This document shows positions 1-64,000 of a DNA stretch of 64,000 nt, piece after piece (position 1 is the stretch's first letter; every line of letters starts with the position of its first letter). Below the pieces are notes generated by a model that had not been told where the DNA came from, ran no database searches, and was given only the letters and a program-made list of their open reading frames with translations. The stretch lies in the NCBI RefSeq assembly GCF_900091515.1, contig NZ_LT607410.1, positions 2,666,001-2,730,000 of the forward strand, read 5' to 3'. The stretch is from Micromonospora purpureochromogenes (GTDB lineage Bacteria; Actinomycetota; Actinomycetes; Mycobacteriales; Micromonosporaceae). The position numbers and the translations under genes are program-made.

Positions 1-1425
1 GAGCAGATCGTCCAGCCCCTGACCCAGGAAGAGCAGCTCGCCGCCCTCGGTCGCTACGAGTACGGCTGGTCCGACTCCGACGTCGCCGGCGCCGGCGCGC
101 AGCGCGGCATCAACGAGGCGGTGGTGCGGGACATCTCGGCCAAGAAGAACGAGCCGGCCTGGATGCTCGACCTGCGCCTGAAGGGGCTGCGGCTGTTCGG
201 CCGCAAGCCGATGCCGGCCTGGGGTGCCGACCTCACCGGGATCGACTTCGACAACATCAAGTACTTCGTGCGCTCCACCGAGAAGCAGGCCACCAGCTGG
301 GAGGACCTGCCGGAGGACATCAAGAACACCTACGACCGGCTGGGCATCCCGGAGGCGGAGAAGCAGCGGCTAGTCGCCGGTGTCGCGGCGCAGTACGAGT
401 CCGAGGTGGTCTACCACAAGATCCGTGAGGACCTCGAGGAGCAGGGTGTCCTCTTCCTGGACACCGACACCGCCCTCAAGGAGCACGAGGACGTCTTCAA
501 GGAGTACTTCGGCACGGTGATCCCGGTCGGCGACAACAAGTTCGCCGCGCTGAACACCTCCGTGTGGTCCGGTGGCTCGTTCATCTACGTGCCGAAGGGC
601 GTGCACGTGGATATCCCGCTGCAGGCCTACTTCCGGATCAACACGGAGAACATGGGCCAGTTCGAGCGCACGCTGATCATCGTCGACGAGGGCGCCTACG
701 TGCACTACGTCGAGGGCTGCACCGCGCCGATGTACTCCTCCGACTCGCTGCACAGCGCGGTGGTGGAGATCATCGTCAAGAAGAACGCGCGCTGCCGCTA
801 CACGACCATCCAGAACTGGTCGAACAACGTCTACAACCTGGTCACCAAGCGCGCCGTCTGCCACGAGGGCGCGACCATGGAGTGGGTCGACGGCAACATC
901 GGCTCCAAGGTGACCATGAAGTACCCGGCGGTCTACATGACCGGCGAGCACGCCAAGGGCGAGGTGCTCTCGGTGGCGATGGCCGGCGAGGGCCAGCACC
1001 AGGACGCCGGCGCCAAGATGGTGCACGCCGCGCCGCACACCTCCTCCACCATCGTGTCCAAGTCGATCGCCCGGGGCGGCGGCCGCACCTCGTACCGGGG
1101 TCTGGTCCAGGTGCTGGAGGGCTCGCACCACAGCCGGAGCACGGTCAAGTGCGACGCGCTGCTGGTCGACACCATCTCCCGCTCGGACACCTACCCCTAC
1201 GTCGACATCCGCGAGGACGACGTGGCGATGGGGCACGAGGCGACCGTCTCCAAGATCAGCGACGACCAGCTCTTCTACCTGATGAGCCGCGGTCTGAGCG
1301 AGGACGAGGCGATGGCGATGATCGTGCGCGGCTTCATCGAGCCGATCGCCAAGGAGCTCCCGATGGAGTACGCCCTGGAGCTCAACCGCCTGATCGAGCT
1401 GCAGATGGAGGGCGCGGTCGGCTGA
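1..1425 (+). CDS. sufB: Fe-S cluster assembly protein SufB, 5' end cut by window edge
   Basis: SufB is the cluster-bearing scaffold subunit of the cytosolic SufBCD complex. The frame is open from base 1 and reads [20 protein letters not shown], the usual SufB N terminus, so only a few residues are missing. An internal GTG at 121 is not the real start. Conserved features are visible: the [10 protein letters not shown] segment, the [19 protein letters not shown] stretch of the beta-helix core, and a C-terminal helical part ending [15 protein letters not shown]. The gene is first in an unbroken same-strand suf operon. Its promoter, and any SufR-type repressor gene, lie outside the window. Identification is very secure. 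Confidence 0.97.
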
Positions 1426-1515
1426 CGCCGCCGCCCCGCGTGGCGGGCCGGCAACCCCGGCCCGCCGCACCAGGCCCCGACCTCGTCGTTCCGGAACAGA
1501 CAGACCAAGGAAGAG

Positions 1516-2658
1516 ATGACTACCCAGGCTTCCGCGCCGCCCAGCACCAAGACGCAGGCGCTCCGCTCGTACGACGTCGCCGACTTCCCGGCCCTCACCG
1601 GCCTGGAGGAGGAGTGGCGCTTCACCCCGCTCAAGCGCCTGCGCGGGCTGGTCGGCGGGGCGCAGGCCGCCACCGCCACGGTCCGGCACGAGTACGGCGA
1701 CCTGCCCGAGGGCGTCACCGTCGGGCGGATCGGCGCGGACGACCCGCGGGTGGGCAGCGTGCTCACCCCGGTCGACCGGGTCAGCGCCCTGGCGTACGGC
1801 GGCGCGGGGGACGCGCTGCTGGTGGAGGTCGCCCGGGACGCCGTGGTCGGCGCGCCGGTGACCCTGCGGGTGGTCGGCGACGGCGCCGATCAGCTGGCCT
1901 TCGGACACACCTTCGTCGACGTGGGCCGGTTCGCCGAGGTCACCCTGGTGCTGGAGCACGTCGGCTCGGCCACCCTGGCCGACAACGTCGAGGTGTCGGT
2001 GGCCGAGGGCGCGAAGCTGATCCTGGTCACCGTCGCCGACTGGGCCGCCGACGCGGTGCAGGCCCAGCACCTCAAGGTCAAGCTGGGCCGGGACGCCAAG
2101 GTGACGCACATCCAGGTCAGCCTCGGCGGCGACCTGGTCCGGCAGTACACCTCGGTGGAGTACACCGGCCGGGGCGGCGAGGCCGAGCTGTACGGCGTCT
2201 ACTTCGCCGACGGCGGCCAGCACCTGGAGCACCGCCAGCTGGTCGACCACAACGTGCCGGACTGCCGTAGCTACGTCGGCTACCGGGGCGCCCTGCAGGG
2301 CGACGACGCGCACACCGTCTGGGTGGGCGACGTGCTGATCCGCGCCGAGGCGACCGGCACCGACACGTACGAGATCAACCGGAACCTGCTGCTCTCCGAC
2401 GGCGCGCGGGCCGACTCCGTACCCAACCTGGAGATCGAGACCGGGGAGATCGCCGGCGCCGGCCACGCGAGCGCGACCGGCCGCTTCGACGACGAGCAGC
2501 TGTTCTACCTGATGGCCCGGGGCATCCCGGAGGGCGAGGCCCGTCGCCTGGTGGTGCGCGGCTTCTTCGCCGAGCTGATCAACAAGATCCCGGTCGAGGA
2601 ACTGCGCGAGCGGCTCGGCGACACGATCGAGGCCCGCCTCACCAAGGCCGGGGCGTGA
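1516..2658 (+). CDS. sufD: Fe-S cluster assembly protein SufD
   Basis: SufD is the SufB paralogue that completes the SufBC2D scaffold and helps deliver iron. The protein has 380 residues, normal for the family, and shares the SufB/D beta-helix core; the end (QLFYLMARGIPEGEARRLVV) parallels the SufB end ([20 protein letters not shown]), which shows the paralogy. The ATG at 1516 follows an AAGGAAGAG ribosome-binding site. The 90 bases after sufB hold no gene. The stop TGA shares a base with the ATG of the ferredoxin gene, implying translational coupling. Confidence 0.96.
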   Translation: MTTQASAPPSTKTQALRSYDVADFPALTGLEEEWRFTPLKRLRGLVGGAQAATATVRHEYGDLPEGVTVGRIGADDPRVGSVLTPVDRVSALAYGGAGDALLVEVARDAVVGAPVTLRVVGDGADQLAFGHTFVDVGRFAEVTLVLEHVGSATLADNVEVSVAEGAKLILVTVADWAADAVQAQHLKVKLGRDAKVTHIQVSLGGDLVRQYTSVEYTGRGGEAELYGVYFADGGQHLEHRQLVDHNVPDCRSYVGYRGALQGDDAHTVWVGDVLIRAEATGTDTYEINRNLLLSDGARADSVPNLEIETGEIAGAGHASATGRFDDEQLFYLMARGIPEGEARRLVVRGFFAELINKIPVEELRERLGDTIEARLTKAGA

Positions 2659-2984
2659 TGATCAAGATCTGCTCGACCGAGGACGTGCCGAAGGGCACCG
2701 CGATCAGCGCCGACGTGGACGGCACCCAGATCGCCATTGTGCACGGCGAGGACGACAACTTCTACGCCGTGTACGACGAGTGCTCGCACGCCGCGGTGGC
2801 CCTCTCCGAGGGCGAGGTCGACGGGTGCACGCTGGAATGCTGGCTGCACGGATCCCGTTTCGACCTACGGACGGGTGAGCCCACCGGGCTCCCCGCCACC
2901 GAACCCGTTCCCGTCTATCCCGTCGAAGTCCGCGACGGCGACATCTACGTCAGCCTGACGCCGAGCAATGGAGTGACCCGATAA
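2658..2984 (+). CDS. Rieske-type non-heme ferredoxin in the suf operon
   Basis: A 108-residue Rieske [2Fe-2S] protein. Both ligand motifs are present: CSH (C-x-H) near residue 43 and CWLHG (C-x-x-H) near residue 63, separated by about 18 residues, as in stand-alone bacterial Rieske ferredoxins. The ATG at 2658 overlaps the sufD stop; a GTG three bases earlier is an alternative. The TAA stop overlaps the sufC ATG (TAATG). A Rieske ferredoxin between sufD and sufC is typical of actinobacterial suf operons. It probably supplies electrons for cluster assembly, but that role is inferred from position, not from the sequence. Confidence 0.93.
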   Translation: MIKICSTEDVPKGTAISADVDGTQIAIVHGEDDNFYAVYDECSHAAVALSEGEVDGCTLECWLHGSRFDLRTGEPTGLPATEPVPVYPVEVRDGDIYVSLTPSNGVTR

Positions 2985-3757
2985 TGAGCACCCTGGAGAT
3001 CCGCGACCTGAAGGTGTCGGTCAAGCTGCCCGAGGGTGAGCTCAAGCCGATCCTGGCCGGTGTCGACCTGACCGTCCGCTCGGGCGAGACCCACGCGATC
3101 ATGGGGCCGAACGGTTCCGGCAAGTCCACCCTGGCGTACTCGATCGCCGGCCACCCCAAGTATGAGATCACCAGCGGCTCGGTGACCCTCGACGGCGAGG
3201 ACGTGCTGGCCATGTCCGTCGACGAGCGGGCCCGCGCCGGGCTCTTCCTGGCCATGCAGTACCCGGTCGAGGTCCCCGGCGTCTCGGTCGCCAACTTCCT
3301 GCGTACCGCCAAGACCGCCATCGACGGCGAGGCGCCGAAGCTGCGCACCTGGGGCGGCGAGCTGCGCGGCGCCATGGAGCGCCTCCAGATGGACCCGGCG
3401 TTCGCCCAGCGCAACGTCAACGAGGGCTTCTCCGGCGGTGAGAAGAAGCGGCACGAGATCGTGCAGCTGGAGCTGCTCAAGCCGAAGATCGCCATCCTCG
3501 ACGAGACCGACTCCGGCCTCGACGTGGACGCGCTGCGCGTGGTCAGCGAGGGCGTCAACCGGGTCCGCGACACCGGCGACACCGGCGTGCTGCTGATCAC
3601 CCACTACACCCGCATCCTGCGCTACATCAAGCCGGACTTCGTGCACGTCTTCGTCGCCGGCCGGATCGTCGAGCAGGGCGGGCCGGAGCTGGCCGACAAG
3701 CTCGAGGCCGAGGGCTACGAGCGGTACGCCGCCGGGGCCGGTTCGGCGCGGGCCTGA
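2984..3757 (+). CDS. sufC: Suf system ATPase SufC
   Basis: SufC is the soluble ABC-type ATPase that drives conformational change in the SufBCD scaffold. The 257-residue protein shows Walker A GPNGSGKST near residue 40, the SufC-type signature FSGGEKKRHEI near residue 150, Walker B IAILDETDSGLDVDAL just after, and the switch histidine in LLITHYTR. The DETDSGLD form is diagnostic for SufC rather than for a transporter ATPase. It starts in a TAATG overlap with the Rieske gene and precedes sufS by 19 bases. Confidence 0.97.
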   Translation: MSTLEIRDLKVSVKLPEGELKPILAGVDLTVRSGETHAIMGPNGSGKSTLAYSIAGHPKYEITSGSVTLDGEDVLAMSVDERARAGLFLAMQYPVEVPGVSVANFLRTAKTAIDGEAPKLRTWGGELRGAMERLQMDPAFAQRNVNEGFSGGEKKRHEIVQLELLKPKIAILDETDSGLDVDALRVVSEGVNRVRDTGDTGVLLITHYTRILRYIKPDFVHVFVAGRIVEQGGPELADKLEAEGYERYAAGAGSARA

Positions 3758-3776
3758 CACGACAGGGGCCGCTGAG

Positions 3777-5081
3777 ATGACCACCATCGCGATCCCGTCC
3801 GGGATGCCGCAGTACGACGACGTGCCACGCTTCGACGTGGCAGGAGTGCGCGCCGACTTCCCGATCCTGGACCGGGAGATCAACGGGCACCGGCTGGTCT
3901 ATCTCGACAGCGCCAACACCTCGCACAAGCCGCGTCAGGTGCTCGACGTGCTCGCCGAGCACTACGCGGTGCACAACGCCAACGTGTCGCGCTCGGTGCA
4001 CACCCTGGGCACCGAGGCGACCGAGGCGTACGAGGGGGCGCGGGCGAAGGTCGCCGCGTTCATCAACGCGCCGAGCGTGGACGAGGTGGTGTTCACCAAG
4101 AACTCCACCGAGGCGATCAACATCGTGGCGTACGCGTTCTCCAACGCCTCGCTGCGACCCGACGCCGACCCCCGGTTCCGCCTCGGCCCGGGCGACGAGG
4201 TGGTGATCTCCGAGATGGAGCACCACTCGAACATCGTCCCGTGGCAGCTGCTCTGCGAGCGCACCGGCGCGACCCTGCGCTGGTTCCCGGTCACCGACAA
4301 CGGGCGGCTGGACGAGTCGGGGCTGGAGGAGCTGGTCACCGAGCGGACGAAGATCGTCTCGCTGGTGCACGTCTCCAACATCCTCGGCACGGTCAACGCC
4401 ACCTCCCGGATCACCCAGCGGGTCCGTGAGGTGGGGGCGCTGCTGCTGCTCGACTGCTCGCAGTCGGTGCCGCACATGCCGATGGACGTGGTCGACTACG
4501 ACGCCGACTTCATCGTCTTCACCGGCCACAAGATGTGCGGCCCGACCGGCGTCGGCGTGCTCTGGGGCCGGGGCGAGCTGCTCGCCGCGATGCCCCCGGT
4601 GCTCGGCGGCGGCTCGATGATCGAGACGGTGTCGATGGCGCGCTCGACGTTCGCCGCGCCGCCGGCCCGGTTCGAGGCCGGCACCCCGCCGATCGCCGAG
4701 GCGGTCGCGCTCGGCGCGGCGGTCGACTACCTCACCGGCGTCGGGATGCGCGCCATCCAGTGGCACGAGAAGGAGCTGACGGCGTACGCGCTGGACGCCC
4801 TCGCCACCGTGCCGGGGCTGCGCGTCTTCGGCCCGACGGTGCCCGTCGGCCGGGGCGGGACGATCTCGTTCGCGCTCGGTGACATCCACCCGCACGACGT
4901 GGGGCAGGTCCTCGACTCGCTCGGCGTGCAGGTGCGGGTGGGGCACCACTGCGCGAAGCCGGTGTGCACCCGGTTCGGCGTGCCGGCCATGACGCGGGCG
5001 TCGTTCTACCTGTACACCACCACGGAGGAGATCGACGCCCTGGTGGCGGGGCTCGAGCAGGCGCGGAAGGTGTTCGACTGA
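3777..5081 (+). CDS. sufS: Cysteine desulfurase SufS (type II)
   Basis: A PLP-dependent class V aminotransferase-fold enzyme that removes sulfur from L-cysteine and holds it as persulfide for SufU. The 434-residue protein has the PLP lysine in FTGHKMCGPTGVG and the persulfide cysteine in RVGHHCAKPVC near residue 385. The short loop around that cysteine is the type II (SufS) form, which needs an activating partner. That fits the next gene, sufU, whose ATG overlaps this stop codon. The N-terminal extension of about 25 residues before the conserved domain is ordinary in actinobacteria. Confidence 0.96.
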   Translation: MTTIAIPSGMPQYDDVPRFDVAGVRADFPILDREINGHRLVYLDSANTSHKPRQVLDVLAEHYAVHNANVSRSVHTLGTEATEAYEGARAKVAAFINAPSVDEVVFTKNSTEAINIVAYAFSNASLRPDADPRFRLGPGDEVVISEMEHHSNIVPWQLLCERTGATLRWFPVTDNGRLDESGLEELVTERTKIVSLVHVSNILGTVNATSRITQRVREVGALLLLDCSQSVPHMPMDVVDYDADFIVFTGHKMCGPTGVGVLWGRGELLAAMPPVLGGGSMIETVSMARSTFAAPPARFEAGTPPIAEAVALGAAVDYLTGVGMRAIQWHEKELTAYALDALATVPGLRVFGPTVPVGRGGTISFALGDIHPHDVGQVLDSLGVQVRVGHHCAKPVCTRFGVPAMTRASFYLYTTTEEIDALVAGLEQARKVFD

Positions 5082-5554
5082 TGCAGCTCGACCAGCTCTA
5101 CCAGGAGATCATCCTGGACCACTACAAGCACCCGCACGGCCGTGGCCTGCGCGAGGCCGACCCGGACGCCCGGGTCGCCGAGGCGCACCACGTCAACCCG
5201 ACCTGCGGTGACGAGATCACCGTCCGGGTGGCCACCGACGGCGACACCCTCGACGACATCTCGTACGACGGGATGGGCTGCTCGATCAGCCAGGCGTCGG
5301 CGAGCGTGCTGCACGAGCTGCTGCGCGGCCGGGGTGCGGGTGAGGCGTTCGCCGTGCACGAGGCGTTCGTCGAGTTGATGTCCGGGCGTGGCCAGGTCAC
5401 GCCGGACGAGGACGTACTCGGTGACGGGGTGGCTTTCGCGGGCGTCGCCCGCTACCCCGCCCGGGTCAAGTGCGCGCTGCTGCCGTGGATGGCGTTCAAG
5501 GACGCCGCGGCACGCGCCGGCGTGGGCGTGAGCCCGACGGAGGTGAAGGCATGA
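5081..5554 (+). CDS. sufU: Sulfur relay / Fe-S assembly protein SufU
   Basis: SufU is a zinc protein that accepts persulfide sulfur from SufS. The protein has 157 residues and begins MQLDQLYQEIILDHYKHP. The zinc and active-site residues are present: NPTCGDEI near residue 42, DGMGCSISQASASV near residue 65, and a C-terminal RVKCALLPW cysteine. The start is the ATG that overlaps the sufS stop; a longer open frame upstream lies inside sufS and is not real. The stop lies inside an ATGA that seems to be the ancestral overlap with the next gene, now split by a short insertion. Confidence 0.95.
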   Translation: MQLDQLYQEIILDHYKHPHGRGLREADPDARVAEAHHVNPTCGDEITVRVATDGDTLDDISYDGMGCSISQASASVLHELLRGRGAGEAFAVHEAFVELMSGRGQVTPDEDVLGDGVAFAGVARYPARVKCALLPWMAFKDAAARAGVGVSPTEVKA

Positions 5555-5640
5555 GCGAGCGTCAGCGAGCGAATGATCGTTGCAGTCTGATGGTGCCTCA
5601 TGGCGTCACGGAGCGAAGCGGAGTGAGGGCATGAGTAGCG
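5551..5640 (+). repeat. Small repeat-like insertion between sufU and sufT
   Basis: Every other junction from sufD to sufU is an overlap or a very short gap. Here about 80 bases intervene, flanked by near-identical sequence: GGCATGAGCGAG at 5549-5560 and GGCATGAGTAGCGAG at 5629-5643. The insert begins with GAGCGAGCGTCAGCGAGCGA and ends with GGAGCGAAGCGGAGTGAGGG, short-period GAGCGA text that does not read like coding sequence. The simplest reading is a small mobile or repetitive element inserted at an original ATGA overlap, with duplication of the target. I recall similar GAGCGAGCG/GGAGCGAAGCGGAG text between genes of other Micromonosporaceae but cannot check it here. Confidence 0.5.
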
Positions 5641-6065
5641 AGGACACCGCCACCGCGGCGACGCCTGAGGCCGGTGACGCCGCCACGACGCCGGCGACCG
5701 GCGCTGTGGCGACCGACGGCGCCGCGACGCAGGCGGGCGGCAAGGCCGCCGTCGCCGACATCGAGGAGGCGATGAAGGACGTCGTCGACCCGGAGCTCGG
5801 CATCAACGTGGTCGACCTCGGCCTGGTGTACGGCGTGCACGTCGACGACGAGAACGTCGCGACGCTGGACATGACGCTCACCTCGGCGGCCTGCCCGCTG
5901 ACCGACGTGATCGAGGACCAGGCCCGGCAGGCGCTGACCACCGGCCCCGGCGGGGGACTGGTCAACGACATCCGGATCAACTGGGTCTGGCTGCCGCCGT
6001 GGGGCCCCGACAAGATCACCGATGAGGGGCGCGACCAGCTCCGCTCCCTCGGCTTCAACGTCTGA
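5631..6065 (+). CDS. sufT: MIP18/DUF59-family Fe-S assembly factor (SufT-like)
   Basis: A 144-residue protein. The first 40 residues are an Ala/Thr-rich low-complexity extension; the rest is a MIP18 (DUF59) domain with the hallmark DPELGINVVDLGLVYGV and the conserved cysteine in TSAACPLTDVIEDQ. Family members (SufT, Cia2) help mature Fe-S proteins, often in carrier or target-delivery steps. The ATG at 5631 follows GTGAGGGC. A longer in-frame start at 5580 would put translation in the inserted repeat and is unlikely. It is the last gene of the suf operon. Confidence 0.9.
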   Translation: MSSEDTATAATPEAGDAATTPATGAVATDGAATQAGGKAAVADIEEAMKDVVDPELGINVVDLGLVYGVHVDDENVATLDMTLTSAACPLTDVIEDQARQALTTGPGGGLVNDIRINWVWLPPWGPDKITDEGRDQLRSLGFNV

Positions 6066-6084
6066 CCCCGCGCCGGCTGGCCGG

Positions 6085-6101
6085 ACGAAAGGCCTCGACC
6101 T
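6085..6101 (+). terminator. Left arm of the suf-operon terminator, split by IS30
   Basis: ACGAAAGGCCTCGACCT lies 20 bases after the sufT stop. Its inverted partner, AGGTCGGGGCCTTTGTCGT, lies at 7408-7426 on the far side of the IS30 element. Joined, the two arms make a stem of about 14 pairs ending in CCTTTGTCGT, the same style as other terminators in this window, for example at 41987-42016. This indicates insertion of the IS into the hairpin loop. Confidence 0.7.
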
Positions 6102-6137
6102 CAGGGGCGGTTTCGAGGGGTCGTTGCAACACGAGGT

Positions 6138-7358
6138 CTAGCTGGTGACGGCTAGGAGCTTAGCGAGGCGCTCGGCTGGGTTGTCCCAGCCGAGCGTTTT
6201 GCGTGGGCGGGCGTTGAGTTCGGCGGCGACGGCGGCGAGGTGTTCGCGGGTGTGGACGGCCAGGTCGGTGCCTTTGGGGAAGTATTGGCGCAGCAGTCCG
6301 TTGGTGTTCTCGTTGGAGCCGCGTTGCCAGGGTGAGTGCGGGTTGCAGAAGTAGACCGGCATGTCCGCGGCGATGCTGAACTCGTGGTGCATGGCCATTT
6401 CCGCGCCTTGGTCCCAGGTCAGAGACCGTTTCAGGTGGTGCGGCAGGGTGGCCATGGCGGCGAGCAGGCCGTCACGGACCAGGTTGGCGCTGCGGCCGGC
6501 GCCCAGGTGCACGAGCAGGACGTAGCGGGTGGCGCGTTCGACGAGGGTGCCGATCGCGGAGCCGTTGTCCTTGCCGATGATCAGGTCGCCTTCCCAATGA
6601 CCCGGGACGGCACGGTCGTCGGCCTCGGCGGGCCGCTCGCTGATCATCACCATCGGATGAGTGAAACGGGGCTGGCGCTGCCCGGGCTGACGGCGCGGGC
6701 GTCGCACCACCCGGCCGGTGCGCAGCGCGGCGCTCAGTTCCCGGCGCAACTCGCCGCGGCCCTGGACGTAGAGCGCCTGGTAGATCGTTTCGTGTGACAC
6801 GTGCAGCTCGCTTCGCTCGGGAAAGTCGCGGCGCAGCCGACGGCTGATCTGTTCCGGGCTGTGCTTGCAGTCGAGCATGCCCTGCACCAGGGAACGTAAC
6901 TGCGGGCAGGCGGCGATCTTGCCGAGCTTCGGGCGAGGCCGCCGACTGTCGGCGCGTTGCTGGGCCGCGTAGGGCTGGTAGTCGCCGCTGTCCGGATGCC
7001 GGTTGCGGCGGGTCTCCCGGCTGATCGTGCCCGGCGACCGTCGCAACTCAGAGGCGATCGCCGCCTGAGAGGCACCCTCGCACAGCTGGTCAGCGATCAC
7101 GATCCGCTCGTCCTGTGACAGATAGCGGCCCGACACGGCCGAAGGCCGGGCAGCAGGACGAGATACGTCCTGCTGCCCGGCCTTCGCCTGGCTCAAGCGC
7201 CCGTAGCGCCAGCGGTGACCAGTCTTGCGATTGATCCCGACCAGCCGACACGCTTCACTCGTACTCACACCCCGCGTCACAAGATCCAAATATGCCTGGC
7301 GCTCCGCGCGAAGCTTCTTACGACCCTGCGGCCGACGATCCCCACGGATCTCGAACAC
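6138..7358 (-). CDS. IS30-family DDE transposase
   Basis: A 406-residue transposase. An N-terminal homeodomain-like HTH (residues 15-50, STSEACRLVGINRKTGHRWR) is followed by a second HTH_38-type helix set near residue 85 (SQAAIASELRRSPGTISRE), then the integrase core. The catalytic triad is seen as WEGDLI (Asp), LTWDQGAEM (Asp) and GSNENTNGLLRQYFPKGTDL (Glu), the classical IS30 signature. No frameshift or early stop is visible. A perfect 20-bp inverted repeat lies inside the 5' part of the gene (7140-7186). The gene faces the suf operon, so its transcript would be antisense to suf sequences if it ran past the left end. Confidence 0.95.
   Translation of the reverse strand: MFEIRGDRRPQGRKKLRAERQAYLDLVTRGVSTSEACRLVGINRKTGHRWRYGRLSQAKAGQQDVSRPAARPSAVSGRYLSQDERIVIADQLCEGASQAAIASELRRSPGTISRETRRNRHPDSGDYQPYAAQQRADSRRPRPKLGKIAACPQLRSLVQGMLDCKHSPEQISRRLRRDFPERSELHVSHETIYQALYVQGRGELRRELSAALRTGRVVRRPRRQPGQRQPRFTHPMVMISERPAEADDRAVPGHWEGDLIIGKDNGSAIGTLVERATRYVLLVHLGAGRSANLVRDGLLAAMATLPHHLKRSLTWDQGAEMAMHHEFSIAADMPVYFCNPHSPWQRGSNENTNGLLRQYFPKGTDLAVHTREHLAAVAAELNARPRKTLGWDNPAERLAKLLAVTS
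7140..7186. other. Perfect 20-bp inverted repeat inside the transposase gene
   Basis: CGAAGGCCGGGCAGCAGGAC at 7140-7159 is exactly complementary to GTCCTGCTGCCCGGCCTTCG at 7167-7186, with a 7-base loop. On the coding strand it falls about 57 codons after the start, in the linker between the two HTH regions. In form it resembles the stand-alone terminators of this genome but lies in an open reading frame. It may limit transposase expression, or be a captured palindrome. The function is inferred. Confidence 0.6.
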
Positions 7359-7407
7359 TGCAACCCCTGATCAGGTCAGGCATTGCAACGATCCCTAGAA
7401 CCCAGGC

Positions 7408-7426
7408 AGGTCGGGGCCTTTGTCGT
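7408..7426 (+). terminator. Right arm of the split suf terminator
   Basis: AGGTCGGGGCCTTTGTCGT complements the left arm at 6085-6101 across the IS30 element, 13 of 14 stem positions matching. The following 170 bases up to the lysE-like gene hold nothing I can assign. Confidence 0.65.
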
Positions 7427-7597
7427 GCCTGCGGCCGCACGCGCCGACGGATAACCGGTGGCGTGGCCGGACGGCGTCCGGCGACAATCGCTGCGTGATC
7501 GAGTCGAGGTCGTCCCGCACCGTCCCTGTCGCCGCGGCCATCGCCGCCGGGCGACAGCGGCCGGTGCCGCGGCGGCTGCGACCCGGTACCCGCCGCC

Positions 7598-8221
7598 ATG
7601 GGTGACGCGCTGCTCGCCGGCCTGCTCGCCGGCTACGGGGTGGCGGTGCCGGTCGGGGCGATCGCCATCGTGGTCATCGGGCTCACCGCCCGTACCTCGT
7701 TGCGGGTCGGCGCCGCCGCCGCCCTCGGGGTGGCCGCGGCGGACGGCCTCTACGCCGCGCTGGCCGTGCTCGGCGGCGCGGCGCTCGCCGGCCTGGTGCG
7801 CCCGGTGGCGACCCCGCTGCGCTGGTCGGCCGTCGTGATCCTGCTCTTCCTCGCCGGGCAGCTCGCCGTGGGGGCGCTGCGCCGGCACCGTCGCCCGGCC
7901 GGGCCGGCGCGGGCCGAGCGGGGGCTGGCCACGCCGGGCCGGGCGTTCGCCGGGCTGCTGGCGCTCACCCTGCTCAACCCCATGACCATCGTCTACTTCG
8001 TGGCCCTGGTGATCGGCCGGCACGCGTCCGGTGGGTGGACGCCCGCCGGCCAGGTGGCCTTCGTGGCCGCGGCGTTCGCCGCCTCGGCGAGCTGGCAACT
8101 GCTGGTGGCCGGCGGCGGCTCGCTGCTGGGCCGGCTGCTCACCTCCGACCGTGGCCGGCTGGTCACCGCGCTGCTGGCCAGCGCGCTGATCGTGCTGCTG
8201 GCGCTGCGGATGCTCTGGTGA
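7598..8221 (+). CDS. LysE/RhtB-family amino acid exporter
   Basis: A 207-residue membrane protein with about six hydrophobic segments. It begins with the LysE-family pattern: a helix (residues 1-27) carrying GYGVAVPVGAIAIVVIGL, then GAAAALGVAAADGLYAALAV. A second repeat-like half includes the conserved LLALTLLNPMTIVYFVAL near residue 125. The family exports basic or neutral amino acids and related metabolites; the substrate cannot be told. The ATG at 7598 precedes the first helix directly. It converges on the acylase gene, leaving only 10 bases between stops. Confidence 0.88.
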   Translation: MGDALLAGLLAGYGVAVPVGAIAIVVIGLTARTSLRVGAAAALGVAAADGLYAALAVLGGAALAGLVRPVATPLRWSAVVILLFLAGQLAVGALRRHRRPAGPARAERGLATPGRAFAGLLALTLLNPMTIVYFVALVIGRHASGGWTPAGQVAFVAAAFAASASWQLLVAGGGSLLGRLLTSDRGRLVTALLASALIVLLALRMLW

Positions 8222-8231
8222 GCCGGCCAAC

Positions 8232-11200
8232 TCAGTGCGGGTACACCTCCAGTTCCCAGAGCGAGAAGCCGTAGGAGGTGGCCCGGGTCAGCCCGACCAT
8301 CCGCACGTAGCGCGCACTTGTCGCGGCGAACCGGTCGTTGTCGGTGCCACCGTCCCCGACGGTGGTGGACCAGACCGTCCGCCAGGCGGCGCCGTCGGTG
8401 GAGACGTCGATCCGGTACGACCGGGCGTGCGCCGCCTCCCAGCGCAGCACCGCGCGGGCCACCGGCCGGACCGCACCGAGGTCCACGGTGATCGACTGGT
8501 CGTCCGACCAGCCGCTCGACCACCGGGTGCCCGGATCGCCGTCCACCGCCCGGCTGGCCGGGAAGAAGAGCTGGCTGCTGGAGGCGGTGACCGGGCGGCC
8601 GGCGGCCAGGTTGGTCAGGTCGTCGCCGCGGTGGGCCGGGAACGACACGACCTGCTGGTAGGTCGGCCGGTTCTGCCAGGCGACGACGGGCTGCTTCAGC
8701 CCGCCGAGCGGGGACTGCACGATGGCGTCGGCGCACCACTGGTCGCCGGCCGCGCAGCTCGCGTCGCCGGGATAGACCTCGGTCGCCGGTCGGGCGGCGG
8801 CGCTGCGCAGCGTGTCCAGCAGGATCTGCCGGCAGGCGGCCAGGTCGCCGCCGCCGCAGTACCGGCGGTCCGACCCGCCGGGCACCGGCTCGCCCAGCAC
8901 GGCGCGCAGGTCGGCGTCGACGTACCCCCACCAGCCGTACTGGAACGACGAGCCCTTGTGCCCCTGCGCCTCGTTGGCCGAGGTGGGCAGGGTGGACTCG
9001 TCGCCGCGCTGCTGCCCGGACGGCGACTCGTTGATCTGCATGGCGTTGACCAGCGCCTGGTACAGCTCCGGGCCGAGAGGTGCCTTGAACTGGCCGTTGA
9101 CCAGCAGCGGCCACCAGGCGTCGAAGATCCGGATGGCGTCCGCGTGCCGGTACACCTTGGCGCCGGGGGCCGTCTCGACCCGCAGTGCGCCGTCGGCGCG
9201 CCAGGCCCGCAGCTCGCCCACCACGGCGGCCAGGTCGGTGTCGGTGACCGGCTGGCTCTCCAGCACCCGGATCAGCTCGTCGAGCACCTCGGCGCCGCGC
9301 AGGTCGGTCAGGCCGGCCCGCTCGACCAGCGAGGTCAGTGTGGCCCGGTCGAAGGTGCGCCCGTCCGCCAGCGCCGCCCGGATCGGCCGGTCCAGCAGGT
9401 TCACCCGGTGCACCGGGCCGAAGCTGAAGTTGCCGTCGGCGGCCCCGAAGTCCTTGGCCTGCTTGTTGTTCCAGCTCACGTAGTAGTCCTGGTTCGCCGA
9501 GTACGGATGCTCGGCCGGGGGCTGGTACGCGGCGGTGTTGGCGGCCGGGTCGAAGTCGCGCCACTCGTACGCCGGATCGGCCTTCATCGGCAGGTTCGGG
9601 TCGGACCCGGCCGCGCGCACCGGGTTGAGCCCCGAGTTGGCGTACGCCGACTGGGTCGAGTTCAGGTAGAACCAGTTGAACGCGTACCCGATGGTGCCGG
9701 CGGACTCGCGGAACGCTGCGGCGTCGCCCATCGCGGCCGGGTCGTTGAACATCTGGAAGCCGATCGCCGAGTCCGCCTCGTGCCGGTAGGTGGAGCGCAG
9801 GTGGGTGAAGGCGTGCGGCTGGCCGCCCACGGTGCCCCGCCAGGCGACCAGGCCGAGCGCGGTGCGCCGGGCGACCAGCCGGTACGACCCGGCGGCGGTG
9901 CCGTCGGCGAGGGTGGGCCGCCAGGCGTTGACGTGCGAGAGTTCCTCCATCGGCTGGCACCGGCCCCGGTAGCGGTAGTGGTTGCTGGCCAGGGTGGGTG
10001 CGCTGCCGTCCACCGTGCACAGCGGCAGGGCGTAGGTGTCGGTGATGTCGTGGGCCGACGAGGTGGCGCTCCAGGCGTAGTCCTGGCCCCGGCCCAGCAG
10101 CACGTAGAGGTTGAGCCCGGCGAAGGCGGCGCCGCGCGCGCTGATCCCCGGCCCCTGCAACTCCTGCACCATCAGCAACTGGGGGGAGAAGTAGCCGGTC
10201 TGCGGCCCGAACACGGCGATCGGGTGGCCGGTGGCGGAGTGTTCGGCCGAGATCACCGCGGCGTTCGACATGCCCCGGCTGGCCCGGCCGATGGTCAGCC
10301 CGGAGAGCGCGGCGGCCAGCTCGGACGGTCCGCCGACGGCGGCGTCGGTGGCCCCGCCGGTGGCGTCGCTGACGATGGGTTCCACCCGGGCCGAGCCGCC
10401 GTCCGGCAGCACCACGCTGGCCGCGTTCGCGGGGGCGTCGCCGTACGGGAAGCTCTGCCCGTCGTGCAGGGTCAGCACCGTCTCCGGGTTCTCCTGGCTG
10501 CGGAAGGCGGTCCAGACCCGGTCGCCCTCGACCACGCCGTAGCGGGCCCGCGCGGCCAGCCGGACCAGCGCCGACTGCATCTCGTTGCCGCCCCCGCCGC
10601 CGAACAGCCCGCCCACCACGCCGGCGATGGCGATCAGGTCGGTCGTCCGGAACGGCTCGGGCCCGCCGGCGTTGGTGACCGCGTCCAGGTGTCCGGTGAG
10701 CACGTACTCGCCGGGGCAGTTGCGGTGCGCCATGCAGTGCCCGATGTAGGCGTTGATACCGGCGATGTACTCCTGCACGTCGCTGTAGAGCTGCTCGCCC
10801 CGGGGACCCTTGTGCCGCAGCGCCTCCACCTGCGCCGCCAGGTCCGCCTCGGTGTACGGCGAGTTGCGCCAGACGCTCTGCTCCAGCGCCCGGTTGCCGG
10901 GCGCGCCCCCGGCGAACGGGGTGAGGGTGCCCCGCCCGACGTGGCGCAGCAGGTCGATGGTGAACAGCCGGTCCTCGGCGCCGGCGTAGCCGGCCCCGAA
11001 CATGGTGCCGCCGCGGGTGCTGCCGGTGACGTGCGGGACGCCGGTCGCCCGGTCGCGCACGATGGTCACGTCGGCGCGCGGCGAGTAGCTGCGCTCGACC
11101 TGATCGGCCGGGACGCCGAAGCCGGCGTCGTTGAAGAACGCGCCGAGCTGGTCCTCGCGCAGCCCCGCGTAGCCGTAGACCAGGTCGGCGTACCGGCCGA

Positions 11201-11510
11201 GCTGGTCACCGGCGTGCCGGGGCAGGGTGCCGAGGGTCTGGTTGGCGAGCACCTCGACGAGGGTGGCGTTGCCGTTCTGCCCCGGCGGCAGGATGTCCGA
11301 GCACTCGCCGAGACAGTGGTCGCCGGCGGCGAAACCGCTGGTGGTGGCGGTGGCGGCGGTGGGCGCGGCGGTGGGCGCGGCGGCGGCGGGGGCGGTGGGG
11401 GAGACGGTGAGCAGGGCCGCCACGGTGACCGTCGCCGCGGCGGCGGCGGTCAGCCGGCGGGCGGCGGCGCGGCGGGCGGGGTGCGGTGGGACGGGACCGC
11501 GTGGCTGCAT
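8232..11510 (-). CDS. Secreted penicillin-acylase-family Ntn hydrolase with C-terminal F5/8 domain
   Basis: A 1,092-residue secreted enzyme. A twin-Arg-rich N region (RRAAARRL) and an Ala-rich hydrophobic stretch form a signal peptide ending near residue 45. The S45/penicillin amidase fold follows. The likely Ntn nucleophile is Ser415 in RGMSNAAVIS, preceded by an auto-cleavable linker, so maturation into alpha and beta chains is expected. The C terminus (about residues 965-1090, starting NLAAGRPVTASSS) is an F5/8-type C (discoidin) carbohydrate-binding domain. Relatives cleave acyl-homoserine lactones, cyclic lipopeptides, aculeacin or beta-lactams; the substrate is unknown. GGAGG lies just before the ATG. 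The fused sugar-binding domain suggests cell-surface or polysaccharide attachment. Confidence 0.9.
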   Translation of the reverse strand: MQPRGPVPPHPARRAAARRLTAAAAATVTVAALLTVSPTAPAAAAPTAAPTAATATTSGFAAGDHCLGECSDILPPGQNGNATLVEVLANQTLGTLPRHAGDQLGRYADLVYGYAGLREDQLGAFFNDAGFGVPADQVERSYSPRADVTIVRDRATGVPHVTGSTRGGTMFGAGYAGAEDRLFTIDLLRHVGRGTLTPFAGGAPGNRALEQSVWRNSPYTEADLAAQVEALRHKGPRGEQLYSDVQEYIAGINAYIGHCMAHRNCPGEYVLTGHLDAVTNAGGPEPFRTTDLIAIAGVVGGLFGGGGGNEMQSALVRLAARARYGVVEGDRVWTAFRSQENPETVLTLHDGQSFPYGDAPANAASVVLPDGGSARVEPIVSDATGGATDAAVGGPSELAAALSGLTIGRASRGMSNAAVISAEHSATGHPIAVFGPQTGYFSPQLLMVQELQGPGISARGAAFAGLNLYVLLGRGQDYAWSATSSAHDITDTYALPLCTVDGSAPTLASNHYRYRGRCQPMEELSHVNAWRPTLADGTAAGSYRLVARRTALGLVAWRGTVGGQPHAFTHLRSTYRHEADSAIGFQMFNDPAAMGDAAAFRESAGTIGYAFNWFYLNSTQSAYANSGLNPVRAAGSDPNLPMKADPAYEWRDFDPAANTAAYQPPAEHPYSANQDYYVSWNNKQAKDFGAADGNFSFGPVHRVNLLDRPIRAALADGRTFDRATLTSLVERAGLTDLRGAEVLDELIRVLESQPVTDTDLAAVVGELRAWRADGALRVETAPGAKVYRHADAIRIFDAWWPLLVNGQFKAPLGPELYQALVNAMQINESPSGQQRGDESTLPTSANEAQGHKGSSFQYGWWGYVDADLRAVLGEPVPGGSDRRYCGGGDLAACRQILLDTLRSAAARPATEVYPGDASCAAGDQWCADAIVQSPLGGLKQPVVAWQNRPTYQQVVSFPAHRGDDLTNLAAGRPVTASSSQLFFPASRAVDGDPGTRWSSGWSDDQSITVDLGAVRPVARAVLRWEAAHARSYRIDVSTDGAAWRTVWSTTVGDGGTDNDRFAATSARYVRMVGLTRATSYGFSLWELEVYPH

Positions 11511-11639
11511 GGGTACCTCCCGGACGGAGGGGTGGATCCGAGAAACATTCGGTTACCGGATGGTAAGCGTTCATCGATGCCCGTGAAAGCCCCTGAGCCG
11601 GGCGCCGCCCGGGGTCCCGCAATTCGGTACCGTTCGGCC

Positions 11640-12299
11640 ATGACCAGTCGACCCGCAGCCGGGGGTGGCCGGTGGGTCGAGGTCGACCCGACCCGCGTCG
11701 CCCGCTGGGTCGAGGGCTTCGCCGACCGGCACGGCCCGCCCACCACCACCGATGTCGGGTACGGGCTGCTGCTCGCCGCCCCGGACGGCGCGACCGCCGA
11801 GCTGCACACCCCGCCCGGAGCGCCGCCCACCCGGGACGTACCCGAATTCGTGGCCGCCGCGGCCGAGCCGCGCCGGATCGGCCTGCTGCTGGCCCGCAAG
11901 GGCGCGGTGGCGGTCGGCGTCGCGGTGGGGGAGAAGCTGGTGGTCTCCAAGGTGGACACCCGCTACGTGCAGGGCCGCACCGCCGCGGGCGGGTGGTCCC
12001 AGCAGCGCTTCGCCCGGCGGCGGGACAACCAGGCGAAGGCGGCCCTCGGCGACGCGGCGGAGCTGGCCGTACGGCTGCTGCTGCCGGAGGCGGCGACGCT
12101 GCGCGCGCTGGTCTGCGGCGGCGATCGGCGGGCCGTCGACACCGTGCTCGCCGACCGGCGGCTGGCCCCGCTCGCCGCGCTGCGGGCCGAGCGGCTGCTC
12201 GACGTCCCCGAGCCCCGGCACGCGGTGCTGGTCGCCGCGATCGCCGGGGCCCGCGCGGTGCGGATCCTGGTCCGCGACGCCGCACCCGACGCCGCCTGA
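11640..12299 (+). CDS. acVLRF1-type peptidyl-tRNA hydrolase
   Basis: A 219-residue protein of the Vms1/eRF1-like (VLRF1) family in its compact actinobacterial form. Family members release nascent chains from peptidyl-tRNA on stalled ribosomes. The supporting segment is TRYVQGRTAAGGWSQQRFAR near residues 101-120, a Gly-rich loop with catalytic-type Gln followed by an Arg-rich patch (FARRRDNQAKAAL), then a C-terminal alpha/beta part. Start chosen at ATG 11640; the frame is open far upstream but that part is antisense to the acylase gene. It is transcribed divergently from the acylase gene. The assignment rests on remembered family motifs. Confidence 0.75.
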   Translation: MTSRPAAGGGRWVEVDPTRVARWVEGFADRHGPPTTTDVGYGLLLAAPDGATAELHTPPGAPPTRDVPEFVAAAAEPRRIGLLLARKGAVAVGVAVGEKLVVSKVDTRYVQGRTAAGGWSQQRFARRRDNQAKAALGDAAELAVRLLLPEAATLRALVCGGDRRAVDTVLADRRLAPLAALRAERLLDVPEPRHAVLVAAIAGARAVRILVRDAAPDAA

Positions 12300-12408
12300 G
12301 CCGCTGCGGCCCGTCATTCCTCCGGCCGAGGGTTGTCAGCAACCCGGGGCAGGACCTGCTCGGTGTGGCGCGACCAAGTCGTTGCGTTCCGGCCGCTAGC
12401 CTGCGGCA

Positions 12409-13095
12409 ATGGCCGCACGCGAGGGGGCCGTGCCGGCGGCGCAGGGCACGACGACGACCGACACCGACCGGATGACGGCGTTCAGCGACGGGGTGTTCGC
12501 GATCGTCATCACCGTCCTGGTGCTGGAACTTCGCCCACCGGCGTACGAATCCGGTGGGCTGCTGGACGCTCTGCTGCACGAGAAGGCGGCCTACCTCGCC
12601 TTCGTCATCTCGTTCGTCTACATCGGTGTGCTCTGGCTGAACCACCACGCGTTGCTGCTACTGGTCGGCCGGACGAACCTCGCGCTCAACTGGATCAACC
12701 TCGCCCTGCTGCTCGGCGCCGTGATCATCCCGTTTCCCACCGCGGTGCTCGCGTCGGCATTCGCCCATGCGGGCGCCGCCGACCAGCGGGTGGCGGTGGT
12801 CCTGTACGCATTGTCCGCCGCGCTGATGTCGGTACCCTGGCTGGCCTTCTTCGCCTACCTGGAACGCCACCCCGCACTGCTGGCACCCGACATCTCCACC
12901 GAGCACCTGCACGCCCAGCGGGCCCGCCCCGTCACCGGCATTTTCCTCTACGGCAGCAGCGCGGCACTCGGCTGGTTCGTCGACCCCGTGGTGGGCCTGA
13001 TCGGGATCATCGTCATGATCATCTATCACGCCGTCACGAGCCAGGGACTCAAGCGGCGCAGTCACCGGCGGCTGCCGGGTCGACGGCGAACCTGA
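12409..13095 (+). CDS. TMEM175-family (DUF1211) potassium-channel-like membrane protein
   Basis: A 228-residue integral membrane protein with about six transmembrane segments. The first helix carries the family hallmark RMTAFSDGVFAIVITVLVLE (R-x(3)-FSDGVFAI). Bacterial TMEM175 proteins assemble as tetramers with a K+-selective pore lined by this helix. The length is typical. A Lys/Arg-rich tail ends the protein. The 109 bases between acVLRF1 and this gene show nothing else. It ends at a bidirectional hairpin shared with the convergent metallopeptidase gene. Confidence 0.87.
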   Translation: MAAREGAVPAAQGTTTTDTDRMTAFSDGVFAIVITVLVLELRPPAYESGGLLDALLHEKAAYLAFVISFVYIGVLWLNHHALLLLVGRTNLALNWINLALLLGAVIIPFPTAVLASAFAHAGAADQRVAVVLYALSAALMSVPWLAFFAYLERHPALLAPDISTEHLHAQRARPVTGIFLYGSSAALGWFVDPVVGLIGIIVMIIYHAVTSQGLKRRSHRRLPGRRRT

Positions 13096-13152
13096 CTCGA
13101 CGACAGCCATTCCGGCCGGACGCGGCCGGAACCGGTGACCCGGAAACGCCAC

Positions 13153-13184
13153 GGCGGCCGGTGGGTGGGGACCCACCGGCCGCC
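13153..13184. terminator. Bidirectional hairpin terminator
   Basis: GGCGGCCGGTGGGT and ACCCACCGGCCGCC (14-bp perfect arms, GGGG loop) lie between the stops of the convergent TMEM175 and metallopeptidase genes. There is no U-run, which is common in high-GC actinomycetes. Confidence 0.8.
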
Positions 13185-13208
13185 GCCGGGCACTTTGGAC
13201 CGGGGCGC

Positions 13209-14123
13209 TCAGCGGCTGCCGCCGAAGGTGTCGCAGGACTTCGGGTCGCCGCTGTCGTAGCCGCGGCTGAACCACTCCTTGCGCTGCGCGGACGAGCCGT
13301 GGGTGAACTCCTCCGGGTTCACCGGGCGGTTCGCCCGCTCCGAGATGGCGTCGTCGCCGATCTTCTCGGCGGTGTCGATCGCCTGCGCGATGTCCTGCTC
13401 GGTGACGCTCTTGAAGATCTTCTGGCCCTTCGCGTCGGCGGTGCCGGTGGCGTTCTTCGCCCAGGCGCCCGCGTAGCAGTCGGCCTGCAGCTCCAGCTTC
13501 ACCGACAGCGCGTTGGCGTTGTCCGGGTCGCGCTGCTGCTGGCGGCGCATCTGCGCCTCGGTGCCGAGCAGGTCCTGCACGTGGTGGCCGTACTCGTGGG
13601 CCAGCACGTACGGCTGGGCGAACTCGCCCTGCGCGCCGAGCTGGTCGGCCAGCACCCGGTAGAAGGTCAGGTCGATGTAGACCAGGTCGTCGGCCGGGCA
13701 GTAGAACGGGCCGACGCCGGAGTCGGCCTGGCCGCAGCCGGTGTTCACGCCCTGGCTGAAGAAGACCGTCTTCGACGGCCGGTACTGCTCGCCGAACTTC
13801 TCCGGCAGCGCGGCCTGCCAGTACGCCTGGATCGAGTTGACGTACGCGGTGTTGCGGCAGTCCAGCTGCTGGAGCGCGTCGTCGGCCGAGCACTTCTGCT
13901 GCAGCGACGTGTTGTCGCCCTGCTCACCGCCGCCGCCGTTGGTCGCGGCGTTCAGCCCGAAGCCGCCGCCGACCAGCGCGACCAGTACGGCGATGATGAT
14001 GCCGACGATCCCTCCGCGACCGCCGCCGATCGGGATGGGGATGCCCATCCCGCCGCCCCCGCCGGACCCTCGCCGATCGTCCACCTGACTGGTGTCGACC
14101 TGCGCGTTCTCGTTCAGCTCCAT
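13209..14123 (-). CDS. Membrane-anchored neutral zinc metallopeptidase (YpfJ family)
   Basis: A 304-residue protein of the putative neutral zinc metallopeptidase family (YpfJ/ KPN_02809 type). After a Gly-rich N terminus (GGGGGMGIPIPIGGGRGG) comes one transmembrane helix at about 38-58, then the extracytoplasmic domain with the zinc motif HEYGHH in YVLAHEYGHHVQDLLG. A downstream glutamate in LELQADCYAGAWA is the probable third ligand. Four or more cysteines suggest disulfides outside the cell. The start at 14123 (MELNENAQ) is chosen because upstream in-frame sequence is intergenic in character. The substrate is unknown. Confidence 0.88.
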   Translation of the reverse strand: MELNENAQVDTSQVDDRRGSGGGGGMGIPIPIGGGRGGIVGIIIAVLVALVGGGFGLNAATNGGGGEQGDNTSLQQKCSADDALQQLDCRNTAYVNSIQAYWQAALPEKFGEQYRPSKTVFFSQGVNTGCGQADSGVGPFYCPADDLVYIDLTFYRVLADQLGAQGEFAQPYVLAHEYGHHVQDLLGTEAQMRRQQQRDPDNANALSVKLELQADCYAGAWAKNATGTADAKGQKIFKSVTEQDIAQAIDTAEKIGDDAISERANRPVNPEEFTHGSSAQRKEWFSRGYDSGDPKSCDTFGGSR

Positions 14124-14244
14124 GTTGACCCCGATCACCGATTCATCACGTTTGCTGGTTGCGGTACCGGACCGGGTCCGGACGGCGTTTCGGTACCCGA
14201 TGATCTTGCTCGGTAATCCGGGGAGGGCGCGGAAGCCGGCCCGG

Positions 14245-14277
14245 TACACTTGCCTCGTGCTGCTCTGCGAAGGCTGA
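14245..14277 (+). promoter_or_regulatory. Candidate -10 box and leaderless mini-ORF before the ABC-F gene
   Basis: TACACT at 14245-14250 is a good -10 box. Seven bases after it, GTG at 14257 opens the mini-ORF GTG-CTG-CTC-TGC-GAA-GGC-TGA (MLLCEG). A transcript starting at about 14257 would be leaderless for this peptide. It lies 90 bases upstream of an ABC-F gene; several ABC-F genes in actinomycetes are known to be controlled by ribosome-mediated attenuation on short upstream ORFs. I see no convincing -35 box or clear attenuator stem, so this is a suggestion only. Confidence 0.3.
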
Positions 14278-14367
14278 ACCGCCCCGCGCCGACGGTCCAT
14301 CGGGCCCGCCGGCCGTTTCGCGTGCCCTGAGTCAGCCCTTCCAGACCCCCGAGAGCGAGTACCGGAA

Positions 14368-15972
<1,605 letters not shown>

Positions 15973-15985
15973 CGCCCGCGGCGCC

Positions 15986-16019
15986 CCGCGGACCCGCGCC
16001 CTGCCGGGCGGGTCCGCGG
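15986..16019. terminator. Bidirectional hairpin terminator
   Basis: CCGCGGACCCGC at 15986-15997 pairs perfectly with GCGGGTCCGCGG at 16008-16019, between the convergent ABC-F and cadD-like genes. A second, partly overlapping GC-rich repeat continues to about 16050. Confidence 0.7.
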
Positions 16020-16064
16020 CCCGGGCCCGGTGGCGCGGGTCCGCGGCGGGGCCGTCAGCCGGGC

Positions 16065-16667
16065 TCAGGTGGCCAGGTCGGCCACGCGGGTCAGCACCCC
16101 GGAGGTGACCAGGATGACCAGGCCGACGCCGACGAAGATCGCCGGTACCAGCCAGTGGCCGGCCCGGCCGACCAGCCGGACCACCCGCGGATGCCCGCCG
16201 AGCAGGGCCGCGACCGCGCACCAGAGCGCCACCAGGGCGGCGAAGACCACCAACCAGACCAGTCCGGCCGCCGGCTCCAGGGAGCGGAACACCGGCACGT
16301 AGACGGCGATGTTGTCCGCGCCGTTGGCGATGGTCACGCCGGCCACCCCGAGCGCGCCGCCGACGATGGCCGGTGGCGCCTCGTCGTCGGTGCGCGCCAG
16401 CAGGGCCCGGACCCCGAGGCCGATCGGCAGCAGGCCGAGCAGGCCGGTCCACGGGTCGGGCACCACCAGCAGCCCCGCCGCGACCACCAGCGCGGTCGCG
16501 ACCAGCGCGCCGATGCCCAGGTACTGGCCCGCCACGATCCGCCAGGGCCGGGGCCGGCCGGTGGCGCGGGCGGCCACGAAGAGCACGGTGAGCACGACGA
16601 TGTCGTCCACGTTGGTCGCGGCGAACACCAGGGCCGCGCCGGCCGCGGCGGCGAGCAGGTCGGTCAC
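16065..16667 (-). CDS. CadD-like cadmium resistance transporter
   Basis: A 200-residue membrane protein with about five or six helices. It matches the CadD family (Pfam Cad): the start AAAGAALVFAATNVDDIVVL carries the conserved TNxDD motif, and a symmetrical second motif ITIANGADNIAVYVPVF appears mid-protein (near residue 112). The family includes Cd2+ efflux proteins of staphylococci, but many actinobacterial members are untested, so cadmium is only a family label. The start is GTG at 16667. It is transcribed divergently from the small HTH gene across a 210-base gap without other genes. Confidence 0.8.
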   Translation of the reverse strand: MTDLLAAAAGAALVFAATNVDDIVVLTVLFVAARATGRPRPWRIVAGQYLGIGALVATALVVAAGLLVVPDPWTGLLGLLPIGLGVRALLARTDDEAPPAIVGGALGVAGVTIANGADNIAVYVPVFRSLEPAAGLVWLVVFAALVALWCAVAALLGGHPRVVRLVGRAGHWLVPAIFVGVGLVILVTSGVLTRVADLAT

Positions 16668-16877
16668 GCCAGGCAGGGTACGGGCCGCGCGGCGGGCTCC
16701 GAACGGCCCAGCCGTACACGTGTTGTGGGGCCGGTCGGAAGGATCACTCTATCGGGAAGCTGACATCGCATAGCGTGTCGGTTGGCGAAGAGTTGATATC
16801 TGGCGCATGATCGTTCGAGGCGGTCTAATAGGTGGGACCGTATCCGAACCGCACAGTCTGGGACGTGAGGAATCAGC

Positions 16878-17105
16878 ATGGCAGCCACTGGCACAGCCAC
16901 CAGCACTGAGAAGGGTCGCCGGATCGTCGGAGCCGAGCGTCAGACGCTCGCCAAGGACCTGGTAAAGCGGTACACCTCGGGTGAGAGCATCCGCGCGCTC
17001 GCGGCCTCGACCGGACGTTCCTACGGGTTCATCCACCGGGTGCTCACCGAGTCCGGCGTCCAGCTGCGGCAGCGCGGCGGCGCCCGGCGCCGCAAGAAGG
17101 CGTGA
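16878..17105 (+). CDS. Small helix-turn-helix protein, conserved in actinomycetes
   Basis: A 75-residue basic protein. Residues 22-56 form a resolvase-type HTH (LAKDLVKRYTSGESIRALAA then STGRSYGFIHRVLTESGVQL); the tail RQRGGARRRKKA is strongly basic. It lacks any sensor or catalytic domain. Proteins like this are widespread single-domain DNA-binding proteins in actinobacteria, with unknown targets. A GAGGAATCAGC ribosome-binding site precedes the ATG. Immediately downstream is a 13-base tandem repeat (CCATCAGCGTCGT, twice, about 17111-17136), then the enoyl-CoA hydratase gene. Confidence 0.85.
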   Translation: MAATGTATSTEKGRRIVGAERQTLAKDLVKRYTSGESIRALAASTGRSYGFIHRVLTESGVQLRQRGGARRRKKA

Positions 17106-17151
17106 CCCGTCCATCAGCGTCGTCCATCAGCGTCGTGTTCCGGGCCGCCCG

Positions 17152-17919
17152 GTGACCGCCGAGACGACCGGGGTGCGACTCGACTGCGACGGGCCGGTCG
17201 CGACGGTGACGTTGTGCCGGCCCGACGTGCTCAACGCCCAGACCCCGGCGATGTGGCGCGCGATGAGCGACTTCTCGCGGGATCTCCCCGGCGACGTACG
17301 CGTCGTCGTGGTGCGCGGCGAGGGGCGGTCCTTCTCCGCCGGCCTCGACCTGTCGGTGGCCGGCGCGTCCGGGCCGGGTTCGTTCGCCGAGCTGGCGACC
17401 CTGCCCGAGCAGGAGTGCGCCGACCGGATCGCCGAGTTCCAGGGCGGCTTCAGCTGGCTGCACCGCCCCGACGTGATCTCCGTCGCGGCCGTGCAGGGGC
17501 ACGCCATCGGCGCCGGCTTCCAGTTGGCGCTCGCCTGTGACCTCCGGGTGCTCACCGAGGACGCCAAGCTCTCCATGGCCGAGGTGACCCTGGGCCTGGT
17601 GCCCGACCTCGCCGGGACGAAGCGCCTCGTCGAGCTGGTCGGATACTCGCGGGCCCTGGAGATCTGCGCGACTGGCCGGCGGATGGACGCCGCCGAGGCG
17701 GACCGGATCGGGCTGGCCACGCTCGTCGTGCCCACCGCCGACCTGGACGGCGCGGTACGCGACCTCACCGCCGGGCTGCTGGCCAACAACCGCGACGCGG
17801 TGGTCGAGATCAAGGCGTTGCTCGCCGGCGCGGCCGGCCGCTCGCACGCCGACCAGCAGCGCGCCGAGCGGGAGGCGCAGACCCGCCGCCTGCGCGACCT
17901 CGCCGGACGGGGAGAATAG
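17152..17919 (+). CDS. Enoyl-CoA hydratase/isomerase family protein
   Basis: A 255-residue crotonase-fold protein. The oxyanion-hole motifs are GRSFSAGLDLS near residue 60 and AVQGHAIGAGFQLALACDLR near residues 110-130. The usual catalytic-glutamate region reads MAEVTLGLVPDLAGTKRLVE, in which Glu and Asp are present. It is therefore probably active as a hydratase or isomerase of acyl-CoA, but the substrate cannot be assigned. The start is GTG 17152; the frame is open further upstream through the small HTH gene but that is another frame's gene. It sits 46 bases behind the HTH gene and could be cotranscribed with it. Confidence 0.88.
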   Translation: MTAETTGVRLDCDGPVATVTLCRPDVLNAQTPAMWRAMSDFSRDLPGDVRVVVVRGEGRSFSAGLDLSVAGASGPGSFAELATLPEQECADRIAEFQGGFSWLHRPDVISVAAVQGHAIGAGFQLALACDLRVLTEDAKLSMAEVTLGLVPDLAGTKRLVELVGYSRALEICATGRRMDAAEADRIGLATLVVPTADLDGAVRDLTAGLLANNRDAVVEIKALLAGAAGRSHADQQRAEREAQTRRLRDLAGRGE

Positions 17920-18021
17920 TAAGGACCGTTCGGGAAGATCCGGGTTACTACTGAGGTTGTCGTAGTCGTCGGGAGAATCGAACCCGACGGTGCGCGCTGC
18001 CGCAGAACCCGGAGGTGACCG

Positions 18022-20013
18022 ATGTCCAACCCGATGTCCGGTGGGGGCATGACCGGGTGGAGCATGCTCCGGTCGATGCGCAGCAGTGACGAGGTCTCCG
18101 CGCACCGGCTGAAGCGGGGCACCGCCCGGCGGATCGTCGCCTTCGCGGAGCCGTACCGGCGGGACATCGTCGTCTTCCTGGTCACGGTGGTGATCGCCGC
18201 GATCATCGGGGTGGCCACCCCGGTGCTGGCCGGAAAGGTCATCAACGCCATCACCCGGGGCGGCGCCGAGGCCGGGGCGATCGTGGTCCGCCTGGCGCTG
18301 GTGATCGCCGCGCTGGCGGTCGCCGACGCCCTCTTCTCCCTCGCCCAGCGGTGGTACTCGGCCCGCATCGGCGAGGGGATCATCCTCGACCTGCGCACCC
18401 GGGTCTACGACCACGTGCAGCGGATGCCGTTGCAGTTCTTCACCCGCACCCAGACCGGGGCCCTGGTCAGCCGGCTCAACAACGACGTGATGGGCGCCCA
18501 GCGGGCGTTCACCTCGACCCTCTCCGGGGTGGTCAGCAACGTCATCCAGCTGGTGCTGACCGCCGGGGTGATGTTCACCCTCTCCTGGCAGATCACCACG
18601 CTCTCGCTGATCCTGCTGCCGATCTTCATCATCCCGGCCCGGCGGGTCGGGAAGCGGCTGGCCGAGATCACCCGGGAGTCGTACAACCTCGACGCCAAGA
18701 TGAACGCGACGATGACCGAGCGGTTCGGCGTGGCCGGGGCGCTGCTGGTCAAGCTCTTCGGCTCGCCCGAGATCGAGGCCCGCCGCTTCGCCGGCCGGGC
18801 CGAGCGGGTCCGCGACATCGGCATCCAGTCGGCCATGTACTCGCGGACGTTCTTCGTGGCGATGCTGCTGGTCGCCTCGCTGGCCCAGGCGCTGACCTAC
18901 GGGCTCGGCGGCTGGCTGGCGGTCACCGGCGGGGTCAGCGCCGGCACGGTGGTCACCCTCGCGCTGCTGCTCACCCGCCTCTACGGCCCGCTGACCGCGC
19001 TGTCCAACGTCCGGGTGGACGTGATGAGCGCGCTGGTCTCCTTCGACCGGGTCTTCGAGGTGCTGGACCTGCGCCCCGGCATCGAGGAGAAGCCGGACGC
19101 GGTGCCGGTGCCGCGCGGCAACGGGCGGGTCGAGTTCCGCGACGTGCGGTTCCGCTACCCGGCCGCCGCCGAGGTGTCGCTGGCCTCGCTGGAGGAGGTC
19201 GCCACCCTGGACCGCACGGTCAACGAGCCGGTGCTCAAGGGTGTGTCGTTCACCGTCGAGCCGGGCCAGATGGTGGCCCTGGTCGGGCCCTCCGGCGCCG
19301 GCAAGTCGACGCTGTCCATGCTGATCTCCCGGATCTACGACGTCACCGACGGCGAGGTGCGGGTCGGCGGCGTGGACGTCCGCGACGCCACCCTCGCCTC
19401 GCTGCGCGACGAGATCGGCGTGGTCACCCAGGACTCGCACCTGTTCCACGAGACGATCGCCGAGAACCTGCGCTACGCCAAGCCGGACGCCACCGACGAC
19501 GAGATCTGGGCGGCGCTGGCCGGCGCGCAGGTCGCCGACCTGGTCCGGGCGCTGCCCGAGGGGCTGGAGACGATGGTCGGTGAGCGCGGCTACCGCTTCT
19601 CCGGCGGCGAGAAGCAGCGCATCGCCATCGCCCGGCTGCTGCTCAAGGCGCCGTCGATCGTGATCCTCGACGAGGCCACCGCCCACCTGGACTCGGAGAG
19701 CGAGGCCGCGGTGCAGCGGGCGCTGGCGGTCGCGCTGACCGGGCGTACCGCACTGGTCATCGCGCACCGGCTCTCCACGGTCCGCGACGCCGACCAGATC
19801 CTGGTCCTCGACGACGGCCGGATCGTGGAGCGGGGCCGGCACGAGGAGCTGGTCGCGGTCGGCGGGCTCTACGCCGAGCTGTACCGCACCCAGTTCGCGG
19901 TCGCCGACTCGCCGGCGCCCTATGCGGCGACGGAGCCCGAGCCGGTGATCACCACGGTGCCGCTGGGCACGTACGTCGCCCAGGAGGCGATGCCGCCGGC
20001 GGCGGCCAACTAG
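18022..20013 (+). CDS. ABC exporter half-transporter (permease plus ATPase)
   Basis: A 663-residue fused ABC transporter. The N-terminal ABC_membrane domain (residues 40-330, six helices) is followed by the nucleotide-binding domain: Walker A GPSGAGKST near residue 425, Q-loop VTQDSHLF, signature FSGGEKQRIAIAR near residue 530, Walker B IVILDEATAHLD, and H-loop IAHRLST. Such half-transporters act as dimers in multidrug or lipid export; the cargo is unknown. A strong GGAGGTGACC site precedes the ATG. The protein has a 45-residue Pro/Ala-rich tail. The stop codon lies in a short tandem duplication (20001-20034). Confidence 0.93.
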   Translation: MSNPMSGGGMTGWSMLRSMRSSDEVSAHRLKRGTARRIVAFAEPYRRDIVVFLVTVVIAAIIGVATPVLAGKVINAITRGGAEAGAIVVRLALVIAALAVADALFSLAQRWYSARIGEGIILDLRTRVYDHVQRMPLQFFTRTQTGALVSRLNNDVMGAQRAFTSTLSGVVSNVIQLVLTAGVMFTLSWQITTLSLILLPIFIIPARRVGKRLAEITRESYNLDAKMNATMTERFGVAGALLVKLFGSPEIEARRFAGRAERVRDIGIQSAMYSRTFFVAMLLVASLAQALTYGLGGWLAVTGGVSAGTVVTLALLLTRLYGPLTALSNVRVDVMSALVSFDRVFEVLDLRPGIEEKPDAVPVPRGNGRVEFRDVRFRYPAAAEVSLASLEEVATLDRTVNEPVLKGVSFTVEPGQMVALVGPSGAGKSTLSMLISRIYDVTDGEVRVGGVDVRDATLASLRDEIGVVTQDSHLFHETIAENLRYAKPDATDDEIWAALAGAQVADLVRALPEGLETMVGERGYRFSGGEKQRIAIARLLLKAPSIVILDEATAHLDSESEAAVQRALAVALTGRTALVIAHRLSTVRDADQILVLDDGRIVERGRHEELVAVGGLYAELYRTQFAVADSPAPYAATEPEPVITTVPLGTYVAQEAMPPAAAN

Positions 20014-20034
20014 CCGCTGGCGGCCAACTAGCCG
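20001..20034. repeat. 18-bp-period tandem duplication over two stop codons
   Basis: GGCGGCCAACTAGCCG occurs at 20001-20016 and again at 20019-20034. The first copy holds the TAG of the ABC exporter; the second holds, on the minus strand, the CTA that is the stop of the glycosylase gene. The duplication therefore gives the two convergent genes their separate ends. Confidence 0.7.
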
Positions 20035-20771
20035 GCGGCGGCCGCCCGCAGCTCCCCGAACGCCGCCCCGAGCGTCTCCGGGGTGAAGTGCGCGTTCAGG
20101 CCGCTCGGGTTCGGCAGCACCCAGAGCCGGGCGCCGGCCAGCGTCTCCGGCTGCGGGCCGAAATCGGCCTTCGGCCGGCCGAACCCGATCCGGTACGCGG
20201 TCACCCCGACCACCGCCACCCACGCCGGCCGGTAGTGGGCGACCTTGCCGGTCAGGATCTCCGCACCGGCCACCAGCTCCGCCGGGGTCAGCTCGTCGGC
20301 GCGGGCGCTGGCCCGGGCCACCATGTTGGTGATGCCCAGGCCGAGGCCGGGGAGCTGGTCCTGTTCGCTCGGGTGCAGCTGGCGGGGGGTGAAGCCGCCC
20401 CGGTGCAGCGCCGGCCAGAAGCGGTTGCCGGGTCGGGCGAAGTGCCAGCCGGTGGCCGCCGACCAGAGCCCGGGATTGATGCCGACGAAGAGCACGTCCA
20501 ACCCGGGCGCGATCAGATCCGGGAGGGTCCGGTCGACCGCGGCGGCCAACTCGTCCTTCGTCGGCCGCCCCATGCCGGAGGCCCCCCGCGGCGCGCCGGA
20601 GGCTTCCCGCGTCGCATCGGACGCCGCTGGCGTCGCGCCGGCGGGCGGCCGGGCGGCGGACGGCCCCGGCCGCCGGCCGGACTGATGGCCCCGTGGCCCG
20701 GACCCGGCCCGGGCAACCGGCCGGCCCGGCCGGGCACCGGCCGGGTCGTCGGAGCGGTCGGCGGGGCTCAC
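20028..20771 (-). CDS. mug: G/U mismatch-specific uracil-DNA glycosylase (Mug-like)
   Basis: A base-excision repair enzyme removing uracil or thymine opposite guanine. The uracil-DNA glycosylase fold has motif A as FVGINPGLWSAATGWHFARP, with the Mug-type GINPG, and motif B as LPNPSGLNAHF near the C terminus. The first 66 residues are a Gly/Pro/Arg/Ser-rich, probably disordered extension. GTG 20771 overlaps the TGA of the upstream SDR gene, supporting the long form; ATG 20573 (MGRPTKDEL) would give the typical Mug length of 181 residues and is a fair alternative. Confidence 0.88.
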   Translation of the reverse strand: MSPADRSDDPAGARPGRPVARAGSGPRGHQSGRRPGPSAARPPAGATPAASDATREASGAPRGASGMGRPTKDELAAAVDRTLPDLIAPGLDVLFVGINPGLWSAATGWHFARPGNRFWPALHRGGFTPRQLHPSEQDQLPGLGLGITNMVARASARADELTPAELVAGAEILTGKVAHYRPAWVAVVGVTAYRIGFGRPKADFGPQPETLAGARLWVLPNPSGLNAHFTPETLGAAFGELRAAAAG

Positions 20772-21529
20772 AGGCCGCGCAGCGCGCCGCCGTCGACCGG
20801 CACGGTGACACCGGTGACGTAGCTCGCGGCGGGGGAGAGCAGGAACGCGGCGACCCGCCCGAACTCCGCCGGATCACCGATCCGGCGCAGCGGGATGCCG
20901 GCCTCCGCCTCGGCCCGGGCCGCCTCGGCGTCCCCGGTGGCGGCGAAGAGTTCCCGGTTGCGGTCGGTCATGATCCGTCCGGGCAGCAGGCCGAGCACCC
21001 GCACGCCCCGCGGGCCGTACTCGTCGGCCATGTCCTTGGCCACCCCGGCCAGGCCGGGGCGCAGGCCGTTGGAGATGCCGAGGCCCGGCACCGGGCCGCG
21101 GGCCGAGGTGGAGAGCACCAGCCCGATCGCGCCGCCGTCGGTGAGCGCGCCGGCCACCGTACGGGCGGCGCGGACGCTGCCGAGGAAGACCGTCTCGAAG
21201 GACTGTCGCCACTGTTCGTCGGTCGCCTGGGCGGCGGTGCCGCGGGGCGGGCCGCCGACCGAGACCAGCGCGCCGTCCAGCCGGCCGAAGTGCTCCCGCG
21301 CCGCCACCACGAGCCGCTGCGGCGTCTCCGGGTCGGCCAGGTCGGCGGTGAGCCCGATGGCGTGCCGGGGACCGCCGAGCCGCTCGACGGCCTCGGCGAC
21401 GCGCTCGGGGGCACGGGCCGAGAGGACCACCCGTGCGCCGTCGGCCACGAGGCACTCGGCGGCGGCGAAGCCCAGGCCCCGGGAGGCGCCGGTCAGCACG
21501 TACACCCGGTCGGTGAGTCCGAGATCCAT
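20768..21529 (-). CDS. SDR family oxidoreductase
   Basis: A 253-residue short-chain dehydrogenase/reductase. The cofactor motif TGASRGLGFAAA is at residues 13-24. The acidic/basic pattern after beta-2 (LSARAPERVAE) suggests NADP(H). The canonical active site is altered: the usual Ser is in LVLSTSARGPVPG, but the usual YxxxK is replaced, as ISNGLRPGLAGVAKDMADEY carries Asn/Arg where Tyr is expected, with Lys four further on. It may thus be an atypical or non-dehydrogenase SDR. The C terminus YVTGVTVPVDGGALRGL is normal. The ATG is at 21529; the stop overlaps the glycosylase start (GTGA). Confidence 0.88.
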   Translation of the reverse strand: MDLGLTDRVYVLTGASRGLGFAAAECLVADGARVVLSARAPERVAEAVERLGGPRHAIGLTADLADPETPQRLVVAAREHFGRLDGALVSVGGPPRGTAAQATDEQWRQSFETVFLGSVRAARTVAGALTDGGAIGLVLSTSARGPVPGLGISNGLRPGLAGVAKDMADEYGPRGVRVLGLLPGRIMTDRNRELFAATGDAEAARAEAEAGIPLRRIGDPAEFGRVAAFLLSPAASYVTGVTVPVDGGALRGL

Positions 21530-21576
21530 GCTGCCGATCCTGCCGTACCCGCCTACCGGACGCACCGGGTGGGCGG

Positions 21577-22062
21577 TCAGCGCCGGGCGGGGCGCAGCAG
21601 GCGTACCCGACCGGCGAGCTGCACCGCGACGGCGCCGCCGGCGCGGGCGACGGCCGGCAGCCGGCGGGGTCGCGGCGCGTGGTGGCCGTCGTAGCGGCTG
21701 CCCGCCTCGCGGGCGACCAGCTCCTCGGCGCCGAGCGGGGGCAGCGTGCCCCGCTCGCGCAGCGTGCGGGCCAGGTCCCAGCCGTCGCGCAGCGCGCCGT
21801 TGGTGGGGCGGTCGGCCGCCCACTCGCGGAAGGTGGTCCACCAGGCGTCGCCGAGGGCGGCGGCGAGCAGCGGCCAGTGCCGGGCCACCTCGCCGGCGCG
21901 CTTGCCGAGCAGGGCGACCCGGGCGGCCCGCACCGGCCCGGGCGCGAAGCCGGCCGGCAGCGGCGCCCCGGCGACCAGCGCCGCCACCAGCGCCGCCTGC
22001 CGGGCGCCGAGTTCGCCGCCCGGCGCTGCGCCGGGCGGACCGGAGACCGTCCGGTCGCTCAC
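21577..22062 (-). CDS. DUF2063/SCO6045-like partner protein of the DUF692 enzyme
   Basis: A 161-residue protein without signal peptide or membrane segment. Residues 15-110 (RQAALVAALVAGAPLPAGF, then AARVALLGKRAGEVARHWPL and FREWAADRPTNGALRDGW) follow the pattern of the DUF2063-type N-terminal domain, the usual partner of DUF692 (MNIO) enzymes and thought to bind the precursor peptide. The C-terminal 50 residues are very basic (HHAPRPRRLP, VRLLRPARR). GTG 22062 overlaps the stop of the DUF692 gene (GTGA), so the two are coupled. The role is inferred from family and position; no substrate-binding residue can be proved from sequence alone. Confidence 0.7.
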   Translation of the reverse strand: MSDRTVSGPPGAAPGGELGARQAALVAALVAGAPLPAGFAPGPVRAARVALLGKRAGEVARHWPLLAAALGDAWWTTFREWAADRPTNGALRDGWDLARTLRERGTLPPLGAEELVAREAGSRYDGHHAPRPRRLPAVARAGGAVAVQLAGRVRLLRPARR

Positions 22063-22877
22063 GTGACCACCGGGAATCCGGAGGCGGCGGCGAGCGCGTC
22101 CAGCTCGGCCCGCAGGGCGGGCGCGGGCGGGTAGTGCCCGTCGCGTTCCAGCAGCAGCGCCGGGGGCCGGCGGCGCTCACAGAGCGCGCCGACCAGGTCG
22201 AGCACCTCCGGCGGCACCGGGTCGGTGTGCGTGTCGTGGTAGAAGCCGCCCCGCTCGGCACCGCCGGCCACGTGCACGTAGGCGACCCGGTCCAGCGGGA
22301 GCCGGTCGAGCAGGGCGAGCGGGTCGTCGCCCCGGTTGCGGGCGTTGGCGTGCACGTTGGCGACGTCGAGCAGCAGCGTGGCCCCGGTGGCGTCCAGGAT
22401 CTCGGTGAGGAAGTCCGCCTCGTCCAGCTCGTCGTCGGGCCAGTCGAAGAGCGCGGCGATCGGCTCCAGGGCGATCGGCACCGGCAGCTGCTCCTGCGCC
22501 CGCCGGACGTTGGCCGCCACCGCGGCCACCGCCTCCCGGCTGCGCGGCAGCGGCAGCAGGTGGCCGGCCTCCAGGCCGCCGGCCCGGACGAACGCGATGT
22601 GCTCGCTGACCAGCGGCGCGTCGAGGAGTTCGGCGACCCGGGCCAGGTGGGTCACCCGGGCCGGGTCGACCGGTTCCGCGCCGCCGAGGGAGAGCCGCAC
22701 CCCGTGCGGTACGACCGTGACGTCGCGCCCGCGCAGCTCGGCCAGCCCCGGCGGGAGCGAACCCGTCGACGGGATCGACTCGGCCACCACCTCGACGAAG
22801 CGCAGTCCGGGCAGCTCGGCGACGAATCCGGCGATCTCCGGCCGCCAGCCGATGCCCACCCCGCTCGGACCGGTCAT
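22059..22877 (-). CDS. DUF692 multinuclear non-heme iron-dependent oxidase (MNIO)
   Basis: A 272-residue TIM-barrel protein of the DUF692 family (MbnB, TglH, BufB relatives), which use two or three iron ions and oxygen to modify cysteine-containing peptides. Expected metal-ligand segments are all present in order: PHGVRLSLG (His), SEHIAFV (Glu-His), ALEPIAALF (Glu), LLLDVANVHANA (Asp, Asn, His), VAYVHVAGG (His), YHDTHTDPV (Asp-His) and LLERDGHYP (Glu-Asp). ATG 22877 overlaps the stop of the upstream membrane-protein gene (ATGA) and the stop overlaps the next gene (GTGA). A tight three-gene operon with a Cys-rich protein suggests the latter is its substrate. Confidence 0.9.
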   Translation of the reverse strand: MTGPSGVGIGWRPEIAGFVAELPGLRFVEVVAESIPSTGSLPPGLAELRGRDVTVVPHGVRLSLGGAEPVDPARVTHLARVAELLDAPLVSEHIAFVRAGGLEAGHLLPLPRSREAVAAVAANVRRAQEQLPVPIALEPIAALFDWPDDELDEADFLTEILDATGATLLLDVANVHANARNRGDDPLALLDRLPLDRVAYVHVAGGAERGGFYHDTHTDPVPPEVLDLVGALCERRRPPALLLERDGHYPPAPALRAELDALAAASGFPVVT

Positions 22878-23782
22878 CCGCCGCACCCACCGCCGCCGCC
22901 GCACCCACCACCACCGCCGCCGCAGGAGCTGCCGCCGCCACCGCAGGAACTGCCGCCGCCACAGGAGCCGCCGCCAGTGCCACCGCTGCTGTTCAGCGCC
23001 TGCCGCTGGATCTCCGCCTGCTCGGCGAAGCCCGGGTCCAGGGCCCAGAGCGAGGCGGTGCCGAACAGCGCGACCCCCATGGCCGCCCCGGCCGCGCCGT
23101 AGGTGGCGTAGGCGGGTGCGGACGCGGGGGAGAGGTGGATGTTGCTCTGGCGCAGCTCGCGCAGCGTGGCGTCGGCCGCCCGGGTCCGCCACGGCACCCG
23201 GGAGAGCAGCACCAGCGGGACGATCAGGGCGAGGACGGCGAGCAGCAGGAAGCCGACCGGTCGGTCGTTGGCCAGCCCGGCGGCGATCCGGGCCGCGCCG
23301 AGCGCCATCAGGGCGAGCACCAGCCACGCGCCGCGCCGGGCCGCCGTGCGCTGCTCGGGGTGCAGCGCCAGGCCCTGCCGTTGCAGGCCCTCGCGCAGCT
23401 CGGTGAGGGCGCGGGACACCCGCTGCTCGCGGGCCAGCTCCCGGGTGTGCAGGTGGTTGCGGGCGGCGTGGTGAACCGCCTGGTCGAGCGGGGTGACGCC
23501 GCTGGGCAGGGGGCCCCCGGTGGTGAGGCGCCGGTCGGGACGCACCCCGACCGCGCCGCAGCCGCGCAGGCCGCCCAGCGCCGTCCAGATCGCGAGCTGG
23601 TCGCCGCCGTTGAGGTACGCGACCTGCTGCGGCCCGAGCTGGCCGGTCCCGGCCGCCGGCTGCCCGGCGAGGATCCGGGACCGGTACACGATCGAGCCGA
23701 CGACGACCACCAGGGCCGCCAGCAGATAGAACCGGAGGAACGTCGGGCCGGAAATGCCCCAGGTGTCGGCCGCCAGCATCAT
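22874..23782 (-). CDS. TIGR04222-type membrane protein with Gly/Cys-rich tail (candidate MNIO substrate)
   Basis: A 302-residue protein. A first hydrophobic helix (about 13-33) is followed by a soluble domain with a GGDQLAIWTALGGL segment, then two adjacent helices (about 172-215) and one further hydrophobic stretch (about 245-265). The last 40 residues are almost only Gly, Ser and Cys: five cysteines, spaced by GGGSS, GGGGSS, GGGGGG and GGGGG. This is the architecture of the TIGR04222 family. ATG 23782 is preceded by AGGAG. The tail may be where the coupled DUF692 enzyme acts. The function of the membrane part is unknown. Confidence 0.8.
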   Translation of the reverse strand: MMLAADTWGISGPTFLRFYLLAALVVVVGSIVYRSRILAGQPAAGTGQLGPQQVAYLNGGDQLAIWTALGGLRGCGAVGVRPDRRLTTGGPLPSGVTPLDQAVHHAARNHLHTRELAREQRVSRALTELREGLQRQGLALHPEQRTAARRGAWLVLALMALGAARIAAGLANDRPVGFLLLAVLALIVPLVLLSRVPWRTRAADATLRELRQSNIHLSPASAPAYATYGAAGAAMGVALFGTASLWALDPGFAEQAEIQRQALNSSGGTGGGSCGGGSSCGGGGSSCGGGGGGCGGGGGCGG

Positions 23783-23887
23783 GGCTCTGCTCCTGTCACG
23801 CGAGGGGATCGCGGCCTCATTGTGGAGCAGGGCCGCCACGCGCCGACCGCCGTGCGGGCCGAGTTACCAAGCCGAAACGTCCGGCGG

Positions 23888-24460
23888 TCAGCGCCGGCGT
23901 ACGGCCTCCTCGACCAGGTCCAGCACCGGGCCCAGGTCGCCGGCCGGCCGGCCCATCGCCAGGTGCAGCACCAGGCCGTCGTACGCCAACTCCAGGAACT
24001 GGGCCAGCACGTCGATCGGGACGTCCTCGCGGAGCACCCCGGCCTCCCGCTGCCGGACCAGCCGGTCCCGAGTGGCCTCGGCGATGGCGGCCGAGCGCTC
24101 GGCCCAGCGGCGGGCGAACGCCGGGTCGGTGCGCAGCCGGCGGGAGACCTCCAGCTGGCTGCCCAGCCAGCCGGTGGTGTCGGGGGAGATCGCCCGGGCC
24201 AGCAGGTCCCGCATGACCTGGACGAGGCCGTTGCGGGCCACGGTCTCCACCATGGCCGCCGCGTCGTCCTCGGCGACGGCGAGGAAGAGCGAGTCCTTGT
24301 CCCGGAAGTGGTGGAAGATGGCGCCCCGGGACAGCCGGGTGGCCTCCTCCAGCCGGCGCACGGTGGCTCCCTCGTAGCCGTGCCGGGCGAAACAGGCCCG
24401 CGCCGCGGCAAGGATCTCCTGTCGGCGCGCGTCGAGCTGGTCCTGACTTACTCTGGGCAC
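23888..24460 (-). CDS. acnR: TetR-family regulator, AcnR-like (aconitase repressor)
   Basis: A 190-residue TetR/AcrR regulator. The N-terminal HTH reads ILAAARACFARHGYEGATVR then RLEEATRLSRGAIFHHFRDK. The whole protein, from MPRVSQDQLDARRQEIL to the end LDLVEEAVRRR, follows the AcnR family (C. glutamicum AcnR, M. tuberculosis Rv1474c as I remember them), which represses the aconitase gene and senses citrate/Mg. In those genomes acnR adjoins acn; here aconitase is 13 kb away (37811-40645). The start is GTG. An 18-bp motif with a perfect 12-bp palindrome lies 34 bases upstream and recurs upstream of acnA. Confidence 0.82.
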   Translation of the reverse strand: MPRVSQDQLDARRQEILAAARACFARHGYEGATVRRLEEATRLSRGAIFHHFRDKDSLFLAVAEDDAAAMVETVARNGLVQVMRDLLARAISPDTTGWLGSQLEVSRRLRTDPAFARRWAERSAAIAEATRDRLVRQREAGVLREDVPIDVLAQFLELAYDGLVLHLAMGRPAGDLGPVLDLVEEAVRRR

Positions 24461-24493
24461 GGGTCGATCGTCCCAGCTGACCCTGCGTTACGC

Positions 24494-24511
24494 AAACCGT
24501 ACGTACGGCTT
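24494..24511. promoter_or_regulatory. Candidate AcnR operator, acnR site
   Basis: AAACCGTACGTACGGCTT contains the perfect palindrome CCGTACGTACGG (24497-24508). It lies between the divergent acnR and amidase genes. A near copy, AAACCGTACGTCCGTCTT, lies upstream of acnA at 40755-40772 (16 of 18 bases equal). The GTAC core also appears in the C. glutamicum AcnR site as I recall it. Confidence 0.6.
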
Positions 24512-24564
24512 GGGATCTTGCGTGGTGGGACGGGCCGGCGCGGCGATCCGGTTAGGATCGGCGG

Positions 24565-25437
24565 GTGACGACGCCCCCGGTCGCCTCCGCCCCCCTTCCG
24601 TCCGCCCCGCTGACCGTCGCCGCCGTGCAGGCCGACCCGGTCCCCGGCGACCTGCCCGGCAACGCGCGGGTCGCCGCCGGCCTGGCCGCCCGGGCCGCCG
24701 GTGACGGCGCCCGGGTCGCCGTGCTGCCGGAGCTGTTCCTGCCGGCCTACCATCCGCCGACGCTGGCCGCCGATCCCACCGGCACGGACGTGGCCGCGAC
24801 GGGCGACGGCGCGGTCGACGACCCCCGGCTCGACCCGCTGCGGGCCGCCGCCCGCGACGGCCGGATCACCCTGGTCGTCGGCGCCGCGGTCCGCCACCCG
24901 GACGGCCGCCGGACCATCTCCGCCCTGGTCGTCGACCCGACCGGCGCGATCCGGGACGGGTACGACAAGCAGCAGCTCTGGGGCGGCGAGCGGGAGCTGT
25001 TCGACGCCGGCCGGCGGGGTGCCACCCTGCTGGTCGACGACTGGCGGCTCGGACTGGGCATCTGCTACGACGGGTGCTTCCCGGAGCACGCCCGGGCCGC
25101 CGCGGCCGACGGCGCGCACGGCTACCTCTGCCCGAGCGGCTACCTCGCCGGGTCGGCGCACCGGCGCGACCTCTACTACGCCGCGCGGGCCCTGGACAAC
25201 ACCATGTACGTCGTCTTCGCCAACGCCGTCGGCGGCGCCGACCCGTGGCGGTTCAACGGTGGCGCGGCGGTCTACGACCCGGAGGGGCGGCCGCTGGTGC
25301 GCGGCGCCGACGACGGTGCGGCCGTGCTGGTCGCCACCCTGGATCCGGCCGCGCTCGCGGCCACCCGCTCGGCCCACTCGATGCTCGCCGACCGGCCCGC
25401 CGACCAGGGGCTCCCCCGAACGGTGCTGCCGGCCTGA
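24565..25437 (+). CDS. Carbon-nitrogen hydrolase (nitrilase superfamily amidase)
   Basis: A 290-residue nitrilase-fold enzyme. The catalytic triad is visible: Glu in VLPELFLPAYH near residue 57, Lys in YDKQQLWGGERELF near residue 135, and Cys in GLGICYDGCFPEHAR near residue 170. The family hydrolyses amides, ureido compounds or N-acyl groups; the substrate here is unknown. The N-terminal 16 residues are Pro/Ala-rich and dispensable in appearance. GTG at 24565 starts the frame. It is divergent from acnR, so the palindrome at 24494-24511 could influence it too. Confidence 0.88.
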   Translation: MTTPPVASAPLPSAPLTVAAVQADPVPGDLPGNARVAAGLAARAAGDGARVAVLPELFLPAYHPPTLAADPTGTDVAATGDGAVDDPRLDPLRAAARDGRITLVVGAAVRHPDGRRTISALVVDPTGAIRDGYDKQQLWGGERELFDAGRRGATLLVDDWRLGLGICYDGCFPEHARAAAADGAHGYLCPSGYLAGSAHRRDLYYAARALDNTMYVVFANAVGGADPWRFNGGAAVYDPEGRPLVRGADDGAAVLVATLDPAALAATRSAHSMLADRPADQGLPRTVLPA

Positions 25438-25496
25438 CGGACGTCGTCGACCGCCCGGCCATGTCGACGGCGACCCCTCTCCCGTAAGGTGCCCGC

Positions 25497-26141
25497 GTGC
25501 CGCTGCTCCTGCTCGACCTGGACAACACCCTGCTCGACCGGGCAGGTCCGTTCCGTGCCTGGGGTGAGCGGTTCCTGGACAGCATCGGCGCGCCCCACAC
25601 CGACATCGACTGGCTGCTCTCCATCGACGCCGACGGGCTCACCGACCGGTGGGATATCGCCGACGCCATCCGTGACCGGTACGCGCTGCGCATCCCCTCG
25701 ATCGACCTGGTCGAGGAGCTGCACGACGGGGTGGTGGCGAACACCCGCCTCGACCCGCTGGTCGCCTGCGCGCTGCGGATCGCCGACGACGCCGGCTGGG
25801 TGCCGGTGGTGGTCACCAACGGCTCGGTCCGCCAGCAGGACGCCAAGATCCGGGGGACCGGGCTGGACCGGTACGTCGCCGACTGGGTGATCTCGGAGGA
25901 GGCCGGGGTCAGCAAGCCCAATCCGCGGATCTTCGCGCTGGCCGCCCAGCGGGCCCGGATGCCGCTGCGCGGGGCGTGGGTGGTGGGGGACAGCCCCGAG
26001 GCGGACATCGGCGGGGCCGCCGCCGTCGGCCTGCCCAGCGTCTGGCTGCACCGGGGGCGTACCTGGCCGGACAACCGGTTCGCCCCGACCCGCACCGTCG
26101 ACTCGCTGATCGCGGCCGTCGCCACGGTGCTCGCCGCCTGA
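25497..26141 (+). CDS. HAD-superfamily hydrolase (phosphatase-like)
   Basis: A 214-residue haloacid-dehalogenase-like hydrolase. Motif I is LLLDLDNTLLD (residues 4-14, nucleophile Asp), motif II VVVTNGS near residue 106, motif III Lys in GVSKPNPRIF near residue 140, and motif IV WVVGDSPEADIGGA near residue 162. The cap is a small helical insertion between motifs I and II (subfamily I). It probably dephosphorylates a small metabolite. The start is GTG 25497, directly before motif I. It is 59 bases after the amidase gene and may share its transcript. Confidence 0.88.
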   Translation: MPLLLLDLDNTLLDRAGPFRAWGERFLDSIGAPHTDIDWLLSIDADGLTDRWDIADAIRDRYALRIPSIDLVEELHDGVVANTRLDPLVACALRIADDAGWVPVVVTNGSVRQQDAKIRGTGLDRYVADWVISEEAGVSKPNPRIFALAAQRARMPLRGAWVVGDSPEADIGGAAAVGLPSVWLHRGRTWPDNRFAPTRTVDSLIAAVATVLAA

Positions 26142-26262
26142 GGCACGGGCGGGGCCGGGCGGGGTCCGGTAATTCGGTTGCCGCCGGATCGGGCGCCGGT
26201 CAGCATGGTGCCGCGCGGGTGCGCAGCCGGGTCGAGCCCGGTCGAGGAGAAGGAGGTCGGTC

Positions 26263-26409
26263 ATGGCCGTCTTTGCAGGGTCGTTCCACCTGCCTCCATC
26301 AGCCTCGATCAAGGGATCACCACTTCCGTGCGCGAACACGACCTCCCGGCGCCACAGCGCCGTGGCCGCGGCAAGAGCCGCTTCGACGACGACGAACCAC
26401 ACTTCCTGA
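26263..26409 (+). CDS. Possible 48-codon leader ORF overlapping the RIO kinase start
   Basis: An ideal Shine-Dalgarno sequence AAGGAGG (26250-26256) lies six bases before ATG 26263. That ATG opens a 48-codon frame which runs over the kinase GTG start (26328) in another frame and stops at 26407-26409. Third-position GC is not strongly biased in its first 20 codons, which argues against an ordinary gene. It may be a leader ORF that brings ribosomes to the kinase start, or a chance frame. The rest of 26142-26327 shows no gene. Confidence 0.25.
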   Translation: MAVFAGSFHLPPSASIKGSPLPCANTTSRRHSAVAAARAASTTTNHTS

Positions 26410-27257
26410 AGCAGGGCCGGCACGTCGAGCCGGCCCTCGTCGAGCCCGACGACGAGCCCGAGCCCGAGGACCGCTGGTCCTCCTGGGACGAGGCCGTCCA
26501 CGGTCCCGAACCTCACCCCGAGTGGCTGGTCACCGAACTGGCCGCCCGGGACACCGAGCTCGGTGTGCTCAAGACCGGCAAGGAGGCGGACGTCCACCTC
26601 GTCCGCCGCGCGGTGCCGGACACCGACCGGTCCTGCCTGCTGGCGGTCAAGCGCTACCGGGACGCCCAGCACCGGCTCTTCCACCGCGATGCCGGCTACC
26701 TGGAGGGGCGTCGGGTGCGGCGGTCCCGGGAGAACCGGGCGATGGCCGGGCGTACCGCGTTCGGCCGGCAGATGATCGCCGGGCAGTGGGCCGCGGCCGA
26801 GTTCGCCGCCCTCAGCCGGCTCTGGGAGATCGGCGCGGAGTCCGGGCGGATCGCCGTGCCCTACCCGGTCCAGTTGATCGGCACCGAGCTGATGCTGGAG
26901 TTCGTCGGCGACGCCGACGAGGGTGCGGCGGCACCCCGGCTGGCCCAGTTGCGCCCCGAGGCGGGCGAGCTGCGCTCGCTGTGGGAGCAGATGGTGGACG
27001 CGCTGGTCGTGCTGGCCCGCGCCGGGTACGCCCACGGCGACCTGTCGCCGTACAACCTGCTGGTGCACCGGGGGCGGCTCGTCATCATCGACCTGCCGCA
27101 GGTGGTCGACGTGGTGGCCAACCCGCAGGGGCCGGAGTTCCTGGCCCGGGACGTGAAGGTGGTGGGCGCCTGGTTCGCCGCGCGGGGGATCCCGGCGGCC
27201 GAGGTCGACCCGGCCGAGCTGACCGGCCTGCTGCTACGCGAGGCGGGGATCCGCTGA
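26328..27257 (+). CDS. RIO-type serine protein kinase
   Basis: A 309-residue atypical protein kinase of the RIO family. Key elements are present: the nucleotide-binding lysine in LLAVKRYRDAQHRLF near residue 105, the catalytic loop AHGDLSPYNLLV near residue 238 (HxDxxxxN), and the metal-binding Asp in LVIIDLPQVVDVVANPQG, where RIO kinases have IDxxQ. The first 60 residues are charged and probably disordered. GTG 26328 (VREHDLPAPQ) is chosen; AAGGGA lies 11 bases upstream. Bacterial RIO kinases are largely uncharacterised; a role near the ribosome is suggested only by the archaeal and eukaryotic relatives. Confidence 0.87.
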   Translation: MREHDLPAPQRRGRGKSRFDDDEPHFLKQGRHVEPALVEPDDEPEPEDRWSSWDEAVHGPEPHPEWLVTELAARDTELGVLKTGKEADVHLVRRAVPDTDRSCLLAVKRYRDAQHRLFHRDAGYLEGRRVRRSRENRAMAGRTAFGRQMIAGQWAAAEFAALSRLWEIGAESGRIAVPYPVQLIGTELMLEFVGDADEGAAAPRLAQLRPEAGELRSLWEQMVDALVVLARAGYAHGDLSPYNLLVHRGRLVIIDLPQVVDVVANPQGPEFLARDVKVVGAWFAARGIPAAEVDPAELTGLLLREAGIR

Positions 27258-27260
27258 TCC

Positions 27261-27302
27261 GGGTACGCCCCGGACGGTCCGGTGACCGTCCGGGGCGTAC
27301 CC
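27261..27302. terminator. Bidirectional hairpin terminator, 19-bp stem
   Basis: GGGTACGCCCCGGACGGTC at 27261-27279 pairs perfectly with GACCGTCCGGGGCGTACCC at 27284-27302 (loop CGGT), between the convergent RIO kinase and DUF2630 genes. Confidence 0.85.
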
Positions 27303-27339
27303 GCCTCGTCCGCCGGGCGTCGCCGCCCGGCGCGGCGCG

Positions 27340-27588
27340 CTACTGGAGGTAGCGCTCGACCTCCGGGATCGGCCGCTCGCCCTGGGCTTCCGGGTCGCCG
27401 TGCGCGCTCCGGGCCGCCCGGCGGCGGCGCAGCAGGTCCCAGCACTGGTCCAGGGACTCCTCCAACGCGCGCAGCCGCTCGCGCGCCTCGTCGTCGGTGC
27501 CGGACTCGTTGGCCTGCGCCGCGGAGCGCAGCCGGTGCTCCTCGTCGACGAGTTCCGAGATCCGGTTCAGGATGGTGGTGTCGTCCAT
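27340..27588 (-). CDS. DUF2630 family small protein
   Basis: An 82-residue, highly charged helical protein. It begins MDDTTILNRISELVDEEHRL, with heptad-like Leu/Ile spacing, and continues with EEARERLRALEESLDQCWDLL-type helices (here DDEARERLRALEESLDQCWD). The last 20 residues (EAQGERPIPEVERYLQ) carry the conserved family ending. DUF2630 proteins are common in actinobacteria and of unknown function; the composition suggests a coiled coil. The ATG is at 27588. The gene stands alone, divergent from the acetyltransferase. Confidence 0.85.
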   Translation of the reverse strand: MDDTTILNRISELVDEEHRLRSAAQANESGTDDEARERLRALEESLDQCWDLLRRRRAARSAHGDPEAQGERPIPEVERYLQ

Positions 27589-27672
27589 GCCCCTGAGCCT
27601 GGCACAGGGCGCCCCGGCGCGCCCGGATTCGCACCCCCCGGACGGCGCCGCGTCGGGGTAGGTTCGGCCACC

Positions 27673-28593
27673 ATGGCCCCTGTCGTACGCCCGCTGCGAC
27701 CCGCCGACGTGCCGGCGGTCGCCGAGGTGCTGGCCGCCGCCGCGCCGTACCAGATGATCACCGAGGAGTGGCTGGGCTGGCGCCTCACCGGCGCGCCGGC
27801 CGCCGAGCGGTTCGGCGTGCTGGTCGCCGAGAGCGCCGGGAGAGTGATCGGCGAGGCGCGGACCGGGCTGCTGCACGAGAGCGCGGATCCAGGGCTGGGC
27901 TTCGTCAACCTCTCGGTGCACCCGCGGTGGCGCGGCGGGGGTGCGGGCAGGGCCCTGCTCGTCGCCGCCGAGCGGCGGCTCGCCGGGCTGGGGGCGTTGG
28001 CCGCGTACGCGAAGGTGGCCGACGACCCGGCCAGCACCGGCTTCGCCGAGCGGCGCGGCTACCGGCGCGGACGGCGGGCCGAGTTCCTGCTGCTGGACCT
28101 GGCCGAGGCGGAGCTGCCCCCGGCCCCGGCGCTGCCGGCCGGGGTGCGGCTGCTCGCCGCGGCCGAGTTGCCCGACCCGCACCCGCTCTACCTGGCCGAT
28201 CTCGACGCCTCCCGGGACGAGCCGGGCGAGGTGACGATGGACGAGATCAGCTACGCCGACTGGCGGACCGCCTACTGGGAGCGCCCCGACCTGGACCGGG
28301 ACCTGACCACGGTGGCCGTCCGGGACGGGGAGGTGCTCGCGTTCGGCTTCGCGCTGACCGACGGCCGGACCCGCTACCGGTCGGGGATGACCGGCACCCG
28401 GCGCGGGCACCGGGGCCGGGGGCTGGCCCGCGCGGTCAAGCACCGCTCGCTGAGCCGGGCCCGGGCGGCCGGGCTCCGGCACGCGTACACCAGCAACGAC
28501 GCCGGTAACGTGCCGATGCTTACGCTGAACCGCGGATTAGGTTACCGGTCGGTCGCCGCGGAGTGGCGCTACCTGCGCGATCTGTCGGCCTAG
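27673..28593 (+). CDS. Tandem GNAT-domain N-acetyltransferase
   Basis: A 306-residue protein with two GNAT folds. The N-terminal domain has its acetyl-CoA loop at about residue 93 (VHPRWRGGGAGRALL, R-x-x-G-x-G/A type). The C-terminal domain has TGTRRGHRGRGLARAVKHRS near residue 240 and ends with the typical NxGY (LNRGLGYRSVAAEWRY). Relatives include mycothiol synthase-like and aminoglycoside-type enzymes, but the acceptor cannot be determined. The ATG at 27673 is close behind the divergent DUF2630 gene (84-base gap). Confidence 0.87.
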   Translation: MAPVVRPLRPADVPAVAEVLAAAAPYQMITEEWLGWRLTGAPAAERFGVLVAESAGRVIGEARTGLLHESADPGLGFVNLSVHPRWRGGGAGRALLVAAERRLAGLGALAAYAKVADDPASTGFAERRGYRRGRRAEFLLLDLAEAELPPAPALPAGVRLLAAAELPDPHPLYLADLDASRDEPGEVTMDEISYADWRTAYWERPDLDRDLTTVAVRDGEVLAFGFALTDGRTRYRSGMTGTRRGHRGRGLARAVKHRSLSRARAAGLRHAYTSNDAGNVPMLTLNRGLGYRSVAAEWRYLRDLSA

Positions 28594-28605
28594 CGTCCGG
28601 ACGCG

Positions 28606-28672
28606 ACTGTGCACAGTGGACGACCTTCGTTGACTGTGAGAATTTCTCCGGACGCAAGATCTGGAAAAGCCT
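28606..28672. promoter_or_regulatory. Palindrome-rich, AT-richer control region before the terpenoid operon
   Basis: Three short palindromes occur within 70 bases: ACTGTGCACAGT (28606-28617, perfect), GAGAATTTCTC and GAAAAGCCTTTTC (odd-length palindromes at about 28638-28648 and 28660-28672). The stretch is clearly lower in GC than its surroundings and is the only gap (179 bases) in front of the P450 gene. It probably holds the promoter and operator of the operon. I do not recognise the regulator. Confidence 0.4.
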
Positions 28673-28772
28673 TTTCATCAGTGACATGCTCACCGCAACC
28701 GTCACGCGCCATCACCATGGCAGCACGCAGCGCAAGGCGGTGCGGCACCGGAGGAGGACCCGCAGGTGAGCC

Positions 28773-30155
28773 ATGACTGAGTCGACGACCCCGGTATCCC
28801 GCGAGCCGCACGTCGCGAGCCTGCGCCGCACGTTGCCCGGGCTGCTCCGCGACCCGCTGGGCACCCTGGTCGGCCTCGCCGACGCGGCGCCCGGGCAGGT
28901 CGTCCGGCTGAACCTGGGCACCATCCGGCCGTACCTGGTCACCGAGCCAGCCCACGTCCAGCACGTGCTGCGCGACAACGCCGCGAACTACACCCGGGCC
29001 GGCGACAGCATGATGTGGAAGTCCGTGCGCAAGCTGGCCGGCGACGGCATCCTGTCCGAGGGTCCGCAGTGGGAGGCGAGCCGCCGGCGGCTCCAGCCGC
29101 ACTTCACCGCCAAGCGGATCGACGCGGCGGTGGACGACCTGAGCCGGGCGATCAGCGAGGCGGTCGACGAACTGGCCGGCCCGGCACGGGCCGGCGCGCC
29201 GGTCGACGCCGCCACCGAGATCTCCCGGATCATCTGCCAAGCGGTCATCCGGGTCTTCTTCGGCGACAAGATCCCCGTCGCCGACGGCGTGCGGGTGGTC
29301 GCCGAGCAGGACACCGTGGCGACCGCGCTGCGGTTCCGGCTGCTCGCCCCGTTCCTGCCCGACGCCGTGCCGATGCCCGGCGACCGGGCGTTCCGTCGGG
29401 CCGTGCGGAACATCGACGACATCCTGCTGCCACTGGTCCGCGCCGAGCGCGCCCGGTCCGACGGCGGCGACGACATCCTCGCCGCGCTGGCCCGGGCCCG
29501 CGACCCCGACGGCCGCAAGCTGGACGAGCAGCGGGTCCGTGACGACCTGGTGTCCATCTTCGCCACCACCACCGAGACCACCTACGTGGTGCTCACCTGG
29601 CTCTTCCCGCTGCTTGAGCAGCTGCCGGACATCGCCGCCCGGCTCTACGAGGAGATCGACCGGGTGGTCGGCCCCGGTGACGTGATCAGCCGCGAGCAGC
29701 TCGGCGAGCTGCACTACACCCGGATGGTGCTCGACGAGCTGGTCCGCGCGTACCCGTCCGGCTGGCTGGTGCCGCGCACCGCGATCGCCGACGACGTCAT
29801 CGGCGGCACCAGAATCTCCGCCGGCGGGACGATCGTCCTCAGCCCGTACGTCACCCAGCGGCTGGCCCGGTACTGGGACCGACCCGAGGTGTTCGACCCG
29901 GAACGCTTCGCCCCCGACGCGCCCCGGCGCGCCCACCGGTACGCCTACTACCCGTTCGGCGGCGGCGCCCACCAGTGCATCGGCCAGTACCTCTTCCAGC
30001 TGGAGGCGCCGCTGATCGTGGCGACCCTGTTCAGCCGGTTCCGGTACCGGCTCTGCGAGCCGGGGATGCCCAACCCGCAGCTCGCCGCGTCGCTGCGCCC
30101 CCGGGAGCGGGTGCCGCTGATGCTCACCCCGCACCGGCAACCGGCCCTGGCCTGA
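28773..30155 (+). CDS. Cytochrome P450 of the terpenoid operon
   Basis: A 460-residue cytosolic P450. The heme-binding loop is FGGGAHQCIGQY with Cys near residue 397. The K-helix ExxR is in LDELVRAYPSGW. The I-helix reads FATTTETTYVVL, so the usual acid-alcohol pair is Glu-Thr within TTTETT. Length and motifs fit a class I bacterial enzyme needing ferredoxin and reductase, not encoded nearby. It is the first gene of a three-gene operon, two bases ahead of the terpene synthase-like gene, so it should oxidise the terpene product. Confidence 0.93.
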   Translation: MTESTTPVSREPHVASLRRTLPGLLRDPLGTLVGLADAAPGQVVRLNLGTIRPYLVTEPAHVQHVLRDNAANYTRAGDSMMWKSVRKLAGDGILSEGPQWEASRRRLQPHFTAKRIDAAVDDLSRAISEAVDELAGPARAGAPVDAATEISRIICQAVIRVFFGDKIPVADGVRVVAEQDTVATALRFRLLAPFLPDAVPMPGDRAFRRAVRNIDDILLPLVRAERARSDGGDDILAALARARDPDGRKLDEQRVRDDLVSIFATTTETTYVVLTWLFPLLEQLPDIAARLYEEIDRVVGPGDVISREQLGELHYTRMVLDELVRAYPSGWLVPRTAIADDVIGGTRISAGGTIVLSPYVTQRLARYWDRPEVFDPERFAPDAPRRAHRYAYYPFGGGAHQCIGQYLFQLEAPLIVATLFSRFRYRLCEPGMPNPQLAASLRPRERVPLMLTPHRQPALA

Positions 30156-30157
30156 CC

Positions 30158-31063
30158 GTGGTGGCGCCGGTCGTACCGACCACCGACGAGCTGCGGGCGG
30201 CCGCCGAGCACGGACGGGTCTGTGCCCTCGCGGCGCAGGGTCAGCGGGACCTGCAACGCTGTCTGGCCGCGCACCCGGACCTCTTCGCCGCCGGGCCCTT
30301 CGACGCGACCCTGACCAGCAGTGTCGCCCTGGCCATCGCGTTCAGCGCGCCCTGGTGCGACGCCGCCGAGCTGCGGCCGACCAACCGGGCGGTGCTGTGG
30401 GGCTTCGCGCTCGACTGGCAGGTGGACCACGAGGCCACCTCCGCCGCCGAACTCGACCAGCTGGTGCGCCGGCAGCTCGCGGTCGCCCACGGCGCGCCCG
30501 TGGTCGGCGACGACCCGCTGGGCCGGTTCCTCGCCGGACTCCGCGCCGAGCTGGCCGCCGCGCCGGCCTTCGCGACGCTGGGCGGGGCCTGGCGGGAGGC
30601 GGTGCGCCGGACGCTGGAGGCGATGCGGCGGGAATGGCACTGGCGTACGGCCGGCCGCGACGGCCTGCTGCCGCTGCCGTCGCTCGCCGACTACCTGGCC
30701 AACGCCGACAACCTGGCCTGCACCGTGGTCAACGTGGGGCACTGGATCTCCACCGGCGGCCCGGACGCACCCGACCGGCTCGATCGGCTGGTCGCCGCCA
30801 GCGACGCGGTGCAACGCGCCCTGCGGTTGGTCAACGACCTGGCCACCTACGAGCGGGACCTGCGCTGGGGCGACCTCAACGCGATCATGCTGGTGGCGGA
30901 CCGGGCCGTGGTCGAGCGGGAGCTGACCGGCCTGGTCGCGCGGGCCACCGAGCTGCTCGACGAGCTGCGCGCCGACTGCCCGCGGGAGGCGGCCCACCTG
31001 ACCCGACAGCTCGGCTACACCAGCGGCTTCTACCGGTCGACCGACTTCTGGGGGGTGGCGTGA
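30158..31063 (+). CDS. Class I terpene synthase-like protein with unusual metal motifs
   Basis: A 301-residue, all-helical protein of terpene-synthase size. The canonical DDxxD is absent; in its place is FALDWQVDHEAT with Asp86 and Asp90. The second metal site is recognisable as RLVNDLATYERD: Asn226, Asp227, Thr230, Asp234, an NDxxSxxxE motif with Ser to Thr and Glu to Asp changes. This pair of divergent motifs in a helical protein, flanked by a P450 and a class II-like cyclase, makes a class I diphosphate-removing terpene synthase the best guess. The start is GTG 30158 or 30161. The stop overlaps the cyclase start (GTGA). Confidence 0.7.
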   Translation: MVAPVVPTTDELRAAAEHGRVCALAAQGQRDLQRCLAAHPDLFAAGPFDATLTSSVALAIAFSAPWCDAAELRPTNRAVLWGFALDWQVDHEATSAAELDQLVRRQLAVAHGAPVVGDDPLGRFLAGLRAELAAAPAFATLGGAWREAVRRTLEAMRREWHWRTAGRDGLLPLPSLADYLANADNLACTVVNVGHWISTGGPDAPDRLDRLVAASDAVQRALRLVNDLATYERDLRWGDLNAIMLVADRAVVERELTGLVARATELLDELRADCPREAAHLTRQLGYTSGFYRSTDFWGVA

Positions 31064-32673
31064 GCACGGAGGCTCTGGCCCGGGACGCTGCACCGCCGGA
31101 GGATCCCGGCCACGCGGTGGCGGCGGGCGAGCTGGTCGCCGGGCTGACCGTCCGTCCGGCGGGCCGCACGTCGGCGTCGCCGTACGAGACCGGTCGGGTG
31201 GTCTCCCTGGCGCCATGGCTGCCGCAGCACGCCGAACGGATCCGCTTCCTGCTCGCCGGGCAGCGCCCGGACGGCGGCTGGGGCGGGCCGGAGGGCTACG
31301 CGCTGGTGCCCACGCTGAGCGCCGTCGAGGGGCTGCTGGCCGCGCTGGAGCGGGACGCCCCCGTCGGCTGGTCCCGCGACGGCGTGCGCAACGCCGTCGG
31401 CCGGGCGCTGCGCCTGCTGTACGACCGGGCGGCCGGCCCGGCGACGTACCCCGTGCCGGACCTGCCGGCCGCGGACCTGATCGTCCCGGCGCTGGTCGAG
31501 CGGATCGCGGACCGGCTGGCCGAGCCGCCGGCGGCGCTCGCCGAGTGGCGCGCGGTCGGCCCGCCGCCGCTGCCGCCCGGCATGGACTCGCAGCGCCTCG
31601 ACCGGGTACGCCTGCTCGCCCGGTCCGGCCGCCCGATGCCGCCGAAGCTGCTGCACGCGTTGGAGGTCCTCGGCCCGGCGGCGCGGCGGCTGCCCACCGT
31701 GACCCCCACCGGGTCGGGCGCGGTCGGCGCCTCCCCGGCCGCCACCGCCGCCTGGCTCGGCGGCCCGGACGGGAGCCCACCGGCGAGCGTGGACTACCTG
31801 CGCCAGGCGATCGCCGACCACGGGGGGCCGGTGCCCTGCGCCACCCCGATCACCGTCTTCGAACGCTCCTGGGTGCTCGCCACGCTGGCCCGGGTCGGCG
31901 TACCCCGGTCGGTGCCGGCCGGGATCCTCGCCGAGCTGCGGGCCGCGCTGGGCCCGGACGGCGCCGCCACCGGGCCGGGCCTGCCCACCGACGCCGACAC
32001 CACCGCGGTCACCCTGTACGCGCTGGCGCGGCTGGGCCAGCCGGCCGACCCGGGGTGCCTGGCCGGGTACGACACCGGGGAGCACTTCTGCACCTGGCAG
32101 GGGGAGAACGGCGCGTCGGTGACCACCAACGCGCACGTGCTGGAGGCGCTGGGCCGGCAACTCGGCGACGGTGGCCGCCGGGCGGCGGCGGTGGTGCACC
32201 GGCTCACCGGCTGGCTGCTCGACCGGCAGGAGGCCGACGGCCGGTGGTCCGACCGCTGGCACGCCTCGCCCTACTACGCCACCTGCTGTGCGGTGCTCGC
32301 CCTGCGCGACCACGGCGGTCCGTCGGCTCGGCCGGCGGTGGAGCGGGCGGTCGGCTGGGTGCTCGACAGCCAGCAGCCCGACGGCTCCTGGGGGCGGTGG
32401 GCCGGCACGGCGGAGGAGACCGCGTACGGCCTGCTCGTGCTCCTGGCGGGGCGGCCCTCGCCCTCCCTCGACGCGGCCGTGGCGGCAGCGGCCGGTCGAC
32501 TGTCCGTGCTGGACGGTGAGCGCGACTCCCCTCCACTGTGGCACGACAAGGACCTGTACCATCCTGGACAGATCGTACGGGCGGCCGTGATCGCCGCGCG
32601 CAAGGCGGCTGGCGACCGGCTGCGCGGCGGCGCCCATACCCCGACAGACGCCTGGTCTGCACTGCTTGAGTGA
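31060..32673 (+). CDS. Class II terpene cyclase with DxDTT motif
   Basis: A 537-residue alpha/alpha-barrel protein of the squalene-hopene/class II diterpene cyclase superfamily, without a transit peptide or membrane segment. Repeat motifs are QRPDGGWGGPEGYALVPT (near 68), QEADGRWSDRW and QQPDGSWGRW in the C-terminal half. The protonation motif is LPTDADTTAVTL: Asp311, Asp313, Thr314, Thr315, a DxDTT instead of the DxDD of diterpene cyclases. I recall DxDTT from bacterial drimenyl diphosphate synthases, so farnesyl diphosphate is a possible substrate; geranylgeranyl diphosphate is the other. No prenyl-diphosphate synthase gene is nearby. Confidence 0.85.
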   Translation: MSTEALARDAAPPEDPGHAVAAGELVAGLTVRPAGRTSASPYETGRVVSLAPWLPQHAERIRFLLAGQRPDGGWGGPEGYALVPTLSAVEGLLAALERDAPVGWSRDGVRNAVGRALRLLYDRAAGPATYPVPDLPAADLIVPALVERIADRLAEPPAALAEWRAVGPPPLPPGMDSQRLDRVRLLARSGRPMPPKLLHALEVLGPAARRLPTVTPTGSGAVGASPAATAAWLGGPDGSPPASVDYLRQAIADHGGPVPCATPITVFERSWVLATLARVGVPRSVPAGILAELRAALGPDGAATGPGLPTDADTTAVTLYALARLGQPADPGCLAGYDTGEHFCTWQGENGASVTTNAHVLEALGRQLGDGGRRAAAVVHRLTGWLLDRQEADGRWSDRWHASPYYATCCAVLALRDHGGPSARPAVERAVGWVLDSQQPDGSWGRWAGTAEETAYGLLVLLAGRPSPSLDAAVAAAAGRLSVLDGERDSPPLWHDKDLYHPGQIVRAAVIAARKAAGDRLRGGAHTPTDAWSALLE

Positions 32674-32763
32674 ACTTCCGGACACTGCTAGCGTGCGCCG
32701 GGGCCGGCGTCGCGCTTTCGGCCAATCCGAAACGTGAATCAGGACCGGCGAGGGACGGGTGTG

Positions 32764-35346
32764 ATGGGTTCCCGCAGTGCAAGTCTGCGCACCAAGGTTG
32801 TGGCCCTGCTGGTCTCGCTGGCCGCCCTCTGGGCTTTCGCGGCCTGGGTGACCCTGCGCGACGGTCTCAACGTGCTCGGCGTGCAGACGCTCGACGCGCA
32901 GGTCGCCGAGCCGAGCGAGTCGCTGCGCACCGAGCTGCAGCAGGAACGCCGGATGTCGGTGGCCTATCTCGGCCGGCCCAGCCAGGAGCAGGCGCAGCAG
33001 CTGCGCGAGCAGCGCCGGCGCAGCGAGGAACGCGCCGCGGAGTTCGCCGAGGCGGCCCGCAGCTCGCGGGCCCGGCTCGCCTCCAGCGACGAGCTGGTGA
33101 CGCGGATCGACGAGGTGGTCACCCGGCTCGACGCGCTGGGCCCGGTGCGGGACGCGGTGGCCACCCGCGCCGTCGATCGGGCCGGCGCCGCCGAGGCGTA
33201 CACCGGGGTCCTCGACTCGCTCTTCCGGGTGTACGCGTCGCTGGGCAAACTCGACGACGAGCAGATCGCCAAGGACACCGCCACCCTCACCCAGCTGGTC
33301 CGGGTGCGCGAACTGATGTCCCAGGAGGACGCCCTGTTCGCCGGGGTGGCCGCCGCCGGCCGGATCAACGACCGGGAGTACGCCCAGTTCGCCCGGCTGG
33401 TCGGCGCGCAACGGTTCCTCGCCGGCGAGGCGCTGGCCGAGCTGCCCGACGCCGACCGCGAACGGTACGCCCGGATGACCGAGGGGGAGGCCTTCGTCCG
33501 GCTGCGGTCCCTGGAGGACCGCCTGGTCCGCGACGGCCGCCCGAACGCGCCCCTGCCCGTGGATGCCGACGACTGGCAGAGCGCCATCGCTCCGGCGTTG
33601 CAGGAGCAGGAGGCCGCGGTCCTGGCCAGCGGCGACGCGCTGGTCGAGCGGGCCACCCCGGTGGCGATCTGGGTGATCATCCGGATGGTGCTCGCCGCCG
33701 GCCTCGGCCTGATCGCCGTCATCGCCTCGGTGGTCGTCTCGATCACCACCGCCCGCGCCCTGGTCCGCCAGCTGGAACGACTGCGCGAGGCCGCCTTCCG
33801 GCTGGCCAACGAGCGGCTGCCCGGGGTGGTGGAGCGGCTCGGCCACGGCGAGCAGGTCGACGTCGCCACGGAGGCACCGCCGCTGGAGTTCGGCGACGAC
33901 GAGATCGGCCAGGTGGGCAAGGCCTTCAACGTGGTGCAGGAGACCGCCGTGCGCACCGCGGTGGAGCAGGCCGAGCTGCGCCGCAACGTCCGCGAGGTGT
34001 TCCTCAGCCTGGCCCGGCGCACCCAGGCGCTGGTCCACCGTCAGCTCACCCTGCTCGACTCGATGGAGCGCCGGGAGCACGACGCCGAGGAGCTGGAGGA
34101 CCTGTTCCGGGTGGACCACCTGGCCACCCGGATGCGGCGCAACGCCGAGAACCTGATCGTGCTCTCCGGCTCGACCCCCGGTCGTGCCTGGCGGCGCAAC
34201 GTGCCCATGGTGGACGTGGTACGCGGCGCGGTCGCCGAGGTCGAGGACTACACCCGGGTCAACGTGCTGCCGCTGGGTTCCGTCTCGCTCGCCGGCCGGG
34301 CGGTCGGTGACGTCATCCACCTGCTGGCCGAGCTGGTCGAGAACGGGCTCAGCTTCTCGCCGCCGCACACCTCGGTGGAGGTGCGGGGCCAGCTGGTGGC
34401 CAACGGCTTCGCCATCGAGATCGAGGACCGGGGCCTCGGCATGACCGAGGAGGATCTGGCCGCCGCCAACCACCGCATCGTGGACCGCTCCGAGCTGAAC
34501 CTGGCCAACGCCTCCCGGCTCGGCCTGTACGTGGTCAGCCGGCTGACCGAGCGGCACGGCGTGAAGGTGCAGCTCAAGGAGTCCGCGTACGGCGGCACCA
34601 CGGCGGTGGTGCTGATCCCCCTGGACCTGGTGGAGACCGGCCAGGACCCGAACACCTCCGGCGGCTTCCCGGTCGGCACCGGGTCGGTCCCGCCGGTCCA
34701 CACCGGGTCGATCCCGCCGGTCGGCACCGGGTCGGTCCCGCCGGTCGCCGCCGGCGAGGGCGCGCCAACGGTCGGGGTCCCGGCAGCCGACAGCGACACC
34801 GCCGCGGACGGCGATCCGGTGGACACTCCGCCGGTGCCGGTCCGGGCTGGGATCGTGCCGTCGCCGTCCGCGTCGGGGCTACCCAGCCGGTCGCGGACCC
34901 GGCCTGGCCAGGGTGCCCTGACCGGTCCCACCGTGCCGACCGGCCTGCCGGCCACGGTGGCCCGGCCCGCCGCGCCGCAGCGGCCCGCGTCCGTCCCGAC
35001 GCCGGGCGACGCGGCCGTGCCGAACGCGGCCACCGAGGACCGGACGCCCGCCGGCACGGACGACCGGGCGCCCGCCGGCACGGACGACCGGGTGACGGAT
35101 TCCGGCCTGCCGGTGCGGGTACGGCAGGCGAACATCGTGCCGGAGCTGCGCGGCGAGCAGGCGGCGGAGGACGGCGACGCCGACGAGCAGGCCGCGCGCC
35201 CGCCGGAGCAGGTGCGCAGGATGATGAGCTCCTACCAGACGGGCACCCGGCGTGGCCGGACCGATGCCGCCCGCCTGCTGGGAGGTGCCGCCACCGGTGC
35301 GCGGCCCGGCGACGGGCCGGAGAACGGGGACGGTCAGGCGACCTGA
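32764..35346 (+). CDS. cvnA: Conservon sensor histidine-kinase-like protein CvnA
   Basis: An 860-residue membrane sensor. Two transmembrane helices, at about 12-33 and 302-330, flank an extracellular nitrate/nitrite-sensor-like helical domain (QQERRMSVAYLGRPS). A HAMP-like segment, a helical DHp-like part and a HATPase domain (LAELVENGLSFSPPHTSVEV, DRGLGMTEEDL) follow. There is no clear phosphoacceptor H-box, as in other CvnA/NarX-like conservon proteins. The last 240 residues are Pro/Thr/Gly-rich with short repeats (GTGSVPPV, PAGTDDRA). ATG 32764 follows GAGGGA; GTG 32734 is an alternative. First gene of cvnABCD. Confidence 0.88.
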   Translation: MGSRSASLRTKVVALLVSLAALWAFAAWVTLRDGLNVLGVQTLDAQVAEPSESLRTELQQERRMSVAYLGRPSQEQAQQLREQRRRSEERAAEFAEAARSSRARLASSDELVTRIDEVVTRLDALGPVRDAVATRAVDRAGAAEAYTGVLDSLFRVYASLGKLDDEQIAKDTATLTQLVRVRELMSQEDALFAGVAAAGRINDREYAQFARLVGAQRFLAGEALAELPDADRERYARMTEGEAFVRLRSLEDRLVRDGRPNAPLPVDADDWQSAIAPALQEQEAAVLASGDALVERATPVAIWVIIRMVLAAGLGLIAVIASVVVSITTARALVRQLERLREAAFRLANERLPGVVERLGHGEQVDVATEAPPLEFGDDEIGQVGKAFNVVQETAVRTAVEQAELRRNVREVFLSLARRTQALVHRQLTLLDSMERREHDAEELEDLFRVDHLATRMRRNAENLIVLSGSTPGRAWRRNVPMVDVVRGAVAEVEDYTRVNVLPLGSVSLAGRAVGDVIHLLAELVENGLSFSPPHTSVEVRGQLVANGFAIEIEDRGLGMTEEDLAAANHRIVDRSELNLANASRLGLYVVSRLTERHGVKVQLKESAYGGTTAVVLIPLDLVETGQDPNTSGGFPVGTGSVPPVHTGSIPPVGTGSVPPVAAGEGAPTVGVPAADSDTAADGDPVDTPPVPVRAGIVPSPSASGLPSRSRTRPGQGALTGPTVPTGLPATVARPAAPQRPASVPTPGDAAVPNAATEDRTPAGTDDRAPAGTDDRVTDSGLPVRVRQANIVPELRGEQAAEDGDADEQAARPPEQVRRMMSSYQTGTRRGRTDAARLLGGAATGARPGDGPENGDGQAT

Positions 35347-35432
35347 CGGCGGCGCGAGGAGAAGCGACCGCGCGACGGGACACGGCAACACCGACGTACG
35401 GCGACACCAGCCGGGGGAGAAGAGGACGACGA

Positions 35433-35855
35433 GTGGGGCAGAAGACGGCTTCGAGTGCCGACCTGACGTGGCTGCTGGACGATCTGGTCGGCCGGGTGAA
35501 GCAGGCCGAACACGCCGTGGCGCTCTCCTCCGACGGCCTGCTGATGGCCTCGTCGCGGGGGCTGAGCCGGGACGACGGTGAGCACCTGGCGGCGATGGCG
35601 GCCGGGATCCAGAGCCTGGCCCGGGGCGCGGGCAAGCGGTTCGGCGGCGGGCAGGTCCAGCAGACCATCATCGAGATGCAGTCGTCGTTCCTGTTCGTCA
35701 CGGCGGCCGGGCGCAACGCCTGCCTGGCGGTGCTCGCCGCCGAGGACGCCGACGTCGGCCTGATCGCCTACGAGATGGCGATGCTGGTAACCCGGGTGGG
35801 CAAGTTCGTCGCGTCGCCGACCCGGGGGCTCGACCAGCCGGCCGGCGGGAAGTAG
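35433..35855 (+). CDS. cvnB: Conservon roadblock/LC7 protein CvnB
   Basis: A 140-residue roadblock/LC7 (MglB-like) protein. The fold is evident from LTWLLDDLVGRVKQAEHAVALSS at the start, then ASSRGLSRDDGEHLAAMAAG and the central strand FLFVTAAGRNACLAVLA. In conservons CvnB partners the GTPase CvnD at the membrane, like MglB with MglA or Rag-type GTPase partners. The GTG start at 35433 lies after GAAGAGGACGAC. It follows cvnA by 86 bases and precedes cvnC by five. Confidence 0.92.
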   Translation: MGQKTASSADLTWLLDDLVGRVKQAEHAVALSSDGLLMASSRGLSRDDGEHLAAMAAGIQSLARGAGKRFGGGQVQQTIIEMQSSFLFVTAAGRNACLAVLAAEDADVGLIAYEMAMLVTRVGKFVASPTRGLDQPAGGK

Positions 35856-35860
35856 CGGCG

Positions 35861-36244
35861 ATGAGGGCCGAGGGCGGTTCCGAGGACAGGTGGGTGGACG
35901 ACCACGCCGGGCCGGTGGTCCGGCCGTACGCGGTCACCCGCGGCCGGGCCCGCCCGGTCACCGGCACGTTCGACCTCATCTCCCTGGTGACGGCGACCCG
36001 CGCCGACGCCGGCGCGGAGTCCGGCCTGGGCCCGGAGCACCTGGCGATCGTCGCGCTCTGCCAGCGGATGCAGTCCGTGGCGGAGGTCGCCGCCCATCTG
36101 GACCTGCCGGTGGGGACTGTCCGGGTCCTCCTGGGCGACCTGGTGGCCCGCGAACTGGTGATGGTGCGGCCGCCGCGCGGCGGCGCCGGCCTACCTGACG
36201 AGAGCGTCTTTAAGGCGGTGATCAATGGACTACGGGCACTCTGA
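35861..36244 (+). CDS. cvnC: Conservon DUF742 protein CvnC
   Basis: A 127-residue DUF742 protein with a winged-helix-like core: AIVALCQRMQSVAEVAAHLD then LPVGTVRVLLGDLVARELVM. The N terminus VVRPYAVTRGRARPV carries the typical RPYxxTxGR family motif. It is a cytosolic conservon component with unproved biochemical role. Its last 20 bases overlap the start of cvnD, the standard arrangement in conservons, indicating coupled translation. Confidence 0.92.
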   Translation: MRAEGGSEDRWVDDHAGPVVRPYAVTRGRARPVTGTFDLISLVTATRADAGAESGLGPEHLAIVALCQRMQSVAEVAAHLDLPVGTVRVLLGDLVARELVMVRPPRGGAGLPDESVFKAVINGLRAL

Positions 36245-36827
36245 CCGGCCGGCGGGAGCGCCGCCGCTGCCCACCGCGATCAAGATTCTGATCGCCGGCG
36301 GCTTCGGCGCGGGCAAGACCACCATGGTCGGCTCGGTGAGCGAGACCAGGCCGCTGCGGACCGAGGAGGTGCTGACCGAGACGGGCATCGGGGTCGACGA
36401 CCTGTCCGGCGTGGAGGACAAGACCACCACTACGGTGGCGATGGACTTCGGCCGGATCACCATCAGCGACGACCTGGTGCTCTACCTCTTCGGCACCCCC
36501 GGTCAGGACCGGTTCTGGTTCGTCTGGGACGAGCTGGCCCTGGGCGCGATCGGGGCGGTGGTGCTGGCGGACACCCGCCGGCTGGCCGACTGCTTCCCCT
36601 CGATCGACTACTTCGAGGAGCGGGGCACCCCGTTCGTGGTGGCGGTGAACTGCTTCGAGGACGCCCGGCGCTACCAGCTGGACGAGGTGCAGGCCGCGCT
36701 CAACCTGGACCCGGGCGTGCCGGTGCTGCTCTGCGACGCCCGGCAGCGGGAGTCCAGCCGGGACGTGCTGGTCACGCTCATGGAGCACGCCATGAAGACC
36801 CGGGAGGCCCGCCGCCGGGAGGACTGA
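36225..36827 (+). CDS. cvnD: Conservon small GTPase CvnD
   Basis: A 200-residue Ras-like GTPase. The P-loop is GGFGAGKTTMVGS near residue 25, followed by the switch region TTTTVAMDFGRI, G3 as LFGTPGQDRF, and G4-like VAVNCFEDAR (N instead of the NKxD consensus, common in CvnD). It should cycle with CvnB as co-regulator. No conservon P450 (cvnE) follows; instead the terpenoid P450 lies upstream of cvnA. The operon ends here; the next 75 bases hold no feature. Confidence 0.93.
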   Translation: MDYGHSDRPAGAPPLPTAIKILIAGGFGAGKTTMVGSVSETRPLRTEEVLTETGIGVDDLSGVEDKTTTTVAMDFGRITISDDLVLYLFGTPGQDRFWFVWDELALGAIGAVVLADTRRLADCFPSIDYFEERGTPFVVAVNCFEDARRYQLDEVQAALNLDPGVPVLLCDARQRESSRDVLVTLMEHAMKTREARRRED

Positions 36828-36902
36828 CCCGCGCGATCGACACCTTTTGCGGCGTGTCGCGGTGTCCAGCTACCGGATACGGCGACACGCTCTCCACAGT
36901 TC

Positions 36903-37073
36903 GTGGCACCGATCATCGTCCGCGTGATTCGCGAGATGTGCGACCGGCATCCATCCCACGGGTGGACCTGGATCGAGGGCTACCAGCTCGAACCCGGGGT
37001 CTCGCGACCACCAAGCGTGAGCTGTTCGTGCTGGTCGAGGGGTCCGCCGCGAGCGCGGCCGGCCGTCGCCGAG
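36903..37073 (+). pseudogene. Possible decayed coding fragment between cvnD and vapC
   Basis: From GTG 36903 one frame reads APIIVRVIREMCDRHPSHGW then TWIEGYQLEPG, which looks protein-like. After about 36990 the plausible text continues in another frame (TTKRELFVLVEGSA), as if a frameshift had occurred. It then runs into vapC without a sensible end. I take it as a relic of a small gene, but cannot name the family. It could also be chance coding in high-GC DNA. Confidence 0.3.
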
Positions 37074-37448
37074 TCAAGCCACCAGGACAGGCACGTCGTA
37101 CTTCTGAATGTGTGCATCACGCGTCATCAGGGTGAGCCCCTCGCACTGCGCCTGCGCGATCAGCATGCGGTCGAACGGATCGCGGTGGATCGGTGGGAGC
37201 CGCCCGGCGGCCACGGCGTGGTGGTGGCGGATGGGCAGCTCCCGCAAGTCCGCGTCCCGGACTTGCTCGGCGAGGTCGACTGGACCGGGAAGCTTCCCCA
37301 GTGACTGCTTGATGGCGATTTCCCAGACCGTGACCGGGCTGGCGTAAACCTCGGACTCCACGTCGATGCGGTCCTTGAGCTCGTCCGAGAAGGTGGGGTC
37401 GTCGGTGAGCCACCACAGCACCACGTGGGTGTCCAGCAGCAGCCTCAT
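37074..37448 (-). CDS. vapC: PIN-domain ribonuclease toxin (VapC-like)
   Basis: A 124-residue PIN-domain protein, a probable RNA-cleaving toxin. Acidic active-site residues are seen in LLLDTHVVLWWL (Asp5), VTVWEIAIKQSLGKL (Glu near 44), DPFDRMLIAQA (Asp near 90) and LMTRDAHIQKYDVPV (Asp near 110). The ATG overlaps the stop of the antitoxin gene upstream (ATGA), the typical antitoxin-first arrangement. Confidence 0.92.
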   Translation of the reverse strand: MRLLLDTHVVLWWLTDDPTFSDELKDRIDVESEVYASPVTVWEIAIKQSLGKLPGPVDLAEQVRDADLRELPIRHHHAVAAGRLPPIHRDPFDRMLIAQAQCEGLTLMTRDAHIQKYDVPVLVA

Positions 37449-37690
37449 CCGAAGTCCCGGGCGATCGCCTCGTTCACCTCGTCGGAGTCCCAGTCTGCGG
37501 GCAGCGTCACCCGGCCGCGCAGTGATCCCCGCCCACTGCGGCGCCTCGCGCGTAGCGGGATGACCTTGGCGACCGGAGTGCCGGCACGGCTGATGACGAT
37601 CTCTTCGCCGTGCTCCACCCGCTCGATGATCCGCGACAGGTTCGTCTCGGCGTCATGAATGTTGAACTGTTCCGCAGCCTCACCTGACAC
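37445..37690 (-). CDS. vapB: Phd/YefM-family antitoxin
   Basis: An 81-residue antitoxin. The N-terminal Phd/YefM DNA-binding domain includes FNIHDAETNLSRIIERVEHG and EEIVISRAGTPVAKVIPL, and the C-terminal part (ADWDSDEVNEAIARDFG) is the likely toxin-binding tail. GTG 37690 is preceded by GGAGGTG. The pair should autoregulate through the DNA-binding domain; I see no obvious operator in the 70 bases before the acnA terminator. Confidence 0.9.
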   Translation of the reverse strand: MSGEAAEQFNIHDAETNLSRIIERVEHGEEIVISRAGTPVAKVIPLRARRRSGRGSLRGRVTLPADWDSDEVNEAIARDFG

Positions 37691-37760
37691 CGGACACCTC
37701 CCTAGCTGACAGGCTAGCCCGCTGCCGGCTTGAGGGCGAGCACCCGCCAGCGGAGTCGGC

Positions 37761-37798
37761 GAAGGGCCGTTCCCCGCGAGTGCGGGGAACGGCCCTTC
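37761..37798 (-). terminator. Terminator of acnA, 17-bp perfect stem
   Basis: GAAGGGCCGTTCCCCGC at 37761-37777 pairs with GCGGGGAACGGCCCTTC at 37782-37798 (loop GAGT), 12 bases after the acnA stop on the minus strand. Confidence 0.88.
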
Positions 37799-37810
37799 GG
37801 CGGTACGACG

Positions 37811-40645
<2,835 letters not shown>

Positions 40646-40754
40646 GTCGTACTCCTTCACACCAGCGACCGTGAGTAGTCCTGAGCAGTCTGTCGCACCG
40701 GCCGGAGCGCCGCCCAGGTTAGGTGACACTTACCGCCGATTCTCGTCATCAACA

Positions 40755-40772
40755 AAACCGTACGTCCGTCTT
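40755..40772. promoter_or_regulatory. Candidate AcnR operator, acnA site
   Basis: AAACCGTACGTCCGTCTT lies 110 bases upstream of the acnA start, between acnA and the divergent VOC gene. It equals the motif upstream of acnR (24494-24511) at 16 of 18 positions; the left half CCGTACGT is intact, the right half has two changes, as might be expected of a weaker site. Confidence 0.55.
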
Positions 40773-40820
40773 GCTATTCGCGCAACCTCGTGCCAAGGTT
40801 CGGGACGAGGAGGTGCCACC

Positions 40821-41180
40821 ATGATCCATCACGTCCTGCTCGCCTGCCCACGCGGCTCCGAGGACGCCTCCCGGGCCTTTTACGCCGGCCTGCTCGGCCT
40901 GGTCGAGAAGCCCAAACCGCCGGCCCTCGCCGCCCGCGGTGGTTGCTGGTTCACCGGGTACGGCGCGGAGCTGCACCTGGGCGTCGAGGACACCTTCCGC
41001 CCCGCCCGCAAGGCGCACCCGGCCCTGCTCCGCCCCGACCTGGACGACCTCGCCGCCCGGCTGGCCGCCGCCGGACACCCGGTCACCTGGGGTGACGACG
41101 AGCTGCCCGGGATGCGGCGCTTCCACACCGAGGACCCGCACGGCAACCGGCTGGAGTTCGTCGCCCCGATCCCCGGCTGA
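40821..41180 (+). CDS. VOC (glyoxalase/bleomycin-resistance) superfamily protein
   Basis: A 119-residue single-domain vicinal oxygen chelate protein. The fold is shown by IHHVLLACPRGSEDASRAFY at the start (His as first metal ligand), ELHLGVEDTFRPARKAHPAL in the middle, and the terminal FHTEDPHGNRLEFVAPIPG with the D-P-x-G-N-xx-E pattern and last-ligand Glu. The reaction is unknown; relatives include lyases, dioxygenases and antibiotic-binding proteins. ATG 40821 follows GAGGAGGTGCC. Confidence 0.87.
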   Translation: MIHHVLLACPRGSEDASRAFYAGLLGLVEKPKPPALAARGGCWFTGYGAELHLGVEDTFRPARKAHPALLRPDLDDLAARLAAAGHPVTWGDDELPGMRRFHTEDPHGNRLEFVAPIPG

Positions 41181-41305
41181 CCGCCGCCGGTCCGCGCCGG
41201 CCGTTCCGTTCCCACGGGGGTGAGCGGGGCGGCCGAGCCGCCGAGCACCCCACCCGGCCACGGCGGCGGGGGTAGGGTTCGAGGTCGGATCGGAAGGGGT
41301 GGCGG

Positions 41306-41962
41306 GTGGTCGACGTACAGCACTGGCTCTCCGCGCTGCCCCCGGTCGCGGTCTATCTGATCGTCGCCGGGGTGATCGGTGTCGAGAGCATGGGTGTCCC
41401 GCTCCCCGGCGAGATCGTGCTGGTCAGCTCGGCCCTGCTGGCCGCCGCCGGGGTGGTCGAGCCGGAGTGGGTGGCCGGCGCCGCCGCGTTCGGCGCCATC
41501 CTCGGCGACTCCATCGGGTACGCGGTGGGCCGGCGCGGCGGCCGTCCGCTGCTGGCCCGGTTGGGGCGGCGCTTCCCCCGACATCTCGGCCCCACACAGC
41601 TCGCCCGGGCCGAGCAGAGCTTCGCCCGGCACGGCGTCTGGGCGGTCTTCTTCGGCCGCTTCGTCGCGTTGCTGCGCATCCTGGCCGGGCCCCTCGCGGG
41701 CGCGCTGCACGTGCCGTACCGCCGGTTCCTGGTCGCCAACGCGGCCGGCGGCCTGGTCTGGGCCTTCGGCACGACCTACCTGCTCTACACCGTCGGCCGG
41801 GCCGCCGAGCACTGGCTCAAGGACATCTCCTGGGCCGGCCTGGTCCTCGCGGTGCTGGCTGGGCTGGGCAGCACCTGGTGGCTGCGGCGCCGGGCCCGGC
41901 ACCTGGACCAGGACCCCGCGTCGGAGCCGGCCGAGCCGGTCCGGGCCGGCCGCGACGGCTGA
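41306..41962 (+). CDS. DedA-family membrane protein
   Basis: A 218-residue DedA (SNARE-associated/VTT) protein with about five membrane segments. Hallmarks are AGVIGVESMGVPLPGEIVLV (membrane-embedded glutamate and Pro-Gly-Glu), the GDSIGYAVGRRGGRPLLARL stretch, and FFGRFVALLRILAGPLAGAL (R-x-x-P/A-G-type region). DedA proteins are lipid-scramblase-like and needed for envelope homeostasis. GTG at 41306. It ends at a bidirectional hairpin. Confidence 0.9.
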   Translation: MVDVQHWLSALPPVAVYLIVAGVIGVESMGVPLPGEIVLVSSALLAAAGVVEPEWVAGAAAFGAILGDSIGYAVGRRGGRPLLARLGRRFPRHLGPTQLARAEQSFARHGVWAVFFGRFVALLRILAGPLAGALHVPYRRFLVANAAGGLVWAFGTTYLLYTVGRAAEHWLKDISWAGLVLAVLAGLGSTWWLRRRARHLDQDPASEPAEPVRAGRDG

Positions 41963-41986
41963 CCCCGGTCCCACCAGAGACGACGA

Positions 41987-42016
41987 AAGGGCCGGCCCCG
42001 GGTGGGGCCGGCCCTT
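41987..42016. terminator. Bidirectional hairpin terminator
   Basis: AAGGGCCGGCCCC at 41987-41999 pairs with GGGGCCGGCCCTT at 42004-42016, flanked by CGACGAA and TGTCGTT. It separates the convergent dedA and C39 peptidase genes. Confidence 0.88.
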
Positions 42017-42028
42017 GTCGTTGGTGGG

Positions 42029-42688
42029 TCAGGAGGCGGCGGAGTAGCCGCGGGTGGCGATCCAGTCGGCGAGGTTGTCGACGGTGATCCGGTAGGAGGC
42101 CTGCTCGGGGTTGGCGGAGTCGGCGATGGTGACGGTGTTGCCGCCGTCGCGGTAGCCGATGACGCTGATGTAGTGCCCGCCTTCGAAGGAGTGGGTGGTG
42201 CCGTCGGTGTCGGTGGTGGTGCCGGCGATGTTGGCGACCACGGCGCGGCCGTCGTCGATGGTGCGGACGATGTCGGTGCGCAGCTTGTCGGTCTGCTTGC
42301 GGTCGGCCTTGCTGTCGCGGATCTCCACCGAGCGGTAGGCGTTCTTCTTGCCGGTTTCCTTGTTCAGTACCGGGGTGATGTCGTTGATGCTGTTGGTGCC
42401 GTCCTCGGTGGTGCCCATCTCCTTGGCCATGGCGTCGACGTCGATGTCCTTGCCCTGTACGGAGAGGGCGTTGCGGGTGGCGGCGGGGCCGCAGTAGTAG
42501 AAGTTCGGCTGGGCCTGGTAGCGCACGTTGAGCTCCCGCTCACCGTGCGACTTGCGGTCGGCCTGCACGGTGGTGGTGGCCTGGGTGGGGGCGGCGTGCG
42601 CGGCGAGGGCCGGGCCGGCGATCCCACCGGCGGTGGCGGCAACACCAGCGAAGGTCAGGGCGGTCTTGCGGATCAGATCGGTACGCAT
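42029..42688 (-). CDS. Secreted C39-family cysteine peptidase-like protein
   Basis: A 219-residue secreted protein. A signal peptide (residues 1-33, MRTDLIRKTALTFAGVAAT then AGGIAGPALAAHA) precedes a C39_2 papain-like domain. The catalytic Cys is in NFYYCGPAATRNAL near residue 66, the His in SFEGGHYISVIGYR near residue 171, and the Asp in VTIADSANPEQ. The C39 fold includes bacteriocin-leader peptidases, but this soluble stand-alone form has no known substrate. The start ATG 42688 precedes the signal peptide directly. Three copies of a 62-63 bp repeat lie upstream. Confidence 0.87.
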   Translation of the reverse strand: MRTDLIRKTALTFAGVAATAGGIAGPALAAHAAPTQATTTVQADRKSHGERELNVRYQAQPNFYYCGPAATRNALSVQGKDIDVDAMAKEMGTTEDGTNSINDITPVLNKETGKKNAYRSVEIRDSKADRKQTDKLRTDIVRTIDDGRAVVANIAGTTTDTDGTTHSFEGGHYISVIGYRDGGNTVTIADSANPEQASYRITVDNLADWIATRGYSAAS

Positions 42689-42810
42689 GAGGGGTGCACC
42701 TTTCGATCGGGGGACACACGCACACCGCCGGGGGACGGCAGGGCGCGTTGCAAGGAAGTCAAAGAAGAGGGATCCCGGCGGCCGCACGAAAGGGCTCTGC
42801 TCGGGTGTCC

Positions 42811-42975
42811 GGGGGGATGTAACCAGCCCGGCGGGCTGCGCATTCCACAGGCCCGGGGTGGGGCCAGGGTGCCGGGGGATGTAACCAGCCCGGCCGGCTC
42901 CGCATTCCACAGGCCGGGGGCCTGCTCGGATGTGCCGGGGGATGTAACCAACCGGGGTGGGCCGGCATTCCGCCG
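42811..42975. repeat. Three direct repeats of 62-63 bp upstream of the C39 gene
   Basis: The core GGGGATGTAACCA occurs at 42813-42825, 42875-42887 and 42938-42950. Each core is followed by a GC-rich dyad (CAGCCCGGCGGGCTG in the first copy) and a GCATTCC(ACAGGCC) tail. The spacings are 62 and 63 bases, close to six helical turns. The repeats lie 125-290 bases upstream of the C39 start. They may be iterated binding sites or a tandemly multiplied hairpin; no protein is encoded. Confidence 0.8.
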
Positions 42976-43317
42976 GACCTGACCCTCCGGCCTACCGTCC
43001 GGGCCGGGGCCACCGCGGTCTGCCATGTACAACGACCCCGCCCCGCCACCCATTCCACCCCCGGCGGGCCCCGACCAGCCGACGCCGCAGCCCAGACCGG
43101 ACATCCGGGCCGCGACCACCTCACCCGGAACCGGACATTCGGGCCGCGAACCGGCAGGGTGGGGGTGACGACCTCGGTCGAGGTGTCGGCGCTGGCTACC
43201 GGGCCCCATGCCCCGGGTGACGCTTTCGCACCCGGCCGGGCCGCGCAACGTCGCCGCGTGGCGTCTGACGCGGCGGGGGGCCTGCCCGCGCCGACGCGTG
43301 CCGATCCGGCCGCGCCA
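42976..43317. other. Gap without recognisable gene
   Basis: I see no supported gene in these 340 bases. An ATG at 43025 opens a 47-residue Pro-rich frame (MYNDPAPPPIPPPAGPD...), resembling the N terminus of a Pro-rich membrane protein but with no continuation. A near-duplicate string ACCGGACATCCGGGCCGCGA / ACCGGACATTCGGGCCGCGA lies at about 43100-43150. Confidence 0.4.
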
Positions 43318-43350
43318 GGGCCTGCCCGGCGGATCATGCCGGACAGGCCC
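43318..43350 (-). terminator. Hairpin after the DUF1062 gene
   Basis: GGGCCTGCCCGGC at 43318-43330 pairs with GCCGGACAGGCCC at 43338-43350 (12 of 13 positions), 18 bases after the stop on the minus strand. Confidence 0.7.
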
Positions 43351-43367
43351 GTGGTCCCGAGGAGGGC

Positions 43368-43916
43368 TCAGCGCTTGAGCGTGAAGGTGAAGTCGCCGGA
43401 GAGCTTGCCGCTCAGCCGGACTGCCGAAACGAGTTTCCCCTCCGTGATCAGTCTCTCGACCTCGGCCCGCGAAAGACCGCAACCTTCAGCGATCAGTCGC
43501 ACCGGCCGGACAGGGATCCGCGCCGCGGAGCGGACCGAGACGTCGATCACCTCGCGGTCCAGGTGATCCGATCCGCGGGTGTCGAGGCGCCAGGCGTTGT
43601 CCCAGTCGAGGGCGATGCGATTACGGCGCTGCACGACCGGATCCTGGAGCAGCTCAGCTGTCAGGCCAGGGTCGTTGTCATGCAGCCGGTCCAGCAGCTC
43701 AGGTCGTACGGAGCGCACAGTCATCCGCTCCAGGACCGTGAGCTTTGCAGTTTCCCCGCAAGCGGTACAGAGCGCGAGGAGCCAGGCGTCGATGAGCTTG
43801 TGGTTTGCGTTGACGCGAAATTTACCGCTTGCCCGGAAGCGCTCGGACGCGCACGCGTGGCAACGGCGGCGAACGAGCGGCAGGCAGGTGGGCACGACCG
43901 CCCAGTTTTTGAGCAC
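43368..43916 (-). CDS. DUF1062 family protein
   Basis: A 182-residue protein of the DUF1062 family. It has a zinc-ribbon-like CxxC pair: RRRCHACASERF near residue 20 and LCTACGETAKL near residue 52. The family pattern ASGKFRVNANHKLIDAWLLA lies between them. The C-terminal part (IAEGCGLSRAEVERLITEGK) looks like a winged or S4-like RNA/DNA-binding helix pair. The function is unknown. GTG start at 43916. GC content falls somewhat across 43.4-44.0 kb relative to the neighbours, and a transposase relic lies next to it, which is compatible with recent acquisition. Confidence 0.85.
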   Translation of the reverse strand: MLKNWAVVPTCLPLVRRRCHACASERFRASGKFRVNANHKLIDAWLLALCTACGETAKLTVLERMTVRSVRPELLDRLHDNDPGLTAELLQDPVVQRRNRIALDWDNAWRLDTRGSDHLDREVIDVSVRSAARIPVRPVRLIAEGCGLSRAEVERLITEGKLVSAVRLSGKLSGDFTFTLKR

Positions 43917-44127
43917 AGAAGTACACCGGTTTCAGTGAGAAGTCCGCAGCAAAAAGGAGCGCGGCGCACATGCGCGACGCGCGACAAATCAGCGCTCGGG
44001 AGGTCTCACAGGGTGTACAACGGCACGTCCTTGCCTAGACGAGTTGGTTCGGCTGCACGGTAATGGCGCACAGCGGCGCTGCTCCACTGGTTTTCGAGCG
44101 CCTCACCGCCAGGTTCCATCCGGCGGA

Positions 44128-44213
44128 TCATGGACGAAGCCAGAGCCAGATCGCGGCGACGGTGACGGTGCCGTGGAAGAGGTAGGCCCGCTTGTCGTAC
44201 CTCGTGGCCGGCG
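44128..44213 (-). pseudogene. C-terminal relic of an IS5-type transposase
   Basis: On the minus strand the stretch reads ATRYDKRAYLFHGTVTVAAI then WLWLRP and a stop (TGA at 44128-44130). RYDK-x(n)-F-x-G-x-V-x-VAAIxxWLR is the usual last 25 residues of IS5/IS4-type transposases in actinomycetes. An in-frame stop cuts the sequence just upstream (about 44217), so only this tail remains. The rest of 43917-44314 holds no gene I can support. Confidence 0.6.
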
Positions 44214-44314
44214 GTTACGGCGGGGGCTGGCCTTGTCGCCGCCAAGGTGATCGGGGCGGGTGCGATGATGCCCGCCGCCCAGGCGGGCGACGCGAATGTT
44301 CCGCCGGACAGGGG

Positions 44315-45037
44315 CTAGGCGTCGCGCAGCAGCGCGACCACCGCGTCGCGGGCCGTGCGCACGGCGTCCCGGGACTGATCGGTGTGGTCCAGTGCGTCGA
44401 AGCCGTGCCGGCCGTCCGGTACGTCGAGGACCCGCACGGAACGGCCACTTGCCCCCGCCGCCGAGGTGAACGCCTCGATCCCGGCCAGCACCGGCGGCAT
44501 GTCCCGACCCGCCCGGACCAGCAGGATCGGCAGGTCGCCGGCGGACGCCACGGCGTCGACCGGGTGGAACCGGGCCTCGACCTCCCAACCGGGCAGCGGC
44601 TCCAGCAGCGGATAGGTGCCGACCAGCCCGCGCAGCCACGACGGTGTGGCGCGCAGCCAGTCGCCCAGCAGCAGGCCGCCGCCGGAGAAGAACCAGAGCA
44701 CCAGCCGGTCGGCGTCGACCCGGGGATCGGCGCGGACCTGCGCGACGGCCGCCGCGACGTCCTCGGCCGCGGCCGGGAAGCCCGTCAGCTCGTCCACCCG
44801 GTAGCTGACGACCGCGGCGACGAGGCCCTGCTCGGCCAGGAGGGCGCCGTATCCGCGGTAGAGGAGCCAGTCGCGCGGGTCGGACGCGCCGGGTGGCAGC
44901 GGTGCGCCGTGGACCAGCACCACGGCGGGCCGGGGTCCGTCACCCCCCGGCAGGTGCAGGTCCACCTGGCCGTGCCGCTCGACGGGGGCGGCCGGCGGGG
45001 ACAGGACGAACGGTGTCCGGTCGAAGGGCGTCGCCAT
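44315..45037 (-). CDS. Alpha/beta-hydrolase (dienelactone hydrolase-like)
   Basis: A 240-residue soluble alpha/beta hydrolase. The oxyanion strand is AVVLVHGAPLPPG near residue 40. The nucleophile elbow is VLWFFSGGGLLLGDW near residue 117, a F-S-G-G-G variant of GxSxG. The acid and base are probably in ILLVRAGRDMPPV (Asp) and DVPDGRHGFDALDHT (His near 215). Substrate unknown; short esters or lactones are likely. The ATG is at 45037. The gene stands alone beside the transposase relic. Confidence 0.87.
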   Translation of the reverse strand: MATPFDRTPFVLSPPAAPVERHGQVDLHLPGGDGPRPAVVLVHGAPLPPGASDPRDWLLYRGYGALLAEQGLVAAVVSYRVDELTGFPAAAEDVAAAVAQVRADPRVDADRLVLWFFSGGGLLLGDWLRATPSWLRGLVGTYPLLEPLPGWEVEARFHPVDAVASAGDLPILLVRAGRDMPPVLAGIEAFTSAAGASGRSVRVLDVPDGRHGFDALDHTDQSRDAVRTARDAVVALLRDA

Positions 45038-45129
45038 GCCGGGATGGTAGCCGGGAAGCCCCTGCTCCGATGCCCCGTCGACTGTCCACTCTGGATGAAA
45101 TGGGACAGGTCGGCAGGTGGTCTGTCACC

Positions 45130-45519
45130 ATGTCGGTCATGGAGATCTGGCACAACCCGTCCTGCTCGAAGTCCACCTGCGCCCGCACCACCCTCGACGA
45201 GGCGCGCGTGCCGTACCGGCTGCGGGCGTACCTGGAGCAGCCGCCGAGCGCGGCCGAGCTGACCGAGGTGCTGCGCCGGCTCGAGGCGCGCGCCTGGGAC
45301 ATCTGCCGCACCGGGGAACCGGCCGCGGTGGCGCGGGGCATGGCCGACTGGCCCCGCGACGACGCCAGCGAGCCCCGCTGGATCGAGGCGATGGTGGCGC
45401 ATCCGGAGCTCATCCAGCGGCCGATCCTGCTGCTCGACGACGGGAGCGCGGTGCTCGGGCGTACCCCCGGAGCGCTCGACGAGGCGCTGCGCCGCGCCGG
45501 GGCCGAGCCCGAGCGCTGA
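45130..45519 (+). CDS. arsC: ArsC/Spx-family thioredoxin-fold protein (arsenate reductase-like)
   Basis: A 129-residue ArsC-fold protein. The N-terminal loop EIWHNPSCSKSTCARTTLDE has the catalytic cysteine (NPSCSKS) and a second cysteine four residues later. A middle Arg segment (LIQRPILLLDDGSAVLGRTP) matches ArsC, where IxRPxxxx binds arsenate. Glutaredoxin-linked arsenate reduction is the family reaction; YffB-like or Spx-like roles cannot be excluded, and no ars genes are near. ATG 45130 chosen; ATG 45139 is possible. Confidence 0.85.
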   Translation: MSVMEIWHNPSCSKSTCARTTLDEARVPYRLRAYLEQPPSAAELTEVLRRLEARAWDICRTGEPAAVARGMADWPRDDASEPRWIEAMVAHPELIQRPILLLDDGSAVLGRTPGALDEALRRAGAEPER

Positions 45520-45534
45520 GCCGCGCCCGCCGGG

Positions 45535-45726
45535 TCAGGCCTGCTCGCCGGCCGGCGAGCCGTTCCCCGCGGCCTGCGCGTGCCGCTCGCGCAGCCGGTC
45601 CCGGATCTCCTCCGGCGTGTACGACCGGCGGCGCCGCTCGGCGCGGGCGATGACCACGCCGGACGCCGCGACGCCGGCCAGGCCGGCCAGACCGAGTACC
45701 TTCCACCACCGCATCCGTTGCCCCAT
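45535..45726 (-). CDS. Small single-pass membrane protein, unknown
   Basis: A 63-residue protein: a short basic start (MGQRMRWWK), one hydrophobic helix (VLGLAGLAGVAASGVVIA), then a charged tail (RAERRRRSYTPEEIRDRLRE). The pattern places the tail in the cytoplasm. I do not recognise a named family. Start ATG 45726 or 45714. It is convergent with arsC (15-base gap) and divergent from the papain-fold gene (19-base gap), so the control region must be very compact. Confidence 0.65.
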   Translation of the reverse strand: MGQRMRWWKVLGLAGLAGVAASGVVIARAERRRRSYTPEEIRDRLRERHAQAAGNGSPAGEQA

Positions 45727-45745
45727 CGGCCTAGGGTAGACGCTC

Positions 45746-46402
45746 ATGAGCATCAGCCTGGACGAGGCCGTCGACCTGACCCGTACCGGAGACGTGTGGG
45801 TGTTCCGTGGCCGGAGCGTGCCCGACCGCGCCATCCAGCTCACCACGAACAGCCCGGTCAACCACGTCGGCATGGCCGTGGTGCTGGACGACATGCCGCC
45901 CCTGATGTGGCACGCCGAGCTGGGCCGCTCGCTGCCGGACATGTGGACCGGCAGCCACCAGCGCGGCGTGCAGCTGCACGACCTGCGCGACGCGGTCTGC
46001 GTCTGGGCCAACCGGTACGGGCAGCGGGCCTGGCTGCGCCAGCTCGACCCGCCGGCCGACGCGGCGATGGAGCAGGCGGTGTTGCGTACCGTCGCCCGGC
46101 TCGACGGCACGCCCTTCCCCTCCACCGCCCAGCTCGCCTGGCGCTGGGCGCGGGGTCGCGTGCCGCAGGTGCGGCTGCCGGGCCGCCGGGACCGCTCCGG
46201 CGTGCTGGCAGGGGACCGGGCGCTGGAGACGGCGTACTGCGCCGAGGTGGTGGCGGTGACCTACGAGGCGATGGGGCTGCTGCCGGCCGGCCGCCGTCCG
46301 AACTGGTACGACCCGGGTCGGTTCTGGAGCGGCGACGACCTCGACCTGGCCGGCCAGGCCAAGCTCGGCGCCGAGATCGAGGTGCACATCCCGCCGCGCT
46401 GA
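45746..46402 (+). CDS. Permuted NlpC/P60 (YiiX/DUF830-like) papain-fold protein
   Basis: A 218-residue cytosolic protein, no signal peptide. The order of conserved residues is that of circularly permuted papain-fold hydrolases: His first, in NSPVNHVGMAVVLDD near residue 39, and Cys later, in ALETAYCAEVVAVTYEAMGL near residue 170. A WHAELGRSLPDMW segment supplies another conserved His. Such enzymes hydrolyse peptide or amide bonds or lipids. The lack of export suggests an intracellular substrate, unlike cell-wall NlpC/P60 enzymes. Function unknown. Confidence 0.72.
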   Translation: MSISLDEAVDLTRTGDVWVFRGRSVPDRAIQLTTNSPVNHVGMAVVLDDMPPLMWHAELGRSLPDMWTGSHQRGVQLHDLRDAVCVWANRYGQRAWLRQLDPPADAAMEQAVLRTVARLDGTPFPSTAQLAWRWARGRVPQVRLPGRRDRSGVLAGDRALETAYCAEVVAVTYEAMGLLPAGRRPNWYDPGRFWSGDDLDLAGQAKLGAEIEVHIPPR

Positions 46403-46421
46403 GGTTTGCCGGCGCCCGCCG

Positions 46422-46829
46422 GTGGCAATTGGTGACGCCGTGAGAGCCTCCACCGATCTCGACACGCTGACCGACTTCTTCGACCGGTACGGCGTGGCGC
46501 TCACCGCCGGCGACGTACCTGCCCTCGCCGGCTGCTACGCCCTGCCCGGGTTGGTGGTCGCCGACACCTACAGCTTCTCCTTCAGCACGCTGGCCGCCGT
46601 CGCGCTCTCCTTCGTCGGCGCCGCCCCGGACTACCAGGAACGGGAGCTGGTCGCGGCGAACGCGCTGATCGAGGACGTGCAGCCGGTCTCCGCGCTGCTG
46701 ACCATGGTCGCCGTCGAGTGGGAGTTCCTGGACAGCCAGGGCCGGGCGGTGCCGGGCCAGCGGTACCGCTACCTGCTGCGCACCACCGAGGACGGTCCGG
46801 TCATCTGCACCGTCATCCGCGTCGCGTGA
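46422..46829 (+). CDS. NTF2-like (SnoaL fold) protein
   Basis: A 135-residue single-domain protein with the cone-shaped NTF2-like pattern: a long N-terminal helix (LTDFFDRYGVALTAGDVPAL), then strands including LVVADTYSFSFSTLAAVALS and a final sheet (AVEWEFLDSQGRAVPGQRYR, YLLRTTEDGPVICTVIRVA). These domains bind or convert small ligands in many contexts, so the role is open. GTG 46422 or GTG 46440 may be the start. It follows the papain-fold gene by 19 bases and is probably cotranscribed with it. Confidence 0.72.
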   Translation: MAIGDAVRASTDLDTLTDFFDRYGVALTAGDVPALAGCYALPGLVVADTYSFSFSTLAAVALSFVGAAPDYQERELVAANALIEDVQPVSALLTMVAVEWEFLDSQGRAVPGQRYRYLLRTTEDGPVICTVIRVA

Positions 46830-47021
46830 CGAGAAGCTTTCGGGCCACCGTTCGGTGGGTGGTGTCACTGCGGGGGCTGACCTGACCGGACCCGAACCGG
46901 TCTCGTGCGGCCAGCCGTTTTCCGACCCGTACCAGCCGGACGGACCGTACCGGGCGGCCCCTCTGCTATCCGACATCTTTGCTGGCTAGGCTGGCGCGTC
47001 TGCTCCGACAAGGGGGACCTC

Positions 47022-47690
47022 ATGTCCGACCACTCGGCCCCACGGCCCGAGGCGCGATCTGCACCCGCCGTGCTGGCGTCGATGCCGTGGATCGTCGTGC
47101 TGCTCGGCGTCGGTCTGCTCGCCGTCCTGCTGGTGTTCGCCCTGCTCTCCTTCCGCGGACCGGAGCAGCCGCCGGCGCCCGAGCCGGCGCCGCCGATGTA
47201 CCTGCCGAGGATGCCCTCCGTGACGTCGTCCGTGACGCCGCCCGGCGACGCCCCGCTGGTCGCCGTGGACGCCACCCCGTCGGGGACGGCCAGCGGCACC
47301 CCGTCGCCGCGGGCCAGCACCCACCGGCCGACCGCGACGCCGACCACCCGCGCACCGGCCGCCGCCTCCGGCCGGGTGAGCGCGGACTACCAGGCCACCT
47401 CCAGCGATCGGGACTCGTTCTCCGCCCGGCTGACGGTGCGCAACACCACCGGCGGGGCCCGCGAGTGGCGGGTGGAGCTGCTGTTCACGGGCAACGTCAA
47501 GTCGATCCGGGCGTCGTCGGACTCGGGGCTGTCGGTGCGTACCAAGGGCACTGGCTGGTTCGTGCTGACCGGTACCAGGCCCCTTCCGGCGGGGGAGAGC
47601 GCTGTGGTCTCCATGACGTTCGGCCGGACCGGCACCGGTGACCAGCCGGGCCAGTGCACCGTCAACGGGGCCGACTGCACCATCGGCTGA
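47022..47690 (+). CDS. Membrane-anchored CBM2-like protein (first of a pair)
   Basis: A 222-residue protein. One transmembrane helix (residues 21-43, MPWIVVLLGVGLLAVLLVF) is followed by a Pro/Thr/Ser-rich linker of about 70 residues and a C-terminal domain like a type 2 carbohydrate-binding module: DYQATSSDRDSFSARLTVRN with the closing QCTVNGADCTIG. The usual surface tryptophans of CBM2 are mostly missing, so binding may be lost or altered. ATG 47022 follows AGGGGGACC. A paralogue of the same layout follows 108 bases later. Confidence 0.75.
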   Translation: MSDHSAPRPEARSAPAVLASMPWIVVLLGVGLLAVLLVFALLSFRGPEQPPAPEPAPPMYLPRMPSVTSSVTPPGDAPLVAVDATPSGTASGTPSPRASTHRPTATPTTRAPAAASGRVSADYQATSSDRDSFSARLTVRNTTGGAREWRVELLFTGNVKSIRASSDSGLSVRTKGTGWFVLTGTRPLPAGESAVVSMTFGRTGTGDQPGQCTVNGADCTIG

Positions 47691-47798
47691 GCGCCGGGCG
47701 CAGGTCGTACGGTCCGGGTGCTGTCGGGTCGTGTCGTGCACTGTCCGAAATGGCCGAAGGTGGCTACGCTCTCCGGACGGCACCGAGGAGGAAGCGGT

Positions 47799-48488
47799 AT
47801 GTCCGGTACGCGTCGTCGCGCGCCCCGGGGCGCCACCGCGCTCGCCTCGTCGCCGTGGGTCGTGGTGGCCACCGGGGTCGTGGTGATGGTGATACTGCTG
47901 GTCGTCGCGTTGACCGCGTCCCGCAGCCGCGAGCCGGGAACCGGTGCCCGCCCCGGTGACCTGCCCGCGACCGTGGCGCTACCGGACCTGCCATCGGAGT
48001 CGCCGTCGCAAGCGGCGGTCGCGCTGCCCGCTCCGGTGGTCCCGGGGCTCTCCCCGCGCCGCAGCGACCCGCCGGTTCCGACGCCCGACGGGGGCCCCGC
48101 ATCCGCCGCCGGGGGCGCGGGCGCGCAGCCCGGACCGGTCCCGTCGCCGCCGGCCCCGCCCCCGTCGCCGGTCACCGGGCGGTACCGGGTGATGGAGGCC
48201 TTCGACGGCGGCTTCATCGGCGAGGTGCTGCTCGCCAACGCCGCAGCCCGTCCCCGCCCCTGGACGGTGCGCCTGGTGCCGCCGGCCGGCAGCCGCCTGG
48301 TCACCTCCTGGGTGGAGGGTGCGCCGCAGGGCAGCGCCCGGATGTCGGACGGCGTCTTCACGTACACCAGCGGGGTGGACCTCGACGGTGGTGCGTCCGT
48401 GCCGCTGCGGTTCCACATCGAACACAACGGCGGCGACATCCGCCCGAGCGGGTGCACGGTCGACGGCACCGCCTGCGCCGGGCTCTGA
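47799..48488 (+). CDS. Membrane-anchored CBM2-like protein (second of a pair)
   Basis: A 229-residue paralogue of the preceding gene: a transmembrane helix at 19-41 (PWVVVATGVVVMVILLVVAL), a long Pro/Ser/Ala-rich linker, and a CBM2-like domain (GRYRVMEAFDGGFIGEVLLA, closing GCTVDGTACAGL). It keeps the GGFIGEVLLAN form closer to true CBM2. ATG 47799 follows GAGGAGGAAGC. Position just before the pullulanase gene suggests a surface role in polysaccharide contact, but cotranscription is not shown: a 150-base gap with its own promoter-like region lies between. Confidence 0.75.
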   Translation: MSGTRRRAPRGATALASSPWVVVATGVVVMVILLVVALTASRSREPGTGARPGDLPATVALPDLPSESPSQAAVALPAPVVPGLSPRRSDPPVPTPDGGPASAAGGAGAQPGPVPSPPAPPPSPVTGRYRVMEAFDGGFIGEVLLANAAARPRPWTVRLVPPAGSRLVTSWVEGAPQGSARMSDGVFTYTSGVDLDGGASVPLRFHIEHNGGDIRPSGCTVDGTACAGL

Positions 48489-48566
48489 TCCCACCCTCCT
48501 CCACACCTCTCGGGCGGCCGTAACGACGGCAGGTTCCGCAAGACCGCTGCTTTGTTACGACTCGGT

Positions 48567-48584
48567 TTGCAAGGTATTGCAGAA
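48567..48584. promoter_or_regulatory. Candidate MalR-type operator before pulA
   Basis: TTGCAAGGTATTGCAGAA contains two TTGCA half-sites 10 bases apart, followed by TTTCGGCAAGAG and a possible -10 TAGCGT at about 48599-48604. TTGCA-type direct repeats are typical of MalR (LacI-family) control of maltose/amylase genes in Streptomyces. This is inference from motif and context. Confidence 0.4.
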
Positions 48585-48638
48585 TGTTTCGGCAAGAGCT
48601 AGCGTGCGGGCGAATCAGCGACCAGAGGAAGGCCGTCG

Positions 48639-51600
48639 ATGAAACCCCCGCCGATATCTCGCAAGGCACTGCTCGCCTTGGTCTCCACCCTCACCCTCGC
48701 CCTCGTCGGCGTCCCGGTCGCCGTCAACCAGCTCGGCGCGGACGCCACCGACCGGACGCCCACCGTCGACACCCTGGCCGCGGCCGGCGCCGCCCAGTGG
48801 GGCGCCGAGCCCTCGACCGAGGCCCTGCTGAAGGCCGGCGCCGGCACGGGACGCGCCGAGCAGTTCTACTTCGTCCTGCCGGACCGGTTCGCCAACGGCG
48901 ACAAGCGCAACGACGCCGGCGGGCTCACCGGCGACCGCCTGCGCACCGGGCTGGACCCGAAGGACAAGGGCTTCTACCACGGTGGCGACCTCAAGGGCGT
49001 CATCGACAAGCTGGACTACATCCAGGGCCTGGGGACGACCGCCATCTGGCTCGCGCCGATCTTCAAGAACCGCCCCGTGCAGGGCAGCGGCGCGGACGTC
49101 TCGGCCGGCTACCACGGCTACTGGATCACCGACTTCACCCAGGTCGACCCGCACTTCGGCACCAACGAGGAGATGCGGAAGCTGGTCAAGCTCGCCCACC
49201 AGCGCGACATCAAGGTCTACCTTGACGTCATCGTCAACCACACCGCCGATGTCATCAAGTACGGCGAGGACAAGTACGCGTACGTCGACAAGAAGACCTC
49301 GCCGTACACCGACGCGCAGGGGCGCGCCTTCGAGGACCGCAACTACGCCGACGGCACCCGGGACTTCCCGACGGTCACCGCGGACGCGGGCCCGTACACC
49401 CCGACCTTCGCCACCCCTGCCGACGCCAAGGTGAAGGTGCCGGCCTGGCTGAACGACCCGACGATGTACCACAACCGGGGTGACTCGACCTTCGGCGGCG
49501 AGGACAGCGAGTACGGCGACTTCTTCGGCCTGGACGACCTGTGGACCGAGCGTCCCGAGGTGGTGCGGGGCCTGACCAAGGCCTACGGCGACTGGATCGC
49601 CAGCACCGACGTCGACGGCTTCCGGCTCGACACCGTCAAGCACGTCAACCTCGACTTCTGGCCGCAGTTCAGCCGGGGCATCAAGCGGGCCGCCGACGCC
49701 GCCGGCAAGAAGGACTTCTTCATGTTCGGCGAGGTCTACAGCGCCGACCAGGAGATCACCTCGACCTACGTGCGGCGCGGTGGCCTACCGGCCACCCTGG
49801 ACTTCTCCTTCCAGGAGGCCGCGCGCGGCTACACCGCCGCCGACGGCTCCGCCAAGGCCCTCGCCGACGTGTACGCCCGCGACGACCTGTACGCCGCCCG
49901 GGACACCGGCGCCAACCGGCTGACCACCTTCCTCGGCAACCACGACATGGGCCGGATCGGCTCCTTCATCGCCGCCTCCGGCGGTGACGACGCCACCCAG
50001 CTGCGCCGCGACCAGCTCGCTCACCAGCTGATGTTCCTCACCCGCGGCCAGCCGGTCGTGTACTCCGGCGACGAGCAGGGCTTCACCGGCCCCGGCGGCG
50101 ACAAGGACGCCCGGCAGGACATGTTCGCCACCAAGGTGGCGGACTACCTCGACGACGACCTGATCGGCACCGCCCGCACCCACGCCGACGACCAGTACGA
50201 CACCGGCCACCCGCTCTACCGGACCATCGCCGAGCTGGGCACGCTGCGCCAGGCCCACCCGGCGCTGCGCGACGGCATCCAGGTCACCCGGTACGCGGCC
50301 GACGGCGCCGGCGTCTTCGCCTTCTCCCGGATCGCCCCGGCCGACCGCACCGAGTACGTGGTGGCCGTGAACAACGCCACCACCACGCAGCCGGTCTCCG
50401 TCGACACCTGGTCCGCCGGCACCGCCTTCACCGGCGTCTACGGTGGCGCGGGCACCGCCACCGCCGGCGCGGACGGCAAGCTCAGCCTGACCGTGCCGCC
50501 GATGGCGGCCGTGGTGCTCAAGGCCGGTCGGCCCATCCCCCAGGCCGCCGCCGCGCCGAGCATCACCCTCACCGCGCCCGGCGCCGACCCGGTCGCCACC
50601 CGGGCCGCGGTCACCGCCCAGGTCACCGGCGATCCGCTGGCCACCGTCACCTTCGCCGCCCGGGTGCCCGGCGGCAGGTGGACGCTGCTGGGCAGCGCGC
50701 ACACCGCCCCGTACACCGTCCACCACGACCTGACCGGCCTGCCCGGCGGGACGAAGGTCGAGTACAAGGCCGTCGTCCGCGACGGCAAGGGGCGGACCGC
50801 CGGCACCCACGCCAACGGCGTGGTCGGCACCCCGGCGCAGAGCGCCGCCCGGGACTGGGCGGTGGTGCACTACCAGCGCCCGGCGGGCGGGTACGACGAC
50901 TGGGGCCTCTACACCTGGGGTGACATCGACCCGGCGTACGCCACCGAGTGGCCCAAGGGGCAGCCGTTCGCCGGTGAGGACTCCTACGGCCGGTTCGCCT
51001 GGGTCAAGCTCAAGCCGGGCGCGAAGTCGGTCGGCTTCCTGGTCGTCGACAAGAACGGCAACAAGGACGTCGCGAACGACCGCACCATCGACGTGACGCA
51101 GACCGGCGAGGTCTGGGTCAAGCAGGGCGACCCGACGCTCTACCCGACCCGGCAGGCCGCCACCGGCGAGCCCGACCCGGCGGTCGACGAGAGCACCGCG
51201 GTCATCCACTGGCGCAAGGCCGACAACGACTACGCCGGCTGGGGGCTGCACCTCTGGGACGGCGCCGCCAACCCGACCGACTGGTCCAACCCGCTCAAGC
51301 CGGAGAGGATCGACGCCTACGGGGCGGTCTTCCGGGTGCCGCTGGCCGCCGGCGCGACCGGGCTGAACTACATCATCCACTCCGGCGACACCAAGGATCA
51401 GCCCGACGACCAGCGACTGGACTTCGCCAGCGCCGGGCGTGAGGTCTGGCTGCTCGCCGGGGTGAAGGGCCGGCTGCTGCCGCCCAGCTCCTCCGGTCCC
51501 GCGAGGGACCTGGACATCAGCAAGCAGAAGGCGCACTGGATCGACCGGTCCACCGTCGCGTGGCTGACCGGTCCGACCGACGGCAAGCAGTACGCCCTGG

Positions 51601-54137
51601 TGGCCGCCCCGGCCGGCGGGCTGAGCATCGCCGACGGCGAGCTGGCCGGGACGTACACCTCGCTGCCGCTACGGGCGCAGCGCAACGGGCTCACCGAGGC
51701 CCAGCGCGCGGCCTTCCCGCACCTGTGGTCGTACCGCACCTTCAGCCTGGACCGGGCCGACCTGGCCAAGGTCCCGGCCGCGCTGCGCGGGCAGCTGGTG
51801 GTGACCGAGCGCGACGCCGAGGGCGTGCTGCTCGGCGCGACCGGCGTGCAGATCCCGGGCGTGCTCGACGACGTCTACGCCCGGGCCACCGACGCGAAGC
51901 TGGGTGCCACCTTCGCCGGCCGGGTGCCCACCCTCGCCGTCTGGGCGCCCACCGCCCGGACGGTGTCGCTCCAGCTCTTCGACTCGCCCACGGCCGAGCC
52001 GAGGACGGTGGCGATGAGCCGCAACGACCGCACCGGCGTCTGGTCGGTGCGCGGCACGAAGGCCTGGGCCGGCAAGTACTACCGCTACCAGGTCGAGGCG
52101 TGGCAGCCGGCGGCGCAGAAGTTGGTCACCGCATCCGTGACCGACCCGTACTCGGTGGCGCTCGCGCCGGACTCGACACACAGCCAGATCGTCGACCTGT
52201 CCGAGCCGGCGCTGGCCCCGGCCGGCTGGGCGAACCTGCGCAAGCCGCCGGCGGTGCCGGCGTCGAAGGCGCAGATCTCCGAGCTGTCGGTGCGGGACTT
52301 CTCGATGGCCGACGCCACCGTGCCGGCGGAGAAGCGGGGCACCTACCTCGCCTTCACCGACCCGAACACGGCCGGCATGAAGCACCTGAAGGCACTCGGC
52401 GACGCCGGGGTCAACTACCTGCACCTGCTGCCCTCGTTCGACTTCGCCACCATTCCCGAGAAGCGGGCCGCCCAGCAGCAGCCCGACTGCGACCTGGCGA
52501 AGCTGCCGCCGGACTCCGACCAGCAGCAGGCCTGCGTGGCGAAGGTGGCCGAGTCCGACGGCTACAACTGGGGGTACGACCCGCTGCACTACACCGTGCC
52601 GGAGGGCGGCTACGCCGTCGACCCGGCCGGGGCGAAACGGACCACCGAGTTCCGGCAGATGGTCGCCGGGGTCAACGGCGCCGGGCTGCGCGTGGTGCTG
52701 GACGTGGTCTACAACCACACCTCCGCCTCGGGCACCGACCCGAAGTCGGTGCTCGACCAGGTGGTGCCGGGCTACTACCACCGGCTGCTGGAGGACGGCA
52801 GCGTCGCCAACTCGACCTGCTGCGCCAACACCGCCCCGGAGCACGCCATGATGGGCAAGCTGGTGGTGGACTCCCTGGTCACCTGGGCCCGGGCGTACAA
52901 GGTGGACGGCTTCCGGTTCGACCTGATGGGTCACCACCCGAAGGCGAACATCCTGGCCGTCCGGGCCGCGCTGGACCAGCTCACCCCGGCCCGTGACGGC
53001 GTGGACGGCAAGAAGATCCTGCTCTACGGCGAGGGCTGGAACTTCGGCGAGGTCGCCAACGACGCCCGGTTCGTGCAGGCCACCCAGGCCAACATGGCCG
53101 GGACCGGCATCGGCACCTTCAACGACCGGCTCCGCGACGCGGTGCGCGGCGGCGGTCCCTTCGACGGCAACCCGCGCATCCAGGGCTTCGCCTCCGGTCT
53201 CTACACCGACCCCAACGGCGACACCGTGAACGGGACGGCGGCCGAGCAGAAGGCGCGGCTGCTGCACCACCAGGACCTGATCAAGGTGGGACTCGCCGGC
53301 AACCTGCGGGGCTACCGGTTCACCGACTCGTCGGGCCGGCAGGTCACCGGCGCCCAGGTGGACTACAACGGCTCGCCGGCCGGCTACACCGCCGCGCCGG
53401 GCGAGGCCATCACGTACGTCGACGCGCACGACAACGAGATCCTGTACGACGCGCTGGCGTACAAGCTGCCGCAGGGCACCTCGGCGACGGACCGGTCGCG
53501 GATGCAGGTGCTGGCGTTGGCGACCACCACCTTCGGGCAGGGGGCGGGCTTCGTCACCGCCGGCTCCGAGCGGCTGCGCTCGAAGTCGCTGGACCGCAAC
53601 TCGTACAACTCCGGTGACTGGTTCAACCAGATCCGCTGGGACTGCGCGCAGGGCAACGGGTTCGGTGCCGGCCTCCCGCCGGAGCAGGACAACAAGGACA
53701 AGTGGCCGTACGCGAAGCCGCTGCTGGCCGATCCGAAGCTGGTGCCGGACTGCGCCGCGATCAACCTGGCCGACGCCCGGTACACGGAGCTGCTGCGGAT
53801 CCGGGAGTCCTCGCCGGTGTTCGGGCTGGCCAGCGCCGGCCAGGTGCAGCGGCGCGTCGGCTTCCCGCTCTCGGGCGAGAACGAGACGCCGGGCGTGCTG
53901 ACCATGACCCTGGACGCCCGCGGGCTGGACGGGAAGTGGAAGTCGCTGACCGTCGTCTTCAACGGCACGCCGGAGACGGCGAAGCAGACGGTGACCGGCC
54001 TGCGGGGCGCGGACGTCGCGCTGCACCCGGTGCTGGTGAACTCGGCCGACCCGGTCCTCCGGACGGCCTCGTTCGACCGCGCGACCGGCACGTTCAGCGT
54101 GCCGGCGCGCAGCGTGGCGGTCTTCGTCCAGAGCTGA
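48639..54137 (+). CDS. pulA: Secreted two-domain alpha-amylase/pullulanase
   Basis: An 1,832-residue extracellular enzyme that should cut alpha-1,4 and alpha-1,6 bonds in starch or pullulan. A signal peptide ([20 protein letters not shown]) is followed by a first GH13 domain with nucleophile Asp331 (GFRLDTVKH), acid Glu365 (FGEVYS) and Asp436 (GNHDMG). Next come an Ig-like part and two similar pullulanase-associated domains ([21 protein letters not shown]). The second GH13 domain has the pullulanase motif YNWGYDP and Asp1428, Glu1465 (YGEGWNFGE) and Asp1598 (DAHDNE). Both catalytic triads are complete, so it is probably bifunctional (type II-like). Confidence 0.95.
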
Positions 54138-54146
54138 CCCGACGAC

Positions 54147-54186
54147 GGTCCGGCCCCCTGCCACCGAGGTGGCAGGGGGCCGGACC
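54147..54186. terminator. Bidirectional hairpin terminator, 19-bp stem
   Basis: GGTCCGGCCCCCTGCCACC at 54147-54165 pairs perfectly with GGTGGCAGGGGGCCGGACC at 54168-54186, between the convergent pulA and beta-helix genes. Confidence 0.9.
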
Positions 54187-54214
54187 TGTGTGTGGATCCC
54201 GTGGTGACCGGCGG

Positions 54215-56302
54215 TCAGTTGAAGCAGTCTTCGACGGTGCCGGCGCAGTTGGTGGGGTCGTTGTTGGTCACGGTCGACTTGTCGTCGAGCTTGACGGTGC
54301 CTTCGTTGTTGAGGATGCCGCCGGCGACTCGGTGGTTCTTGGACGAGTCGGTGGCGGTGTTCTTGGTGACGTGGGTCTTGGTCAGGGTGACGGTGCCCTT
54401 GTTGTTGAAGATGCCGCCGCCGTTGAGGGCGGTGTTGCCCTTGATCTCGGTGTTGCGCAGGGTCAGTCGGGCGTTGTCGTCCTCGCCGTCGTGCTTGTCC
54501 TGGTAGCCGTCCTCGATCTTGACGTCCTGGTCGCCGTTGAAGATGCCGCCGCCGAAGCGGCCGGCGGTGTTGTCGGCGATCTTGCTGTCGGCGATGGTGG
54601 CGCTGGCCTCGTCGTCGTGCTTGTCGTCCTTGCCCTTGTCCCAGTCGTGACCGTTGTTCTTCTTGTCCGTGCCGCCGGTGTTGACGATGCCGCCGCCGTC
54701 CTTCTTGGCGTGGTTCTTGGCGACGGTGACCTTTTCGAGGTCGAGGTTGGTGTCCTTGGCGTAGATGCCGCCGCCGCTGTCGCAGGCGGTGTTCTGCTTG
54801 ATGGTCGACAGGACGATCTTGACGAAGCCGCCGGAGCTGAACACGCCGCCGCCGTTTTCGCCGGCCTGGTTGCCCTCGATGGTGGTCTTGAAGATCTCCA
54901 CGCTGCCGGCCTCGTCGCGGCCCTGGACACCCGACCAGGAGTCGTTGTCCTTGCCGTGGTCCTTGTCCTTGTCGTGGTCCTTGTGCTTGCCGCGGCCGTT
55001 GGCGATGCCGCCGCCGTTCTTGCCGGCGGTGTTGTTGGCGATGCGGGACTCGCGACGGTCCTCGTCCCTGCCGTCGGCGGAGCCACCCTGGCCGTCGGCG
55101 GACTCGCCCTTGTCCTTGTCCTTGTGGTCCTTGTTCTCGTCGCGGGCGGACTTGTCCTTGTCCTTGTCCTTGTCCTTGTCCTTGTCCCGGTCGGACTCGC
55201 CCTTGTCGTTGCCGGCCTCGCCCTTGTCGTGGCCGGACCAGTCGTCGTGGTCGGAGGACCCGGTGACCTTGAGGACGCCGACGTTGAAGATGCCGCCGCC
55301 GTTCTCCTGGGCGTGGTTGTTCTCCACCTCGCTGTCCTCGAGGTCGACCCGGCCGAAGTTGGCGATCGCGCCGCCGTTGCCCTCGGCGTTGTTGCGGGTC
55401 AGCGTGACGTTCTTCAGGTGCGCGCTACCGCCCCGCTCGACCAGCAGCGCACCACCGTCGGCGTCACCGTCCTTGCGGTCACCGTCCTTGCCGTCACCGG
55501 GGCCCTGCGGGCCACCCGGGGCTGCGTCCGCGGCCGGGGCCACGGCGGCGCCGTTCGCGGCCGGGGCCGCCTGCGCCGGCTGGGCCACCCCTGCGCCACC
55601 CTGCGGCGCGGCCGCACCCGGCTGCCCGGGTCCACCCGGTCCGCCGGGTCCACCCGGCCCGCCGGGTCCGCCCGGCCCACCGGGTCCGCCCGGTCCGCCG
55701 GGGCCCTGGTCGCCGTACTTGAACTCGGAGGCGTTGCCGCCCTTGAGCGTGAGGTCCTTCAGGGTCAGGTCACCGCCGTCGGCGACCCGGAACAGCCGGA
55801 ACGTCTGCTCGGAGTCCCGCTTGATCGTGGAGTCCTCACCCTTGATGGTGATCTCCTGCCGGATCGTCGGCAGACCCGTGCCGGACTTCCGGTCGTAGCC
55901 CTCCAGCTCGTAGGTGCAGTGCGGGGCCAGCTTCAACGTGCCACCGTGATCCCGGTTCGCCAGATCGACAGCCTCGATCAGCTCCTCGTCGTCACACGGC
56001 ACATCCCGCACCCGCCCGTGCTCGTCACGATCCCAGTCCCGGTCGCGGTCCTTGCGGTCCTCGCCCCGCTCCTCGACGTCGCGGTCCTGGCCGTCGTCCT
56101 TCGTGAGCTGCTGAGCCGTGGACCACTTCAGGTCGGTCAACCGGTGGGCGCCGGTGGCCCCGGTGGTCGCGTAGGCGACCCCTGCGAGGCTGACCGCTCC
56201 TGTCAGGCCCACAACGCCGGTGGCGAGCCAGATCCGGCGACGACGAAGCGGGGAGGCTGTCTCGCGGGTGGCGTCATCGTTATTGCGAAGGTAGTTGGAC
56301 AT
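54215..56302 (-). CDS. Large secreted beta-helix protein with collagen-like and Lys-Asp repeats (copy A)
   Basis: A 695-residue surface or secreted protein. A basic start and hydrophobic helix (RRRRIWLATGVVGLTGAVSL) form a signal anchor. Then come a charged linker, a conserved lead-in (CDDEELIEAVDLANRDHGG), a collagen-like GPGGPGG tract near residue 205-235, and about nine beta-helix repeats of the form N-x-A-xxx-GGGIxN. Between repeats lie long tracts rich in Lys/Asp (KDKDKDK). The end NCAGTVEDCFN is typical of actinobacterial proteins of this type. Function unknown; adhesion or matrix is plausible. Start ATG 56302 (MSNYLRNN). Residues from DRDWDRDEHG onward are nearly identical to copy B. 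Confidence 0.85.
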   Translation of the reverse strand: MSNYLRNNDDATRETASPLRRRRIWLATGVVGLTGAVSLAGVAYATTGATGAHRLTDLKWSTAQQLTKDDGQDRDVEERGEDRKDRDRDWDRDEHGRVRDVPCDDEELIEAVDLANRDHGGTLKLAPHCTYELEGYDRKSGTGLPTIRQEITIKGEDSTIKRDSEQTFRLFRVADGGDLTLKDLTLKGGNASEFKYGDQGPGGPGGPGGPGGPGGPGGPGGPGGPGQPGAAAPQGGAGVAQPAQAAPAANGAAVAPAADAAPGGPQGPGDGKDGDRKDGDADGGALLVERGGSAHLKNVTLTRNNAEGNGGAIANFGRVDLEDSEVENNHAQENGGGIFNVGVLKVTGSSDHDDWSGHDKGEAGNDKGESDRDKDKDKDKDKDKSARDENKDHKDKDKGESADGQGGSADGRDEDRRESRIANNTAGKNGGGIANGRGKHKDHDKDKDHGKDNDSWSGVQGRDEAGSVEIFKTTIEGNQAGENGGGVFSSGGFVKIVLSTIKQNTACDSGGGIYAKDTNLDLEKVTVAKNHAKKDGGGIVNTGGTDKKNNGHDWDKGKDDKHDDEASATIADSKIADNTAGRFGGGIFNGDQDVKIEDGYQDKHDGEDDNARLTLRNTEIKGNTALNGGGIFNNKGTVTLTKTHVTKNTATDSSKNHRVAGGILNNEGTVKLDDKSTVTNNDPTNCAGTVEDCFN
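54217..56046. repeat. 1,830-bp duplication, copy A
   Basis: This stretch matches 56641-58470 base for base without gaps, except four substitutions I could find: 54576, 55153, 55244 and 55447 (counterparts 57000, 57577, 57668 and 57871). The match begins at the last base of the stop codon and ends abruptly within the charged linker codons. Outside it the two genes are clearly different. Confidence 0.95.
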
Positions 56303-56364
56303 CGGAGCTCTCTGCCCTCTCCTTGTACCCGACAAGGTCGCTTCGCCACAGCGAGGCGGCCTTC

Positions 56365-56383
56365 GCTACAAATCGGTTGTAGC
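56365..56383. promoter_or_regulatory. Inverted repeat upstream of beta-helix copy A
   Basis: GCTACAA-ATCGG-TTGTAGC, perfect 7-bp arms, 63-81 bases before the ATG. A matching element stands at the same distance before copy B (58808-58826). Further upstream both genes share CGTATGAGA and a CGA-AAA-GCCC block, so promoter and operator are conserved. Confidence 0.6.
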
Positions 56384-56419
56384 TGCTGAACAACAACGTA
56401 TGAGAACCTTCTTCACCTC

Positions 56420-56444
56420 GTGGGCTTATACGAAAAAAGCCCAC
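56420..56444. other. Hairpin upstream of copy A
   Basis: GTGGGCTT-ATACGAAAA-AAGCCCAC, perfect 8-bp arms, about 120 bases before the ATG. Copy B has only a degenerate version (about 58862-58887). It may be an upstream operator or a terminator of read-through. Confidence 0.5.
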
Positions 56445-56586
56445 ATTAGGTATGTGGGCGGTGCAGCCGACAGCACGGCGGACGGCGGTGCAGCAGAGGT
56501 GTCACCGGTGGCGAAGGGCGTCGCGGAGGACGAAAGCGCGTGACGGGCGGCCGGCCTCCGGGACGCATGTGTACCGGTAGGGGTGG

Positions 56587-56622
56587 GGGAGTCCCTTCCC
56601 GCCTCGGCGGGAAGGGACTCCC
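56587..56622 (-). terminator. Terminator of beta-helix copy B, 17-bp stem
   Basis: GGGAGTCCCTTCCCGCC at 56587-56603 pairs perfectly with GGCGGGAAGGGACTCCC at 56606-56622, 17 bases after the copy B stop on the minus strand. It is unrelated to the copy A terminator. Confidence 0.88.
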
Positions 56623-56638
56623 TGGTCGTGCGTCGGCT

Positions 56639-58747
56639 TTAGTTGAAGCAGTCTTCGACGGTGCCGGCGCAGTTGGTGGGGTCGTTGTTGGTCACGGTCG
56701 ACTTGTCGTCGAGCTTGACGGTGCCTTCGTTGTTGAGGATGCCGCCGGCGACTCGGTGGTTCTTGGACGAGTCGGTGGCGGTGTTCTTGGTGACGTGGGT
56801 CTTGGTCAGGGTGACGGTGCCCTTGTTGTTGAAGATGCCGCCGCCGTTGAGGGCGGTGTTGCCCTTGATCTCGGTGTTGCGCAGGGTCAGTCGGGCGTTG
56901 TCGTCCTCGCCGTCGTGCTTGTCCTGGTAGCCGTCCTCGATCTTGACGTCCTGGTCGCCGTTGAAGATGCCGCCGCCGAAGCGGCCGGCGGTGTTGTCGA
57001 CGATCTTGCTGTCGGCGATGGTGGCGCTGGCCTCGTCGTCGTGCTTGTCGTCCTTGCCCTTGTCCCAGTCGTGACCGTTGTTCTTCTTGTCCGTGCCGCC
57101 GGTGTTGACGATGCCGCCGCCGTCCTTCTTGGCGTGGTTCTTGGCGACGGTGACCTTTTCGAGGTCGAGGTTGGTGTCCTTGGCGTAGATGCCGCCGCCG
57201 CTGTCGCAGGCGGTGTTCTGCTTGATGGTCGACAGGACGATCTTGACGAAGCCGCCGGAGCTGAACACGCCGCCGCCGTTTTCGCCGGCCTGGTTGCCCT
57301 CGATGGTGGTCTTGAAGATCTCCACGCTGCCGGCCTCGTCGCGGCCCTGGACACCCGACCAGGAGTCGTTGTCCTTGCCGTGGTCCTTGTCCTTGTCGTG
57401 GTCCTTGTGCTTGCCGCGGCCGTTGGCGATGCCGCCGCCGTTCTTGCCGGCGGTGTTGTTGGCGATGCGGGACTCGCGACGGTCCTCGTCCCTGCCGTCG
57501 GCGGAGCCACCCTGGCCGTCGGCGGACTCGCCCTTGTCCTTGTCCTTGTGGTCCTTGTTCTCGTCGCGGGCGGACTCGTCCTTGTCCTTGTCCTTGTCCT
57601 TGTCCTTGTCCCGGTCGGACTCGCCCTTGTCGTTGCCGGCCTCGCCCTTGTCGTGGCCGGACCAGTCATCGTGGTCGGAGGACCCGGTGACCTTGAGGAC
57701 GCCGACGTTGAAGATGCCGCCGCCGTTCTCCTGGGCGTGGTTGTTCTCCACCTCGCTGTCCTCGAGGTCGACCCGGCCGAAGTTGGCGATCGCGCCGCCG
57801 TTGCCCTCGGCGTTGTTGCGGGTCAGCGTGACGTTCTTCAGGTGCGCGCTACCGCCCCGCTCGACCAGCAACGCACCACCGTCGGCGTCACCGTCCTTGC
57901 GGTCACCGTCCTTGCCGTCACCGGGGCCCTGCGGGCCACCCGGGGCTGCGTCCGCGGCCGGGGCCACGGCGGCGCCGTTCGCGGCCGGGGCCGCCTGCGC
58001 CGGCTGGGCCACCCCTGCGCCACCCTGCGGCGCGGCCGCACCCGGCTGCCCGGGTCCACCCGGTCCGCCGGGTCCACCCGGCCCGCCGGGTCCGCCCGGC
58101 CCACCGGGTCCGCCCGGTCCGCCGGGGCCCTGGTCGCCGTACTTGAACTCGGAGGCGTTGCCGCCCTTGAGCGTGAGGTCCTTCAGGGTCAGGTCACCGC
58201 CGTCGGCGACCCGGAACAGCCGGAACGTCTGCTCGGAGTCCCGCTTGATCGTGGAGTCCTCACCCTTGATGGTGATCTCCTGCCGGATCGTCGGCAGACC
58301 CGTGCCGGACTTCCGGTCGTAGCCCTCCAGCTCGTAGGTGCAGTGCGGGGCCAGCTTCAACGTGCCACCGTGATCCCGGTTCGCCAGATCGACAGCCTCG
58401 ATCAGCTCCTCGTCGTCACACGGCACATCCCGCACCCGCCCGTGCTCGTCACGATCCCAGTCCCGGTCGCTACCGGCCCGGTCGTCGTTCCCCTTGTCCT
58501 TGTCCTTGTCGGATTCCCCCGCGGCCGGGCCGGCATCGCTGACGTTCTGCTTCGGCGCCGCCTGCGAGTCGCTGGCCCGCTGCGGGTCGTCGGACTTGTC
58601 GTCACGGGCAGCCAGCCCGCCCAGTGCCGCCAGACCGACGACGCCGGTCAGGCCGGCCACGCCGGTGGCGACCCACAGTTTGCGTCGCCTGATCGACGGC
58701 GCGGCCGTAGGGGCCCCGCCGTCGGGAGTCGTTACGTCGTTGGACAT
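56639..58747 (-). CDS. Large secreted beta-helix protein with collagen-like and Lys-Asp repeats (copy B)
   Basis: A 702-residue paralogue of copy A. The N-terminal 95 residues differ (signal anchor RRRKLWVATGVAGLTGVVGL, then a Ser/Asp/Lys linker with KDKDKGNDDR), but from SDRDWDRDEHG to the C terminus only two residues change: Ala to Val in the SKI(A/V)DNTAGRF repeat and Lys to Glu at the end of the longest KD tract. The same collagen-like tract and GGGIxN beta-helix repeats are present. ATG 58747 (MSNDVTTPDGG). It is monocistronic, with its own upstream inverted repeat and 17-bp terminator. Confidence 0.85.
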   Translation of the reverse strand: MSNDVTTPDGGAPTAAPSIRRRKLWVATGVAGLTGVVGLAALGGLAARDDKSDDPQRASDSQAAPKQNVSDAGPAAGESDKDKDKGNDDRAGSDRDWDRDEHGRVRDVPCDDEELIEAVDLANRDHGGTLKLAPHCTYELEGYDRKSGTGLPTIRQEITIKGEDSTIKRDSEQTFRLFRVADGGDLTLKDLTLKGGNASEFKYGDQGPGGPGGPGGPGGPGGPGGPGGPGGPGQPGAAAPQGGAGVAQPAQAAPAANGAAVAPAADAAPGGPQGPGDGKDGDRKDGDADGGALLVERGGSAHLKNVTLTRNNAEGNGGAIANFGRVDLEDSEVENNHAQENGGGIFNVGVLKVTGSSDHDDWSGHDKGEAGNDKGESDRDKDKDKDKDKDESARDENKDHKDKDKGESADGQGGSADGRDEDRRESRIANNTAGKNGGGIANGRGKHKDHDKDKDHGKDNDSWSGVQGRDEAGSVEIFKTTIEGNQAGENGGGVFSSGGFVKIVLSTIKQNTACDSGGGIYAKDTNLDLEKVTVAKNHAKKDGGGIVNTGGTDKKNNGHDWDKGKDDKHDDEASATIADSKIVDNTAGRFGGGIFNGDQDVKIEDGYQDKHDGEDDNARLTLRNTEIKGNTALNGGGIFNNKGTVTLTKTHVTKNTATDSSKNHRVAGGILNNEGTVKLDDKSTVTNNDPTNCAGTVEDCFN
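56641..58470. repeat. 1,830-bp duplication, copy B
   Basis: The partner of 54217-56046 in direct orientation, start-to-start distance 2,424 bases. Four substitutions were found by eye; two change an amino acid (at 57000 and 57577). No insertion or deletion occurs even in the hexamer (KD-coding) and GGN-rich tracts, where slippage would be expected. Confidence 0.95.
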
Positions 58748-58807
58748 CAGAGCCTTCCGCCCTTTCCTGCTACCAGACGGGCTCGTACCACCTGAGCGGC
58801 ACGAGCA

Positions 58808-58826
58808 GCTACAAATAGGTTGCAGC
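58808..58826. promoter_or_regulatory. Inverted repeat upstream of beta-helix copy B
   Basis: GCTACAA-ATAGG-TTGCAGC, one G-T-type mismatch in 7-bp arms, 61-79 bases before the ATG. It corresponds to the element at 56365-56383. Confidence 0.55.
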
Positions 58827-58960
58827 CTGTTATCCACACCGTATGAGAGGATTCCTCGCGAGGCGGACGTATCCGAGAAAAGCCCGCATTTCCCTCACAT
58901 CGGCCGGGCGGGCACACCGGGGCGCAGGCCGTGAAGAAGGCCGTGGTCAGCGCAAACAGC

Positions 58961-59024
58961 GGCGGGCCCCGCCACCGGTGCCGCGACGACGGAAACGTCG
59001 CAGACACCGACGGCGGGGCCCGCC
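58961..59024 (-). terminator. Hairpin after the aminopeptidase P gene
   Basis: GGCGGGCCCCGCC at 58961-58973 pairs perfectly with GGCGGGGCCCGCC at 59012-59024. A smaller stem, CGACG-ACGGAAA-CGTCG, lies in the loop. It is 16 bases beyond the stop of the pepP gene. Confidence 0.7.
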
Positions 59025-59039
59025 GGGGGTCGTACCGGG

Positions 59040-60521
59040 TCAGCCGGGCAGGCGCGGACCCGCCTCGCGCTGCTCGGCCAGCCAGGTCTCCACCTCGTCC
59101 GAGCGGCGGGGCAGACCGGCCGACAGGTTCACCGCGCCGGTCGCGGTGACCAGGATGTCGTCCTCGATCCGCACGCCGATGCCACGCAGTTCCTCGGGGA
59201 CCAGCTCGTCCTCGGGCTGGAAGTACAGCCCCGGCTCGACGGTCAGCACGTAGCCCTCGCCGAGCGGGCCGTCGCGGTAGTGCTCCTTGCGCGCGTTGGC
59301 GCAGTCGTGCACGTCGATGCCGAGCATGTGGCTGGTGCCGTGCAGCGTCCACCGGCGGTAGACCGTCGACGCCGGGTCCATCGCCTCGTCCACGCTCACC
59401 GGGAGCAGGCCGAGGTCCTTGAGCGCTTCGGCGAGGACCCGCATCGCGGTCAGGTGGACCTCCCGGAACGGCACCCCGGGCTTGATGATGTCGATGCCGG
59501 CCTGCTGGGCGGCGTACACCGCGTCGTAGACCTGGCGCTGCAACGGGGTGAACCGGCCGTCGACCGGCAGCACCCGGGTGACGTCGGCGGTGTAGAGGTT
59601 GCGGTTCTCCACGCCCATGTCCATCAGCAGCAGCTCACCCGGGCGGGTGGCGCCGTGGTTGTGCACCCAGTGCAGGATCGTGGCGTGCTCGCCGGCGCCG
59701 ACGATCGAGCCGTACCCGACGTCGTTGCCGTCGTGCCGGGCGCGCAGCGCGAAGATCCCCTCCAGCAGCCGCTCGGAGACCCCGCGGTCGGCCGGCAGCG
59801 CCCGGGCCACGTCCTCGAAGCCGCGTACGGTCGCGTCCACGGCCTCCTGGAGCTGGGCGATCTCCCACTCGTCCTTGACCAGCTTCAGCTCGGAGATCGC
59901 GATGGCGAGCTCGCGGTCGCGGGCGGGCTGGCCGTCGGCGCGGGGGCCGTCCCAGGGCCGCACGGCCGCGTCCACCCGGGCGTCGAAACCGCGCAACACC
60001 CGGGTACGCCCCGGCGCCAGCCCGGCCAGCGCCGCGTCCAGCTCGGTGAGGTCCTCGGTGGGCAGGCCCAGCTCTGTCGACTTCTCGGCCAGGGTGTGCC
60101 GCCGGCCGACCCACAGCTCGCCGTGCCGGCTGCGGAAGAACTCGTCGGTCTTCCGGGAGGACCGGGGACGCATGTACAGCGTCGCGTCGTGCCCGGAGCC
60201 GTTCGGGCGCAGCACGAGCACGCTGTCCGGGTCGTGGTCGCCGGTCAGGTAGGCGAAGTCGCTGCCCGGCCGGAACGGGTGGTCGGTGTCGTTGGCGCGT
60301 ACCTTCTCGGTGCCGGTCGGGATGACCAGCGTCTCGCCCGGGAAGGCCGCCGAGAGCGCGGCCCGGCGCTTGGCGTGGTTGGGCACCTCGGGACGCGGGC
60401 CGACCGGCAGCGTGGTGTCCCGCCAGCCCTGGCGCATGAAGTCCAGGAACGCCTGCGGGAAATCCGGGTCGTGCGATTCGGTGCCGTCCGCCGGCTTTCC
60501 GCTCGTCCGGTCCTCGGTCAT
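59040..60521 (-). CDS. pepP: Xaa-Pro aminopeptidase (aminopeptidase P family)
   Basis: A 493-residue M24B metallopeptidase that removes N-terminal residues before proline. The N-terminal AMP_N domain (residues 45-190; ERVIPTGT-like VIPTGTEKVRANDTDHPF) precedes the pita-bread catalytic domain. Dinuclear metal ligands are seen in LLLMDMGVENRNLYTADVTR (two Asp), LHGTSHMLGIDVHD (His), LTVEPGLYFQ (Glu) and GIGVRIEDDILV (Glu). The ATG is at 60521. The gene is divergent from asnB with a 110-base gap holding both promoters. Confidence 0.95.
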   Translation of the reverse strand: MTEDRTSGKPADGTESHDPDFPQAFLDFMRQGWRDTTLPVGPRPEVPNHAKRRAALSAAFPGETLVIPTGTEKVRANDTDHPFRPGSDFAYLTGDHDPDSVLVLRPNGSGHDATLYMRPRSSRKTDEFFRSRHGELWVGRRHTLAEKSTELGLPTEDLTELDAALAGLAPGRTRVLRGFDARVDAAVRPWDGPRADGQPARDRELAIAISELKLVKDEWEIAQLQEAVDATVRGFEDVARALPADRGVSERLLEGIFALRARHDGNDVGYGSIVGAGEHATILHWVHNHGATRPGELLLMDMGVENRNLYTADVTRVLPVDGRFTPLQRQVYDAVYAAQQAGIDIIKPGVPFREVHLTAMRVLAEALKDLGLLPVSVDEAMDPASTVYRRWTLHGTSHMLGIDVHDCANARKEHYRDGPLGEGYVLTVEPGLYFQPEDELVPEELRGIGVRIEDDILVTATGAVNLSAGLPRRSDEVETWLAEQREAGPRLPG

Positions 60522-60631
60522 GGTCCGCTCCTTCCGCCTCGTCGCTGGTCCAGACGGTACCCGGCCGGTCCCGGGCGGAAGAGCCTGCGGTGCCGCGACG
60601 GCCGCTTCACGCGCGTGGAAAGATGACCACC

Positions 60632-62593
60632 ATGTGCGGACTCCTGGCCTTCTTCAGTGCGCGCGGCGACGCCGCCGCTCACCGCGACAACATCGCCGGG
60701 GCGTTGGAATGCCTGCACCACCGCGGCCCGGACGAGACCGGTGTCGAGGTGGTCGGGGACGCCTCCGGCCGGTACGCGGACGGGGTGTTCGCGCACAAGC
60801 GCCTGGCGATCATCGACGTGGCCTCCAGCCACGAGCCGCTGCCGTACGCCGACGGTCGCTACCTGCTCACCTTCAACGGTGAGATCTACAACTACATCGA
60901 GCTGCGCGACGAGCTGGTGCGCACCTACGGCGCCCAGTTCGCCACCGCAGGCGACGGCGAGGTGATCGTCGCCGGCTACCACTACTGGGGCGAGCAGGTG
61001 CTCACCCGGCTGCGCGGCATGTTCGCCTTCGTCATCTGGGACCGGCAGGAGCGGCGCGCCTTCGGCGCCCGCGACTACTTCGGCATCAAGCCGCTGCACT
61101 ACCTGGAGACCGCCGACGGGCTCTACCTCGCCTCGGAGAAGAAGGCGCTGCTGCCCTTCGCGCACTCGAACTACGAGGGCGACGCCGGCATCGACACGGC
61201 CAACCTGAGCCACTACCTGACCCTGCAGTACGTGCCGGAGCCCGGCACCCTGCACAAGGGGATCCGGCGGATCGGCTCGGGGGAGTACCTGACCTGGAGC
61301 CCGGGCGGACGCATCGACGTGCGCCGGTGGTACCGGCCGGTGTTCCACCCCGCCCCCGTCGATGACGAGCAGCGGCTCTACCAGGAGATCCGGGAGACGC
61401 TGCGGGATAGCGTCCGGATGCACATGCGCTCGGACGTGCCGGTCGGCTCGTTCCTGTCCAGCGGGATCGACTCGACCGCGGTGGTGGCCCTGGCCCGGGA
61501 GTTCAACCCGAACATCCTCACCTTCACCGTCGGGTACGACGTGCCCGGCTACTCCGAGATCGACGTGGCCCAGGAGTCGGCCCGGCACCTCGACGTGACC
61601 ACCATCCCGACCAAGATCGGGCCGCAGGACATGATCGACGCCCTGCCGAAGATCGTCTGGCACCTGGACGACCCGGTGGCCGACCCGGCGCTGGTGCCGC
61701 TCTACTTCGTGGCGAAGAAGGCCGCCGAGCACGTCACGGTGGTCCTCTCCGGCGAGGGCGCGGACGAGTTCTTCGGCGGGTACACGATCTACCGGGAGCC
61801 GCTCTCCCTCGGCACCGTCAACGGCCTGCCGGGCGGGGTGCAGAAGGGCCTGCGCGCGGTCTCCAAGGCGATTCCGCAGGGGGTCAAGGGCAAGAGCTTC
61901 CTGGAGCGCGGCACCACCCCGATCGAGCAGCGCTACTACGGCAACGCCCGGATGTTCACCGAGGAGGAGAAGCAGCACCTGCTGCGCCGCTACGACCCCT
62001 CGGTCCGCTACACCGACGTGACCGCGCCGATCTACGCGGAGTGCACCGAGCTCGACGACGTCACCAAGATGCAGTACGTCGACCTCTACACCTGGCTGCG
62101 CGGCGACATCCTGGTCAAGGCCGACCGGATCTCGATGGCCCACTCGCTGGAGGTGCGGGTGCCCTTCCTCGACCGGGCGGTCTTCGACGTGGCCGCCGGC
62201 ATCCCGGTCGACCTGAAGCTCCCGCCCCGTTCGGACGCCACCAAGTACGCCATGCGCCAGGCGTTGCAGGGCGTGGTGCCGCCGGCCATCGTCAACCGGA
62301 AGAAGCTGGGCTTCCCGACCCCGACCCGGGTCTGGCTGCGCGGCGAGATGTACGAGTGGGCCCGGCACGTGCTGGCCACCTCCGGCGCGGGCGACCTGAT
62401 CGACCTGTCGTACGCGATGCGGCTGCTGGACGAGCACAAGCGGGAGGAGGCGGACCACTCCCGCAAGGTGTGGACCGTGCTGATCTTCTGCATCTGGCAC
62501 GCCATCTTCGTGGCCAAGACCCTCGACCCCGGCATCCAGCGCAACCAGTCCGCCCTGCTCACCAAGCCCGTGGTCGGCTCCATGGTCCGCTGA
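60632..62593 (+). CDS. asnB: Asparagine synthase, glutamine-hydrolysing (AsnB)
   Basis: A 653-residue class B asparagine synthetase. The N-terminal Ntn glutaminase starts MCGLLAFFSARGD; Cys2 must become the N terminus, which fixes ATG 60632 over the ATG nine bases earlier. Other glutaminase motifs are HHRGPDETG and TFNGEIYNYIELRDEL. The synthetase domain has the PP-loop SSGIDSTAVVALA near residue 280 and SGEGADEFFGGY near residue 375. A GGAAAG ribosome-binding site lies nine bases upstream. The enzyme makes asparagine from aspartate, ATP and glutamine; use in peptide or wall amidation is possible in some relatives. Confidence 0.95.
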   Translation: MCGLLAFFSARGDAAAHRDNIAGALECLHHRGPDETGVEVVGDASGRYADGVFAHKRLAIIDVASSHEPLPYADGRYLLTFNGEIYNYIELRDELVRTYGAQFATAGDGEVIVAGYHYWGEQVLTRLRGMFAFVIWDRQERRAFGARDYFGIKPLHYLETADGLYLASEKKALLPFAHSNYEGDAGIDTANLSHYLTLQYVPEPGTLHKGIRRIGSGEYLTWSPGGRIDVRRWYRPVFHPAPVDDEQRLYQEIRETLRDSVRMHMRSDVPVGSFLSSGIDSTAVVALAREFNPNILTFTVGYDVPGYSEIDVAQESARHLDVTTIPTKIGPQDMIDALPKIVWHLDDPVADPALVPLYFVAKKAAEHVTVVLSGEGADEFFGGYTIYREPLSLGTVNGLPGGVQKGLRAVSKAIPQGVKGKSFLERGTTPIEQRYYGNARMFTEEEKQHLLRRYDPSVRYTDVTAPIYAECTELDDVTKMQYVDLYTWLRGDILVKADRISMAHSLEVRVPFLDRAVFDVAAGIPVDLKLPPRSDATKYAMRQALQGVVPPAIVNRKKLGFPTPTRVWLRGEMYEWARHVLATSGAGDLIDLSYAMRLLDEHKREEADHSRKVWTVLIFCIWHAIFVAKTLDPGIQRNQSALLTKPVVGSMVR

Positions 62594-62632
62594 CGGCCGG
62601 GCCCGGCGCGCCCCGCGCCCGCCACCGCCGTT

Positions 62633-62687
62633 GATCAAGAGGTTTGCGTCGACCGGAGTCCGCCCCGGCGACGCAAACCTCTTGATC
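62633..62687. terminator. Bidirectional hairpin terminator, 19-bp stem
   Basis: GATCAAGAGGTTTGCGTCG at 62633-62651 pairs perfectly with CGACGCAAACCTCTTGATC at 62669-62687, between convergent asnB and LPMO genes. Its stem is unusually AT-rich for this genome; it may belong to a dispersed palindrome family. Confidence 0.85.
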
Positions 62688-62709
62688 GTTTCAGCGGCCC
62701 TGTCGGGGG

Positions 62710-63831
62710 TCAGCGGCCGGAGCAGGTGACGGTGGGCAGGGTGTTGGCGCCGGTGGTGGTCGCGGTGAAGCCGAACGTGGTGGTGCCCTCGGAGGCGATC
62801 GTGCCGTTCCAGGCCGCGTTGGCGACCGTCACCGCCGATCCGGAGGAGCTCACCGTGCCGTTCCAGAGGCTGCTGATCGACTGACCGCTGGGCCACGTCC
62901 AGCCGGCCACCCAGCCGCCGTACGTCCGGGCGCTGTGATTCATGATCATGACCTCGCCCTGGAACCCGCCGGGCCAGGAGTTGAGCACCTTGTAGACCGC
63001 CATGCAGTCGCCGCCTGGCGGCGGCGTGGTCGGGCTCGGCGGCGGCGTGGTGGGCGAGGGCGGGGGAGTGGTCGGGCCGGGCGGCGGCGTGGTGGGGCTC
63101 GGCGGCGGTGTCGTGCCGCCGCCGGAACCGACCCCGGTCACCTCGCCGTTGCCCCCGTCGAAGGCGACGTCCGAGCAGCCGAAGAAGTTCTCCTGGCTGT
63201 CGGAGCGGACCCAGCGGGAGTAGACGATGTGCCGCCCGCTCTTGCCGGACGGCAGGTTGCCGCTGAAGTAGTAGTGCCCGTCGTTCGTGCCGGGCGAGCC
63301 GTTCTGCGGCGGGTTGGTGACCGTCAGGAACGGTTGCTCCTCCAGGTCGCTCCAGGCCAGCGGCCGGGTCGGGCTCCAACTGTCCTTCGTGACGTAGAAG
63401 TAGAACGTGCCCGGGTGGTGGGCCCAGTTGCTGTAGCGGAAGTCCAGCCGCGCCCCGGCGGTCAGGTGGGTGACCGGCCAGTCGGTGCGGGCCAGGTCGT
63501 ACCCGGCGAAACCGGGGTTGCCGCCGCTGCACAGCTTGCCGTCGGGGATGAAGCCGACGGTCCGGCCGCCGGCGTCCGAGCGGAGCACGCTGAACCAGTT
63601 GTAGAGGGAGTTGGCGCCGCTCTGCGCGACCGCCGCCGAGCAGGCCGGGTTGACCGGCCGGATCTCGCCGGTCGGGCTGAGGCCGTCCTTCCAGCACAGG
63701 TAGGTCCGGCTGCCCGGAGTCATCGCCGCGCCGTGCGCGGCGGCCGGATCTGGACCGGAGGCCAGGGCGACGGCGCCCAGGGCGAGGGTGGCGGCCGCGG
63801 TGAGCAGCGCGGCCGTACGGGAACGGAGCAC
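62710..63831 (-). CDS. AA10 lytic polysaccharide monooxygenase with CBM2
   Basis: A 373-residue secreted copper enzyme that cleaves chitin or cellulose oxidatively. The signal peptide ends AAA|HGAAMTPGS, leaving His33 as the new N terminus, the first arm of the histidine brace; the second is His138 or His139 in SNWAHHPGTFYFYV. A linker of repeated TTPPPSP/TTPPPGP units (about residues 235-272) leads to a C-terminal CBM2 (YKVLNSWPGGFQGEVMIMNH, with Trp residues and terminal Cys). The substrate, chitin or cellulose, is not fixed by sequence alone. The 169 bases upstream, to the window edge, contain no other gene. Confidence 0.95.
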   Translation of the reverse strand: MLRSRTAALLTAAATLALGAVALASGPDPAAAHGAAMTPGSRTYLCWKDGLSPTGEIRPVNPACSAAVAQSGANSLYNWFSVLRSDAGGRTVGFIPDGKLCSGGNPGFAGYDLARTDWPVTHLTAGARLDFRYSNWAHHPGTFYFYVTKDSWSPTRPLAWSDLEEQPFLTVTNPPQNGSPGTNDGHYYFSGNLPSGKSGRHIVYSRWVRSDSQENFFGCSDVAFDGGNGEVTGVGSGGGTTPPPSPTTPPPGPTTPPPSPTTPPPSPTTPPPGGDCMAVYKVLNSWPGGFQGEVMIMNHSARTYGGWVAGWTWPSGQSISSLWNGTVSSSGSAVTVANAAWNGTIASEGTTTFGFTATTTGANTLPTVTCSGR

Positions 63832-64000
63832 GAGGTTCTCCTGACCCGCGGGGCGGCCTGACGGCCGGCCCCGCTGTGACGAGCGGATGCGACGATCGCG
63901 GCGCCACGGCCGGCGGCCCGGAAATCGGGGAGGGCCGGATGGCCGCGCACCGCCCTCGGTCCGCGTCCCGCGGACCGGTGCCCTCGCGTCGGCTCCAGCT

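Follow-up and report, generated by a model that had tools for sequence, protein, structure and literature searches.

As far as their accessible text goes, PMC13097082 and PMC13419390 describe MNIOs, related to the one considered here, that convert the cysteines of EGKCG repeats to copper-binding 5-thiooxazoles. Closest to our locus are the clusters of Antoine et al. (2025; PMC12452194), whose accessible text already proposes the tail cysteines of TIGR04222 proteins as MNIO substrates, with an example from Micromonospora. According to the same text, 40% of the over 1,000 Cys proteins that lack a signal peptide and whose genes precede an MNIO gene are TIGR04222 proteins, more than one-fourth of TIGR04222 proteins have no C-proximal Cys, and one-third of the TIGR04222 genomes have no MNIO; the available parts of the paper contain no test of whether these two absences coincide. 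They also name a model of a 300-residue TIGR04222 protein of M. purpureochromogenes with a Cys tail and term a 158-residue partner from M. matsumotoense "PME-type 2" (PMC12452194). Hence, the idea of the tail as a substrate is not new but dates at least from that 2025 paper.

The window analyzed here—64,000 nucleotides of M. purpureochromogenes, contig NZ_LT607410.1, positions 2,666,001 to 2,730,000—contains three minus-strand genes that, as read in the sequence, overlap by ATGA and GTGA: a TIGR04222 membrane protein of 302 residues (23782–22874), an MNIO of 272 residues (22877–22059), and a partner of 161 residues (22062–21577), with gene starts taken from a simple purpose-made caller. Upstream of the operon lies a promoter-like stretch on the same strand, CTGCTCCACAATGAGG (23815–23830), which is likely to act as a promoter element; its CTGCTCCACAATG is conserved when 55 upstream regions, that of the window included, are aligned. 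The coupling of the three genes claimed by the original prediction is thus plainly visible, and it extends well beyond this genome. An MNIO is present at the loci of 62 of the 66 named relatives, and at the other four the contig stops no more than two bases from the TIGR04222 frame; the partner is present at 59, and at the remaining seven the contig stops within 1 kb. As MNIO and partner are kept at nearly all of these loci and contig ends explain the exceptions, the three-gene arrangement is not a matter of chance. At E ≤ 0.001, the M. purpureochromogenes genome (one contig, 6.67 Mb) yields a single match each for PF05114 and TIGR04222, and the two lie in this operon. Over 87% of its length, the TIGR04222 protein of the window shows 95% identity to P0121, an M. 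purpureochromogenes protein; it may correspond to the published model.

The MNIO (DUF692) scores 263 bits against PF05114, whose cut-off is 25, and its structure matches are TglH (8hci_D) and the DUF692 structure 3bww. H53, E87, H88, E133, D166, N169, H197, D210, H212, and E239 (numbered along the aligned slice) are all present in the window enzyme and kept in 92 to 100% of 73 MNIO sequences; we take these residues to be metal ligands, in keeping with the motifs originally predicted. The closest NCBIfam model is BufB, whose equivalog cut-off of 310 the enzyme misses with 180.5 bits. A different group of MNIOs, with 367 to 370 bits to PF05114, was seen at three loci (L210 in G649, L211 in G610, and L212 in G590), with neither a partner match nor a Cys-Gly tail found within 3 kb.

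The 161-residue partner had been described as DUF2063-like. This description suits its predicted fold, whose best matches are TglI and MbnC, but not its sequence, which has no Pfam or NCBIfam match at E ≤ 1 in the libraries scanned; DUF2063, the signature of PME-type 1, is likewise absent from the partner alignment of 33 relatives. Its gene lies beside that of the MNIO, and with the absent DUF2063 signature and a fold related to NGO1945/TglI, it agrees with PME-type 2. The 120 partner relatives listed carry a precomputed Pfam assignment, PF26136, and some of them are named "SCO6045-like C-terminal domain-containing protein" at source. In 44 of 89 partnered MNIO genes, the partner is fused to the MNIO, and because of the fold match and these natural fusions, the 161-residue protein looks like a true MNIO partner. 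SCO6045 itself—reported in the accessible text of PMC4991794 to be up 3.0-fold under oxidative stress in S. coelicolor—would, judging by the family name, be such an MNIO–partner fusion.

The first gene of the operon encodes a protein that exceeds the cut-off of the NCBIfam profile TIGR04222 by far (170 versus 43 bits) and ends in SCGGGSSCGGGGSSCGGGGGGCGGGGGCGG with five cysteines, so that the predicted membrane protein with a five-Cys Gly/Ser tail is indeed found. The Gly/Ser-rich tail, whose last residues are CGG and which is the proposed MNIO substrate, is encoded at 22877–22966 on the minus strand. No Pfam family matches this protein at E ≤ 1, and the DUF2282 signature of bufferin precursors is accordingly not seen in it. 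AlphaFold2 (AF2) places helices at residues 12–39, 142–171, and 177–194 and gives the tail, residues 267–302, a pLDDT below 50 with the exception of residue 285, that is, a disordered stretch. The predicted layout runs from an outward N-terminus over TM1, a GPP34-like loop domain, a TM2–TM3 hairpin, and short helices to the disordered tail, the charge pattern of TM1 suggesting an N-out anchor. The loop domain probably contains a GPP34/GOLPH3-like domain, and TIGR04222 is remotely related to the C-terminal domain of DUF2207 proteins (L019–L030); a literature search found no publication mentioning any two of TIGR04222, DUF2207, and GPP34. At the end of the tail, C300-G301-G302 are invariant across 32 aligned sequences, of which two extend beyond them. 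Across 131 distinct tails, Gly follows Cys in 84% of 612 cases, compared with a Gly share of 47% in the tails; the most frequent Cys–Cys spacing is six, and 88 tails end in GCGG.

The relation between these cysteines and the MNIO was assessed in a class sample of 394 genomes, which were searched with TIGR04222 and with PF05114 and whose loci were fetched. About seven first-look candidates were scored per genome in the TIGR04222 search, and some copies may be missed. With frames cut by contig ends excluded, 137 distinct TIGR04222 proteins from 108 genomes were classified; a Gly/Ser tail was defined by at least 45% Gly+Ser in the last 40 residues and MNIO linkage by the same strand within 3.5 kb. 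The tail cysteines, rather than the Gly/Ser tail itself, follow the MNIO: of 81 Gly/Ser tails, those with at least two Cys are MNIO-linked in 58 of 66 cases, those with fewer in none of 15 (Fisher p 6e-11, a value inflated by relatedness). In the full table of 137 proteins, 58 Cys-tailed ones are linked and 8 unlinked, against 22 and 49 of the others. Among the 15 Gly/Ser tails with fewer than two Cys, twelve are Cys-free and nine have an Asp end, and Asp makes up 7.7% of unlinked versus 2.8% of linked Gly/Ser tails.

Five of the eight unlinked Cys tails belong to genus g295, where the Cys-tailed TIGR04222 gene lies far from the MNIO, and one each to G607, G714, and G542. All seven genomes of g295, G607, and G714 carry an MNIO elsewhere; the eighth case, G542, is an ORF end unlike a real tail. 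Counted by genome, PF05114 occurs in 59 of the 61 that encode a Cys-tailed TIGR04222 protein, compared with 94 of 394 overall and 20 of 47 whose TIGR04222 copies are all Cys-less. The two exceptions among the 61 are G542 and G462; in the latter, the contig begins within an MNIO match, which is therefore short (36 bits). For Cys-tailed TIGR04222 members, these counts rule out a family-wide absence of linkage between the tail and DUF692. A tree-corrected test points in the same direction. It used a quickly built tree of 132 domain sequences from which the tail had been removed (five of the 137 proteins being too short or weak); among the seven independent, well-supported pairs with a difference in MNIO linkage, about 3.5 agree, none disagrees, and 3.5 show no difference in Cys, and a sign test on these seven pairs does not reach significance.

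Several loci depart from the simple arrangement. L154 (G600) holds one MNIO together with three Cys-tailed TIGR04222 copies. In G427 (L181 4220–5236 and L270), a Cys-tailed TIGR04222 protein runs into what appears by eye to be a partner remnant, with no MNIO near and a partial MNIO match elsewhere in the genome; this looks like operon decay. A fusion of MNIO and TIGR04222 was considered and rejected, no single frame containing both. At L078 (4965–8015), TIGR04222, partner, and SDR-like sequence share one stop-free frame; a true TIGR04222–partner fusion was rejected here, with the expected stop codons absent, and the single frame probably reflects a sequence error in the low-complexity tail.

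Twenty-two MNIO-linked proteins come without a called Cys tail: 18 from a tail-less clade, two from G600, and one each from G307 and G540. The two G600 proteins do carry Cys tails, which fall below the Gly/Ser threshold, and in G540 (L157) the MNIO adjoins a Gly tail without Cys. The clade corresponds to genus g7, which appears Streptomyces-like by architecture. Many of its genomes bear an MNIO–partner fusion and a TIGR04222 protein that ends without a Gly/Cys tail, and some of the loci in addition a DUF4142 gene and a PTH2 gene; L240, L242, L239, L220, and L237 show such fusions beside tail-less TIGR04222, with a DUF4142-like gene in L240 and L237. In the accessible text of PMC12452194, an "adjamnio-II - MNIO - TIGR04222" type resembles this arrangement. 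The conserved His/Asp/Glu/Asn set is complete in 15 aligned MNIO sequences from these tail-less loci. Of the 18 genomes in which a tail-less TIGR04222 protein is MNIO-linked, only 5 also encode a Cys-tailed copy, and 13 have none. A deeper search of 21 tail-less-clade or related genomes, with 24 TIGR04222 matches, found a multi-Cys Gly/Ser tail only in G714, where it is unlinked; G161, G182, G246, and G334 have a second, unlinked TIGR04222 protein with a single Cys near its end. The g7 MNIOs may thus have a different substrate, the single-Cys copies may take the role of the tail, or a carrier other than TIGR04222 may bear a tail that escaped the search. This Streptomyces-like clade is the strongest counter-example to the tail being the substrate.

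Tails of the same kind also occur on other proteins. At eleven MNIO-plus-partner loci without a TIGR04222 match, twelve ORFs end in such a tail. Ten of these are short single-span proteins, several of them near-copies, with four to seven K/R in the 20 residues after the span and none or one before it; the other two, frames of 452 and 476 residues, have no strong span and no Pfam match at E ≤ 0.01. Among the 12 non-TIGR carriers accepted by a strict tail detector, one (L225) resembles a TIGR04222 fragment; a second candidate frame at L255 (6955–8262) was left out of the carrier analysis, and some of the small carriers may be the adjamnio-V of Antoine et al., as far as described in the accessible text (PMC12452194). 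Overall, a tail protein is encoded no more than 3 kb away on the same strand for 61 of the 89 partnered MNIO genes, in 49 cases a TIGR04222 protein, whereas the opposite strand offers none. Of the 28 that are tail-less by the detector, L229 and L254 do have Cys tails (as L046 and L048), and L231 has one that is cut by the contig end. The controls were 56 loci without an MNIO; of their 5112 ORFs, the strict detector accepts 3, each a TIGR04222 protein in an MNIO genome, and it overlooked four short Cys tails there, also in MNIO genomes. Maybe, evolution has used the Gly/Ser/Cys tail as a movable MNIO tag, facing the cytosol and attached to unrelated carriers (three-span TIGR04222, short single-span proteins, and proteins without a span), which the enzyme–partner pair—sometimes fused, sometimes in trans—modifies into a never-released metallophore brush tethered at the inner side of the membrane; we put this forward tentatively, at somewhat less than even odds.

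Our main reading, to which we assign a probability of about 0.6, is that MNIO and partner oxidize the cysteines of a cytosolic, uncleaved TIGR04222 tail, which may bind a soft metal. The operon would give rise to a three-span membrane protein with a flexible C-terminal Gly/Ser/Cys tail hanging into the cytoplasm. The partner, by its fold a relative of TglI and MbnC, would dock this tail on the iron-dependent MNIO, which would oxidize tail cysteines in Cys-Gly contexts, with tail and enzyme in the same compartment and the protein in the membrane. The product would probably be 5-thiooxazoles or a related heterocycle, and the tail, left uncut, would form a brush anchored in the membrane, with copper or a different soft metal as its possible ligand. 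The gene set with its conservation, the Cys–MNIO co-occurrence, the partner's fold match and fusions, and the similar tails on unrelated carriers are observed and the cytosolic side is predicted, whereas modification, product chemistry, and metal role are inferred; a 5-thiooxazole product with copper binding would follow by analogy with the related MNIOs. The original claim that the MNIO modifies the tail cysteines gains from the Cys–MNIO co-occurrence, the partner fold, and the fusions, whereas the one clade that keeps its MNIO without a Cys tail speaks against it.

The original prediction had the tail displayed by the membrane; it does sit on a membrane protein, but the side of display has to be revised. 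In 123 of 125 Cys-tailed proteins, K/R density is greater on the inside flanks, giving N outside and C inside over three strong spans (class proteins below 90 bits were excluded from this profile, as were named ones below 200 bits or without tail Cys). The ten single-span carriers are all C-in by charge as well, and a strong span is missing from two carrier frames. GPP34/GOLPH3, which the loop domain resembles, is a cytosolic family. Charge and hydropathy thus indicate that the Cys tail probably faces the cytoplasm and not the periplasm. That the tail is an MNIO substrate located outside the membrane, as in bufferins, agrees with the topology statement in the accessible text of Antoine et al. 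(PMC12452194) and with a fourth hydrophobic segment, which reaches KD ≥ 1.6 in only 15 of the 125 proteins and which AF2 splits into short helices; we regard this placement as rather improbable.

A rival explanation is that MNIO and partner act on some other substrate, the Cys tail being unmodified, metal- or disulfide-forming, and merely co-regulated. The MNIO–partner fusion retained without a Cys tail in the Streptomyces-like clade and the Cys-less tail beside the MNIO of L157 fit such a scenario, and we have given it more weight because 13 of the 18 genomes with linked tail-less proteins have no Cys-tailed copy. It accounts less readily for the fact that Cys and not the Gly/Ser tail as such tracks the MNIO, for the same kind of tail on unrelated carriers at MNIO loci, and for real unlinked Cys tails occurring in genomes that possess an MNIO; we consider it unlikely, though credible. 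Cleavage and release are the usual fate of RiPP cores, and the tail, disordered as it is in AF2, might likewise be a precursor that is cut off and released after modification. However, the neighbors of the operon are a TetR regulator, an SDR, and a carbon-nitrogen hydrolase, with no protease among those scanned in the window, and an ABC transporter gene (18022–20013, plus strand), also within the fetched loci of 50 of the 66 named relatives, lies on the opposite strand; release is accordingly quite improbable. Metal-specific genes were not found among the scanned neighbors in the window either. In the fetched loci of the 66 relatives, the SDR (20768–21529 in the window) recurs in 54 and the TetR regulator (23888–24460) in 65, both on the minus strand of the window.

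If oxidation of a cytosolic, uncleaved tail is correct, MNIOs would also modify proteins via a short tag that ends membrane proteins, beyond peptide natural products, and the rule for such a tag, namely Cys-Gly within a flexible Gly/Ser tail, would lend itself to direct testing and could help to install metal-binding heterocycles on proteins of choice. With the tail in the cytosol, the export problem posed by a periplasmic one would in addition disappear, and a role in handling metals at the inner face of the membrane would be suggested.

How does the operon compare with known systems? The bufferins and captophorins (BufABC, HvfABC, and FonABC) likewise combine a PF05114 MNIO with an RRE-type partner, and the Cys-Gly of their EGKCG substrates, as given in the accessible text of PMC13097082, is like that of the window tail. 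Unlike in bufferins, the window operon stays below the BufB cut-off, lacks DUF2282 and DUF2063, and has a polytopic membrane protein as its proposed substrate. TglHI and MbnBC act on short peptides according to the source text available (TglA has 50 residues) and differ in the same respect; the window partner is also shorter than the TglI chain, with 161 versus 268 residues. DUF2207 C-terminal domain proteins, remote homologs by PF20990 matches in 12 of 32 relatives at E ≤ 1 (best 2.2e-5), likewise bear Gly-rich C-terminal tails; the ORFs that we call DUF2207-like (L019–L030) have no Cys in their last 60 residues and mostly end in GGGGSW, unlike the TIGR04222 tail. Closest are the TIGR04222–MNIO–PME-type 2 clusters, which, in the accessible text of PMC12452194, share the components, the genus among the examples, and the tail-Cys hypothesis. 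To these, we add the test of Cys–MNIO co-occurrence, natural fusions between the MNIO and this type of partner, tails of similar make-up that end unrelated carriers, and a tail predicted to be cytosolic instead of periplasmic. The operon is a well-conserved member of a class so far proposed in print; the new evidence strengthens the claim that the tail is a substrate, changes the one on its location, and makes the tag idea open to testing.
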